NCBI GenBank assembly: GCA_017503645.1
Contig: JAFVSR010000006.1
Coordinates: forward strand, 1 to 42,395
DNA length: 42,395 nt
Reading direction: 5' to 3'
From: Bacteroidaceae bacterium
GTDB taxonomy: Bacteria; Bacteroidota; Bacteroidia; Bacteroidales; Bacteroidaceae
The notes below the pieces were generated by a model, which was not told the origin of the DNA, ran no database searches, and saw nothing but the letters and a program-made list of their open reading frames with translations. Both the position numbers and the translations under genes were made by a program. Shown piece by piece: positions 1 to 42,395 of the stretch (within the stretch, counting starts at the first letter, position 1; each line of letters opens with the position of its first letter).

Positions 1-334
1 GATTTAAGTTATACACTTGGGACTTAGCCCCTTCGTCAAACCAAAGATAGCGATTGCGGTCTTATTTTTATTCTGCCGGGGTAAAAACTTGTTCTTATAT
101 TGGTTTGAGCGACAAAAAGGAGATAAAAGAATTAGGATTAAACAAAGAAAGGCTCACGGGCCACCGAGAAATCCATATCAAAACATTCCATAAAAACGAA
201 AAGACTATACATTAACACCCGCAACCACCACAAGCAAACAATATTTTAACGCGGTTATCAACCGCCGTAACATATTTTCACTAAAAGCACATTAAAAAAA
301 AGATATATATACCCACTTATTACAAAAAAAAAGG
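1..334. other. Non-coding region upstream of the Fur-family gene
   Basis: I see no convincing gene in this AT-rich stretch. It holds a small perfect hairpin at 251-256/260-265 (GCGGTT paired with AACCGC across a 3-base loop). It also has a possible leftward -7 box at 42-49, listed separately, and the fur promoter just beyond its right end. The first 60 bases could be the leader of a leftward gene that starts outside the window; no leftward start codon for such a gene is visible here. Confidence 0.4.
42..49 (-). promoter_or_regulatory. Possible leftward -7 box
   Basis: Read on the minus strand this is TATCTTTG, a perfect match to the Bacteroidetes TAnnTTTG box. No TTTG lies at the usual distance upstream, so support is weak. 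If real, it drives a gene to the left of the window, divergent from the Fur-family gene. Confidence 0.3.
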
Positions 335-342
335 TAACTTTG
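335..342 (+). promoter_or_regulatory. -7 promoter box for fur-purA operon
   Basis: TAACTTTG matches the Bacteroidetes -7 consensus exactly. It would place the transcription start near 349, so translation must begin at the ATG at 362 rather than at the in-frame GTG at 344. No clear -33 element was found. Confidence 0.6.
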
Positions 343-361
343 TGTGCTATGCCTACCCAAG

Positions 362-832
362 ATGAATAACAATAACAACGAGGATGCAATAATTCAGATA
401 TTTACCGACTACTTGAAGGTAAACAAGATGCGTTGTACCCCCGAGCGTTATGCCATCCTGCGGGCAATATACTCCATAAACGGCAGTTTCGACATAGAAA
501 CACTGCTGCACATTATGGAGGAGCGGGAGAAGTTCAGGGTGAGCCGTGCAACCATATACAATACAATTTCGTTACTAATCAGCGCCAACCTTGTAACGCA
601 CCACGCATTCGGCAGCGAGTCGAAATACGAAAAGTGCTTCAACAGTGGCAAAGTGCATATGGTGTGCACAAACTGCAATAAGGTGACGGAAATAAACAAT
701 TTGGATTTAACAGATAAAATAGCGAATATTAAAAAATTTCATTCAACACATTACTCGCTGTATATTTATGGGCTTTGCAACAAATGCCACCAGGCGGCAA
801 AGCGACGTATGCAGAGGGCGAAAAAAAGTTAG
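362..832 (+). CDS. Fur-family metal-responsive transcriptional regulator
   Basis: A 156-residue protein of about normal Fur length. The winged helix-turn-helix lies in residues about 24-80, with the recognition helix around VSRATIYNTIS (60-70). Two CxxC pairs, C102/C105 and C139/C142, match the structural zinc site of the family. The histidine-rich sensing stretch of typical Fur (HHxHxxC) is reduced to KVHMVC, so the second metal site may be altered; H130 and E110 remain at positions where Fur has ligands. The start at 362 is chosen because the promoter at 335-342 rules out the GTG at 344. The gene ends four bases before purA and is probably co-transcribed with it. Whether it senses iron, zinc, manganese or peroxide cannot be told from sequence. 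Confidence 0.88.
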   Translation: MNNNNNEDAIIQIFTDYLKVNKMRCTPERYAILRAIYSINGSFDIETLLHIMEEREKFRVSRATIYNTISLLISANLVTHHAFGSESKYEKCFNSGKVHMVCTNCNKVTEINNLDLTDKIANIKKFHSTHYSLYIYGLCNKCHQAAKRRMQRAKKS

Positions 833-836
833 AACA

Positions 837-2105
837 ATGAAACAGAATATCGACGTACTTTTGGGACTACAATGGGGAGACGAAGGTAAAGGAAAAATCG
901 TAGATGTGCTAACACCAAAATACGATGTAGTGGCACGCTTCCAGGGCGGCCCCAACGCCGGACACACATTGGAGTTCAACGGCAAGAAATTTGTATTGCG
1001 CTCAATACCCTCGGGAATATTCCAGGGTGGGCAGACAAACATCATAGGCAACGGCGTGGTGCTCGACCCCGCGCTGTTCAAAGGCGAGGCCGAGGACCTT
1101 GTAAAGGCCGGATACGACCTCACCAAGAACCTCTTTATTTCAAAGAAGGCACACCTGATATTGCCCACACACCGCGTGCTCGATGCCGCCTACGAGGCTG
1201 CTAAGGGCGATGCCAAGGTGGGCACCACAGGCAAAGGCATTGGCCCCACATACACCGACAAGATAAGCCGCAACGGCTTGCGCGTGGGTGATATATTGGA
1301 GAACTTCGAGGCTAAATATGCTGCGGCAAAGGCACGCCACGAGGAGATTCTAAGGAATATGAACTACAGCTACGACATTGCCGAGATGGAGGCCAAATGG
1401 CTCGAGGGCATAGAGTACCTCAAGAACTTCCGCCTCATCGACAGCGAGCAGATGATTAACGACCTTATGAACGAGGGTAAGAGCGTGCTGTGCGAGGGAG
1501 CACAGGGCAGCCTGCTCGATGTGGATTTCGGCAGCTACCCCTTTGTTACATCATCGAACACGGTATGCGCCGGTGCCTGCACAGGCTTGGGTGTTGCTCC
1601 CAACAGAATAGCCAATGTATATGGTATCACAAAGGCATACTGCACACGTGTGGGTTCGGGCCCCTTCCCCACAGAGCTTTTCGACGAGGTTGGCGCCGAG
1701 ATGCGCGACCGCGGCCACGAGTATGGCGCAGTGACAGGCCGTGAGCGCCGCTGCGGCTGGATAGACCTGGTAGCCCTCAAATACACCATTATGATTAACG
1801 GTGTCACACACCTCATACTTATGAAGAGCGACGTGCTCGACACGTTCCCCACAATAAAGGCCTGCGTGGCATACCGCAAGAATGGCGAGACACTCACCCA
1901 CTTCCCCTACGACATTGAGGGTGTGGAGCCCGTTTACACCGAGCTCAAGGGCTGGCAGACCGACCTCACACAGCTGAAGAACGAGGAGGAGTTGCCACAG
2001 GAGTTCAAGGAGTACATCGCGTTCCTGGAGAAGGAGCTGGGCGTGCCCGTGAAGTATGTATCAATAGGCCCCGACAGAGACCAGACAATCACACGTTCAA
2101 TCTAA
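837..2105 (+). CDS. purA: Adenylosuccinate synthetase
   Basis: This enzyme joins IMP and aspartate using GTP to make adenylosuccinate, the first committed step from IMP to AMP in the cytoplasm. The protein is 422 residues, close to the usual length. The N-terminal GDEGKGK phosphate loop contains the catalytic aspartate (D15), and GGPNAGHT carries the catalytic histidine (H43). Further family blocks include GTTGKGIGPTY and the C-terminal SIGPDRDQTI. The start at 837 is preferred over upstream in-frame codons because it gives the conserved N-terminus and lies just after the Fur-family stop codon. It sits second in the fur-purA operon, so the regulator may link purine synthesis to metal status, though that is inference. 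Confidence 0.97.
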   Translation: MKQNIDVLLGLQWGDEGKGKIVDVLTPKYDVVARFQGGPNAGHTLEFNGKKFVLRSIPSGIFQGGQTNIIGNGVVLDPALFKGEAEDLVKAGYDLTKNLFISKKAHLILPTHRVLDAAYEAAKGDAKVGTTGKGIGPTYTDKISRNGLRVGDILENFEAKYAAAKARHEEILRNMNYSYDIAEMEAKWLEGIEYLKNFRLIDSEQMINDLMNEGKSVLCEGAQGSLLDVDFGSYPFVTSSNTVCAGACTGLGVAPNRIANVYGITKAYCTRVGSGPFPTELFDEVGAEMRDRGHEYGAVTGRERRCGWIDLVALKYTIMINGVTHLILMKSDVLDTFPTIKACVAYRKNGETLTHFPYDIEGVEPVYTELKGWQTDLTQLKNEEELPQEFKEYIAFLEKELGVPVKYVSIGPDRDQTITRSI

Positions 2106-2115
2106 AAAACAAAGA

Positions 2116-2868
2116 ATGAATATATTATCAATAATCATCGCCTATGGACAAGAGGTGGGCTACAGCACCGCAAACAACGGTGCTGTGGGCTATAATTTCA
2201 CCTACATTCTTTTGTTCATCGGCATTGCCATTGCAAGCTATTTTGTACAGGCCAATCTAAAGAGCAAATTTGAGAAATACTCGAAGATGCCCATAGGACT
2301 CACAGGCCGCGAGATTGCCGAGAAGATGCTGCGCGACAACGGCATATATGACGTTACCGTGACAAGCACCCCCGGAATGCTCACCGACCACTACAACCCC
2401 ACCAACAAGACCGTGAACCTGAGCAAGGGTGTATATAACTCGGCAAGCATTGCCGCGGCAGCCGTTGCCGCCCACGAGTGTGGCCACGCCGTGCAGCACG
2501 CAAGAGCATACGCCCCTCTCACGCTGCGTTCCAAACTGGTGCCAGTGGTGCAGTTTTCATCGAGCATAATGTCGTGGATTCTGCTCATAGGAATACTCAC
2601 CGTGGAGATGTTCCCCGGCATACTGCTTGGCGGAATAGTGCTGTTTGCCACCACCACGCTGTTCAGTTTTGTCACCCTACCGGTGGAAATTGACGCCAGC
2701 CGCCGCGCATTGGCGTGGCTGTCGGCATCAGGGATAACCAACAGCAGCAACCACCGATATGCCGAAGGTGCATTGCGCTCGGCAGCATACACATACGTGG
2801 TGGCCGCCCTTTCGTCGCTTGCCACCCTGCTTTACTATGTAATGATTTACCTTAACAGAAGAGACTAA
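2116..2868 (+). CDS. Membrane-embedded zinc metallopeptidase (YugP/DUF2268-like membrane peptidase)
   Basis: A 250-residue protein with a hydrophobic segment at about 28-46 and three or more near 150-185 and 218-244. The zinc-peptidase motif HECGH is at 120-124, and PVEIDAS further on is a plausible site of the third metal ligand. This matches the YugP-type neutral zinc membrane peptidases (peptidase_Mx family), whose physiological substrates are poorly known. It starts ten bases after purA and overlaps the hisS start by one base (TAATG), so it is likely translated from the same messenger. The YugP assignment is firm; the process it serves is unknown. Confidence 0.85.
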
Positions 2869-4229
2869 TGGCCGCAAAACCATCCATTCCAAAGGGAACA
2901 CGCGACTTCTCTCCCGTGGAGATGTCGAAGAGAAATTATATATTCGATACCATACGCCGTGCGTTTCACATATTCGGTTTCCAGCAGATAGAAACCCCTG
3001 CTATGGAGAACCTGTCCACACTGATGGGGAAATATGGCGACGAGGGCGACAAATTGCTGTTCAAGATACAGAACTCGGGCGACTACTTCAGAGGCCTCAC
3101 CGACGAGGAGTTGTTGAGCCGCGATGCAGCGAAGTTAGCTTCCAAATTCTGCGAAAAGGGGCTTCGATACGATCTCACCGTGCCGTTTGCACGCTACGTG
3201 GTGATGCACCGCGAGGAGCTTGTATTCCCCTTTAAGCGTTACCAGATACAGCCCGTATGGCGTGCCGACCGCCCGCAGAAGGGGCGCTATCGCGAGTTCT
3301 ACCAGTGCGATGCCGATATCATAGGCAACAACTCACTTGTGAACGAAATAGAGCTCATACAACTCATTGACTATGTGTTTACAAAACTCGGTATACGTGT
3401 AGCCATCAAGCTGAACAACCGTAAGATTCTTGCAGGCATAGCCGAGGTAATAGGTGAGCCCGACAAGATTGTGGACATCACCGTGGCCATAGACAAGATA
3501 GACAAGATAGGGCTCGACGGTGTGGTGGCAGAACTCAAGGAGAAAGGCATAGGCGAAACATCGGTAGAGAAGTTGTTGCCCATACTGCAGGCACAAGGCG
3601 GCAACAAGGAGAAGTTGCAGATTATCGCACAGACACTGCAAGGCAATGCCACAGGCGAAAAGGGTGTGGCGGAGATAAGCTACATACTTAATGCGTTCGA
3701 CACGCTGCACATAAACAGCGCATTGGACCTCGACCTCACACTTGCCCGCGGTCTCAACTACTACACCGGTGCCATTTTAGAGGTAAAAGCCCTTGATGTG
3801 GCAATAGGCAGCATCACAGGCGGTGGAAGATACGACAACCTCACAGGTGTGTTCGGGCTCGACGGCGTGTCGGGTGTGGGAATATCCTTTGGTGCTGACC
3901 GCATATACGACGTAATGAACCAACTGAACCTTTACCCCGAGGAGTCGATACACACAACACAGGTGATGTTTGTAAACTTTGGCGAGAAGGAGGCTATGCA
4001 CTCATTGGGTATCATAGGCAGCCTGCGCGCGGCCGGCATATCGGCCGAGCTGTTCCCCAGCAGCGACAAGATGAAGAAGCAGATGGCATATGCCAACAGC
4101 CACAAAATCCCCTACGTTGCAATCATTGGCGAGCAGGAGATGCAGGATGGCACAATAGCTGTAAAGGATATGAACAGCGGCGAGCAGAAGCAGATGACCG
4201 CCGAGGAACTGAAAGAACTTTTGAAATAA
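2868..4229 (+). CDS. hisS: Histidyl-tRNA synthetase
   Basis: This class II synthetase charges tRNA-His in the cytoplasm. The 453-residue protein has motif 1 near the N-terminus ([14 protein letters not shown]...), motif 2 around [19 protein letters not shown], the histidine-specific signature [10 protein letters not shown], and motif 3 with [13 protein letters not shown]-terminal anticodon-binding domain follows (about residues 360-453). The ATG overlaps the last base of the upstream peptidase stop codon. The gene closes the operon and is followed directly by a strong hairpin at 4248-4282. Confidence 0.97.
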
Positions 4230-4247
4230 ACAAACAGACTCGATAAT

Positions 4248-4282
4248 ACAAATCGGCCTGCGCATTGCGCAGGCCGATTTGT
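4248..4282. terminator. Bidirectional terminator between hisS and lipoprotein gene
   Basis: A 15-bp perfect stem (4248-4262 with 4268-4282) encloses a 5-base loop. It sits between two convergent genes, 18 bases after hisS and 3 bases beyond the leftward gene's stop, so it probably ends both transcripts. Confidence 0.8.
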
Positions 4283-4284
4283 GT

Positions 4285-4710
4285 TTACTCGTTAGGCTTA
4301 TACGAATGCAGCACCGTATAATCGCCATCGACCACCCAACACCCATCCTTCTGCAACATACGCGCCACGGTGGTGAGCGTGCGCCCAAGCGGGCTCACTC
4401 CCTGCAATTCAACCCAAGCGACGTCGCCCTCATAGGTTATCTTCACAGCCTTGTAATCGGCAGTGTAATCGGCAGTGCGCTCCTTGTAGTCGGCCGACCT
4501 TGCAGCAAGGTCCAAATAGTCGCACACGGCATCGTAATAGGCAGGGTTGGTAAAATATATGTTCTGCTTCACATAGCGCAAATCGCCCGACGTGAGCGCA
4601 TTGAAGAGGTTCACGGCAACATCCTCGGGCGGCGTGGTGGCATTACAACCCAGAAGTGTTGCAGCCACTACCAATGCATAGAGTATTTTGGTAAATTGTG
4701 TTTTCATCAT
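4285..4710 (-). CDS. Small lipoprotein, DUF4878-like
   Basis: A 141-residue protein with a lipoprotein signal peptide ending in the lipobox LLGC (cysteine near residue 22). The mature part has the compact alpha+beta look of the DUF4878/NTF2-like lipoproteins common in Bacteroidales (PPEDVAVNLFNALTSGD..., then a strand-rich C-terminal half ending in GCWVVDGDYTV). A short local duplication, TADYTADYKA, is visible near residue 82 and is mirrored by repeated DNA around 4450-4475. Two consecutive Met codons open the gene, so the exact start is uncertain by one codon. Function is unknown. It reads in the same direction as the GNAT gene upstream, 59 bases away, with a possible variant -7 box (TACTTTCG) at 4725-4732 of its own. 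Confidence 0.75.
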   Translation of the reverse strand: MMKTQFTKILYALVVAATLLGCNATTPPEDVAVNLFNALTSGDLRYVKQNIYFTNPAYYDAVCDYLDLAARSADYKERTADYTADYKAVKITYEGDVAWVELQGVSPLGRTLTTVARMLQKDGCWVVDGDYTVLHSYKPNE

Positions 4711-4769
4711 ATTTGATTTATGCGCGAAAGTAGTAATATTTTTGCAAAAAACAGCCGGTGTCCACAGGG

Positions 4770-5639
4770 TTATTTGTCGAGCATAAGCGAAATATCAATG
4801 GTAGGTGGCAAAGCCGCCGGTGCATGGCACAACCAATGAGACATAAACGAGGGGGCACCTCCTGTTGCCATATATGCCAGCGAGTTCACACCGAAACTGC
4901 GGCACAAGGCACTCTTTAGCCACTCGCAGGCAGCACTGTCGCCGCCCTCAACGGCAAGCAACAGCAACCGCGTACCATCCTTTATGGCAAAGGCCGCCGC
5001 AACAGGCCGCCCGCCCTGCATAGCCATATAGCAACCGCCGCCCTGCGCACGGCAAGAGGCAATATTCAACGCTATGAGTTCGCGCGAATGAAGAACCACT
5101 GGCCACCCGGCGCGTTGCCACCCCACCCACGAAGAATATACATCATCGGCCGAAGATGCCTGCATCAAGGTGTAAGCGCCCGCAACACCATCGCACAAAG
5201 CATACTCTTTAACCTCCCTGCAAGAGCAATGAGCATAACCCAATCGGGCATAAAACCCGCGCAGAGCATCGGTGGCAGGCAGCAAAAAGAGGAGATGCAC
5301 TCCCCTGCCGCGCAGCAGTTGCTCCACCTGCCGCATAAGCAACGACATATAACCCCGCCCGCGATAACGGGGGTGAGATGCCACCGCATAGATATATGCA
5401 GCCCGCACGTTTTCGCCGCCATTGTACAGGGTAAACGGCAGCGCATAGAGCACCGACACCACCTGCCCGCCCAACGAGAGCGTGTGCGCAACCTCCTCGC
5501 AAGGATATGCGGCAAAGAAGGCGTCGATATATTCGTAGCTGTCGCCAAACACATCGTGCCACAAAGTGCGCAACTGCTCCTTCACCGCTGCGGGTGGCAG
5601 GGCATTGAACAGCGGCGTTGCGTTGTCATCGATTTTCAT
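4770..5639 (-). CDS. GNAT-family N-acetyltransferase
   Basis: A 289-residue protein. The acetyl-CoA binding core, motif A, is VASHPRYRGRGYMSLLM near residues 87-103, followed by GFYARLGYAHC, the usual end of the GNAT fold. The C-terminal half (about 150-289) is less typical and may form a second, degenerate acetyltransferase-like lobe, as in two-domain GNAT proteins. The substrate cannot be predicted. The gene faces away from pta, and a leftward -7 box lies 26 bases before its ATG. The protein is notably rich in Ala and Cys. Confidence 0.8.
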   Translation of the reverse strand: MKIDDNATPLFNALPPAAVKEQLRTLWHDVFGDSYEYIDAFFAAYPCEEVAHTLSLGGQVVSVLYALPFTLYNGGENVRAAYIYAVASHPRYRGRGYMSLLMRQVEQLLRGRGVHLLFLLPATDALRGFYARLGYAHCSCREVKEYALCDGVAGAYTLMQASSADDVYSSWVGWQRAGWPVVLHSRELIALNIASCRAQGGGCYMAMQGGRPVAAAFAIKDGTRLLLLAVEGGDSAACEWLKSALCRSFGVNSLAYMATGGAPSFMSHWLCHAPAALPPTIDISLMLDK

Positions 5640-5664
5640 ATTGCTCCGTTATTTGTTATTATCA

Positions 5665-5672
5665 CAAAATTA
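5665..5672 (-). promoter_or_regulatory. -7 promoter box for GNAT gene
   Basis: On the minus strand this is TAATTTTG, a full match to TAnnTTTG. It lies 26 bases upstream of the GNAT start codon. No good -33 element is visible on that strand, and the region overlaps the divergent pta promoter. Confidence 0.4.
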
Positions 5673-5682
5673 TACAATATAT

Positions 5683-5714
5683 TTTGCTTAAAGAATTAAA
5701 AAGGTTTAACTTTG
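5683..5714 (+). promoter_or_regulatory. Consensus promoter for pta-ackA
   Basis: TTTG at 5683-5686 and TAACTTTG at 5707-5714 are separated by 20 bases, the Bacteroidetes -33/-7 arrangement. Transcription would start near 5721 and leave a leader of about 130 bases before pta. A 6-bp hairpin (5734-5739 with 5745-5750) stands near the leader's 5' end. Confidence 0.75.
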
Positions 5715-5851
5715 CATAGATAATGCGAAAATATGGCGGTAATGCCGCCACCGCGCTGCAACAACCCTTGCCTGCGAGATAACATTCCACAGACAACCGA
5801 CGTTTCAGAGGAAGATTCAGAATTTATTGAAACCATAAAAATAATTACACA

Positions 5852-6862
5852 ATGGATGTTATTAAAAATCTAATCGAGCGCGCTTGCAACAACCAGCAGC
5901 GCATCGTTCTCCCCGAAGGCACCGAGGAGCGCACACTGAAAGCTGCCGACAAAGCCATTGCCGATGGCATAGCTCAAATTATTCTCATTGGCAACAAAGA
6001 GGAGATTTTGACACTTGCAGGCAAATGGGGCCTTGCCAACATTGAGAAGGCAACAATCATCGACCCCGAAAACAACCCCGATGCAGAGAAATATGCCACA
6101 CTGCTCTACGAACTTCGCAAGGCAAAAGGTATGACAATGGAGGATGCACAGAAACTTGTATGCAACCCCCTCTATCTGGGCTGCCTCATCATAAAGAACG
6201 GCGATGCCGACGGTCAGGTTGCCGGTGCACTTAACACCACAGGTAACGTACTGCGCCCCGCATTGCAGATTATAAAGACATCACCCGGCATCAGCTGCGT
6301 ATCGGGCGCAATGATGATGATTACCAAGGCGAAGGAGTATGGCGAGGATGGCGTACTCTTTGTAGGTGACGTTGCCGTTACCCCCACACCCGATGCCAAC
6401 CAGCTGTCGCAGATTGCAGTGTGCACCGCACAGACAGCGAAAGCCATTGCAGGCTTCGAGGAGCCCCGCGTAGCAATGCTCAGCTTCTCGACCAAAGGTT
6501 CGGCCAAGCACGAAATGGTTGACAAAGTGGTTGAGGCAACAAAGCTCGCACACGAACTTGCACCCGAACTCTCTATCGACGGCGAATTGCAGGCCGATGC
6601 TGCTCTCGTACCCTTCGTAGGCCAGAGCAAGGCTCCCGGTTCAACCGTAGCAGGAAAAGCCAACGTACTCATCTTCCCCGACCTCGGTGCCGGAAACATT
6701 GGCTACAAGCTGGTACAGCGTTTGGGCGGTGCCGAAGCCATCGGCCCCGTATTGCAGGGTATTGCACGCCCCGTGAACGACCTTTCACGCGGTTGCTCTA
6801 TCGAGGATGTTTATATGATGATTGCCATTACAGCCAACCAAGCTATTGCAGCTAAAAAATAA
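5852..6862 (+). CDS. pta: Phosphate acetyltransferase
   Basis: This enzyme converts acetyl-CoA and phosphate to acetyl phosphate and CoA. At 336 residues it is the short, single-domain form without the N-terminal regulatory domain of enterobacterial Pta. It starts with the usual LIERACNNQQRIVLPEGTEERTL-type N-terminus and keeps the GxTANVLIFPDLxAGNIGYK-like block near the C-terminus (KANVLIFPDLGAGN). It is 12 bases ahead of ackA and shares its consensus promoter, so the two form the acetate-producing, ATP-yielding end of fermentation. KorAB and this pair fit an anaerobic metabolism. Confidence 0.96.
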   Translation: MDVIKNLIERACNNQQRIVLPEGTEERTLKAADKAIADGIAQIILIGNKEEILTLAGKWGLANIEKATIIDPENNPDAEKYATLLYELRKAKGMTMEDAQKLVCNPLYLGCLIIKNGDADGQVAGALNTTGNVLRPALQIIKTSPGISCVSGAMMMITKAKEYGEDGVLFVGDVAVTPTPDANQLSQIAVCTAQTAKAIAGFEEPRVAMLSFSTKGSAKHEMVDKVVEATKLAHELAPELSIDGELQADAALVPFVGQSKAPGSTVAGKANVLIFPDLGAGNIGYKLVQRLGGAEAIGPVLQGIARPVNDLSRGCSIEDVYMMIAITANQAIAAKK

Positions 6863-6874
6863 CAGATACACAAA

Positions 6875-8080
6875 ATGAAAATACTTGTATTAAACTGCGG
6901 AAGTTCATCTATCAAATACCAGTTGTTTGATATTGAGTCAAAAGAGGTTATTGCAAAAGGAGGTATCGAGAAGATTGGTCTCGAGGGCTCTTTCATAAAG
7001 TTCACATTGCCCAACGGCGAGAAAGAGACCATCACTACTGCAATCCCCGAGCACACAACAGGCGTGCGCCTTATCATCGACCTGCTGACAAGCGACAAGT
7101 ACGGCGTTGTAAAATCCATTGAGGAGATTGATGCAGTGGGCCACCGTATGGTACACGGCGGCGAGAAGTTCAGCGCATCTACCCTGCTCACCCCCGAGGT
7201 GTTGGAGACATTCGAGGCCTGCAACGACCTTGCTCCCTTGCACAACCCCGCAAACCTCAAGGGTGTGAATGCTGTTAAAGAGGTTGCCCCCGATATGCCC
7301 CAGGTTGGTGTATTCGACACAGCCTTCCACCAGACAATGCCCGACTACGCATATATGTATGCCGTTCCCTACGAGCTCTACGAAAAGTATGGTGTTCGTC
7401 GTTACGGTTTCCACGGAACATCGCACCGCTACATCACAAAGCGCGCCTTAGAGATGCTTGGCATCCCCGCTGAAGGCAGCAAGATAATTACCTGCCACAT
7501 TGGTAACGGTGGTTCTTGTGCAGCTGTGAAAGACGGCAAGAGCATAGACACATCTATGGGCCTCACACCCCTTGCCGGTCTTATGATGGGTACACGAAGC
7601 GGCGACATCGACCCGGGTGCAATTCCCTTCATTATGGACAAGATGGGCTTGGATGCACAAGGTCTTTCGGACCTTTTGAACAAGAAATCGGGTGTTGTAG
7701 GCATTTCGGGTGTATCGAGCGATATGCGCGAAGTGAAGGCGGCAGCCGAGGCCGGCAACAAGCGTGCCGAACTTGCCAACACAATGTATTTCTACCGCAT
7801 AAAGAAATATATAGGCGAGTACGCAGCTGCTATGGGCGGCGTGGATGTAATCATCTTTGCAGGTGGTGTTGGCGAGAACCAGGCCGACTGCCGCGAAGCC
7901 GTCCTCGAAGGTCTTGAATTTATGGGCGTTGAACTCGACAAGGAGGTTAATGCAAGAACCCGTGGCGAGGAGGCAATCCTTTCTACTCCCACATCAAAGG
8001 TTAAGGTATTGCTTATCCCCACCGACGAGGAGCTTATGATTGCAAGCGACACTTACGAGATTGTAAAAGGTATGAAATAA
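6875..8080 (+). CDS. ackA: Acetate kinase
   Basis: This enzyme transfers phosphate from acetyl phosphate to ADP, giving acetate and ATP. The 401-residue length is standard. Visible signatures are VLNCGSSSIKYQLFD at the start, GHRMVHGG, FDTAFHQTMP, RRYGFHGTSHRY (containing the active-site histidine) and HIGNGGSCAAV, all characteristic of the ASKHA fold. It follows pta by 12 bases and ends at a 22-bp terminator stem. Confidence 0.97.
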   Translation: MKILVLNCGSSSIKYQLFDIESKEVIAKGGIEKIGLEGSFIKFTLPNGEKETITTAIPEHTTGVRLIIDLLTSDKYGVVKSIEEIDAVGHRMVHGGEKFSASTLLTPEVLETFEACNDLAPLHNPANLKGVNAVKEVAPDMPQVGVFDTAFHQTMPDYAYMYAVPYELYEKYGVRRYGFHGTSHRYITKRALEMLGIPAEGSKIITCHIGNGGSCAAVKDGKSIDTSMGLTPLAGLMMGTRSGDIDPGAIPFIMDKMGLDAQGLSDLLNKKSGVVGISGVSSDMREVKAAAEAGNKRAELANTMYFYRIKKYIGEYAAAMGGVDVIIFAGGVGENQADCREAVLEGLEFMGVELDKEVNARTRGEEAILSTPTSKVKVLLIPTDEELMIASDTYEIVKGMK

Positions 8081-8093
8081 CATTGAATACCAC

Positions 8094-8140
8094 ATATAAC
8101 TAAAGAAGGCAGCGCGGTGCGCTGCCTTCTTTAGTTATAT
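8094..8140. terminator. Bidirectional terminator between ackA and lpxH
   Basis: A perfect 22-bp stem (8094-8115 with 8119-8140) closed by a 3-base loop lies between convergent genes, 13 bases after ackA and 12 bases beyond the lpxH stop. The A/T-rich base of the stem gives U runs in both directions. Confidence 0.85.
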
Positions 8141-8152
8141 ATAAAGATAAAA

Positions 8153-8917
8153 TTATAAATCCTTGCTATAGCCCTCCACATAGTGTTTGCGCTGAATATC
8201 TTTACCATCGAACACCACGTATGCAAAGCAGCCTATCCAGTCGCCAAGGAATATGCAACGCGATGCATCGCCAAGCACTATATCCTCGTCTATGTGCCTA
8301 TGGCCGAAGATAAAGCAATCGACCGACGGGTGCTTCTTCAAATAATCGTTTGCGAACTGCACGCAGAACTCATTTTCGGCACCAAGAAAAGGGGTATCGC
8401 CCTTAACCTTATGCTTAATCATACTATGGCGCGCCCAGGCGTGCCCCATCCACAAAGCCCAACGGGGATGGAGTGCCGAGAAGCAGCGCTGCAAGAAACG
8501 GCTGTGGAATATCTTGCGCAGCAACAGGAACCAACGGTCCTTGGAGAACTCGTCGCCGTGAGCAAGAAAGAACTCCTTGCCATATAGCTCCACAAGGCAG
8601 GGTTCGCGGTGCAGTGTCACGCCACACTCCTTTTCGAAATAGTCGAGGCACCAAAGGTCGTGGTTACCCGTGAACAGGTGCACCTCCACCCCCTTATCGG
8701 TGAGCTCGGCTACTTTTCCCAGGAAACGGGTGAAGCCCTTGGGCACGGCATATTTATACTCGTACCAGAAATCGAACATATCGCCCAACATATACACGGC
8801 TGCGGCATCGTTCTTTATCTTGTCGAGAAACGATACCAAACGGCGCTCGTGGGTGCGGCTGTGCTCTATGGCCCAAGAGCCAAGATGCGCATCGGAAAGG
8901 AAATATATCTTTTTCAT
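8153..8917 (-). CDS. lpxH: UDP-2,3-diacylglucosamine diphosphatase, LpxH type
   Basis: This enzyme would cleave UDP-2,3-diacylglucosamine to lipid X in lipid A synthesis, at the cytoplasmic face of the inner membrane. The 254-residue protein shows the calcineurin-like metallophosphoesterase motifs SDAHLG (residues 8-13), GDMFDFW (45-51), GNHD (84-87) and GHRH in the C-terminal half. The DFWYEY stretch after the second motif is characteristic of LpxH-like enzymes. It is the last gene of the leftward efp operon, 21 bases after the DUF59 gene. Confidence 0.88.
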   Translation of the reverse strand: MKKIYFLSDAHLGSWAIEHSRTHERRLVSFLDKIKNDAAAVYMLGDMFDFWYEYKYAVPKGFTRFLGKVAELTDKGVEVHLFTGNHDLWCLDYFEKECGVTLHREPCLVELYGKEFFLAHGDEFSKDRWFLLLRKIFHSRFLQRCFSALHPRWALWMGHAWARHSMIKHKVKGDTPFLGAENEFCVQFANDYLKKHPSVDCFIFGHRHIDEDIVLGDASRCIFLGDWIGCFAYVVFDGKDIQRKHYVEGYSKDL

Positions 8918-8938
8918 AGAACGTGCAAGTGTTATATT

Positions 8939-9250
8939 TTACAATAGACCAAGTTCCAACTTGGCCTCCTCGGTCATAAGGTCCTGCGACCACTCGGGCT
9001 CGAACACCAACTGCAGGTTCACGGCACCGATGCCCGCTATCGACTCCACCTTCTGACGCACGTCCTCGAGCATAAAATCGGCTGCGGGGCAGTTGGGGGC
9101 AGTGAGTGTCATATCAATGTCCACCGAGTTATCCTCCTTTACTTCAATGCGGTATATGAGCCCCAGGTCGTATATGTTTACAGGTATCTCGGGATCGTAC
9201 ACCGTCTTTATCATCTCAACAATCTTCTCTTCCAACTCTATCTTCTGCAT
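8939..9250 (-). CDS. DUF59/MIP18-family Fe-S cluster assembly factor (SufT/PaaD-like)
   Basis: A 103-residue protein with the single-domain DUF59 fold. Visible hallmarks are KTVYDPEIPVNIYDLGLIY and MTLTAPNCPAADFM, whose cysteine in TxPxCP is the conserved reactive residue of the family. Relatives help mature iron-sulphur proteins in the cytoplasm. It lies three bases from the radC stop codon and is in the same leftward operon. The stand-alone form without other suf genes nearby is common in Bacteroidetes. Confidence 0.85.
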   Translation of the reverse strand: MQKIELEEKIVEMIKTVYDPEIPVNIYDLGLIYRIEVKEDNSVDIDMTLTAPNCPAADFMLEDVRQKVESIAGIGAVNLQLVFEPEWSQDLMTEEAKLELGLL

Positions 9251-9253
9251 ACT

Positions 9254-9958
9254 TTATATCTTTAACAAATGACCTTCGTCTCTGTAACTGTAATAGCTGT
9301 TAGTTGCAAAAACAATATGGTCAATGAAACGTATATTCATAATTGCGCACGCATCAACTATCCTGCGTGTGGCATCATCATCGGATGAGCTCGGCCTGTT
9401 GTTGCCCGAAGGGTGGTTATGGCACAACGCAATACTCGTTGCGCGCTTCAGCAATGCTTCGCGCATAATAACACGCACATCTACAGCCGAGGATGTGAGA
9501 CCACCGCTGCTTATGCGCACGTGGTCTATTATGCGGTTATTGTTGTTGAGCAGCAACACATACACCTCCTCGGTGTTGAGAGTGCACATAATGGGATAGA
9601 AATATTCGTAAACATCTACCGAGTTCCTTATGCGCATAGGCTCGTTCTGCTCGTCTAAACGACGACGCTTCCATAACTCGCAGGCAGCAACTATGGTTAT
9701 GGCCTTCGCCGGGCCTATGCCCTTGAAGGCGCACAGGTCATCAACCGACAGTTTGGCAAGTTCGGCAATGCTGTCGCCACAAGCGGCAAGCACCTTCTTC
9801 ATAAGCTCCACCGCCGATTCCTCGGCATTACCCGAGCCTATGAGGATGGCAAGGAGTTCCGATTTGCTCAACGTGCCTACACCGTTACGCAGCACCTTTT
9901 CGCGCGGGCGCTCGTCGAGGGGCCAATCTTTTATACTTTGCTTCAATTTTTGCGCCAT
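9254..9958 (-). CDS. radC: RadC/DUF2466 family JAB-domain protein
   Basis: A 234-residue RadC homologue. The N-terminal half has a helix-hairpin-helix-like element (FKGIGPAKAITIVAA, about 78-92), and the C-terminal half is a JAMM/JAB metalloprotease-like domain with H180-x-H182-P-S-G and D193 as candidate zinc ligands. The name is historical: a DNA repair role is not well supported for the family, and its true activity is unknown. Its ATG overlaps the last base of the upstream glycosyltransferase stop codon (TAATG on the minus strand), so the two are translationally coupled. Confidence 0.93.
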   Translation of the reverse strand: MAQKLKQSIKDWPLDERPREKVLRNGVGTLSKSELLAILIGSGNAEESAVELMKKVLAACGDSIAELAKLSVDDLCAFKGIGPAKAITIVAACELWKRRRLDEQNEPMRIRNSVDVYEYFYPIMCTLNTEEVYVLLLNNNNRIIDHVRISSGGLTSSAVDVRVIMREALLKRATSIALCHNHPSGNNRPSSSDDDATRRIVDACAIMNIRFIDHIVFATNSYYSYRDEGHLLKI

Positions 9959-10953
9959 TACCCTCTATTATAAATTTTGGTAAGTTTATCCTTTGTTTCC
10001 AATGGCTGCTTAAGCACCATCTTGTACCAAAAAGCCTTAAGGAAGCCTGTGCCATAGCCGGTTATCTGCACAGCCGATGCCGCCACCGAAAGCGCTGCCA
10101 CCCTCAATGTGTTGCCCTTTACAAGAGCATCCGCAAAGATGAGCGCCGCATAGAGCAGCGGCAACAACAGCAACCACGGGTAGAAGATTGCCGCCACAAG
10201 CAGCAATGCACCCATAACAAGCATAAGCGCCGGCAGGGAGTGCACGAGCTTCAAAGAGCCCGGGTGCAGAATCTGCAACCATATGCGCGCCTGACCGAAG
10301 TTATTCACCTGCTTGAAGAAACGCCTGAGGTCGATGCGACGTTTATGATACACAAACACTTCGCGTATGAGACCTATGGAAAACCCAGCATTGCGTATTC
10401 TTATGCTCAGGTCGATATCCTCACCCATCATATCCTTGAAATCGCCCACCGCATCGTACACCTGTTTGGAGAAACCCATATTGAATGTACGCGGACAGAA
10501 CTTTTCCATAACCGCCTTGCCGCCTCGTATGCCGCCCGTTGTCCAGAAGGATGTCATTGCGTGGCTCACCGCCTTCTGCATATCGGAGAAGGAGGCATCG
10601 GCTGCATCGGGACCGCCAAAGCAATCGAGCCTGTTTGCCGCAAGGGCCGCTTCGAGCCTTTCAAAATAGAAGGGCGGGAGAATGACGTCGGAATCGAAGA
10701 AGAGCAGGTAGTCGCCGGCCGCACGCGCCATACCGTAGTTGCGCGTGTCGCTGCGCCCCGAATTCTCCTTATAATGGTAATGGATGGTAAAAAAAGAACG
10801 ATAGTGACCAAGCAAATGGTCACATCGTTCTTTTGAGCCGTCCTCTATAATAAGTAGCTCAAAAGGCTTTACCGTCTGAGCCGCCAGACTTTCGAGAAGT
10901 TCTTTTACTTCGCCGGGCCTGTTATATACCGGAACAATTATAGAGTATAACAA
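9958..10953 (-). CDS. Family 2 glycosyltransferase, membrane-associated
   Basis: A 331-residue protein. The GT-A core begins SIIVPVYNRPGE, has the nucleotide-binding EDGS near 37-40, SDTRNYGMARA near 68-78, and the metal-binding DSD at 87-89. The C-terminal part (about 232-305) carries two or three hydrophobic segments that should anchor it in the inner membrane, with the catalytic domain in the cytoplasm. It probably builds a surface polysaccharide or glycolipid; the sugar is not predictable. The best start is a TTG codon at 10951-10953, because no ATG lies close to the conserved N-terminus. It is 18 bases downstream of efp. Confidence 0.85.
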   Translation of the reverse strand: MLYSIIVPVYNRPGEVKELLESLAAQTVKPFELLIIEDGSKERCDHLLGHYRSFFTIHYHYKENSGRSDTRNYGMARAAGDYLLFFDSDVILPPFYFERLEAALAANRLDCFGGPDAADASFSDMQKAVSHAMTSFWTTGGIRGGKAVMEKFCPRTFNMGFSKQVYDAVGDFKDMMGEDIDLSIRIRNAGFSIGLIREVFVYHKRRIDLRRFFKQVNNFGQARIWLQILHPGSLKLVHSLPALMLVMGALLLVAAIFYPWLLLLPLLYAALIFADALVKGNTLRVAALSVAASAVQITGYGTGFLKAFWYKMVLKQPLETKDKLTKIYNRG

Positions 10954-10971
10954 ATCGTATGTTTTAAGTGA

Positions 10972-11538
10972 TTATGCCTTCACGCGGCCCACGTATGAAC
11001 CGTCGCGAGTATCAATCTCAACAAGCTCACCCTCGTTGATGAAGAGAGGAACGCGCACCTCGGCACCGGTCTCCAATGTAGCGGGCTTTGTGGTGTTGGT
11101 GGCTGTATCACCCTTCAAACCGGGCTCTGTGTATGTAACAGCAAGAACAACCTTCACGGGCATCTCGGCAAAAAGGATTGTATCGGTTGAAGCATCGGTA
11201 ACAACATCGAGGTTCATACCCTCCTTCATATAAGCCACACCTGTAATCTGGTCGGCGGGGATGGGCACCTGCTCATAAGTTTCGTTGTTCATAAAGATAT
11301 AGTCGTTACCCTCCTGATAAAGGTATTGGTACTGGCGACGCTCTACGCGAACATCCTCCAATTTCTCACCAATGTTGAAACGGCGCTCCAATACATAGCC
11401 ATCCACCACGTCTTTAAGCTTTGTACGCATAAAGGTGTTTCCCTTACCGGGCTTTACGTGCAAGAAGTCTATGCAAAAATACAACTTGCCATCCATACGG
11501 ATAGCGGTACCGATTTTAATGTCTTGTGCATTAATCAT
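10972..11538 (-). CDS. efp: Translation elongation factor P
   Basis: EF-P binds the ribosome and relieves stalling at polyproline stretches. The 188-residue length and three-domain OB-fold layout are standard. The tip loop reads KPGKGN with lysine at position 32, the residue that is modified in many bacteria; no modification enzyme is seen in this window. It is the first gene of a leftward operon (efp, glycosyltransferase, radC, DUF59, lpxH) and has a well-matched promoter upstream. Confidence 0.96.
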   Translation of the reverse strand: MINAQDIKIGTAIRMDGKLYFCIDFLHVKPGKGNTFMRTKLKDVVDGYVLERRFNIGEKLEDVRVERRQYQYLYQEGNDYIFMNNETYEQVPIPADQITGVAYMKEGMNLDVVTDASTDTILFAEMPVKVVLAVTYTEPGLKGDTATNTTKPATLETGAEVRVPLFINEGELVEIDTRDGSYVGRVKA

Positions 11539-11606
11539 AATTATATTCTGTTTTTTGTTAAAATAGTTCGTTACTGAAACTGCGTGTATATTTCGCAGCG
11601 AGTATG

Positions 11607-11639
11607 CAAAGGTAGTAAAAAAAACGAGATTTTATACAA
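11607..11639 (-). promoter_or_regulatory. Promoter for the efp operon
   Basis: On the minus strand TACCTTTG at 11614-11607 is a perfect -7 match. A TTG at 11639-11637 lies 22 bases further upstream, slightly longer than the usual spacing. The distance to the efp ATG is about 70 bases. Confidence 0.5.
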
Positions 11640-11742
11640 TTACGGCACTCATAATTCACCTTATAATAATATAGTTATTATTTATAGAGATAATTTTTGT
11701 TAAAATTAGCAGTGAAAGAGGTATAATTAAATGTCAAATAGG

Positions 11743-11750
11743 TATATTTG
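11743..11750 (+). promoter_or_regulatory. -7 promoter box for RND efflux operon
   Basis: TATATTTG fits TAnnTTTG. Transcription would start near 11757, downstream of an in-frame ATG at 11731, so the adaptor is taken to begin at 11830. No -33 match was found. The rest of the 291-base gap between efp and the adaptor shows no gene. Confidence 0.45.
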
Positions 11751-11829
11751 CGCTAACGTGCCAACAGACGAAACGCCCTCACGCGACAAGGCCGATTACT
11801 GCGACAAAAACAAAAAAACAATAACACAT

Positions 11830-12906
11830 ATGAACAAGTATTTGAAATGGGGACTTATTGCAGTGCTGTGCATTGCACTTGGAATTTTTGGTTTCTACCA
11901 ACTTACTCCACACGAGAACGAAGAGTTAAGCGCAGCCGATACCGCGCCCAAGCAGGCAACACGCAAGGTGTTGAATGTTAATGCAAAAATAATAAAACCA
12001 CACCAGCTTACCGACGAAATTCCCATCATAGGCCAACTTGTTCCCGACGAGGAGGTTGAACTTTCATTCGAAACATCGGGAAAAATCACCGACATCTACT
12101 TCACCGAGGGCACCTACGTAAAAAAAGGCGAATTGCTTGCCAAGGTGAATGACAGCCACCTGCAGGCGCAACTAAACCGTTTGGAGGCCCAAATTCCCCT
12201 TGCCGAGGACCGCGTTTACCGCCAAAACGCTCTTTTGCAGCGCGATGCGGTAAGTAAAGAGGCGTATGAGCAGGTGAAAACCGACCTTGCCACGCTGAAT
12301 GCCGACATTGAAAGAGTGAAGGCCGAAATAAGAATGACCGAGTTGCGCGCACCATTCGACGGCACCATCGGATTGCGCCAGGTGAGCGTGGGTGCATACA
12401 CTTCGCCCAGCACCGTGGTTGCCAAACTAACAAACCTCACTCCCATAAAGATTGAGTTCTCGGTTCCCGAGCGCTACGCCACCGAAATAAAGAGAGGGAC
12501 AAACCTGGAGTTCAAGGTTGATGGCAGACAGGCGCCCTACACCGCCAAGGTGTATGCAACGGAGTCGAGCCTCGACAGCGACACTCACACGTTGAAAGTG
12601 CGTGCAATATACCATAATGAAAATGGCGAACTTATGTCGGGCCGATATGCCGACATACGTCTGAAGCAGAAGGAGATTCCCGATGCCATTGCCATCCCCT
12701 CCGAAGCCATTGTGCCCGAAATGGGTGTGAACAAGGTATTTGTGTATCGCAACGGAAAGGCCGAGCCCGTAACCGTCACGATAGGCATACGCACCGATGC
12801 CGAGGTGCAGATTACCACCGGCCTGCAAGTGGGCGACACCATACTGACATCGGGCACGCTGCAGTTGCGCAAAGGCACACTCGTGAAGATAGACAACATA
12901 GACTAA
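11830..12906 (+). CDS. RND efflux periplasmic adaptor (membrane fusion protein)
   Basis: A 358-residue HlyD/AcrA-type adaptor bridging the inner-membrane pump and outer-membrane channel in the periplasm. It starts with a single membrane anchor (about residues 5-24) with no lipobox cysteine. A lipoyl-like half follows (GKITDIYFTEGTYVKKGELL), then a short coiled-coil hairpin (about 105-160), the returning lipoyl half (ELRAPFDGTIGLRQVSVGAY), a beta-barrel domain and a membrane-proximal domain. The start at 11830 gives the anchor directly at the N-terminus and agrees with the promoter at 11743-11750. It leads a three-gene efflux operon, 19 bases before the pump gene. Confidence 0.92.
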   Translation: MNKYLKWGLIAVLCIALGIFGFYQLTPHENEELSAADTAPKQATRKVLNVNAKIIKPHQLTDEIPIIGQLVPDEEVELSFETSGKITDIYFTEGTYVKKGELLAKVNDSHLQAQLNRLEAQIPLAEDRVYRQNALLQRDAVSKEAYEQVKTDLATLNADIERVKAEIRMTELRAPFDGTIGLRQVSVGAYTSPSTVVAKLTNLTPIKIEFSVPERYATEIKRGTNLEFKVDGRQAPYTAKVYATESSLDSDTHTLKVRAIYHNENGELMSGRYADIRLKQKEIPDAIAIPSEAIVPEMGVNKVFVYRNGKAEPVTVTIGIRTDAEVQITTGLQVGDTILTSGTLQLRKGTLVKIDNID

Positions 12907-12925
12907 CACCCAAACCATACTGTAT

Positions 12926-15900
12926 ATGAATATTTCGGAACTGAGTATTCGCAGGCCGGTACTTGCAACAGTGCTCACCATCATAATATTGCTGTTCGGC
13001 TTAATAGGATATTACACCTTGGGTGTGCGCGAGTACCCATCGGTGGACAACCCCATAATATCGGTCACCTGCAGCTACGCAGGTGCAAATGCCGATGTGA
13101 TAGAGAACCAGATTACAGAACCGCTGGAGCAGAACATCAACGGTATCCCCGGCATACGCTCGCTCTCGAGTGTGAGCCAGCAGGGCTCGTCGCGCATAAC
13201 CGTGGAGTTCGAGCTGTCGGTGGATTTGGAAACGGCAGCCAACGACGTGCGCGACAAGGTGTCGCGTGCACAGCGTTTCCTGCCGCGCGACTGCGACCCG
13301 CCAACAGTGTCAAAGGCCGATGCCGATGCTATGCCCATACTTATGGTGGCTATACAAAGCGACAGCCGCTCGCTGCTGGAGCTTAGCGAGATAGCCGACC
13401 TCACCGTGAAAGAGCAGCTGCAAACCATTGCCAACGTGAGCAGCGTGGGTATATGGGGCGAAAAGCGCTACTCTATGCGCATATGGCTCGACCCGGTGAA
13501 GATGGCGGCATTCGGCATCACACCTATTGACGTTAAAAATGCCATCACCAACGAGAACGTGGAACTGCCCTCGGGCAGCATCGAGGGAAACACAATGGAG
13601 CTCACCCTGCGCACAATGGGGCAGATGCACACCGCCAAGGAGTTCAACAACGTAATCCTCAAGGAACAGAACGGCAACATCGTGCGCGTGAGCGACATAG
13701 GATATGCCGAACTGGGGCCTGCCGACATAAAGAGCTATATGAAGATGAACGGCGTGCCTATGGTGGGTGTGGCGGTGATTCCCCAGCCGGGAGCCAACCA
13801 CATAGAGATTGCCAATGCCGTGTATGAACGTATGGAGGCTATGCAGAAGGACCTCCCCGACGATGTGAAGTATTCGTATGGTTTCGACAACACCAAGTTC
13901 ATACGCGCATCTATCGACGAGGTTAAGAGCACTGTTTACGAAGCATTCGTGCTTGTAATCATCATTATCTTCCTCTTCTTGCGCGACTGGCGCGTAACAC
14001 TCATACCCTGTATTGTTATTCCCGTGTCGCTCATTGGAGCTTTCTTTGTGATGTACGTGGCGGGATTCTCGATAAACGTGCTCACTATGCTTGCCGTGGT
14101 GCTCTCTGTGGGCCTTGTGGTTGACGATGCTATTGTGATGACCGAGAATATATACATAAGGATAGAGCAAGGAATGCGCCCGTTCAGAGCCGGCATCGAG
14201 GGTTCAAAGGAGATTTTCTTTGCTGTCATTTCAACCACCGTCACGCTGGTGGCCGTATTCCTGCCCATTGTCTTTATGGAGGGTACCAGCGGCCGCCTGT
14301 TCCGCGAGTTCAGCTTCGTGGTAGCCGGTTCGGTAATCATATCCTCTTTTGCTGCGCTCACATTCACACCTATGCTTGCCACAAAGATTCTCAAAAGAAG
14401 AAAAGAGCAGAGCTGGTTCTACAAAAAGACCGAGCCATTCTTTGTGGGGCTGAACAATATTTACGAGAAATCGCTCAACCGGTTCTTGGAGAAACGTGTT
14501 TGGGCCATCCCTGCCACACTTGTTATGTTTGTTCTCATAGGCATACTTTGGAGCAATATCCCCGCTGAAATGGCACCGCTGGAGGACCGTTCGCAAATTA
14601 CCATAAACACCCGCGGAGCCGAGGGCGTGAGCTACGAATATATGCGCGACTACACCGAGGATATAAACACACTTGTAGATTCCATTGTGCCCGATGCCGA
14701 GTCGGTTACTGCACGCGTGTCGAGCGGTAGCGGTAACATACGCATCACGCTTAAGGACATACACGAACGCGACTACTCGCAGATGGATGTGGCCGCCAAG
14801 CTGTCGAAGGCTGTGAGCACAAAAACCAAAGCACGCGCTTTCGTGCAGCAGCAATCGTCGTTCGGCGGTCGCCGAGGCAGTATGCCTGTGCAGTATGTGC
14901 TGCAGGCTGTGAGCATTGAAAAACTACAAAAGGTGCTGCCCGAGTTCCTGAGCCGCGTACACAGCAACCCCACATTCCAGATGGCCGATGTGGATTTGAA
15001 ATTCAGCAGCCCCGAGGTGCGTGTGAACATAAACCGCGACAAGGCCGGCAGTATGGGAGCCAGCGTACGCGACGTGGCACAAACACTGCAATACGGCCTC
15101 AGCGGACAGCGTATGGGATACTTTTATATGAACGGAAAGCAGTATGAAATAATTGGGCAGATTAACCGCCAGCAGCGCAATACGCCGTCGGGCATAAAAT
15201 CGCTCTACATACGCAGCAGCAATGGCGAGATGATACAGCTCGACAACCTTGTGGAGTTTGTGGAGTCGGTGGCGCCACCCAAGCTATACCATTATAACCG
15301 CTTTATTTCGGCCACAATATCCTGTGGTCTTGCCGATGGAAAGACCATAGGCGAGGGCCTTGCAGAAATGGACAAGATTGCCGATGAACTGCTCGACGAA
15401 ACATTCCGCACAGCGCTGTCGGGCGACTCTAAAGAGTACCGCGAGAGTTCGTCGAGCCTTATGTTCGCCTTTATCCTTGCACTTGTGCTCATATACCTGA
15501 TATTGGCTGCGCAGTTCGAGAGCTTCAAAGACCCGCTCATCATTATGCTCACCGTGCCCCTTGCCATCGCAGGCGCTCTTATATTTATGTACTACAACGA
15601 CATAACGATGAACATATTCAGCCAGATTGGTATAATTATGCTCATAGGTCTTGTAGCCAAGAACGGTATCCTCATTGTGGAGTTTGCCAACCAGAAACAG
15701 GAGGCCGGCGAGGACAAAATGAGCGCCATAAAAAGTGCATCGCTGCAACGCTTGCGCCCCATTCTTATGACCAGTGTATCTACCATATTGGGATTGCTAC
15801 CGCTTACATTCGCAAGCGGCGAGGGTGCCAACCAGCGTATTGCAATGGGTACAGCGGTAGTGGGCGGTATGCTTGTATCGACAATACTCACAATGTACAT

Positions 15901-15958
15901 TGTACCCGCCATTTACAGCTACATTTCAACCGAAAGAGAAAAGGAGGAAGAACAATGA
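12926..15958 (+). CDS. RND efflux pump, HAE-1 (AcrB/MexB-like) permease
   Basis: A 1010-residue inner-membrane proton/drug antiporter. Twelve membrane segments are expected, with TM1 near the N-terminus and two large periplasmic loops. The proton-relay aspartates appear as VDDAIV in TM4 (D400, D401), and the second-half partner lysine is in GLVAKNGILIVEFANQ (TM10). The sequence begins SIRRPVLATVLTIIILLFG, typical of HAE-1 pumps. Likely substrates are amphipathic drugs, dyes or bile salts, but specificity cannot be read from sequence. Its stop overlaps the ATG of the channel gene by four bases (ATGA). Confidence 0.95.
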   Translation: MNISELSIRRPVLATVLTIIILLFGLIGYYTLGVREYPSVDNPIISVTCSYAGANADVIENQITEPLEQNINGIPGIRSLSSVSQQGSSRITVEFELSVDLETAANDVRDKVSRAQRFLPRDCDPPTVSKADADAMPILMVAIQSDSRSLLELSEIADLTVKEQLQTIANVSSVGIWGEKRYSMRIWLDPVKMAAFGITPIDVKNAITNENVELPSGSIEGNTMELTLRTMGQMHTAKEFNNVILKEQNGNIVRVSDIGYAELGPADIKSYMKMNGVPMVGVAVIPQPGANHIEIANAVYERMEAMQKDLPDDVKYSYGFDNTKFIRASIDEVKSTVYEAFVLVIIIIFLFLRDWRVTLIPCIVIPVSLIGAFFVMYVAGFSINVLTMLAVVLSVGLVVDDAIVMTENIYIRIEQGMRPFRAGIEGSKEIFFAVISTTVTLVAVFLPIVFMEGTSGRLFREFSFVVAGSVIISSFAALTFTPMLATKILKRRKEQSWFYKKTEPFFVGLNNIYEKSLNRFLEKRVWAIPATLVMFVLIGILWSNIPAEMAPLEDRSQITINTRGAEGVSYEYMRDYTEDINTLVDSIVPDAESVTARVSSGSGNIRITLKDIHERDYSQMDVAAKLSKAVSTKTKARAFVQQQSSFGGRRGSMPVQYVLQAVSIEKLQKVLPEFLSRVHSNPTFQMADVDLKFSSPEVRVNINRDKAGSMGASVRDVAQTLQYGLSGQRMGYFYMNGKQYEIIGQINRQQRNTPSGIKSLYIRSSNGEMIQLDNLVEFVESVAPPKLYHYNRFISATISCGLADGKTIGEGLAEMDKIADELLDETFRTALSGDSKEYRESSSSLMFAFILALVLIYLILAAQFESFKDPLIIMLTVPLAIAGALIFMYYNDITMNIFSQIGIIMLIGLVAKNGILIVEFANQKQEAGEDKMSAIKSASLQRLRPILMTSVSTILGLLPLTFASGEGANQRIAMGTAVVGGMLVSTILTMYIVPAIYSYISTEREKEEEQ

Positions 15959-17265
15959 AAAATATAATATTGACACTATGCGCCTGCGCAGCAATGGCAA
16001 CCACTCAGGCGCAGGTGATTTCGCTTAAAGAGTGCCTGGAAAGAGGTCTGGAAAGAAACTACTCCATAAGGATAACACGTGGCGAGGAGCAGATAAGCCG
16101 CAACAACGCCACACTTGCCAATGCCGGCTACCTGCCTACATTAGACCTAAAGGGCGGTTACAACCTCACAGAAAGCAACAGCGACACCGAGCCCGGAGAG
16201 GGCAGCACCGTGGAGCAGCGCGGCCTCACGGACCACTCGGCAAACGCAGGGCTCGACGTGAACTGGACAATCTTCGACGGCTTCAATATAAGCACCACAT
16301 ACAAGCAACTGAAAGAGCTTGAGCGTATGGGCGAAACAAACACCCGCATAGCCATAGAGGATTTTATAGCCACCGTTGCATCGGAGTACTACAATTTCAT
16401 ACAGCAACGCATACGTCTTAAGAACTATTTCCACGCAGTGAAGCTCTCCAAGGAGCGCTTGCGCATTGTGGAGGAGCGTTACCACATAGGAAGTTTCTCG
16501 CGTCTCGACTACCAACAGGCCAAGGTGGATTTCAATGCCGACAGCGCAAAGTACCTTAAACAACAGGAGGTGGTTATCACATCGCGCATAGCGCTCAACG
16601 AGCTTATGGCCGAAGACCAGGTCTACACGCCGCTTATGACATCGGACACCACTATTATCGCCGATATGACACTCGATTTCACCGACCTGTGGAACAGCAC
16701 CCTTTTGAGCAACGCACGCCTGCTGAAGGCCGACCTTAACAGCAACATTGCCAAGCTCGACTACAAAAAAGTGCTGTCGCGCGACTACCCATACATAAAA
16801 CTGAACGCAGGCTACGATTACGGCTACAGCAAGCCCGAACAGGGCGCATACCGCACCCGCCACAACTGGGGCTGGAATGGCGGTGTGAGCGTAGGTATAA
16901 ACCTATGGGATGGCAACAGCCGCCGCGAAAAGCGCAATGCAAAAATTGAAATAGCCAATGCCGGGTTGCAGCGTCAGCAGTTGGAACTTGCTCTGAAGGC
17001 CGACCTCGGCAACCTGTGGCAGGCATACCAGAAGAATATAGAGCTGTTGAACCTCGAGGAACAAAATCTTGTATCGGCACATCAAAACCACGACATTGCC
17101 ACCGAGCGCTATATGCTTGGCGACCTGTCGGGCTTCGAAATGCGTGAGGCGCAGCAGAGCCTCTTGGAGGCCGAAGAGCGCCTGCTCACGGCACAATACA
17201 ATACAAAGATTTGTGAAATATCGCTCTTGCAGATAAGCGGTAAAATTTTACGGTTGTTGGAATAA
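15955..17265 (+). CDS. TolC-family outer-membrane efflux channel
   Basis: A 436-residue protein with a cleavable signal peptide (about residues 1-20, ending TQAQ) and no lipobox. It has the two repeated OEP halves of the family, with long helical stretches (AKVDFNADSAKYLKQQEVV and QLELALKADLGNLWQAYQKN) separated by strand regions. It would form the trimeric exit duct for the adaptor and pump encoded just upstream, and its start overlaps the pump stop. No regulator gene of the TetR or AraC type is adjacent. Confidence 0.92.
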   Translation: MKNIILTLCACAAMATTQAQVISLKECLERGLERNYSIRITRGEEQISRNNATLANAGYLPTLDLKGGYNLTESNSDTEPGEGSTVEQRGLTDHSANAGLDVNWTIFDGFNISTTYKQLKELERMGETNTRIAIEDFIATVASEYYNFIQQRIRLKNYFHAVKLSKERLRIVEERYHIGSFSRLDYQQAKVDFNADSAKYLKQQEVVITSRIALNELMAEDQVYTPLMTSDTTIIADMTLDFTDLWNSTLLSNARLLKADLNSNIAKLDYKKVLSRDYPYIKLNAGYDYGYSKPEQGAYRTRHNWGWNGGVSVGINLWDGNSRREKRNAKIEIANAGLQRQQLELALKADLGNLWQAYQKNIELLNLEEQNLVSAHQNHDIATERYMLGDLSGFEMREAQQSLLEAEERLLTAQYNTKICEISLLQISGKILRLLE

Positions 17266-17292
17266 TACGCAACACGCATAAAACACACAATT

Positions 17293-17352
17293 TTTTGCAT
17301 ATATATACCATTTTTGAGCAAAAATTCAAATTAGCGGTATATATATGCAAAA
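17293..17352. repeat. 17-bp perfect inverted repeat upstream of korA
   Basis: The arms 17293-17309 and 17336-17352 are exact reverse complements, AT-rich, with a 26-base spacer that itself contains a small nested hairpin (ATTTTT / AAAAAT). It lies 27 bases after the efflux channel gene and about 108 bases before korA. It could end the efflux operon, act as an operator, or fold in the korA leader. The stem has little G+C, which is unlike the other terminators in this window. Confidence 0.7.
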
Positions 17353-17459
17353 TTTTTATACCTACACCAAAAGTTGTTGCAAAAAAATTTCTTTCTTTAG
17401 CAAATGTTTGCGACATTTGCGCTAATTATACAAAAAAACAACAATTAAAAGACCACATA

Positions 17460-19313
17460 ATGGCAAACGACAAAAAAACACAAGAATTGGACCAAGTGAT
17501 TGTACGTTTCTCGGGAGACTCGGGAGACGGTATGCAGTTGGCCGGTAACATTTTTTCAACCATCTCTGCTACGGTGGGAAACGACATCTGCACTTTCCCC
17601 GACTACCCCGCCGATATACGCGCCCCGCAAGGTGTGCTCACAGGTGTTTCGGGTTTCCAGGTGCATATTGGTGCCGACAAAGTGCTTACCCCCGGAGATA
17701 AATGCGATATTTTAGTGGCAATGAACCCTGCTGCGCTCAAGACACAGCACAAGTACTGCAAGCCCACAGGTGCCATAATCATAGACACCGACTCCTTCAC
17801 CGAGAAGGACCTGCAGAAAGCCGAGTTCAAGACCGACAATCCCATAGAGGAGCTTGGAATCACCTGCGAGGTTGTTCCCTGCCCCATCACCTCAATGTGC
17901 CAGGAGACACTGAAGGAGAGCGGGCTCGACAACAAGAGCATTGTACGTTGCAAGAATATGCTTGCTCTGGGCCTTGTATGTTGGCTCTTCGACCGCGACC
18001 TGTCGCTCGCCGAGAATATGCTGCGTGCGAAGTTCGCTAAAAAGCCCGAGATTGCCGAAGCCAACATAAAGGTGCTGCACGCAGGCTACAATATGGGACA
18101 CAACACACACGCGTCAATCTCACACACATACAGCATAGAGAGCAAGGGAGAGAAGGCCAAGGGTAAATATATGGACATAAACGGCAACAAAGCCACCGCA
18201 TACGGTCTCATTGCCGCAGCCGAAAAAGCCGGTATGAGATTGTTTTTGGGTTCATACCCCATTACCCCTGCAACCGACATACTTCACGAACTTGCAAAGC
18301 ACAAATCGCTTGGTGTGGTAACAATGCAGGCCGAGGATGAGATTGCCGGCTGCGCATCGGCTGTGGGTGCAGCCTACGCGGGAGCACTTGCCTGCACAAG
18401 CACCAGCGGCCCGGGTATATGCCTCAAGAGCGAGGCCATAAACCTGGCCGTCATCACCGAACTGCCACTTGTCATCATCGACGTGCAGCGTGGCGGCCCC
18501 TCTACAGGCCTCCCCACAAAATCGGAACAGACCGACCTGTTACAGGCTCTTTACGGCCGTAACGGCGAGAGCCCCATCCCCGTGATTGCAGCAAGCTCAC
18601 CCACCAACTGTTTCGACGCAGCCTTCAATGCCTGCAAGATAGCAGTGGAGCATATGACACCAGTTATTCTGCTCACCGATGCATTCATCGCCAACGGCTC
18701 GGCAGCGTGGAAACTGCCCGACATTGCAGAGTACCCCGCAATTGTGCCCCCTTACGTAACACCCGATATGCGCGAGGGCTGGAGCCCCTACAAGCGCAAC
18801 CCCGAGAACGATGTACGTTACTGGGCGGTACCCGGTACCGAGGGATTTGCACACCGCATAGGCGGCCTTGAAAAGAGCGCTGCCACAGGTGCCATATCAA
18901 ACGACCCCGACAACCACCACAATATGGTTGAAAAGCGCGCCGAAAAGGTTGCAAAGATTGCGAACTACATACCCAAGCTGCAAGTAGAGGGCGACAGCAA
19001 TGCCGACCTTCTGATTGTAGGCTTCGGTGGCACATACGGCCACTTGTGCGAGGCAATGCAGGCTATGAACAAAGAGGGCAAGCGCGTGGCACTGGCCCAT
19101 TTCAACTACATAAACCCGCTGCCGAGCAACACTGCCGAGATTTTGGGCCGCTACAAGAAGATTGTGGTTGCCGAGCAGAACACAGGGCAGTTTGCCGCAT
19201 ACCTGCGCACAAAGTTCGAGGGTATCAAACTGCACCAATACAACGAGGTTAAAGGACAGCCGTTTGCAGTAGCAAACCTGGTTGAAGCGTTCACAAAAAT
19301 TCTGGAGGACTAA
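17460..19313 (+). CDS. korA: 2-oxoacid:ferredoxin oxidoreductase, fused gamma-alpha subunit (KorA)
   Basis: A 617-residue subunit, probably of 2-oxoglutarate:ferredoxin oxidoreductase, which interconverts 2-oxoglutarate, CoA and oxidised ferredoxin with succinyl-CoA, CO2 and reduced ferredoxin. Residues about 11-190 are the gamma domain (RFSGDSGDGMQLAGN...), and about 235-600 form the alpha part with GSYPITPATDILHELAKHK and CTSTSGPGICLKSEAI. The ATG at 17460 is chosen over longer in-frame starts because the conserved gamma domain begins right after it. It is separated from korB by three bases. Specificity for 2-oxoglutarate rather than another 2-oxoacid is by family resemblance only. Confidence 0.9.
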   Translation: MANDKKTQELDQVIVRFSGDSGDGMQLAGNIFSTISATVGNDICTFPDYPADIRAPQGVLTGVSGFQVHIGADKVLTPGDKCDILVAMNPAALKTQHKYCKPTGAIIIDTDSFTEKDLQKAEFKTDNPIEELGITCEVVPCPITSMCQETLKESGLDNKSIVRCKNMLALGLVCWLFDRDLSLAENMLRAKFAKKPEIAEANIKVLHAGYNMGHNTHASISHTYSIESKGEKAKGKYMDINGNKATAYGLIAAAEKAGMRLFLGSYPITPATDILHELAKHKSLGVVTMQAEDEIAGCASAVGAAYAGALACTSTSGPGICLKSEAINLAVITELPLVIIDVQRGGPSTGLPTKSEQTDLLQALYGRNGESPIPVIAASSPTNCFDAAFNACKIAVEHMTPVILLTDAFIANGSAAWKLPDIAEYPAIVPPYVTPDMREGWSPYKRNPENDVRYWAVPGTEGFAHRIGGLEKSAATGAISNDPDNHHNMVEKRAEKVAKIANYIPKLQVEGDSNADLLIVGFGGTYGHLCEAMQAMNKEGKRVALAHFNYINPLPSNTAEILGRYKKIVVAEQNTGQFAAYLRTKFEGIKLHQYNEVKGQPFAVANLVEAFTKILED

Positions 19314-19316
19314 CAA

Positions 19317-20321
19317 ATGAGCGAATATACAGTACAAGACTATAAGTTCGGGCAGCCACGTTGGTGCCCGGGTTGCGGCGACCACTCTTTTTTGGGTGCA
19401 CTGCACAAGGCAATGAGTGAGATAGGCATTGCGCCACACAATATTGCGGTAATTTCGGGTATCGGTTGCTCGTCGCGCCTGCCCTATTATATGAACACAT
19501 ACGGGTTCCACACTATCCACGGCCGTGCGGCAGCAATAGCCACAGGCGCCAAGATAGCCAACCCCGACCTCACCATCTGGCAGATTTCGGGCGACGGTGA
19601 CGGCCTTGCCATCGGAGGAAACCACTTCATCCACGCCGTGCGCCGTAACATCGACCTCAATATGATTTTGCTCAACAACCGCATATATGGTCTCACAAAA
19701 GGACAGTACTCACCCACATCGGCAAGAGGTTTCGTGAGCAAATCGTCGCCCTACGGAACGGTGGAGGACCCCTTCCGCCCCGCAGAGCTATGCTTTGGCG
19801 CACGCGGCCGCTTTTTTGCCCGTTGCGTGGCAACAGATATGGCAGCAGCCGTCGGTTGCTTGAAGGCGGCAGCACAGCACAAGGGCGCATCGGTTGTGGA
19901 GGTTTTGCAGAACTGTGTGATATTCAACAATGGCACATACGACAGCATATACACCAAGGAGGGCCGTTCAAAGAATGCCATCTACCTGGAGCACGGCAAG
20001 CCTATGATATTTGGCGAGAACCGCGAATATGGTCTTATGCAGGAGGGATTCGGCCTTAAGGTGGTGAAGATAGGCGAGAACGGAGTGAGCGAACAGGATA
20101 TTCTTGTGCACGACGCACACTGCAAGGACACCACCCTGCACCTGAAGCTCGCCCTAATGGAGGGCCCCGACTTCCCCGTGGCACTCGGCGTAATACGCGA
20201 TGTAGAGGATGTAACCTACAACGATGCCGTTCACGCCCAAGTAGAGGAGGTTAAAGAGCAAAAGAAGTACCACTCATTTGCCGAATTGTTGGAAACCAAC
20301 GAAACCTGGGAAATAAAGTAA
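19317..20321 (+). CDS. korB: 2-oxoacid:ferredoxin oxidoreductase, beta subunit (KorB)
   Basis: The 334-residue thiamine-diphosphate subunit pairs with KorA. The N-terminal WCPGCGDH (C17, C20) and C51 in GIGCSS are the usual cluster or active-site cysteines of the family. The ThDP/Mg motif is GDGDG at 92-96 followed by LLNNRIYGLTKGQ at 118-130. No separate ferredoxin-like delta subunit gene is adjacent, in line with the two-subunit Kor type. It is followed by a strong hairpin terminator. Confidence 0.93.
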   Translation: MSEYTVQDYKFGQPRWCPGCGDHSFLGALHKAMSEIGIAPHNIAVISGIGCSSRLPYYMNTYGFHTIHGRAAAIATGAKIANPDLTIWQISGDGDGLAIGGNHFIHAVRRNIDLNMILLNNRIYGLTKGQYSPTSARGFVSKSSPYGTVEDPFRPAELCFGARGRFFARCVATDMAAAVGCLKAAAQHKGASVVEVLQNCVIFNNGTYDSIYTKEGRSKNAIYLEHGKPMIFGENREYGLMQEGFGLKVVKIGENGVSEQDILVHDAHCKDTTLHLKLALMEGPDFPVALGVIRDVEDVTYNDAVHAQVEEVKEQKKYHSFAELLETNETWEIK

Positions 20322-20336
20322 ACCCCGACATATCAT

Positions 20337-20378
20337 AAACAGCAACGCCGTGTTCGAAAGAGCACGGCGTTGCTGTTT
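20337..20378. terminator. Bidirectional terminator between korB and GH84 gene
   Basis: A 16-bp perfect stem (20337-20352 with 20363-20378) and a 10-base loop lie between convergent genes, 15 bases past the korB stop codon. Confidence 0.82.
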
Positions 20379-20393
20379 GCATTAACCAACTTG

Positions 20394-23321
20394 TTACTTT
20401 ACAAATTTATGCGCTACCCCACCGCCGTTGCTCTTTACAACAAAGAGGTAGAGGCCTTGCGGGTGGCCCGCAAGCGATATTGTGGCAGTGCCGGCTGCAT
20501 CAACCACAGCCTTTGCCACCACAGCACCGGCTGCATTGACAACCGTCACCGTGGCACCTGCCTGCACACCGCTGCAAGATACCGCCTGAGCAGCGGCATC
20601 ATAGGCTACGGCGCAATTGTCAACGCCTACATTGCCTATTGAGGTGCTCTTGCTCACATTCACAATCTTCACGGTGTAGCTGTCGCTATGTGCCACAGCC
20701 TGCTCCACAAGCTTGCTGCCATTGCTCACAAGGAACTTCACACCGTTCTTAATGGCACTCTGTGTCCAGCGAATTGAGAACAACCCATTTTGCATTGTTA
20801 TCAGATAGGTATTCCAGTCGCTGTAGTATTGGTTTGTACCAAACACGCCATACTCATTAATGTAGCGGCCATCGGCTTTGCTTATAATCTTGTAGTAGTT
20901 GCTGCCCGCTGCATCGGGGGTTACATTCCACTCCTGCGCAGCACCGGGAGTGGCAACATTTTTGAACGTAGGCGTGCCACCCGAGCCGTTTACATTGTTG
21001 TTCGAGAGGTATTTGTCACCATCAATTATGTAGCAAGCCTCATCGGGCGATATCGTGCAATCGGGTCCCTGAACGCCACTCACAGGCACTATATCGAAGA
21101 TGAAGCGCTCGGGCAGAGGCTCGTCGGAGTTACTTTTCTCTATTCTTGTGCCATTGCTTGTCCAGAATTTTGTCCCCGCGCTGCCACCATTCTGCACTGC
21201 ATATTTTCCATTGGCAAGACGATAGATGTCGTATGTGTGCCAAACGGCCTCATAAGGATTGGTCTCTTCGCTCACGGTAAACTGGCCATTCTCGTTGATG
21301 TAGCGGTTATCCTCGAGGTTTATTATCTTGTAACGGTTTGTAGAGGGGTCGAGGGTAATCTTCCACTCCTGCTTTTGCGGGCGCACATCGTCTAATGAAG
21401 CAAGGAATTTTGGTACGCTGTTCGCCGTATTGGGTGTGGTGTTTGTAAGATACTTTCCTTCACACATTATATAATATGTACCATTCTCTATTACCTGTGC
21501 AGGGAACACATCGGTGCGGTAATCATAATTTTCTTTATATAATGCAACAAGCTCGCCAAGTTTTTCTTTCACGAAGGGCTGCACATAGAGCGTTGCAACC
21601 TCGGGAGTAGCCTGTTTTATTGTGCCCGCAAAATCGCGTGAACGCAAAGCCTCTTGCGCCGCGGTGTATTCGTTGTAGCGCAAGTAGCTGTTTATGAAGC
21701 TGTCGGGGTTTTCGCAAGCAAGTGCATTGTTCATCTCCACAAGTGAGATTCCGCGCAAGCCTGTATATTTCATACAGTTGAGCCACGGGGTAATCTCCTC
21801 TATAAGAGCGGGAGCCTCGCCACCATTGAGCAGCAAATCGGCTGTAGAAACAAACTTATCGAACTGCTCACCAACAGCCTTATATGCAGCAAGGCTGTTG
21901 CCTGCGGCAATCTCGGTATCATAAACCGCCTTGGCTGCCACAAAAGCGGGCGACTCATCGTAGCGACGCAGCCCATGCACTGTGGGGCCTAAATCGACAT
22001 TATTTTCGCAGAAGAAACGGAACGCATCGGTATTCACAGGCACAATGTAATTGAGGGCATTCTCCCAAGATGCCGCGGCATCGTAAGCCGGCATATTCCA
22101 GTTATAGTCGCCTATGCTGAAGAGCGACACTTTTGAAGCCTCGGCATACTCCATGGGGTTGGTGGTGAAGCCCGACACCATATCGGCAATATCCTGGTCG
22201 TTACCGGTTGTGGGGCCCATAAGCATATGGTTTATGCAGTAGTCGTTCACGGGGTAATTGAGCCAGATGAACGCCTTGCGGTTTATCTGCGAGTTTATCC
22301 ACTGCATATCGCTCTTGTTTATCATATCCACGACAGAATTACCGGTCCACATAATACGAATTTCGGGGTACATTACCGAGCCCAATGTGCTGAGGTAGTC
22401 GCCATTGGACCAACCACGGTTATACTGTGTGGGGCAAATGATACAGGGGTTTACGTCGTCGTAGGCCTTGTTCAGTTCGTCGGTTATGTAGTTCATAAGT
22501 TGCGCCTGTTTGTCGCCGCGGGTGCCCTCACCACCCCACACGTCGTCAAAGAAGACTGCAAATGTGCGCACACCAAGGTTGTACATAGACTTTAGTTTGT
22601 TTACAATATTCACACTATCGGCTTTGTTCCATTGGATATTCTCGCCCGGGTGAATTGCCCATACAAAATCCACTTTGTTGGCCTTGGCTGCAGCTACGTA
22701 CTGTTTTATCTTTTCGGCCTGGTCGGCAGGGTAGTTCTCGCGCCACTGCCCACGGTGATATACATCGTCTTTGGGGCCATAGATATAAATGTTCATCTTC
22801 TGGCGGCCGAAGAACTCAAAAAGGCTCATACGGTTGGCCTCACTATAGGGGTTGCCATAGTAGCCCTCTACAAGACCACGATGAACAACACTGGGGTAGT
22901 CGGTTATTGTAACCTCCATCACCTGCGGCTGCGATGCCAACTGTATGAACGTCTGCACGCCATAGAAGGTGCCCGCCCCATCGTTACCGGCAATAACAAC
23001 CTTGTCGGCGGTTACGGAAAGATAGTAGCCTTCGGCCTTTTGGGGAATAAGCGCCTCGTAATCGGCCACGGCAGCATCACCACGCTCGCCCATCACAACC
23101 TGCAGCGCACCATCGGTGGCAAAATTCTTCTTAAAAAGAACCACAGCATCGGCATCAGCCTCGCCCACAAGGGCGTAAGCAACATCATTTGTAAAAGCCA
23201 CAGCATCACCCCAAGAGACATTTTGCGGTGTTGGGGAAACGGTTACCTTTTGTGCACACAAGGGTTGTGCCGCAAACGCACACACAAGAAGCAACAACAG
23301 ATAATGAAGAAATCTTTTCAT
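20394..23321 (-). CDS. GH84-like exported beta-N-acetylglucosaminidase
   Basis: A 975-residue protein with a signal peptide (about 1-23, ending LCAQ). An N-terminal GH20b/hexosaminidase-like beta domain (25-140) leads into the catalytic barrel: RGLVEGYYGNPYS (148-160), YGPKDDVYHRGQWRENYP, and the catalytic pair D259-D260 in AVFFDDVWGGEG. These are the signatures of GH84 enzymes (O-GlcNAcase, hyaluronidase-like), which remove beta-linked GlcNAc with substrate-assisted catalysis. Residues about 620-890 hold two similar beta-trefoil-like modules, each with KYL..., QEWxxT and RYINExG. The tail (about 915-975) ends GLYLFVVKSNGGGVAHKFVK and resembles a type-A C-terminal sorting domain of the type IX secretion system. 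It is divergent from the GH20 gene. Confidence 0.88.
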   Translation of the reverse strand: MKRFLHYLLLLLVCAFAAQPLCAQKVTVSPTPQNVSWGDAVAFTNDVAYALVGEADADAVVLFKKNFATDGALQVVMGERGDAAVADYEALIPQKAEGYYLSVTADKVVIAGNDGAGTFYGVQTFIQLASQPQVMEVTITDYPSVVHRGLVEGYYGNPYSEANRMSLFEFFGRQKMNIYIYGPKDDVYHRGQWRENYPADQAEKIKQYVAAAKANKVDFVWAIHPGENIQWNKADSVNIVNKLKSMYNLGVRTFAVFFDDVWGGEGTRGDKQAQLMNYITDELNKAYDDVNPCIICPTQYNRGWSNGDYLSTLGSVMYPEIRIMWTGNSVVDMINKSDMQWINSQINRKAFIWLNYPVNDYCINHMLMGPTTGNDQDIADMVSGFTTNPMEYAEASKVSLFSIGDYNWNMPAYDAAASWENALNYIVPVNTDAFRFFCENNVDLGPTVHGLRRYDESPAFVAAKAVYDTEIAAGNSLAAYKAVGEQFDKFVSTADLLLNGGEAPALIEEITPWLNCMKYTGLRGISLVEMNNALACENPDSFINSYLRYNEYTAAQEALRSRDFAGTIKQATPEVATLYVQPFVKEKLGELVALYKENYDYRTDVFPAQVIENGTYYIMCEGKYLTNTTPNTANSVPKFLASLDDVRPQKQEWKITLDPSTNRYKIINLEDNRYINENGQFTVSEETNPYEAVWHTYDIYRLANGKYAVQNGGSAGTKFWTSNGTRIEKSNSDEPLPERFIFDIVPVSGVQGPDCTISPDEACYIIDGDKYLSNNNVNGSGGTPTFKNVATPGAAQEWNVTPDAAGSNYYKIISKADGRYINEYGVFGTNQYYSDWNTYLITMQNGLFSIRWTQSAIKNGVKFLVSNGSKLVEQAVAHSDSYTVKIVNVSKSTSIGNVGVDNCAVAYDAAAQAVSCSGVQAGATVTVVNAAGAVVAKAVVDAAGTATISLAGHPQGLYLFVVKSNGGGVAHKFVK

Positions 23322-23441
23322 ATTAAAAGTATCATATTTAGTTTAATTCAGCTAATATACGGAAAAAGAATATCTTTTTAAATTGCCAGAAATATTTTTA
23401 TTAAAATTTGCCGTTTTTATATGAAATACGTGCATTTATTA

Positions 23442-23449
23442 TAACTTTA
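23442..23449 (+). promoter_or_regulatory. Possible -7 box for GH20 operon
   Basis: TAACTTTA differs from TAnnTTTG at the last base only. It is 33 bases before the GH20 ATG. A TTTG at 23407-23410 is too far upstream to be a normal -33 box. Confidence 0.35.
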
Positions 23450-23482
23450 CCACAAATTAGCTAATATCAAACAAATCATAAT

Positions 23483-26400
23483 ATGAAAAAGTATTTACTA
23501 CTGCTCCTATGCATTATTGCAGGGCAAGCGACTATGCACGCACAGGGATTCCCCGAAGTGAGCAACGACGAAAGTACCAAATGGTACCTCATTCAGTTTA
23601 TGAACGGAGGCAAGGCTTTTACCGCATCGACAAGCGGCAGCGAGATAGCCGTTGCCGCAGCCACAGGAGCCGACGAGCAGCTGTGGAAGATAACAGGCGA
23701 CGAAACAAGCGGATATTCTTTCACAAACAAAAAGGGCTACACGCTCTATGTAAATTCTGCTGCACTGAACCAAAAGGTTTGTGCTGCAACCAATGCATCG
23801 GCAGGTGTAAAGACTTTCAAAATAAGCCCAACAGGCTACAGCACATATGCAGGCAGTTACGAGATACAACCTACAAGCAACACAAGCATTTCGATGAACC
23901 TGTGGGGCGGCCCCAACGATAACCGCGGCGTGGGCCTGTGGAACAGCAACAACGACCCCAACAACCCCGTTAAGTTTGTAGATGCCGACATCTTCGAGGC
24001 ACTTGGCAAAATATCTATAATCCCCTACCCTGCCGAACTCACCGTGGGGAGCGGGAAACTTGCGGTATCATCGCTCAACGCCATTACATATACAAGCGAC
24101 GATGTTCAAAAGTATGCCGAAGAGTTTGCCTCTATGCTTGCAAAGACATCGGGCAACACGCTCACAGTAAAGGAGAGCGGTGCCGAGGCGGCCGCAGGCG
24201 AAATATGGCTTGCCGTTGACGAAAACTTGCCTGCCGAGGGATATACTCTCAACGTAAATGCAAACGGAATAGAGATAAAGGCTGCCACAAAAGCCGGTTT
24301 CTTCTATGCCATACAAACATTGAAGCAGTTGCTTCCGCGCGACCTTTTCGGCAGCACACTCAACAGCGAGGCCGATTGGGAGATTCCTTGCGTGGCAATC
24401 GTCGACCAACCGCAGTTCGGCCACCGCGGATTTATGATGGACGTGGCACGCCACTTCTTCGACAAAGATGAAGTAAAAAAGGTGCTCGACATTATGGCGC
24501 TCTACAAGATGAACCGCCTGCACTGGCACCTCACCGACGACCAGGGCTGGCGCATTGAGATACCCGAATATCCATTGCTCACCGAGATTGGTGCAGTGCG
24601 TTCGGGCTCGTTCACAAGCCCCGGCGACGGCAGCAAGTTCTTCGACGACACAGAGTATGGTCGCGGGATGTATTTCACCCAGGATGACCTACGCGAAATT
24701 GTTGCCTACGCTGCCGAGCGCAACATAGAGATAATGCCCGAGATTGACCTCCCCGGCCATATGGTGGCAGCAGTGACATCGTACCCCGAACTCAGTTGCG
24801 ACCCCACCAAGGAGTATTCCGTACGAATAGATGGTGGCATCTCGCAAGATGTTCTCAACATCGGCAAAGACGAAACAATCGACTTCCTCAAATGCGTGCT
24901 CGACAATGTGGCAAACATATTCCCCTTCCCATACATACACATTGGCGGCGACGAGTGCCCCACCAACCAATGGCAGACAAACGAAGACTGCTTGCGCCGC
25001 GTACAAGAAGAGGGGCTTGCCGGTGTGCACGAGCTGCAGTCGTGGCTTGTCGAAGAGCTTGGCACATACCTCAAAGAGAAACACGGCAAGGACATCGTTG
25101 TATGGGACGAATTGCTTGCACACTGGACAAGCGACAACGCTGTGAAGCCCGTTATAATGGCTTGGAATAACCTTAATTTAACAGCCACAGCTGCAGACAA
25201 AGGGTTCAAGAGCATTGCAACACCATACTCACACGTGTATATCGACTTTATGCAGGTGGGCCCCGACAAGACAATCATTGACGAGCCATACTATGGCGGC
25301 TGGAGCGAGACAAATACCAACACATTGGAGGAGGCCTACTCGCTGAATCCCGCAGGCTCGCTTGGCGGGCGCGAGGAGTTCTGCCTTGGCGTACAGTGTA
25401 ACCTGTGGGCAGAGACACTCAACGACAACACCGAGCTTGAATACCAGTTGCTGCCACGTATGATTGCAGTAGCCGAAACAGGGTGGCTCCCCAGTAGCAA
25501 GAAGGAGTGGGGCGGCTTCTATCGTCGCCTGCAGAGCCACGACGAGATTCTCGACCTGCTTGGCTACACATACGCAAAGCACTATATTGAACCCAAGGAG
25601 TACAGCGACGTGGAAAAAGCGATTATGGAGGCCGAGGAGCTTCTTGAAAACAGCATAAACGGCGTGGGCTACCCCGAAGCGGAATACCGCGAGAGGCTAA
25701 GCACTGCACTCCATAATATTGAAGGCGACGACATAACAGAACTGACAGCCGCCATCGAAGCCTTCAAAAATGCACCCATCAAACAGCCCGAGGAGGGAAA
25801 GACCTACCAGATTGTTTCGGCATCTACATATTACAAACGCCAATACGAAGGCTCCACAATGTACCAAAGCAGCAACGGAGTGCGTTTCCACTACACCCCG
25901 CAGGTGGAGCCTGAGGAGCTATGGCAGTTCGAGGCAGCCGATGGTGGTTACATAATGAAGAACCTCTACAGCGGCAAGGCAATAACCTTGGGTGGCTACA
26001 ACACCGTGGTTACAACAGGCGACAACGGAACACCCGTAAGAATAGACAAGGCAACCATAGCCTCGCGCGATGTGACATTTGTTCCCGGCGCTGTAACTAT
26101 CTCGGCTGTTGATGGCTACGATGCAGCTATGACGGGCAGCGTAAAACGATTGAGCGCAGAACCGTCGGGCGATGTTTATGCAAAGGACGAGGCCGCACTC
26201 TGCTACAACGGCACCTGGAAGTTCGTTGAGGTAACCGACTTCACAGAACAGCTCGCAGGCCTTATAAACAAGTGCCGGATAACAATTTACACAGCAAAGC
26301 CCGGCAAGGTGGGACAACCCACCGAGGAGGCTCTCGATTACCTTCAGAAGGAGATTATAGAACCCGCCAACAAGATATTCGAGGCTGGCGCAGCTACCGA

Positions 26401-27007
26401 GGAGCAGTACAACGCATTCGTGGTACTCTACCACCAATTTATGATGATGCCGCGCACAACACTTGCCGAAACTATCGACACCGGTGTCTATTACTACATA
26501 CGCAACGCATACTTCACCGACAAATACGCAGCATACAGCAACAACCGTGTGGAGCCAAAGGCAAAGGGCACAGCCGACAGTTTCCTATGGAGCTTTGTGA
26601 AGAACAGCGACGGCACGGTATATATTTACAACAAAGCTAACGGAAAGGCTGCCTACATCGACAGCGATGCCATTGACCAGACCATCAAGGTGGGCAATGA
26701 GTATGCCTGGACACTGAAAGAGACAACCACCGACACAGGCAGCAAAGGCATTGCCATTGTTGCAGGCGACGGCGAGCACGGCTGGTACACCAACCCGAGC
26801 GCTTGGAGCTATCTGCTCACAAAGCCCTATACTTGGGGTGCAAGCGTGTGGACATTGGAGAAATCGACAGTGGAGGTTGAAACAGGTATCGAAGATATAA
26901 GAGATAATGTAGAACTCAAAGGTATATTCGACCTGCAGGGCCGCAAGGTTGAGCATCCCGCAAAGGGTATTTACATTATCGACGGCAACAAAGTGCTGGT
27001 AAAATAA
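23483..27007 (+). CDS. GH20 exported beta-N-acetylhexosaminidase, multidomain
   Basis: A 1174-residue protein with a signal peptide (about 1-21, ending MHAQ). Residues 30-168 look like a ricin-type beta-trefoil, 175-300 form the GH20b domain, and 310-690 are the catalytic barrel with RHFFDKDEVKKVLD, LHWHLTDDQGWR and the catalytic pair D490-E491 in HIGGDECP. Further trefoil-like and helical modules follow (about 700-1130). The final 40 residues (GIEDIRDNVE..., LQGRKV, GIYIIDGNKVLVK) resemble a short C-terminal sorting or anchoring tail. It removes terminal GlcNAc or GalNAc from glycans, with binding modules likely holding a polymer or glycoprotein. It is 12 bases ahead of the next glycosidase gene. 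Confidence 0.92.
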   Translation: MKKYLLLLLCIIAGQATMHAQGFPEVSNDESTKWYLIQFMNGGKAFTASTSGSEIAVAAATGADEQLWKITGDETSGYSFTNKKGYTLYVNSAALNQKVCAATNASAGVKTFKISPTGYSTYAGSYEIQPTSNTSISMNLWGGPNDNRGVGLWNSNNDPNNPVKFVDADIFEALGKISIIPYPAELTVGSGKLAVSSLNAITYTSDDVQKYAEEFASMLAKTSGNTLTVKESGAEAAAGEIWLAVDENLPAEGYTLNVNANGIEIKAATKAGFFYAIQTLKQLLPRDLFGSTLNSEADWEIPCVAIVDQPQFGHRGFMMDVARHFFDKDEVKKVLDIMALYKMNRLHWHLTDDQGWRIEIPEYPLLTEIGAVRSGSFTSPGDGSKFFDDTEYGRGMYFTQDDLREIVAYAAERNIEIMPEIDLPGHMVAAVTSYPELSCDPTKEYSVRIDGGISQDVLNIGKDETIDFLKCVLDNVANIFPFPYIHIGGDECPTNQWQTNEDCLRRVQEEGLAGVHELQSWLVEELGTYLKEKHGKDIVVWDELLAHWTSDNAVKPVIMAWNNLNLTATAADKGFKSIATPYSHVYIDFMQVGPDKTIIDEPYYGGWSETNTNTLEEAYSLNPAGSLGGREEFCLGVQCNLWAETLNDNTELEYQLLPRMIAVAETGWLPSSKKEWGGFYRRLQSHDEILDLLGYTYAKHYIEPKEYSDVEKAIMEAEELLENSINGVGYPEAEYRERLSTALHNIEGDDITELTAAIEAFKNAPIKQPEEGKTYQIVSASTYYKRQYEGSTMYQSSNGVRFHYTPQVEPEELWQFEAADGGYIMKNLYSGKAITLGGYNTVVTTGDNGTPVRIDKATIASRDVTFVPGAVTISAVDGYDAAMTGSVKRLSAEPSGDVYAKDEAALCYNGTWKFVEVTDFTEQLAGLINKCRITIYTAKPGKVGQPTEEALDYLQKEIIEPANKIFEAGAATEEQYNAFVVLYHQFMMMPRTTLAETIDTGVYYYIRNAYFTDKYAAYSNNRVEPKAKGTADSFLWSFVKNSDGTVYIYNKANGKAAYIDSDAIDQTIKVGNEYAWTLKETTTDTGSKGIAIVAGDGEHGWYTNPSAWSYLLTKPYTWGASVWTLEKSTVEVETGIEDIRDNVELKGIFDLQGRKVEHPAKGIYIIDGNKVLVK

Positions 27008-27019
27008 TAGTGCCAATAT

Positions 27020-28597
27020 ATGCAACGAGACAATAAAGCATTTGCAATGCTGACCTTGCTGTTTCTGTTGCCTGCAATATTGCTTGCACAGGAGAGTGAT
27101 GCACGCGGGAGATACTTCTATAAAAAGGAGTATATCCCCGCAGAACTCCCCCGTTTTGCCGACAGCCGCCACCTGTTGCCAAGCCCGGTGTGGGACGAGA
27201 ACCCGCAATGGGTGGAACTCTACTGGAAGGCTTGGGAGATTGCATTCTCAAATTTAAGGCAACCACCCAAAGGCTCGCCCTTGGTGGCCAATTGGATTGA
27301 CGAAGGGCTCTCGCCACAAGTATTCCAGTGGGACACACATTTTATGGTTATGTTCGGGCGCTATGCGGCACACATTTTCCCATTCATAGAGTCGCACGAC
27401 AATTTCTATGCGCGGCAGCACGACGACGGAATGATATGCCGCATACTCAACGAGGCCGACGGTGTTGACCACCACTGGGGGCTGGGTGCCAACTATGCAA
27501 GAACCATAAACCCACCCCTTTTCAGCTGGGCCGAAATGGAGTACTTCCGGTTCACAAAAGACACAGCACGCCTGGCGCAGATAATCACACCCATTGAAAA
27601 GTATGTTGCCTGGGTTGAAAAGAATCGCAGAGCCACAGGCACGCAGCACAACCTCTACTGGTCCAACGGGCAAGCCAGCGGAATGGACAACACACCGCGC
27701 GACGTAGGCCGCCCCGCACCCGACGGAGACATACACTCGGCCACGGATGCAATGGGATGGATTGATATGTCGTCGCAAATAAAGATGTGCTACGACAATC
27801 TTGCCGAGATTTGCACCATATTAGGAAGGAAGAGAGAAGCAAAAGAGTATCGAAAGAGAGCCTCATCGCTTGCCAAGCGCATAAACCGTTATATGTGGGA
27901 CAAGGAGAGCGGGTTGTACTACGATGTAGACACCGCATCGGTGCGCACAAAGTGGATTACAACAGCTACCTTTTGGCCCATACTCGCAGGCATATCATCA
28001 CCCGGGCAGACTGCACGCCTTGTTTCGGCAATCAAGAACGAAGAGCTCTTCTGGCGGCCCCTGCCCCTGCCATCGCTTGCAGCCAATCAGCCACATTACG
28101 ATGCACGCGGCCGCTACTGGAGAGGCGGTGTGTGGGCTCCAACCACTTATATGACGGTAAAGGGGTTGCAAAACAGCGGTTACGAAGAACTTGCATCCAC
28201 CATTGCCGCAAAGAATATGGCGGTTATGTACAAGGTCTATGAATCCACAGGCACCATATGGGAGCTCTACTCACCCGAAATGCCTATACCCGCCACCGAT
28301 GCCACAGGCGTGCAAACGGTGAAGCCCGATTTCGTGGGCTGGAGCGGCCTCATTCCCATATCAATGTTCATTGAGAATATCATAGGAATAAATGCCGATG
28401 CCACCACCGGCAAGGTTGTGTGGCGCAGCACCTGCGAGAAACGTCACGGAATCGAGGGGCTCAGATTCGGCGATGTGGTGACATCGCTCATACGGGAGGG
28501 AAACCGCGTTTCGGTGGAATCGAGCGGAGAATACACCCTTATACTCAACGGCAGGAAGCACAAGATTTCAAAAGGCAGACAGACGATTGAGCTATAA
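27020..28597 (+). CDS. Exported (alpha/alpha)6-barrel glycosidase, trehalase/MGH1-like
   Basis: A 525-residue protein with an N-terminal signal peptide (about 1-23, ending LLAQ). The catalytic region resembles GH37/GH63 and MGH1-like enzymes: FQWDTHFMVMFGRYAAH (about 100), DNTPRDVGRPAPDG, GWIDMSSQIKMCYDNLAE, YWRGGVWAPTTYMTVKGL and a late WELYSPE, each at the position where these families carry catalytic or substrate-binding residues. The short C-terminal beta part is probably a small sandwich. The family acts on alpha-linked sugars; the substrate here is unclear. It lies in one operon with the GH20 gene, 12 bases apart. Confidence 0.78.
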   Translation: MQRDNKAFAMLTLLFLLPAILLAQESDARGRYFYKKEYIPAELPRFADSRHLLPSPVWDENPQWVELYWKAWEIAFSNLRQPPKGSPLVANWIDEGLSPQVFQWDTHFMVMFGRYAAHIFPFIESHDNFYARQHDDGMICRILNEADGVDHHWGLGANYARTINPPLFSWAEMEYFRFTKDTARLAQIITPIEKYVAWVEKNRRATGTQHNLYWSNGQASGMDNTPRDVGRPAPDGDIHSATDAMGWIDMSSQIKMCYDNLAEICTILGRKREAKEYRKRASSLAKRINRYMWDKESGLYYDVDTASVRTKWITTATFWPILAGISSPGQTARLVSAIKNEELFWRPLPLPSLAANQPHYDARGRYWRGGVWAPTTYMTVKGLQNSGYEELASTIAAKNMAVMYKVYESTGTIWELYSPEMPIPATDATGVQTVKPDFVGWSGLIPISMFIENIIGINADATTGKVVWRSTCEKRHGIEGLRFGDVVTSLIREGNRVSVESSGEYTLILNGRKHKISKGRQTIEL

Positions 28598-28622
28598 AGG
28601 TTTGCATTTCAAATAACAACAC

Positions 28623-28658
28623 AAAAAAAGGTTCACTCAATTGAGTGAACCTTTTTTT
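28623..28658. terminator. Bidirectional terminator between glycosidase and rpsO
   Basis: A perfect 36-base palindrome (28623-28640 with 28641-28658) has a run of seven A on one side and seven T on the other, so it works as an intrinsic terminator in both directions. It sits 25 bases after the glycosidase stop and 18 bases beyond the rpsO stop. Confidence 0.88.
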
Positions 28659-28676
28659 AACCTTTTCAGGCGTAGA

Positions 28677-28946
28677 TTATCTACGCAAGCCAAGTTTTGC
28701 AACGATTGCACGGTAGCGATTGATATCGCGGTCCTTCAAGTAGTTGAGGAGCGCACGACGCTTACCTACCAACATTGTCAAGGCTCTCTGTGTACTATAA
28801 TCTTTACGGTTAGCCTTGAGGTGCTCCGTCAAATGGGCGATACGGTATGAGAACAATGCTATCTGGCTCTCTGCAGAACCGGTATCAGTGTTAGACGTTC
28901 CGTATGTACCAAAGATTTCTTGTTTTTTAGCTGAATCCAAATACAT
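28677..28946 (-). CDS. rpsO: 30S ribosomal protein S15
   Basis: An 89-residue protein, the normal length of S15, which binds 16S rRNA and helps assemble the platform of the small subunit. Family features include GTSNTDTGSAESQIALFSYRI and the conserved HLKANRKDYSTQRAL, LVGKRRALLNYLK and YRAIVAKLGLRR blocks. It is a single-gene leftward unit with a good promoter on one side and a terminator on the other, divergent from typA. Confidence 0.97.
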   Translation of the reverse strand: MYLDSAKKQEIFGTYGTSNTDTGSAESQIALFSYRIAHLTEHLKANRKDYSTQRALTMLVGKRRALLNYLKDRDINRYRAIVAKLGLRR

Positions 28947-28988
28947 AGATTTGTGTTTTTAGATGATTAAAAATTTTATTAGCGGGTG

Positions 28989-29018
28989 CAAAGATACAGC
29001 TATTTTTTGGAACAACAA
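28989..29018 (-). promoter_or_regulatory. Promoter for rpsO
   Basis: On the minus strand TATCTTTG at 28996-28989 follows TTG at 29018-29016 after 19 bases, close to the Bacteroidetes -33/-7 spacing. The rpsO start is about 43 bases downstream. Confidence 0.6.
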
Positions 29019-29155
29019 GCCTTTTGCAAAGAAAAATTCACAACGCAAGCATACACAAGCCCGTGGACAAAGAGGAAACAGGCACAAAACACAATCTTTT
29101 TCTATTTTCAAAACAGCTTATCGGGTATTTATTCGTTTTTTCCACTGTTTTGTAG

Positions 29156-29163
29156 TAACTTTG
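29156..29163 (+). promoter_or_regulatory. -7 promoter box for typA operon
   Basis: TAACTTTG is a perfect -7 box 33 bases before the typA ATG. It shows that the longer in-frame reading from 28963 is not the real gene start. No clear TTTG lies upstream at the usual spacing. Confidence 0.55.
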
Positions 29164-29196
29164 CACCCTAATAATGTATATAAATATCTTACAATA

Positions 29197-30993
29197 ATGC
29201 AGAATATTCGTAACATAGCCATTATTGCACACGTCGACCACGGAAAAACCACTTTGGTGGATAAGATGATGCTTGCAGGCAACCTGCTTAAGGAACAGGA
29301 CAACGACAACCTCACACTCGACAACAACGACCTTGAGAGAGAGAGAGGTATAACCATTCTATCGAAGAACGTATCAATACAATATAAGGGAACAAAAATC
29401 AACATTATCGACACCCCGGGACACAGCGACTTTGGCGGCGAGGTGGAGCGCGTGCTCAATATGGCCGATGGTTGCATACTACTGGTGGATGCTTTTGAGG
29501 GCCCTATGCCCCAAACACGTTTTGTGTTGCAAAAGGCGTTGCAGATTGGTTTGAAACCTATTGTTGTTGTAAACAAGGTGGACAAGCCCAACTGCCGCCC
29601 CGACGAGGTGCACGAAATGGTGTTCGACCTTATGTTCTCGCTCGATGCCACCGAGGAGCAGCTGGACTTCCCCGTGATATTCGGTTCGGCAAAAAACAAC
29701 TGGATGAGCACCGACTGGCGCAAACCCACAAACGACATCACCCCGCTACTCGATGCAATCCTTGAGCACATACCCGCCCCCGAGCACTTGGAGGGTACAC
29801 CGCAAATGCTCATCACATCGCTCGACTATTCACCCTACACAGGCCGCATAGCCATAGGCCGCGTGCACCGCGGCACACTCACCGAGAACGCCAACATCAC
29901 ACTTGTGAGCCGCAACGGCGAGCAGACCAAAATGAAAATCAAGGAACTGCACACATTCGAGGGGCTCGGCCGTAAAAAGACCGATGCCGTGAGCTCGGGC
30001 GACATCTGCGCCATCGTGGGCCTCGACAAGTTCGAAATTGGCGACACCGTGTGCGATTTTGAGAACCCCGAAGCATTGCCACCCATCGCCATCGACGAAC
30101 CCACAATGAGTATGCTGTTCACCATAAACGACTCGCCGTTCTTTGGCAAGGAGGGCAAGTTCGTCACATCGCGCCACATACAGGAGCGCTTGGAAAAGGA
30201 GCTCGACAAGAACCTTGCCCTTCGCGTGAAGAAGGACCCCGAGGAGGATGCCTGGACCGTGTTCGGCCGTGGTGTGCTCCACCTGTCGGTACTCATTGAA
30301 ACTATGCGCCGCGAAGGATACGAGTTGCAAGTGGGGCAGCCGCAGGTGATTTACAAAGAGATAGACGGTGTGCGTTGCGAGCCCATTGAGGAGCTCACAA
30401 TAAACGTGCCCACCGACTATTCAAGCAAAATGATTGATATGATTACCCGCCGCAAAGGCGAAATGCTCTCAATGGAGGCACAGGGCGACCGTGTGAACAT
30501 TGAGTTCAACGTACCCTCGCGCGGCATCATCGGCCTTCGCACCAATGTTCTCACAGCATCGGCAGGCGAGGCTATTATGGCACACCGCTTCAAGGAGTAC
30601 CAGCCATACAAGGGCGACATAGAGCGCCGCACCAACGGCTCTATGGTGGCAATGGAGAGCGGAACAGCCTTTGCGTACGCCATCGACAAGCTGCAAGACC
30701 GCGGCCGTTTCTTCATAAACCCGCAAGAGGAGGTATATGCAGGCCAGGTTGTGGGCGAGCACATCCACGAAAACGATCTTGTGATAAACGTAACCAAGAG
30801 CAAGAAACTCACCAATATGCGCGCCAGCGGAAGCGACGACAAGGCACGCATCGTACCCCCGATAATATTCTCGCTCGAAGAGGCATTGGAATACATAAAG
30901 GAGGATGAGTATCTGGAGGTTACTCCTAAATCAATGCGTATGCGCAAGATAATACTCGACGAGCTCGAGCGCAAACGCGCCAACAAACAATAA
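29197..30993 (+). CDS. typA: Ribosome-associated GTPase TypA/BipA
   Basis: A 598-residue translational GTPase that acts on ribosomes, notably under stress and cold and in subunit assembly. The G motifs are visible: G1 AHVDHGKT, G2 region RERGITI, G3 DTPGHSDFGGE and G4 VNKVDKPNC. The EF-G-like domains II, III and V follow, and the distinctive C-terminal TypA domain ends the protein. Length and N-terminus (MQNIRNIAIIAHVDHGK) fit the family, so the 78 extra codons upstream are excluded. It leads an operon with a DUF4369 lipoprotein (6-base gap) and a ComM-like ATPase. Confidence 0.96.
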   Translation: MQNIRNIAIIAHVDHGKTTLVDKMMLAGNLLKEQDNDNLTLDNNDLERERGITILSKNVSIQYKGTKINIIDTPGHSDFGGEVERVLNMADGCILLVDAFEGPMPQTRFVLQKALQIGLKPIVVVNKVDKPNCRPDEVHEMVFDLMFSLDATEEQLDFPVIFGSAKNNWMSTDWRKPTNDITPLLDAILEHIPAPEHLEGTPQMLITSLDYSPYTGRIAIGRVHRGTLTENANITLVSRNGEQTKMKIKELHTFEGLGRKKTDAVSSGDICAIVGLDKFEIGDTVCDFENPEALPPIAIDEPTMSMLFTINDSPFFGKEGKFVTSRHIQERLEKELDKNLALRVKKDPEEDAWTVFGRGVLHLSVLIETMRREGYELQVGQPQVIYKEIDGVRCEPIEELTINVPTDYSSKMIDMITRRKGEMLSMEAQGDRVNIEFNVPSRGIIGLRTNVLTASAGEAIMAHRFKEYQPYKGDIERRTNGSMVAMESGTAFAYAIDKLQDRGRFFINPQEEVYAGQVVGEHIHENDLVINVTKSKKLTNMRASGSDDKARIVPPIIFSLEEALEYIKEDEYLEVTPKSMRMRKIILDELERKRANKQ

Positions 30994-30999
30994 CAGACG

Positions 31000-32058
31000 A
31001 TGAAGAAGCTACTGTTTTTCGCACTCACACTGCTGCTTGCAGCATCCTGCAAAGAGGCACCACGCTACACCATTACCGGCAACACCGGCAAAGGGGGCGA
31101 CACGATCTACCTGTTCGGGCTCGACAGCCGATACGAAAAAATAGAGAAGATTGCTTGCGACAAGCAGGGCACATTCACCCATACCGTAAAGACCGACACC
31201 ATAGCACCGCTTGGGCTTGTTATGCCAAGCGGTGAACTCATAACCCTGTTTGCCGAGCCAAATGTGGAGGCACAACTGCTGCCGGACAGCATAAAGGGCG
31301 AGGGCTGGATAGTAAAAGGTGGCAGGGAGCAGGCGCTGTACGACAGCATTGCCGGCATCATAGCAAAGGCAGGGAGCAACTCGCAGAAACAGGTACACAT
31401 AGAGGCATTCACCCGCTCGCACCCTATGAGCAACGTGAACGTGGAGATAATACGCCGCTTTATGGTGGATGTTCCGCAACCCAACAACAACTTCATACTG
31501 AGCCGCATAAGAAACCTTGGCGGCACATTGCAGGACCACGAATTCTTCACCGAAATGCAAGAGCGCACAGACAGCAGAAACAGCAACATCATATACAAGA
31601 TGCTGCCCTCGTTCAGCTACACCACCGCCGACGGCAAAAAGGTTACGCAAAAGAGATACAGGGAGAAAATGCTCATTGTAAACTTTTGGGCAGCGTGGGA
31701 CTCGCTGTCACGCAAGCAGATGAAGGAGATAAGCAGGCAGTTTGCCGGCTGCGACACAAGCAGAATGAGTATGTTGAACATATCGCTCGACTACGACACC
31801 GCACTATGGAGAAGCAGCATTACCCGGGACAGCATAGCAGGCGACAATGTGTGCGACGGCAAGGCGTGGTATAACGACACGGCAAAGCGTTTCAACATAT
31901 CGAGCCTCCCGTTCACGCTCATTGCAAGCCCGTACCAGCGTATCGACCTCTTCGGCCTCACAGCCGACCAATTCACAAACGTGACCGACTCCCTTTCCAA
32001 AAAATATTTCAAAGAAAAGGATAATAAACTGAAAAGAAACAGCCCTAAACGCAGATAG
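31000..32058 (+). CDS. DUF4369 / TlpA-like lipoprotein lacking the redox CxxC
   Basis: A 352-residue lipoprotein, with the lipobox cysteine at residue 17 (LLLAASC). Residues about 21-125 match the DUF4369 beta domain (YTITGNTGKGGDTIYLFGL...). Residues about 205-345 fit a TlpA/AhpC-type thioredoxin fold. At the place of the usual WAxWCxxC the sequence reads FWAAWDSLS: D234 and S237 replace both redox cysteines. The protein is therefore unlikely to be a thiol oxidoreductase and may be a binding or scaffolding relative in the periplasm or on the membrane. It sits between typA (6 bases) and the comM-like gene (4 bases). Confidence 0.8.
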   Translation: MKKLLFFALTLLLAASCKEAPRYTITGNTGKGGDTIYLFGLDSRYEKIEKIACDKQGTFTHTVKTDTIAPLGLVMPSGELITLFAEPNVEAQLLPDSIKGEGWIVKGGREQALYDSIAGIIAKAGSNSQKQVHIEAFTRSHPMSNVNVEIIRRFMVDVPQPNNNFILSRIRNLGGTLQDHEFFTEMQERTDSRNSNIIYKMLPSFSYTTADGKKVTQKRYREKMLIVNFWAAWDSLSRKQMKEISRQFAGCDTSRMSMLNISLDYDTALWRSSITRDSIAGDNVCDGKAWYNDTAKRFNISSLPFTLIASPYQRIDLFGLTADQFTNVTDSLSKKYFKEKDNKLKRNSPKRR

Positions 32059-32062
32059 AGCT

Positions 32063-33601
32063 ATGTTGGTTAAGGTTTTTGCGGCAGCCCTTCAAGGAAT
32101 AGATGCCATACAGGTGACCATTGAGGTAAATGCCCTGCGAGGAATAAAGTTTTTCCTTGTGGGCCTGCCCGACAATGCTGTGAAGGAGAGCCACGAACGC
32201 ATAAACTCGGCATTCCAATACAACGGGCTGCGCTTCCCCGGCAAGCAGATTATTGTGAATATGGCACCCGCCGACATACGCAAGGAGGGCTCGGCATACG
32301 ACCTGCCCATTGCCATAGGAATACTTGCTGCCGACGAAAAGATATCAACCGAAAAACTCGATAAATACCTCATAATGGGCGAGCTTGGGCTCGACGGCGG
32401 ACTTATGCCCATAAAAGGCACCCTGCCCATTGCCATCAAGGCCAAGGAGCTTGGGTATAATGGTATAATAATACCCACAGGCAACGCAGCCGAGGCCGCC
32501 GTTGTAAACGGATTGGAGGTGTTCGCAGCCGACAACCTTATGCAGGTAATACGTTTCCTCAATGGCGAGGAGGAGATAACACCATACACCCTTGACAGCA
32601 GGGAAGATTTCTATTCAAAGCAGAGCACGTTCCCCTTCGACTTTAGCGAAGTACGCGGACAGGAGAGCGTGAAACGCGCATTCGAGGTGGCAGCGGCAGG
32701 CGGTCATAACCTGCTTATGATAGGCCCCCCGGGAAGCGGAAAATCGATGATGGCAAAACGCCTGCCCTCGATACTGCCGCCAATGAGCATAAACGAAAGC
32801 CTCGAAACCACCAAGATACACTCCGTGAGCGGCCAACTCAAAGGAGGAGCATCGCTCATCACGCAACGCCCCTTCCGCAGCCCACACCACACAATATCCT
32901 CCGTGGCCCTTGTGGGCGGTGGCGGCAACCCCAAGCCCGGCGAGATATCGCTGGCCCATAATGGTGTACTGTTCCTCGACGAGCTGCCCGAATTCAACCG
33001 CACCGTGCTCGAAGTTATGCGTCAGCCCTTAGAGGACCGCAAGATATGCGTGGCACGCGCCAATTACAAGGTGGAGTACCCCGCAAGCGTAATGTTCGTG
33101 GCTAGTATGAACCCCTGCCCCTGCGGCTACTACAACCACCCTACCAAGGCTTGCGTGTGCACCCCTGCCCAAATACAGCGATATATGGGTAAAATTTCAG
33201 GGCCGTTGCTCGACCGCATCGACCTGCAGATAGAGATTGTACCCGTGCCGTTCGAGAAAATTTCCGATGCACGCCCCGGTGAGCCCAGCGCTGCCATACG
33301 TGAGCGCGTGATAGCCGCCCGCAAAGTGCAGGAGGAGCGTTTCGCCCAAGAAGATGGCATCTACTGCAACGCACAAATGACACCCTCGCTCATTGCAAAA
33401 TACGCAACACTCGACGATCAGAGCCTCACTATGCTGAAAACCGCAATGGCACGCCTCAACCTCTCGGCCCGAGCCTACGACCGTATTCTCAAGGTAGCAC
33501 GCACCATTGCCGACCTCGATGCAAGTTCTAACATACAAAGCCACCACATAGCCGAGGCCATAGGCTACCGCAACCTCGACAGGGAGAGCTGGGGCGAGTG
33601 A
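32063..33601 (+). CDS. comM: ComM/YifB-family Mg-chelatase-like AAA+ ATPase
   Basis: A 512-residue protein of the YifB/ComM family. The N-terminal part (about 1-175) is a Lon-protease-like fold (FLVGLPDNAVKESHERINSA). The AAA+ core has Walker A GPPGSGKS near residue 221 and DELPEF as Walker B, and a Mg-chelatase C-terminal domain follows. In naturally competent bacteria ComM is a hexameric helicase that promotes branch migration during transformation. Whether this host is competent is not shown. A CxCGxxxHPxxxCxCxPxxxxxY zinc-like cluster (CPCGYYNHPTKACVCTPAQ) is typical of the family. Confidence 0.9.
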   Translation: MLVKVFAAALQGIDAIQVTIEVNALRGIKFFLVGLPDNAVKESHERINSAFQYNGLRFPGKQIIVNMAPADIRKEGSAYDLPIAIGILAADEKISTEKLDKYLIMGELGLDGGLMPIKGTLPIAIKAKELGYNGIIIPTGNAAEAAVVNGLEVFAADNLMQVIRFLNGEEEITPYTLDSREDFYSKQSTFPFDFSEVRGQESVKRAFEVAAAGGHNLLMIGPPGSGKSMMAKRLPSILPPMSINESLETTKIHSVSGQLKGGASLITQRPFRSPHHTISSVALVGGGGNPKPGEISLAHNGVLFLDELPEFNRTVLEVMRQPLEDRKICVARANYKVEYPASVMFVASMNPCPCGYYNHPTKACVCTPAQIQRYMGKISGPLLDRIDLQIEIVPVPFEKISDARPGEPSAAIRERVIAARKVQEERFAQEDGIYCNAQMTPSLIAKYATLDDQSLTMLKTAMARLNLSARAYDRILKVARTIADLDASSNIQSHHIAEAIGYRNLDRESWGE

Positions 33602-33645
33602 TTTCACATCAATACCGGATGGTGCAGCATTACCGCTTGCACAAT

Positions 33646-33676
33646 TTTGCAATATTCATATAATTTTGTAATTTTG
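33646..33676 (+). promoter_or_regulatory. Consensus promoter for the TPR-TIR operon
   Basis: TTTG at 33646-33649, a 19-base spacer and TAATTTTG at 33669-33676 form a clean Bacteroidetes promoter. A second overlapping TAATTTTG is at 33661-33668. Transcription should start near 33683, about 25 bases before the first gene. This marks the three-gene module as a unit independent of the typA operon. Confidence 0.7.
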
Positions 33677-33707
33677 CAAACGCTTTCTCGTTGAAAAACA
33701 AAATCAT

Positions 33708-36686
33708 ATGCAACACACTATCAAAAAAATAATAACCTGCATTTTTTTATGCATCCTCGTCTGTGGCGTGCAATCCCAAACGCAGCAGGGATACATTAAA
33801 ACCATAGGCCGCAAGGACAAGAAAGGCGAGCCGCTTGGCAACGTATCTATCCGCCTAAAAGGCGGGCACAACGCCGTGCTCAGCAACAGCAACGGAAAAT
33901 TCGCATTGGTGATGCACGGCAAGAAGGTGGGCGACTCCTACTCACTGCAGCAGGTGAGAAAGAGCGGCTACCAGTTGAACGATGCCGGTGTCATAGGGCG
34001 CAACTTCGCCTACTCCGACAAGGTGCCCCATACCATCGTTATGGTATCCACCGCACAGTTACAAAAGGACAAACAACGCATAGAGAGCAATGCCTACCGC
34101 GTAGCCGAAAAGAATTACGAAGAGAAGGTGGCCCTGCTGGAAAAACAGGTGAACGACAGCAGCATCACAATGAAGAGATATGAGGAGGAGTTGCTGTCGC
34201 TGCAGGAGAGCTTCGAAAAGTACCAGTTGATGATAGACGGCCTTGCCGACCACTATGCACATACCGACTACGACGACCTCACCGACAAGGAGCGCGAGAT
34301 AAACATATGCATAGAGGAGGGCAACCTTGAGCGTGCCGACTCGCTCATACACCAGTTGTTCAACCCTGTGGATATTCTAAAGCGCAACAAGGAGGCCATA
34401 GTGCAGATTGAGCAACAGTTGTCGCAGGCCAATGCCCTCATTGCAAGTGCCAATGCCGAGATGGCCAAGGTGCTGAAACAGCAGAAAAAGGAGGCCGAGT
34501 ATCTCTATAACCTATACACCATTGCGCTTGCCAAATTCGATAACGAGAAGGCCAAGTTCTACATAGAAACCCGCGCCGAGCTCGACTCCACGGTTGCCGA
34601 ATGGCAGTTCGATGCCGCCTACTACCTGCACAAGCAGAACCAATTCAAGGCCGCCAAACACTATTACACAAGGTCGCTCAATGCCAGCCGTGCCCTTGCA
34701 AAGGAGAACCCGCAGGCCAACGAACAGGGCATAGCATCCACCCTCAACAACCTCGCAAGCCTCTATGTGGACACACAGCAACACAACGACGGCGAGGCTG
34801 CCTACAAAGAGACTTTGGAGATATACCGCCGCCTTGCCCAAGAAGAGCCCGAGCTGCACGAGCCCGACGTAGCACTTATCCTCAACAACCTGGCACTGCT
34901 CTACATTGAGACAATGAGATACAGCGAGGCCGAGAATATGTGCAAAGAGGCATTGGAGATACGCCGAAGGCTTGCCACCGCAGATGCGCAATTATACGAG
35001 CCCTTTGTGGCAAACACACTCAACAACCTGGCACTGCTCTACTCCAACACACAACGCTACGACGAGAGTGAGCAGACCTACAAGGAGGCACTGCAAATAT
35101 ACCGTCGCCACGCCGAGAGCAACCCGCAGCAATACGAGCCCTATGTAGCTGTAACGCTCAACGCACTTGCCATCCTCTACTACAACACTATGCGTTTTGA
35201 AGAGAGCGAACAGATGTGCAAAGAGACACAGAACATACGCACCAAGTTCAACGACAAAAGCTCGCAAAGCAACGACCCCAATGTGGCCACCACGCTCAAC
35301 AACCTTGCCACCTTCTACTACAACACCCACCGCTACAAGGAGAGCGAGGCTATGTACAAAGAGGCACAGGCAATATACAGGCACCTGGCCAAAGAGAACC
35401 CGCAGGTGTATGAGCCATACATAGCAATGACACTGAACAACCTGGGAGGCGTATATTCCGACACCAGACGTTTCGAAGAGAGTGAGAAGGCCTACAAAGA
35501 GGCCCTCGAGATGCGTAAAAGATTCGTTCTCGACGATTCACTGGCCTACTGGCCCGACGTGGCGCGCACGCTCAACAACATAGCATCGCTATACTTCGAC
35601 ACCAGACGATACAAAGAGAGCACCGAAACATACAAGGAGGCGCTGGAGATACGCAGGAAGTTAGTAAGGGAGAACCCGCAGGCCTATCGCCCGGATGTGG
35701 CAATGACACTCAACAACCTCACCAACCTGTACCACGCCACCAAGCAATATACCGAGAGCGAGAACAGCGGCAAAGAGGCACTCCAGATATATTACGAGCT
35801 TGCCAAAGAGAACCCGCAGCTGCACGAGCCCGCTGTGGCCTTCACGCTCAACAACCTGGCATCCATCTACTACCGCACCGCCAAATTTGCCGAGGCCGAA
35901 GAAAAATTCAAGGAGGCAATTGTCGTGTACAAGAAACTTGCCGCGGCCGATGCACAAAAGTACAATGCCGACGTTGCACGCACGGTGAGCAACCTGGCAT
36001 CGCTCTACTCCGACACGAAACGATATGCCGAAAGCGAAGCGCTCTACCGCGAAGCATTGGAGATGCGCCAAAAGCTCGCCGCCGAAAAGCCCGACCTCTA
36101 CGAGCAGTCTGTGGCCATCACACACTACAATATGGGCCTGCTGTTCCTGCGCAGCCAGCAGTACAAGAAAGGCATAGTAGCATTCGAAGGTGCCTTTGGG
36201 CTCTACAGTAAGCTCGCCGCCAAGGAGCCGCTTTTGCAGCAGCACTACACCAACTCGCTTAAATGGCTGGTGCAGCTATACAAGAACGAGGAGGAGATTA
36301 CAAAGGGATACGATGCCTATGAGGAGTATATGCCCATCATAAAGCAGAACTTCGAAAAGCACCCCGAACTATACAAAACCGAGTACATAAAGGCGCTTGG
36401 CTACCACACATCGCAATGCCTCATTATGGACCAGTTTGCAAAGGCCGAGCAATACGCACGCCTGGAGGCCGAGATAAACCCCGGTAATCTGCAGATATAC
36501 CGCGACCTTGCAATAAGCCTCATACTGCAAGAGCGCTATGCCGAGGCCGAGGAGATATATATCACCTACAGGCCCCGCCTGAAGGAGGAGTTCAAAGCCG
36601 ACCTCAAGAAATACAAGAAACTTAAGAAAATAACCAAGACACATAAGAACGGATTACGAAGAATAAACCTTATACTCAATGACTGA
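33708..36686 (+). CDS. Exported protein with beta-sandwich, coiled coil and eleven 46-residue TPR-type repeats
   Basis: A 992-residue protein. A signal peptide (about 1-23) is followed by a small carboxypeptidase-regulatory-like beta domain (28-113, with PLGNVSIRLKGG at 42-53). Next come a charged helical/coiled-coil region (115-275, with DKQRIESNAYRVAEKNY at 121-137) and one partial helix pair. Eleven tandem repeats then occupy residues 342-847, each exactly 46 long with the pattern VAxTLNNLAxLYxxTxRYxESExxYKEALEI. They resemble kinesin-light-chain-type TPRs. A helical C-terminal part (848-992) ends the protein. It should act in the periplasm as a protein-binding scaffold. It overlaps the TIR gene by eight bases, and its N-terminal half is paralogous to the third gene of the operon. 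Function is unknown. Confidence 0.85.
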   Translation: MQHTIKKIITCIFLCILVCGVQSQTQQGYIKTIGRKDKKGEPLGNVSIRLKGGHNAVLSNSNGKFALVMHGKKVGDSYSLQQVRKSGYQLNDAGVIGRNFAYSDKVPHTIVMVSTAQLQKDKQRIESNAYRVAEKNYEEKVALLEKQVNDSSITMKRYEEELLSLQESFEKYQLMIDGLADHYAHTDYDDLTDKEREINICIEEGNLERADSLIHQLFNPVDILKRNKEAIVQIEQQLSQANALIASANAEMAKVLKQQKKEAEYLYNLYTIALAKFDNEKAKFYIETRAELDSTVAEWQFDAAYYLHKQNQFKAAKHYYTRSLNASRALAKENPQANEQGIASTLNNLASLYVDTQQHNDGEAAYKETLEIYRRLAQEEPELHEPDVALILNNLALLYIETMRYSEAENMCKEALEIRRRLATADAQLYEPFVANTLNNLALLYSNTQRYDESEQTYKEALQIYRRHAESNPQQYEPYVAVTLNALAILYYNTMRFEESEQMCKETQNIRTKFNDKSSQSNDPNVATTLNNLATFYYNTHRYKESEAMYKEAQAIYRHLAKENPQVYEPYIAMTLNNLGGVYSDTRRFEESEKAYKEALEMRKRFVLDDSLAYWPDVARTLNNIASLYFDTRRYKESTETYKEALEIRRKLVRENPQAYRPDVAMTLNNLTNLYHATKQYTESENSGKEALQIYYELAKENPQLHEPAVAFTLNNLASIYYRTAKFAEAEEKFKEAIVVYKKLAAADAQKYNADVARTVSNLASLYSDTKRYAESEALYREALEMRQKLAAEKPDLYEQSVAITHYNMGLLFLRSQQYKKGIVAFEGAFGLYSKLAAKEPLLQQHYTNSLKWLVQLYKNEEEITKGYDAYEEYMPIIKQNFEKHPELYKTEYIKALGYHTSQCLIMDQFAKAEQYARLEAEINPGNLQIYRDLAISLILQERYAEAEEIYITYRPRLKEEFKADLKKYKKLKKITKTHKNGLRRINLILND
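34731..36248 (+). repeat. Eleven in-frame 138-bp repeats within the TPR gene
   Basis: The repeats run without insertion or deletion. They encode the 46-residue TPR-type units at residues 342-847, with the strongest conservation in the TLNNLA and KEALEI parts. Several neighbouring units share DNA as well as protein, so unit number could change by recombination. Confidence 0.85.
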
Positions 36687-37821
36687 CACTAAAGAGAAAT
36701 ACAAGTATTACGCATTTATTTCGTACAACTCAAAAGATACGAAATGGGGGAAAACCATACAGCGCAAGCTCGAGGGCTACCGCCTGCCCGCCAAGCTGTG
36801 TGCGCAGCACGGCTGGGAGCGTAACCCCATAAAACCGGTATTCTTTGCACCCACCGACATACAGCCCGGAGGGCTCACCGTGGAGTTGCAGGAGCGTTTG
36901 CGTGCATCGCGCCACCTTATTGTGATATGTTCGCCCAACTCGGCAAAGTCGGAATGGGTGGGTAAGGAGATTGAATACTTCCACTCGCTTGGCCGCACCA
37001 AGAACATACACTTTTTCATTGTCGATGGCGAGCCACACAGCGGTAACCCCAAGACCGAGTGTTTCAACCCCATAATAGACAAACTTGGCATCCCCGAGAT
37101 TCTTGGTGCCAACATACACGAGAAGAATGTAAGCAGCTGGCCCTGGATAAGGAAAGAGCGTGCCTATGTGCAGCTCATAACCAAGTTGCTCGACATTGAG
37201 TTCGACGCTATATGGCAGCGCCACAAACGACAGATGGCCGAGCTTTTCGGTATGTGGGTGGTGGGAATAGGCGTTATCATATCGATACTCCTCCTCGAGT
37301 GGTATTCGAGCCAGCCCGTGGACATAGAGGTGAAACTGAGCGAGGCCTCGTACATAAACAACGAACTGCCACCGCTAAAGGATGCCGTAGTTACAATATC
37401 GCTCGACAACGAAACCAAGAGCGACACCATTAAATCCATCACCCACGGCACTATGTTCAAGAACATACCGGCCAAGTTCATCGGGCAGGAGGTTAGGTTC
37501 ACGGTGAAGTGCGACGATTTCCACGACACAGATACCACCCTGGTGCTTTCAGAGCTAAACACAATAGAGATACACCGCAATGCAGAGGTATATGGCAACA
37601 TCCATTTCCGCCTATGGGATGTAAAGAATGAGTGCCCCCTTGCCAACACCGCAATAAGCATCGATGGCACCGAGGCCGTGTCGGACGAAGAGGGCAACGT
37701 GGCGCTGTTTATGCCTATAGAAAAGCAGAAGGAGCACTACACCATAACCACGCCATTGAGCAACGACATATATACCATATATATGCCTTGCGGCGACTAC
37801 AATGCAATACTCATAGAATAA
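36679..37821 (+). CDS. Membrane-anchored TIR-domain protein with periplasmic beta domains
   Basis: A 380-residue protein. Residues 9-175 form a TIR domain of the TIR_2 type, with AFISYNSKDTKWG at 12-24, PVFFAPTDIQPGG at 53-65 and SEWVGKEIEYF at 91-101. E97 fits the catalytic glutamate of NAD-cleaving TIR domains. A single hydrophobic segment at about 191-207 follows the basic stretch RHKRQ, so the TIR part should be cytoplasmic and the rest periplasmic. The periplasmic region is beta-rich, and its last domain (304-374, with PLANTAISIDG at 320-330 and DEEGN at 336-340) is carboxypeptidase-regulatory-like. It overlaps the TPR gene by eight bases and is 13 bases ahead of the third gene. Likely a signalling or immune effector; NADase activity is inferred, not shown. 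Confidence 0.85.
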   Translation: MTDTKEKYKYYAFISYNSKDTKWGKTIQRKLEGYRLPAKLCAQHGWERNPIKPVFFAPTDIQPGGLTVELQERLRASRHLIVICSPNSAKSEWVGKEIEYFHSLGRTKNIHFFIVDGEPHSGNPKTECFNPIIDKLGIPEILGANIHEKNVSSWPWIRKERAYVQLITKLLDIEFDAIWQRHKRQMAELFGMWVVGIGVIISILLLEWYSSQPVDIEVKLSEASYINNELPPLKDAVVTISLDNETKSDTIKSITHGTMFKNIPAKFIGQEVRFTVKCDDFHDTDTTLVLSELNTIEIHRNAEVYGNIHFRLWDVKNECPLANTAISIDGTEAVSDEEGNVALFMPIEKQKEHYTITTPLSNDIYTIYMPCGDYNAILIE

Positions 37822-37834
37822 CCTTGCAACACCT

Positions 37835-38806
37835 ATGAGAAGAACAATACTATTCACACTGCTTGCCCTGCTGCTTGCCGCGCCCCCCTGCCGCGCACAG
37901 CACGAACAGCGCGGACTGGTGAGAACCATTGGCCGCCCCAACAGCCCCGGAACACCCATTGCAAACGTCACCATACGGGTGCAAGGGCTGTTCAACGCCG
38001 TTATGACCTCAAAGGATGGAGTATTCAGCATATCGGCACCCGACAAAAGCGACGGCGATGCACTTGTTCTGCAGAGCATCAGAAAGAACGGCTACGAGCT
38101 GAAGGACAAAAGCCTTATAGGGCGCGAACTGGTGTTTTCGTCGCAAGTACCCATTGAGATAATAATGGTGGACCTCAAACAGCTCGAGGCCGACAAGCAG
38201 CGCATCGAGGACAACGCCTACCGTGTGGCCGAGGAGAACTACCAAAAGAGGCTCAAGGAGCTGGAGCAGCAGATGAAGGAGAGGCAGGTGACCACCGACC
38301 AGTACCGCAGAGAGATAAGCGCCCTGCAGAACAACTACGAAAAATATCTGTCGCTCATTGGAGATATGGCCGAGCGTTACGCACGTGCCGACTACGACGA
38401 GATGGACTCGATAGACCGGGAAATAAACATAAGTATCGAGAGCGGCGACCTTGAACGTGCCGACTCGCTCATACACACGGTATTCAACCCCGAAACGGTG
38501 CTCCAGCGCAACCGCGCCGCCAAAGAGGAGATAAGGAAGCGAATAGAGTTCGCCCAAAAGGTGATAGACAAGGCCAATGCCGACAAAGAGGCCATACGCC
38601 GCGACACCGAGTATGCCGAGCGCGTTGCGGTGCTCAGCGAGAAACTCGCAGCCGAATATTGCGCCATAGAGGATTGGGAGAAGGCCGGGGAGAGCCTCAA
38701 CACCTCGTTGGAGATAAGAAGACTGCTCCACGGCGACGACGACAAGCGCGTAAAAGATATTTTAGAGAAGATATCGGAAATAGACAAAAACAAGAGCGCC
38801 CTGTAG
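37835..38806 (+). CDS. Exported beta-sandwich/coiled-coil protein, short paralogue of the TPR protein
   Basis: A 323-residue protein with a signal peptide (about 1-22, ending CRAQ). A beta domain (27-112, with PIANVTIRVQG at 41-51) and a long charged helical region (115-270) align along their length with residues 28-260 of the protein at 33708. Shared blocks include DKQRIEDNAYRVAEENY (120-136) and DLERADSLIH (205-214). Only one TPR-like helix pair (268-297) remains where the other protein has eleven units. It is probably a periplasmic partner or competitor of the long form. It ends the TIR operon, just before a new promoter. Confidence 0.8.
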   Translation: MRRTILFTLLALLLAAPPCRAQHEQRGLVRTIGRPNSPGTPIANVTIRVQGLFNAVMTSKDGVFSISAPDKSDGDALVLQSIRKNGYELKDKSLIGRELVFSSQVPIEIIMVDLKQLEADKQRIEDNAYRVAEENYQKRLKELEQQMKERQVTTDQYRREISALQNNYEKYLSLIGDMAERYARADYDEMDSIDREINISIESGDLERADSLIHTVFNPETVLQRNRAAKEEIRKRIEFAQKVIDKANADKEAIRRDTEYAERVAVLSEKLAAEYCAIEDWEKAGESLNTSLEIRRLLHGDDDKRVKDILEKISEIDKNKSAL

Positions 38807-38816
38807 ATTTTATTTG

Positions 38817-38824
38817 TAATTTTG
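38817..38824 (+). promoter_or_regulatory. -7 promoter box for LOG-family gene
   Basis: TAATTTTG lies 25 bases before the ATG at 38849 and 11 bases after the TIR operon's last stop codon. It supports that start over an in-frame ATG at 38822, which would overlap the box. No -33 match was found. Confidence 0.45.
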
Positions 38825-38848
38825 CAGCGTTTCACTAAAGAGAGAGTT

Positions 38849-39436
38849 ATGCAGGAGATAAAAAGCATATGCGTGTATTGTGCCTCGAGCAGCAAGGTAG
38901 ATGCCTGCTACTCCGATGCCGCATACACACTTGGCACCATCATAGGCAGGGAGGGTATGAGCCTCATCACCGGCGGCGGTTGCCAAGGCCTTATGCGCAG
39001 TGTGGAGGATGGCACGCTCGATAGCGGCGGCAAGGCCATTGGGGTAATCCCGAAATTTATGGTGGAACAGGAGTGGCACCACAAGGGGTTGAGCGAGCTG
39101 CGCATAACCAAGGATATGCACGAGCGCAAGCAGACTATGGCAGCCCTTTCCGATGCCGTGATAGCTCTGCCCGGCGGCTGCGGCACTATGGAGGAGCTAT
39201 GTGAGATTATCACCTGGAAACAGTTGGGGCTTTACTTCAACCCCATTGTCATACTAAACATAAACGGCTACTACGACCACCTCATAAAGCAGCTGGAGCA
39301 CGCCATAGAGGAGCACTTTATGGGCAAGATTCACGGTGAAATATGGCAAGTGGCCACCACCCCCGCCCGGGCCATACAGTTGGTTAAGGAGACACCCCGC
39401 TGGAACTGCGAGGTGCGTAAATATGCAGCACTATGA
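38849..39436 (+). CDS. LOG-family (TIGR00730) nucleoside 5'-monophosphate phosphoribohydrolase
   Basis: A 195-residue Rossmann-fold protein. The family signatures are GGGCQGLM (42-49), the ERK triplet near 92-94 and PGGCGTMEE (108-116), which contains the catalytic glutamate. Relatives split the base from nucleotides such as AMP or cytokinin ribotides; in bacteria the role is probably nucleotide salvage or clean-up rather than hormone synthesis. Its stop codon overlaps the DUF4271 start (ATGA). Confidence 0.9.
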   Translation: MQEIKSICVYCASSSKVDACYSDAAYTLGTIIGREGMSLITGGGCQGLMRSVEDGTLDSGGKAIGVIPKFMVEQEWHHKGLSELRITKDMHERKQTMAALSDAVIALPGGCGTMEELCEIITWKQLGLYFNPIVILNINGYYDHLIKQLEHAIEEHFMGKIHGEIWQVATTPARAIQLVKETPRWNCEVRKYAAL

Positions 39437-40131
39437 CAGCAGCAGAGGCCATTCCGTATAATCTACTGAGCGACAACGCCATAATGTCGCTCTTTGTGCT
39501 GAACCTCGTGGGTATGGCGTATGTTTTTCTAATGAACGGCAGCAGCATTGTAGAGCGTGCCAAAAGTATGTTCTACCACGGCAAGCAGTCGAACCCCTAC
39601 AACGACCGCACACACATAACCAAGCTATGCAACCTGCTGCTATACCTGCAAACCACATTCTATTGCAGCATCATAGCCTTTGGCGGCATACAATACACCA
39701 CCACATTTACGCGGGGAACCATCCCACACATAATATTGGCAGCCTTGTGCCTGCTCGTCGCAGCATCTCTGATTGTAAAACGAGTGTTGTACCACATTTG
39801 CAACATCACACTCTTCTCCGCAGCCATAGCCCGCGAGTGGAACGAATCATATTTTTTTACAATAAAGCTCGCGGGATTCATTCTGCTACCCCTTGCAATA
39901 TGCGTAATATTTGTGAAAGGATTCTCCATAACCTATTATACAATATATTTGATTTTTGCTACGCTGCTATATGCCATTGTGGTTATTTGCAGCGCCAAAA
40001 AAATCATTTTCAAGAAAAAATGCATCGGTTTGGATATTTTTTTATATCTTTGCGCACTTGAATTTTTGCCTATGGCAATTCTGTGGAGAGCAATCCACGT
40101 TATAAATGCATTTTTAACAACAAAAATTTAG
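39433..40131 (+). CDS. DUF4271 membrane protein
   Basis: A 232-residue integral membrane protein with about six hydrophobic segments, starting near residues 17-33 and ending near 205-225. It matches DUF4271, a Bacteroidetes family of unknown function usually found next to hemD, as here. The C-terminal half is richer in A and T than neighbouring genes, mostly because of membrane codons. It overlaps the LOG gene by four bases and precedes hemD by four. Confidence 0.75.
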   Translation: MTAAEAIPYNLLSDNAIMSLFVLNLVGMAYVFLMNGSSIVERAKSMFYHGKQSNPYNDRTHITKLCNLLLYLQTTFYCSIIAFGGIQYTTTFTRGTIPHIILAALCLLVAASLIVKRVLYHICNITLFSAAIAREWNESYFFTIKLAGFILLPLAICVIFVKGFSITYYTIYLIFATLLYAIVVICSAKKIIFKKKCIGLDIFLYLCALEFLPMAILWRAIHVINAFLTTKI

Positions 40132-40135
40132 GACA

Positions 40136-40879
40136 TTGAAAGTAAGCAAGATTTTGGTTTCGCAGCCGAAACCGGCAACAGGGAAATCACCGTATTTTGA
40201 TATTGCGGCAAAGCACAATGTGCAAATAGATTTTTGCTCCTTTATAAAAGTAGAGGGTGTAACAGCCAAGGAGTTCAGACAGCAAAAGGTATCCATCCCC
40301 GGGCACACAGCCATAGTATTTCTATCGCGTCACGCAATAGACCACTTCTTCACATTGTGCAAGGAGTTGCGCGTCACCATCCCCGACGATATGAAATATT
40401 TCTGCCTGTCTGAAACCATTTCGCTCTACATACAAAAATATGTTCAGTACCGCAAGCGCAAGGTATTCTACGGCAACGGTCACATAAACGACCTGGAGCC
40501 CCTCTTTGTGAAGCACAAGACCGAGAAGTACTTTGTACCTATGTCCAACGTGCACAACAGCGAGCTCAACCACATATTCAACACACACGGCATTGCTCAC
40601 TCGCAGGCCGAGATATACCGCACCGTGAGCACCGAGATAGCTGCCGACTACATAAAGTCGTACGATATGCTCATCTTCTTCAGCCCCCACGGACTGGATT
40701 CCTTGAGAAAGAACGTTCCCGACTACGTGCAGGGTGAGCAGAAGATTGCCTGCTTTGGCAACGTCACAGCCGACTGCATACGCAACATCGGTTTGCGCCT
40801 GGACCTTGAGGCACCCACTGCCACACTGACCAATATGCCCGCAGCGCTCGACGACTACCTCACAAAGAACAACGCATAA
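40136..40879 (+). CDS. hemD: Uroporphyrinogen-III synthase
   Basis: HemD closes and inverts ring D of hydroxymethylbilane to give uroporphyrinogen III in tetrapyrrole synthesis. The 247-residue protein shows the two alternating alpha/beta lobes of the family and a late MLIFFSPHGLDSLRKN block that matches the usual (F/T)S.NG...-type signature. The start is a TTG codon directly before KVSKILVSQPKP; no ATG is available nearby. No other heme gene is present in the window. It is the last gene before a strong terminator. Confidence 0.88.
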   Translation: MKVSKILVSQPKPATGKSPYFDIAAKHNVQIDFCSFIKVEGVTAKEFRQQKVSIPGHTAIVFLSRHAIDHFFTLCKELRVTIPDDMKYFCLSETISLYIQKYVQYRKRKVFYGNGHINDLEPLFVKHKTEKYFVPMSNVHNSELNHIFNTHGIAHSQAEIYRTVSTEIAADYIKSYDMLIFFSPHGLDSLRKNVPDYVQGEQKIACFGNVTADCIRNIGLRLDLEAPTATLTNMPAALDDYLTKNNA

Positions 40880-40891
40880 GAGCAACAACAT

Positions 40892-40933
40892 AAAAAAAGC
40901 CTGTCTTTCACCCTGTTTAGACAGGCTTTTTTT
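40892..40933 (+). terminator. Intrinsic terminator after hemD
   Basis: A 15-bp stem (40892-40906 with 40919-40933) around a 12-base loop ends in seven T. The A run on the left side would also allow termination in the other direction. Confidence 0.85.
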
Positions 40934-40934
40934 G

Positions 40935-40942
40935 TATCTTCG
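40935..40942 (+). promoter_or_regulatory. Possible -7 box for rnpA operon
   Basis: TATCTTCG differs from TAnnTTTG at one base and follows the terminator immediately. It lies 31 bases before the rnpA ATG. Confidence 0.4.
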
Positions 40943-40972
40943 CACCACACACCATCAACACCCCACACAACA

Positions 40973-41380
40973 ATGCGCGAAAACGGATTCCCACTAAGAG
41001 AGCACCTCAAGAGCAAAAGCATCATAGATGCACTCTATGCAACAGGTGCATCGGCCACAGCCTTCCCACTGCGCGCAGTGTTTATGGAGCTGCCGGCACA
41101 GAGCAGCCACCCCACGGCCGCCATACTCATAAGTGTGGCAAAAAGACGATTTCGCCACGCCGTGGACCGCAACCTTGTAAAGCGCCGCATACGCGAAGCC
41201 TACCGCCTTAACAAGCAGCCGTTCATCGCAGAACTTGCAAAGCAAAACAAAAAGATGGCAGTAGCCATTATATACATAGACACCAGGCACAACAGCACCG
41301 AATTCCTTAAAAAGAAGATGAGCAAGTTGCTTGCCTCCATCATAGAAAAGAACAACAAACAATGCGAGGGCTCATTATAA
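40973..41380 (+). CDS. rnpA: Ribonuclease P protein component
   Basis: A 135-residue basic protein that assists the RNase P RNA in trimming tRNA 5' ends. The RNR signature is present in [20 protein letters not shown], after the N-terminal segment that contacts the pre-tRNA leader. It overlaps yidD by 19 bases. rpmH is not adjacent, which is usual in this lineage. The RNase P RNA gene itself is not in the window. Confidence 0.94.
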
Positions 41381-41583
41381 AAATACTCATACTGCCCATA
41401 CGCTTCTACCAAAAGTGTATATCGCCCCTCACACCCCCGTCTTGCCGTTTCACACCCACCTGTTCGCAATACGCAGTGGAGGCCATAACCAAGCACGGCC
41501 CCATAAAAGGGCTCTACCTTGCTGTGCGCCGCCTGCTGCGCTGTCACCCGTGGGGAGGCTCAGGATACGACCCTGTACCATAA
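41362..41583 (+). CDS. yidD: Membrane protein insertion efficiency factor YidD
   Basis: A 73-residue protein matching the whole YidD family: [34 protein letters not shown], and the C-terminal [14 protein letters not shown]. It is thought to help YidC-mediated insertion at the inner membrane. It overlaps rnpA at its start and shares a TAATG junction with the TatD-family gene. Confidence 0.95.
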
Positions 41584-42215
41584 TGCTCATAGACCTTCAC
41601 ACACACCACACGACTCGGGAGCCGCACATCACAAGCATTATAAGCAGCGGCACCACACCCACCACCGATGGAACCCCCTGCTCGGTGGGCATACATCCGT
41701 GGCACATAACCACCGCTTGGGAAACGGTAATGCAGCAGGTGCGCACGGCCGCACCTGCAAGCAACGTGGTTGCCATAGGTGAGTGCGGCATAGACAAACT
41801 TAAAGGCCCCGCCGACATAGCCCTGCAAATAGAGGTGCTTGCCGCGCACGCCGCCCTTGCCGAGGAGGTGCAAAAACCGCTCATTCTGCACTGCGTAAAG
41901 GGGCAAGAGGAGATAATGAAACTACGCCGCCAAATGGCGGCAAAACAGGCCTGGATAATACACGGATTCCGCGGCAAGCCGACACAAGCCCTGCAACTGA
42001 CAGGCGCAGGCTTCTATCTCTCCTATGGCGAAAGGTACAACAGCGACAGCCTTGCCGCCACCCCTGCAGATAGACTTTTCCTTGAAACAGACACAAGCAG
42101 CACGCCTATCTACGATATATACAAAGAGGCGGCAAAGCATCTTTCTATGAGCATTGAGGAGTTGGCCACTGTCATTGCGCAGAATTTAAGCCGTTGCAAT
42201 ATCAACATAATATAA
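41583..42215 (+). CDS. TatD-family metal-dependent hydrolase
   Basis: A 210-residue protein, somewhat short for TatD. The metal-binding motifs are visible: DLHTHH at the N-terminus, GECGID in the middle, LILHCVKG, WIIHGFRG and the late LETDTSS. TatD proteins are DNases or other phosphohydrolases. The start at 41583 overlaps the yidD stop (TAATG) and gives the conserved N-terminus, so longer in-frame starts in the yidD region are rejected. It closes the hemD-rnpA-yidD neighbourhood. Confidence 0.86.
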   Translation: MLIDLHTHHTTREPHITSIISSGTTPTTDGTPCSVGIHPWHITTAWETVMQQVRTAAPASNVVAIGECGIDKLKGPADIALQIEVLAAHAALAEEVQKPLILHCVKGQEEIMKLRRQMAAKQAWIIHGFRGKPTQALQLTGAGFYLSYGERYNSDSLAATPADRLFLETDTSSTPIYDIYKEAAKHLSMSIEELATVIAQNLSRCNINII

Positions 42216-42254
42216 ACCACCGCGGCAGGGCGCGCCGCTAACAAAACGTTGTTT

Positions 42255-42331
42255 TGTCATTCCGAACCTTGCGTGAGGAATCTCAAAGGCATCGCTGAAT
42301 AAGAGATATCTCACATACGTTCGATATGACA
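42255..42331. repeat. REP-like imperfect inverted repeat
   Basis: Arms 42255-42284 and 42303-42331 are about 30 bases each and near-complementary, with an 18-base loop. The left arm (TGTCATTCCGAAC..., ...GAGGAATCTC) resembles extragenic palindromes scattered through many Bacteroidales genomes; the right arm is more diverged. It may also end the TatD operon. No other copy is seen in this window, so its repeat status rests on resemblance. Confidence 0.55.
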
Positions 42332-42395
42332 GGCACTATACAAACACGCCAATTCATAGTGAAAATCTTATACCGTATTCAGGTTAATATAAACC

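Follow-up and report, generated by a model that had tools for sequence, protein, structure and literature searches.

An operon that pairs a membrane-anchored TIR protein with exported partners in a gut Bacteroidaceae bacterium, and its linkage to RyR-domain genes

How might a TIR protein with a single membrane segment work together with two exported proteins encoded on either side of it? The question is raised by a three-gene unit, here called A-T-S, carried by a gut bacterium of the Bacteroidaceae and located within a 42,395-nucleotide stretch of DNA (the window, meaning the whole stretch analyzed). A first-pass annotation had proposed that periplasmic proteins detect an envelope event and gate a cytoplasmic TIR domain. 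Gene linkage, the predicted topology and the TIR fold support part of this proposal, whereas enzymatic activity, the signal, the gating and an immune role are what we infer.

Analysis of the open reading frames (ORFs) in the window confirmed a three-gene operon on the + strand, with the order A, T, S. Gene A (33708..36686; ORF, Pfam profiles, and structure model) encodes a 992-aa exported TPR protein, gene T (36679..37821; ORF, profiles, alignment, and model) a 380-aa protein with a TIR domain, a transmembrane (TM) helix and two β-domains, and gene S (37835..38806; ORF and alignment) a 323-aa exported short paralogue of the N-domain of A. The 8-base overlap between A and T and the 13-base gap between T and S were as first described. 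The claim of a consensus promoter held in modified form: a scan for E. coli-type sigma-70 promoters gave no match at 33646, and an E. coli-type promoter there was dropped in favor of a Bacteroidetes-type candidate, TTTG-N19-TAATTTTG (33646..33676, + strand, pattern scan), which starts exactly at 33646 and is the sole strict + strand match within 33501-38900. We take this pattern to be the Bacteroidetes-type promoter consensus. Against the closest relative (one genome pair), dN/dS was 0.08 for A, 0.11 for T, and 0.19 for S, indicating genes under purifying selection and not chance ORFs; the operon is real and conserved. Several segments of A, T, and S diverged faster in this one pair than the N-domain and the TIR domain, the highest values being those of the S signal peptide (0.57) and the last 61 aa of S (0.56). 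Rapid diversification of the sensor was considered and rejected, and because no segment reached dN/dS 0.6 in this pair, no positive selection is claimed.

Protein A fits its earlier description as a periplasmic TPR-repeat protein, with a signal peptide and Pfam scores of 234 bits for TPR_10 and 214 bits for TPR_12. Profiles and a structure model (mean pLDDT 89.4, pTM 0.70) give it the architecture signal peptide, β-sandwich, coiled coil, and TPR superhelix. Its N-domain (33780..34532, + strand; β-sandwich aa 25-114 and coiled coil aa 115-275, from alignment and model secondary structure) is, by alignment, the part common to S and to the A-type partners of relatives. The TPR array of 42-aa units follows at about aa 279-940 (34542..36527, + strand; Pfam, model, and structure search), and the model resembled many TPR folds in a structure search, among them KLC1 (7ai4_A, TMt 0.74). 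S matched only the N-terminal part of A (42% identity across S residues 3-262), and since its TPR_12 match of 18.3 bits lies under the Pfam cut-off, "TPR paralogue" is too strong a term; the view of S as a short exported paralogue of A applies to the N-terminal part but not to the TPR part. PADLOC models had no match in A and a chance-level match in S (E 0.024).

The TIR domain of T occupies aa 8-174 (36700..37200, + strand; Pfam, alignment, and model), with Pfam matches to TIR_2 (42 bits, cut-off 28), ThsB_TIR (31.9, cut-off 21.2), and TIR (22.5, cut-off 21.3). Comparison of the predicted model (mean pLDDT 89.7, pTM 0.58) supports a TIR fold, a point on which the first-pass annotation had let its idea depend, and fold and family profile together place T in the TIR domain superfamily. 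A single membrane helix, aa 188-206 (37240..37296, + strand; hydrophobicity and charge), is the sole hydrophobic segment of T, as anticipated; the TIR side of the helix is the more positive, and the predicted topology has the TIR domain inside. The predicted periplasmic part, aa 213-380 (37315..37818, + strand; model and Foldseek), comprises two β-domains, for which Foldseek gave weak matches to pilin domains of Gram-positive bacteria. Compared with the closest relative, aa 1-180 are 97.8% identical and aa 213-300 are 79.5% identical, and no part of T evolves more slowly than the TIR domain (dN/dS 0.037, one genome pair). A putative catalytic Glu97, within WVGKEI, was invariant in 79/79 aligned T proteins (79 of 83; L061, L088, L119, and L129 were excluded for an overlong or open start), its position being assigned by a SARM1 motif that we presume to mark the catalytic residue. 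By sequence, TLR2 was the only PDB match to T; it is not known to be an NADase but carries a Glu at the aligned position, so Glu97 alone proves nothing. Judged from its sequence, T may have NADase or cyclase activity. Only short stretches of PADLOC models matched T, namely about 40 residues of ThsB models (best E 9.2e-8) and, via the TIR part, a SAVED-TIR model (E 0.0014).

Co-occurrence of the genes was borne out across 44 genomes of the genus, 9 with and 35 without full-length T. Strong matches to the A/S N-domain were present in 9/9 of the former and 0/35 of the latter; each T-positive genome had one N-domain match of at least 370 bits, and the best among the 35 others was 33.5 bits. A survey of 83 T loci was also compiled that includes the best 80 of 261 confirmed loci, which derive mostly from herbivore-gut Bacteroidales metagenome-assembled genomes (MAGs) and in part repeat the genus genomes and so are not independent. 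Within this set, an A-type gene lay beside T at 77/83 loci, 76 of them in a same-strand cluster and one being L083; at 3 of the 76, what is present is only a TPR fragment at a contig end. The remaining 6 genomes had a strong A-type match elsewhere. A-T spacing in the same set had a median of 6 nt and was 60 nt or less in 73/74 adjacent pairs, 27 of which overlap. TIR-only relatives without the TM/β part were excluded from these counts; none had an A partner in the loci fetched. Defined by a full-length TIR-TM-β protein together with an N-domain partner, the A-T(-S) family includes the window operon. Among 395 genomes sampled from the phylum, full-length T was found at E 1e-30 only in the window's own genome.

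The operon sits between a comM/Mg-chelatase-like gene (32063..33601, + strand; profiles and comparison of comM loci), which forms the upstream border of the insertion site, and a LOG-type gene (38822..39436, + strand; Lysine_decarbox and SLOG cluster4 matches) with its own TAATTTTG element at 38817. Thirty comM loci were compared, drawn from 44 genomes with comM. In 11/30, comM lies within about 0.45 kb of LOG with no operon, so the operon is an optional insert and LOG is judged to lie outside the system; LOG as a component, suggested by its SLOG-cluster match, was rejected. A twelfth locus (G035) has a comM-LOG distance of 1.4 kb without the operon, A is present at 4 loci and T at one (G005), and 13 loci show neither LOG nor any gene of the operon over the sequence available, some being cut by contig ends. 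The window's own genome has a second copy, which adjoins a P22-like portal gene. Carriage by phage or plasmid was rejected: IMG/VR contained no relative (18 pattern matches, 0 confirmed), phage records gave no match for the operon, and 9 partial matches to plasmid records all fell short of 80% coverage. As the first-pass annotation had noted, partner genes of Thoeris, CBASS, and TIR-Argonaute are absent, with no CD-NTase or Argonaute found in A, T, S, or, at E 1e-5, the 10 proteins that flank them. Of known defence genes, a weak QatD match was the only one at E 1e-5 among these 10 proteins.

A different association emerged from the survey. At 34/83 T loci (the best 80 of 261 included), a gene in cis encoded either a RyR-domain protein, related to the animal ryanodine receptor, or a member of the RCK/RyR family, whose large membrane proteins combine RCK-like domains with a RyR domain at the C-terminus; this hints at a receptor that senses something beyond the inner membrane and signals inward via an NAD-derived molecule. 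The absence of such a gene at the other 49/83 loci of that set and in the window operon itself counts against this reading. In the window's genome, RyR and RCK/RyR genes lie in trans, with a PrsW protease, on contig C26. Within the genus, RyR occurred in 8/9 T-positive versus 8/35 T-negative genomes (p 5e-4) and the RCK/RyR protein in 8/9 versus 6/35 (p 1.3e-4), in tests that ignore phylogeny and MAG incompleteness; the occurrences without T again count against the reading. These sets were compiled by hand, with G008 counted for RyR although under the family cut-off and partial matches such as G040 counted for RCK/RyR. G013 has T and an RCK/RyR protein with no RyR match, and G015 has T and RyR with no RCK/RyR match. 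In G035, an RCK/RyR gene with RyR after it has an A-type gene as its divergent neighbor. G014, a 75% complete MAG in which comM and LOG are neighbors and the operon is missing, has no RCK/RyR gene at its C26-type site, where only PrsW residues 29-138 are present.

According to passages of a preprint, phage RyR domains bind or cleave cyclic-ADPR signals, a role only just reported for this family, with H75, W78, H100, and D117 named as ligand residues (PMC13232231). Equivalents of this quartet occur at identical spacing in 17/18 stand-alone RyR proteins; among RCK/RyR proteins, the corresponding H697, W700, H752, and D772 are invariant (16/16). In the window's genome, the C26 RyR copy (116 bits) has H33, W36, H58, and D75, and the C36 copy is missing the second His; these RyR-domain proteins are candidate readers of an ADPR-type ligand. 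The RCK assignment is weak, with a Slo-like_RCK match in 6/16 members (best 7.6e-6); the genome's own copy scores 19.7 bits where the cut-off is 24. When members were scanned one by one, the RyR profile at E 0.05 was found in only 8/16, and each protein has 2-4 hydrophobic segments. A search of solved structures with the RCK/RyR protein alone gave chance-level matches and, with its alignment, RyR structures. PADLOC models had no match among six RyR/RCK/PrsW/MscS proteins. Other clusters at the 83 loci (best 80 of 261 included) contained LRR/caspase (11), CHAT (4), second-TIR (7), and PrsW (4) genes, named from one Pfam-scanned representative per family. The 2015 work of Burroughs on nucleotide-centric conflict systems reportedly may discuss bacterial RyR domains.

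The reading we favor, with confidence that is evenly balanced, is that T is a periplasm-gated TIR NADase or cyclase whose product acts on RyR-domain effectors. The operon would then form an envelope-spanning TIR receptor, with T in the inner membrane and its TIR domain in the cytoplasm. A and S would be exported to the periplasm, where their common N-domains may dock on or cluster the two β-domains of T and the TPR superhelix of A may offer a ligand-binding surface. An event at the envelope, whether caused by phage, an envelope toxin, or damage to the cell wall, would change the A/S-T assembly, bring TIR domains together, and switch on NAD+ cleavage or cyclisation, presumably for immunity. The ADP-ribose-type product would be read or removed by RyR-domain proteins, encoded in cis in some T operons and in trans on contig C26 here, and RCK-like membrane proteins with a C-terminal RyR domain would open as ion channels. 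As in Toll-like receptors, the sensing step would lie beyond the inner membrane, and A-T-S would let one ask directly how envelope events turn into NAD-derived signals, while linkage of RyR and RCK-like genes to T offers a testable host-side role for the RyR family. More tentatively, the system may be a two-part Toll-like receptor in which periplasmic solenoids gate a membrane TIR enzyme and RyR-domain ion channels read its product; if true, TIR, a cyclic-ADPR-like signal, and a RyR channel would form one bacterial pathway, paralleling two separate animal pathways.

Alternatively, membrane-tethered T could, upon activation by A and S, deplete NAD+ and kill or arrest the cell with no second messenger, the RyR genes being neighbors from the same defence-like gene pool. 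The TIR fold with invariant Glu97 and the 49/83 loci (best 80 of 261 included), like the window operon, without RyR/RCK in cis fit this account, which is nevertheless unlikely in view of the cis linkage at 34 loci of that set, the trans association in the genus, and the conserved ligand quartet. It is improbable that T is a non-enzymatic scaffold relaying periplasmic input by TIR-TIR assembly to TIR, caspase, CHAT, or PrsW proteins: such genes do cluster with T at the counts given above, and TLR2 is its only PDB match, but Glu97 is kept in all 79 aligned proteins, the TIR domain evolves most slowly, and the linkage to RyR genes suggests that a nucleotide is produced. We give equally little credence to a housekeeping sensor of envelope stress or wall remodelling; exported TPR and β-sandwich partners, ordinary purifying selection, and flanks nearly free of defence matches would suit one, against which stand the patchy distribution (9/44 in the genus, and the own genome only among 395 of the phylum), the optional insertion, the portal gene beside the second copy, and partner swapping with caspase, CHAT, and TIR genes that we judge typical of conflict systems. 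That the genes are unrelated and adjacent by accident was ruled out at the linkage level by the 9/9 versus 0/35 co-inheritance and the tight spacing over the 83 loci (best 80 of 261 included), and retains practically no probability.

Among the closest known systems is Thoeris, which T resembles in its above-cut-off ThsB_TIR match, a possible ADPR-type product, and possible readers encoded nearby in some relatives. T differs in that it is held in the membrane, its partners are exported TPR proteins, and the candidate readers are RyR-domain proteins; ThsA is absent beside T, where the neighbors are comM and LOG and PADLOC detects no ThsA among the 10 flanking proteins. Staphylococcal ThsB1/ThsB2 bind a phage capsid protein, according to the sections consulted (PMC11312562), from which we infer sensing inside the infected cell. 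Animal Toll-like receptors, a functional analogy only, also have an extracytoplasmic repeat solenoid, a single membrane helix, and a cytoplasmic TIR domain; A-T-S is split into separate proteins, uses TPR and not LRR repeats, and has an N-terminal TIR and membrane-proximal β-domains. In the window and 13 full-length loci, no single polypeptide joins solenoid, TM, and TIR; the TPR and TIR genes are separate, as originally described for the window. Unlike the SARM1/TIR-1 NADases, A-T-S has membrane and periplasmic parts in place of ARM/SAM regulation. Predicted NTP-dependent conflict systems likewise have operons with exchangeable modules, among them TIR, CHAT/caspase-like, TPR, and membrane modules; in the parts of that source consulted, they center on vWA-MoxR and GTPase cores, neither found among the neighbors examined here, and no periplasmic TPR-TIR pair is described (PMC7159879). 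TIR domains of human gut bacteria are reported as NADases in a paper whose main text lacks the words "transmembrane," "TPR," "tetratricopeptide," "operon," and "periplasm" (PMC9092222). Judged by the titles and abstract openings that literature searches listed, no paper among them dealt with a periplasmic TPR-TIR pair or an RyR/RCK protein. The phage RyDEP/PF02026 RyR domains, as portrayed in the preprint passages (PMC13232231), share the H, W, H, D spacing with 17/18 of the RyR proteins examined here. The proteins described here are instead encoded by bacteria, next to a TIR gene or in a genome that also has one, and RCK-like membrane proteins terminate in a related domain.

The operon comprises three forward-strand ORFs, gene A (33708-36686), gene T (36679-37821) and gene S (37835-38806). 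The tight packing described in the first-pass annotation was borne out by the ORF coordinates, with an 8-base overlap between A and T and a 13-base gap between T and S, and the promoter it placed ahead of the operon was recovered as an element beginning at 33646 that fits a Bacteroidetes-type consensus. In A, the signal peptide is followed in the predicted structure (mean pLDDT 89.4) by a beta-sandwich at aa 25-114, then a coiled coil spanning aa 115-275, and finally a TPR superhelix; TPR profiles matched this last region, and its model matched many folds, the TPR of KLC1 among these. The model of T (pLDDT 89.7) shows a TIR domain joined through a single membrane helix at aa 188-206 to a pair of beta-domains; because its pTM is 0.58, how the domains are arranged is uncertain. 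S repeats the N-domain of A (beta-sandwich and coiled coil), in agreement with its earlier reading as a short paralogue. Comparison with the closest relative, G013, indicated purifying selection on all three genes. Identity was highest in the TIR region (97.8%) and in the N-domain that A and S share (97.5-98.6%) and lower in the TPR array of A (90.1%), A aa 841-992 (86.8%), the signal peptides (83.3%), S aa 263-323 (80.3%), and T aa 213-300 (79.5%).

The operon partners are inherited jointly. Within the genus, 12 full-length copies of T were spread over 9 of 44 genomes, and strong N-domain matches occurred in exactly these 9, the top score among the other 35 being 33.5 bits. Any match to T was seen in 20 of 150 genomes, the window's own included. 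Neighborhoods were compared across 83 T loci, namely, the best 80 of 261 confirmed loci, the window, its paralogue on contig C66, and L044. An A-type gene lay beside T in 77, inside the same-strand cluster in 76 of these (including L084, L091, and L135, TPR fragments at contig ends assigned by similarity) and just outside it in one (L083). T had no adjacent A-type gene at L065, L068, L085, L119 (cut by a contig end), L124, and L130, and each of these genomes carried strong A-type matches elsewhere. Gene orders were A-T-S, S-A-T, A-T, A-A-T, A-T-A, and T-A; the type of TPR repeat varied from locus to locus, with the N-domain recognizable in all. Since a short A-type protein like S was present at 17 of 83 loci (counted by eye), S is optional. 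One hydrophobic helix was found in 82 of 83 T proteins, positive charge was greater on its TIR side in 82 of 83, and 101 of 103 A/S proteins passed a crude signal-peptide test.

The operon is an optional insert; in the window it is flanked by a comM-like gene on one side and a LOG gene on the other. Eleven of 30 comM loci surveyed across the genus had comM and LOG within about 0.45 kb of each other and no operon (e.g., G014), one had LOG 1.4 kb away (G035), four carried an A gene (G013, G031, G036, and the window's genome, G000), one carried T of another subtype (G005), and 13 had no LOG, A, S, or T in the stretch examined; T adjoined comM in G015 as well (L042). Of 395 genomes sampled across the phylum, the window's own was the only one with full-length T at E 1e-30; in two others the match was confined to the TIR part. 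The second A-T pair of this genome (C66, L003:645-3984) encodes a 736-aa TPR protein and a 384-aa TIR-TM protein from ORFs overlapping by 26 bases, and adjoins a P22-like portal gene. The portal gene is convergent and 37 bases from the end of the pair, other phage-type genes lie there too, and the TPR repeats look near-identical to one another. In G013 (L043), the same place is occupied by a T gene and, convergent with it, a gene encoding 674 aa.

Accessory families at the 83 T loci, each named from a single Pfam-scanned representative, comprised RyR (ryanodine-receptor, PF02026) domain proteins (16 loci), large membrane proteins of two related families (14 and 15), LRR/caspase (11), MscS-like (8), exported phosphoesterase (8), second TIR (7), PrsW (4), and CHAT (4) proteins. 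A RyR or large membrane protein was present in cis at 34 of 83, a count that takes in short members of the second large-protein family. An exported BspA-type LRR and caspase-domain protein lies immediately upstream of T at L133:4388-5905 and L127:4422-5927; it was Pfam-scanned in the L127 copy, and its similarity cluster occurs at 11/83 loci. At L049:4928-11582 (G084), three TIR-matching genes, one within a 1135-aa protein, fall in about 7 kb, and no A-type gene was found in the stretch retrieved.

Sixteen full-length large membrane (RCK/RyR) proteins were aligned, with 12-30% identity to the own-genome copy and one at 70%. These have 2-4 N-terminal hydrophobic segments; 6 matched Slo-like_RCK and 8 matched RyR. 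Comparison of their C terminus with stand-alone RyR proteins gave an alignment probability of 96.5%, and RyR structures ranked first when the alignment profile was compared with solved structures. Phage RyR-domain proteins are described, in passages of a 2026 preprint, as binding or cleaving 2'cADPR and 3'cADPR, with H75, W78, H100, and D117 as ligand residues (PMC13232231). This quartet, at exactly that spacing, occurred in 17 of 18 stand-alone RyR proteins versus 1 of 785 other locus proteins, and the matching residues were invariant in all 16 RCK/RyR proteins. The sole exception, the second RyR protein of the window's genome (contig C36), lacks the second His; by eye, its RyR domain is followed by a zinc-ribbon-like stretch (L141:8865-9320).

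In the genus, RyR proteins were present in 8/9 genomes with T versus 8/35 without, and RCK/RyR proteins in 8/9 versus 6/35 (not phylogeny-corrected). Contig C26 of the window's genome carries an operon-like run of RCK/RyR, PrsW protease, and RyR genes (L142:8289-11752) with no TIR beside it. In G035, an A-type gene is divergent from an adjacent RCK/RyR gene, with RyR next. In G014, where the operon is absent, the C26-type site has no RCK/RyR gene in a genome 75% complete, and just PrsW residues 29-138 match, close to a contig end.

The observed anatomy and linkage probably reflect a pathway, which we propose, from an envelope event through a TIR signal to RyR-domain readers. Based on topology and co-inheritance, an envelope event would rearrange the periplasmic A/S-T assembly, and TIR domains would cluster. 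Homology and linkage suggest that NAD+ would then be turned into an ADPR-type signal, to be read or removed by RyR-domain proteins, part of them acting as ion channels. Rival explanations are direct NAD depletion, a TIR domain serving as a non-enzymatic scaffold, and an envelope sensor with no immune role. Like Thoeris, A-T-S is a TIR system, yet it falls outside Thoeris as defined because no ThsA lies beside the operon; it also differs from a Toll-like receptor, since its parts are separate proteins in a different order. PADLOC returned nothing for A or for the six RyR, RCK/RyR, PrsW, and MscS proteins tested; S scored at chance level, and T matched over short stretches of the ThsB and SAVED-TIR models. 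No periplasmic TPR-TIR pair was found in open-access literature judged on titles and abstract openings, or described in passages of PMC7159879, PMC9503650, and PMC9092222.

Elsewhere in the window, a 1174-aa ORF (23483-27007) had no NCBIfam match at 1e-10, and its neighbors gave below-cutoff matches to beta-N-acetylglucosaminidase and glucosidase/trehalase models. A gene at 41415-42215 had a weak PADLOC match to QatD (E 9.3e-7); as QatD is TatD-like, this gene probably encodes a housekeeping hydrolase.
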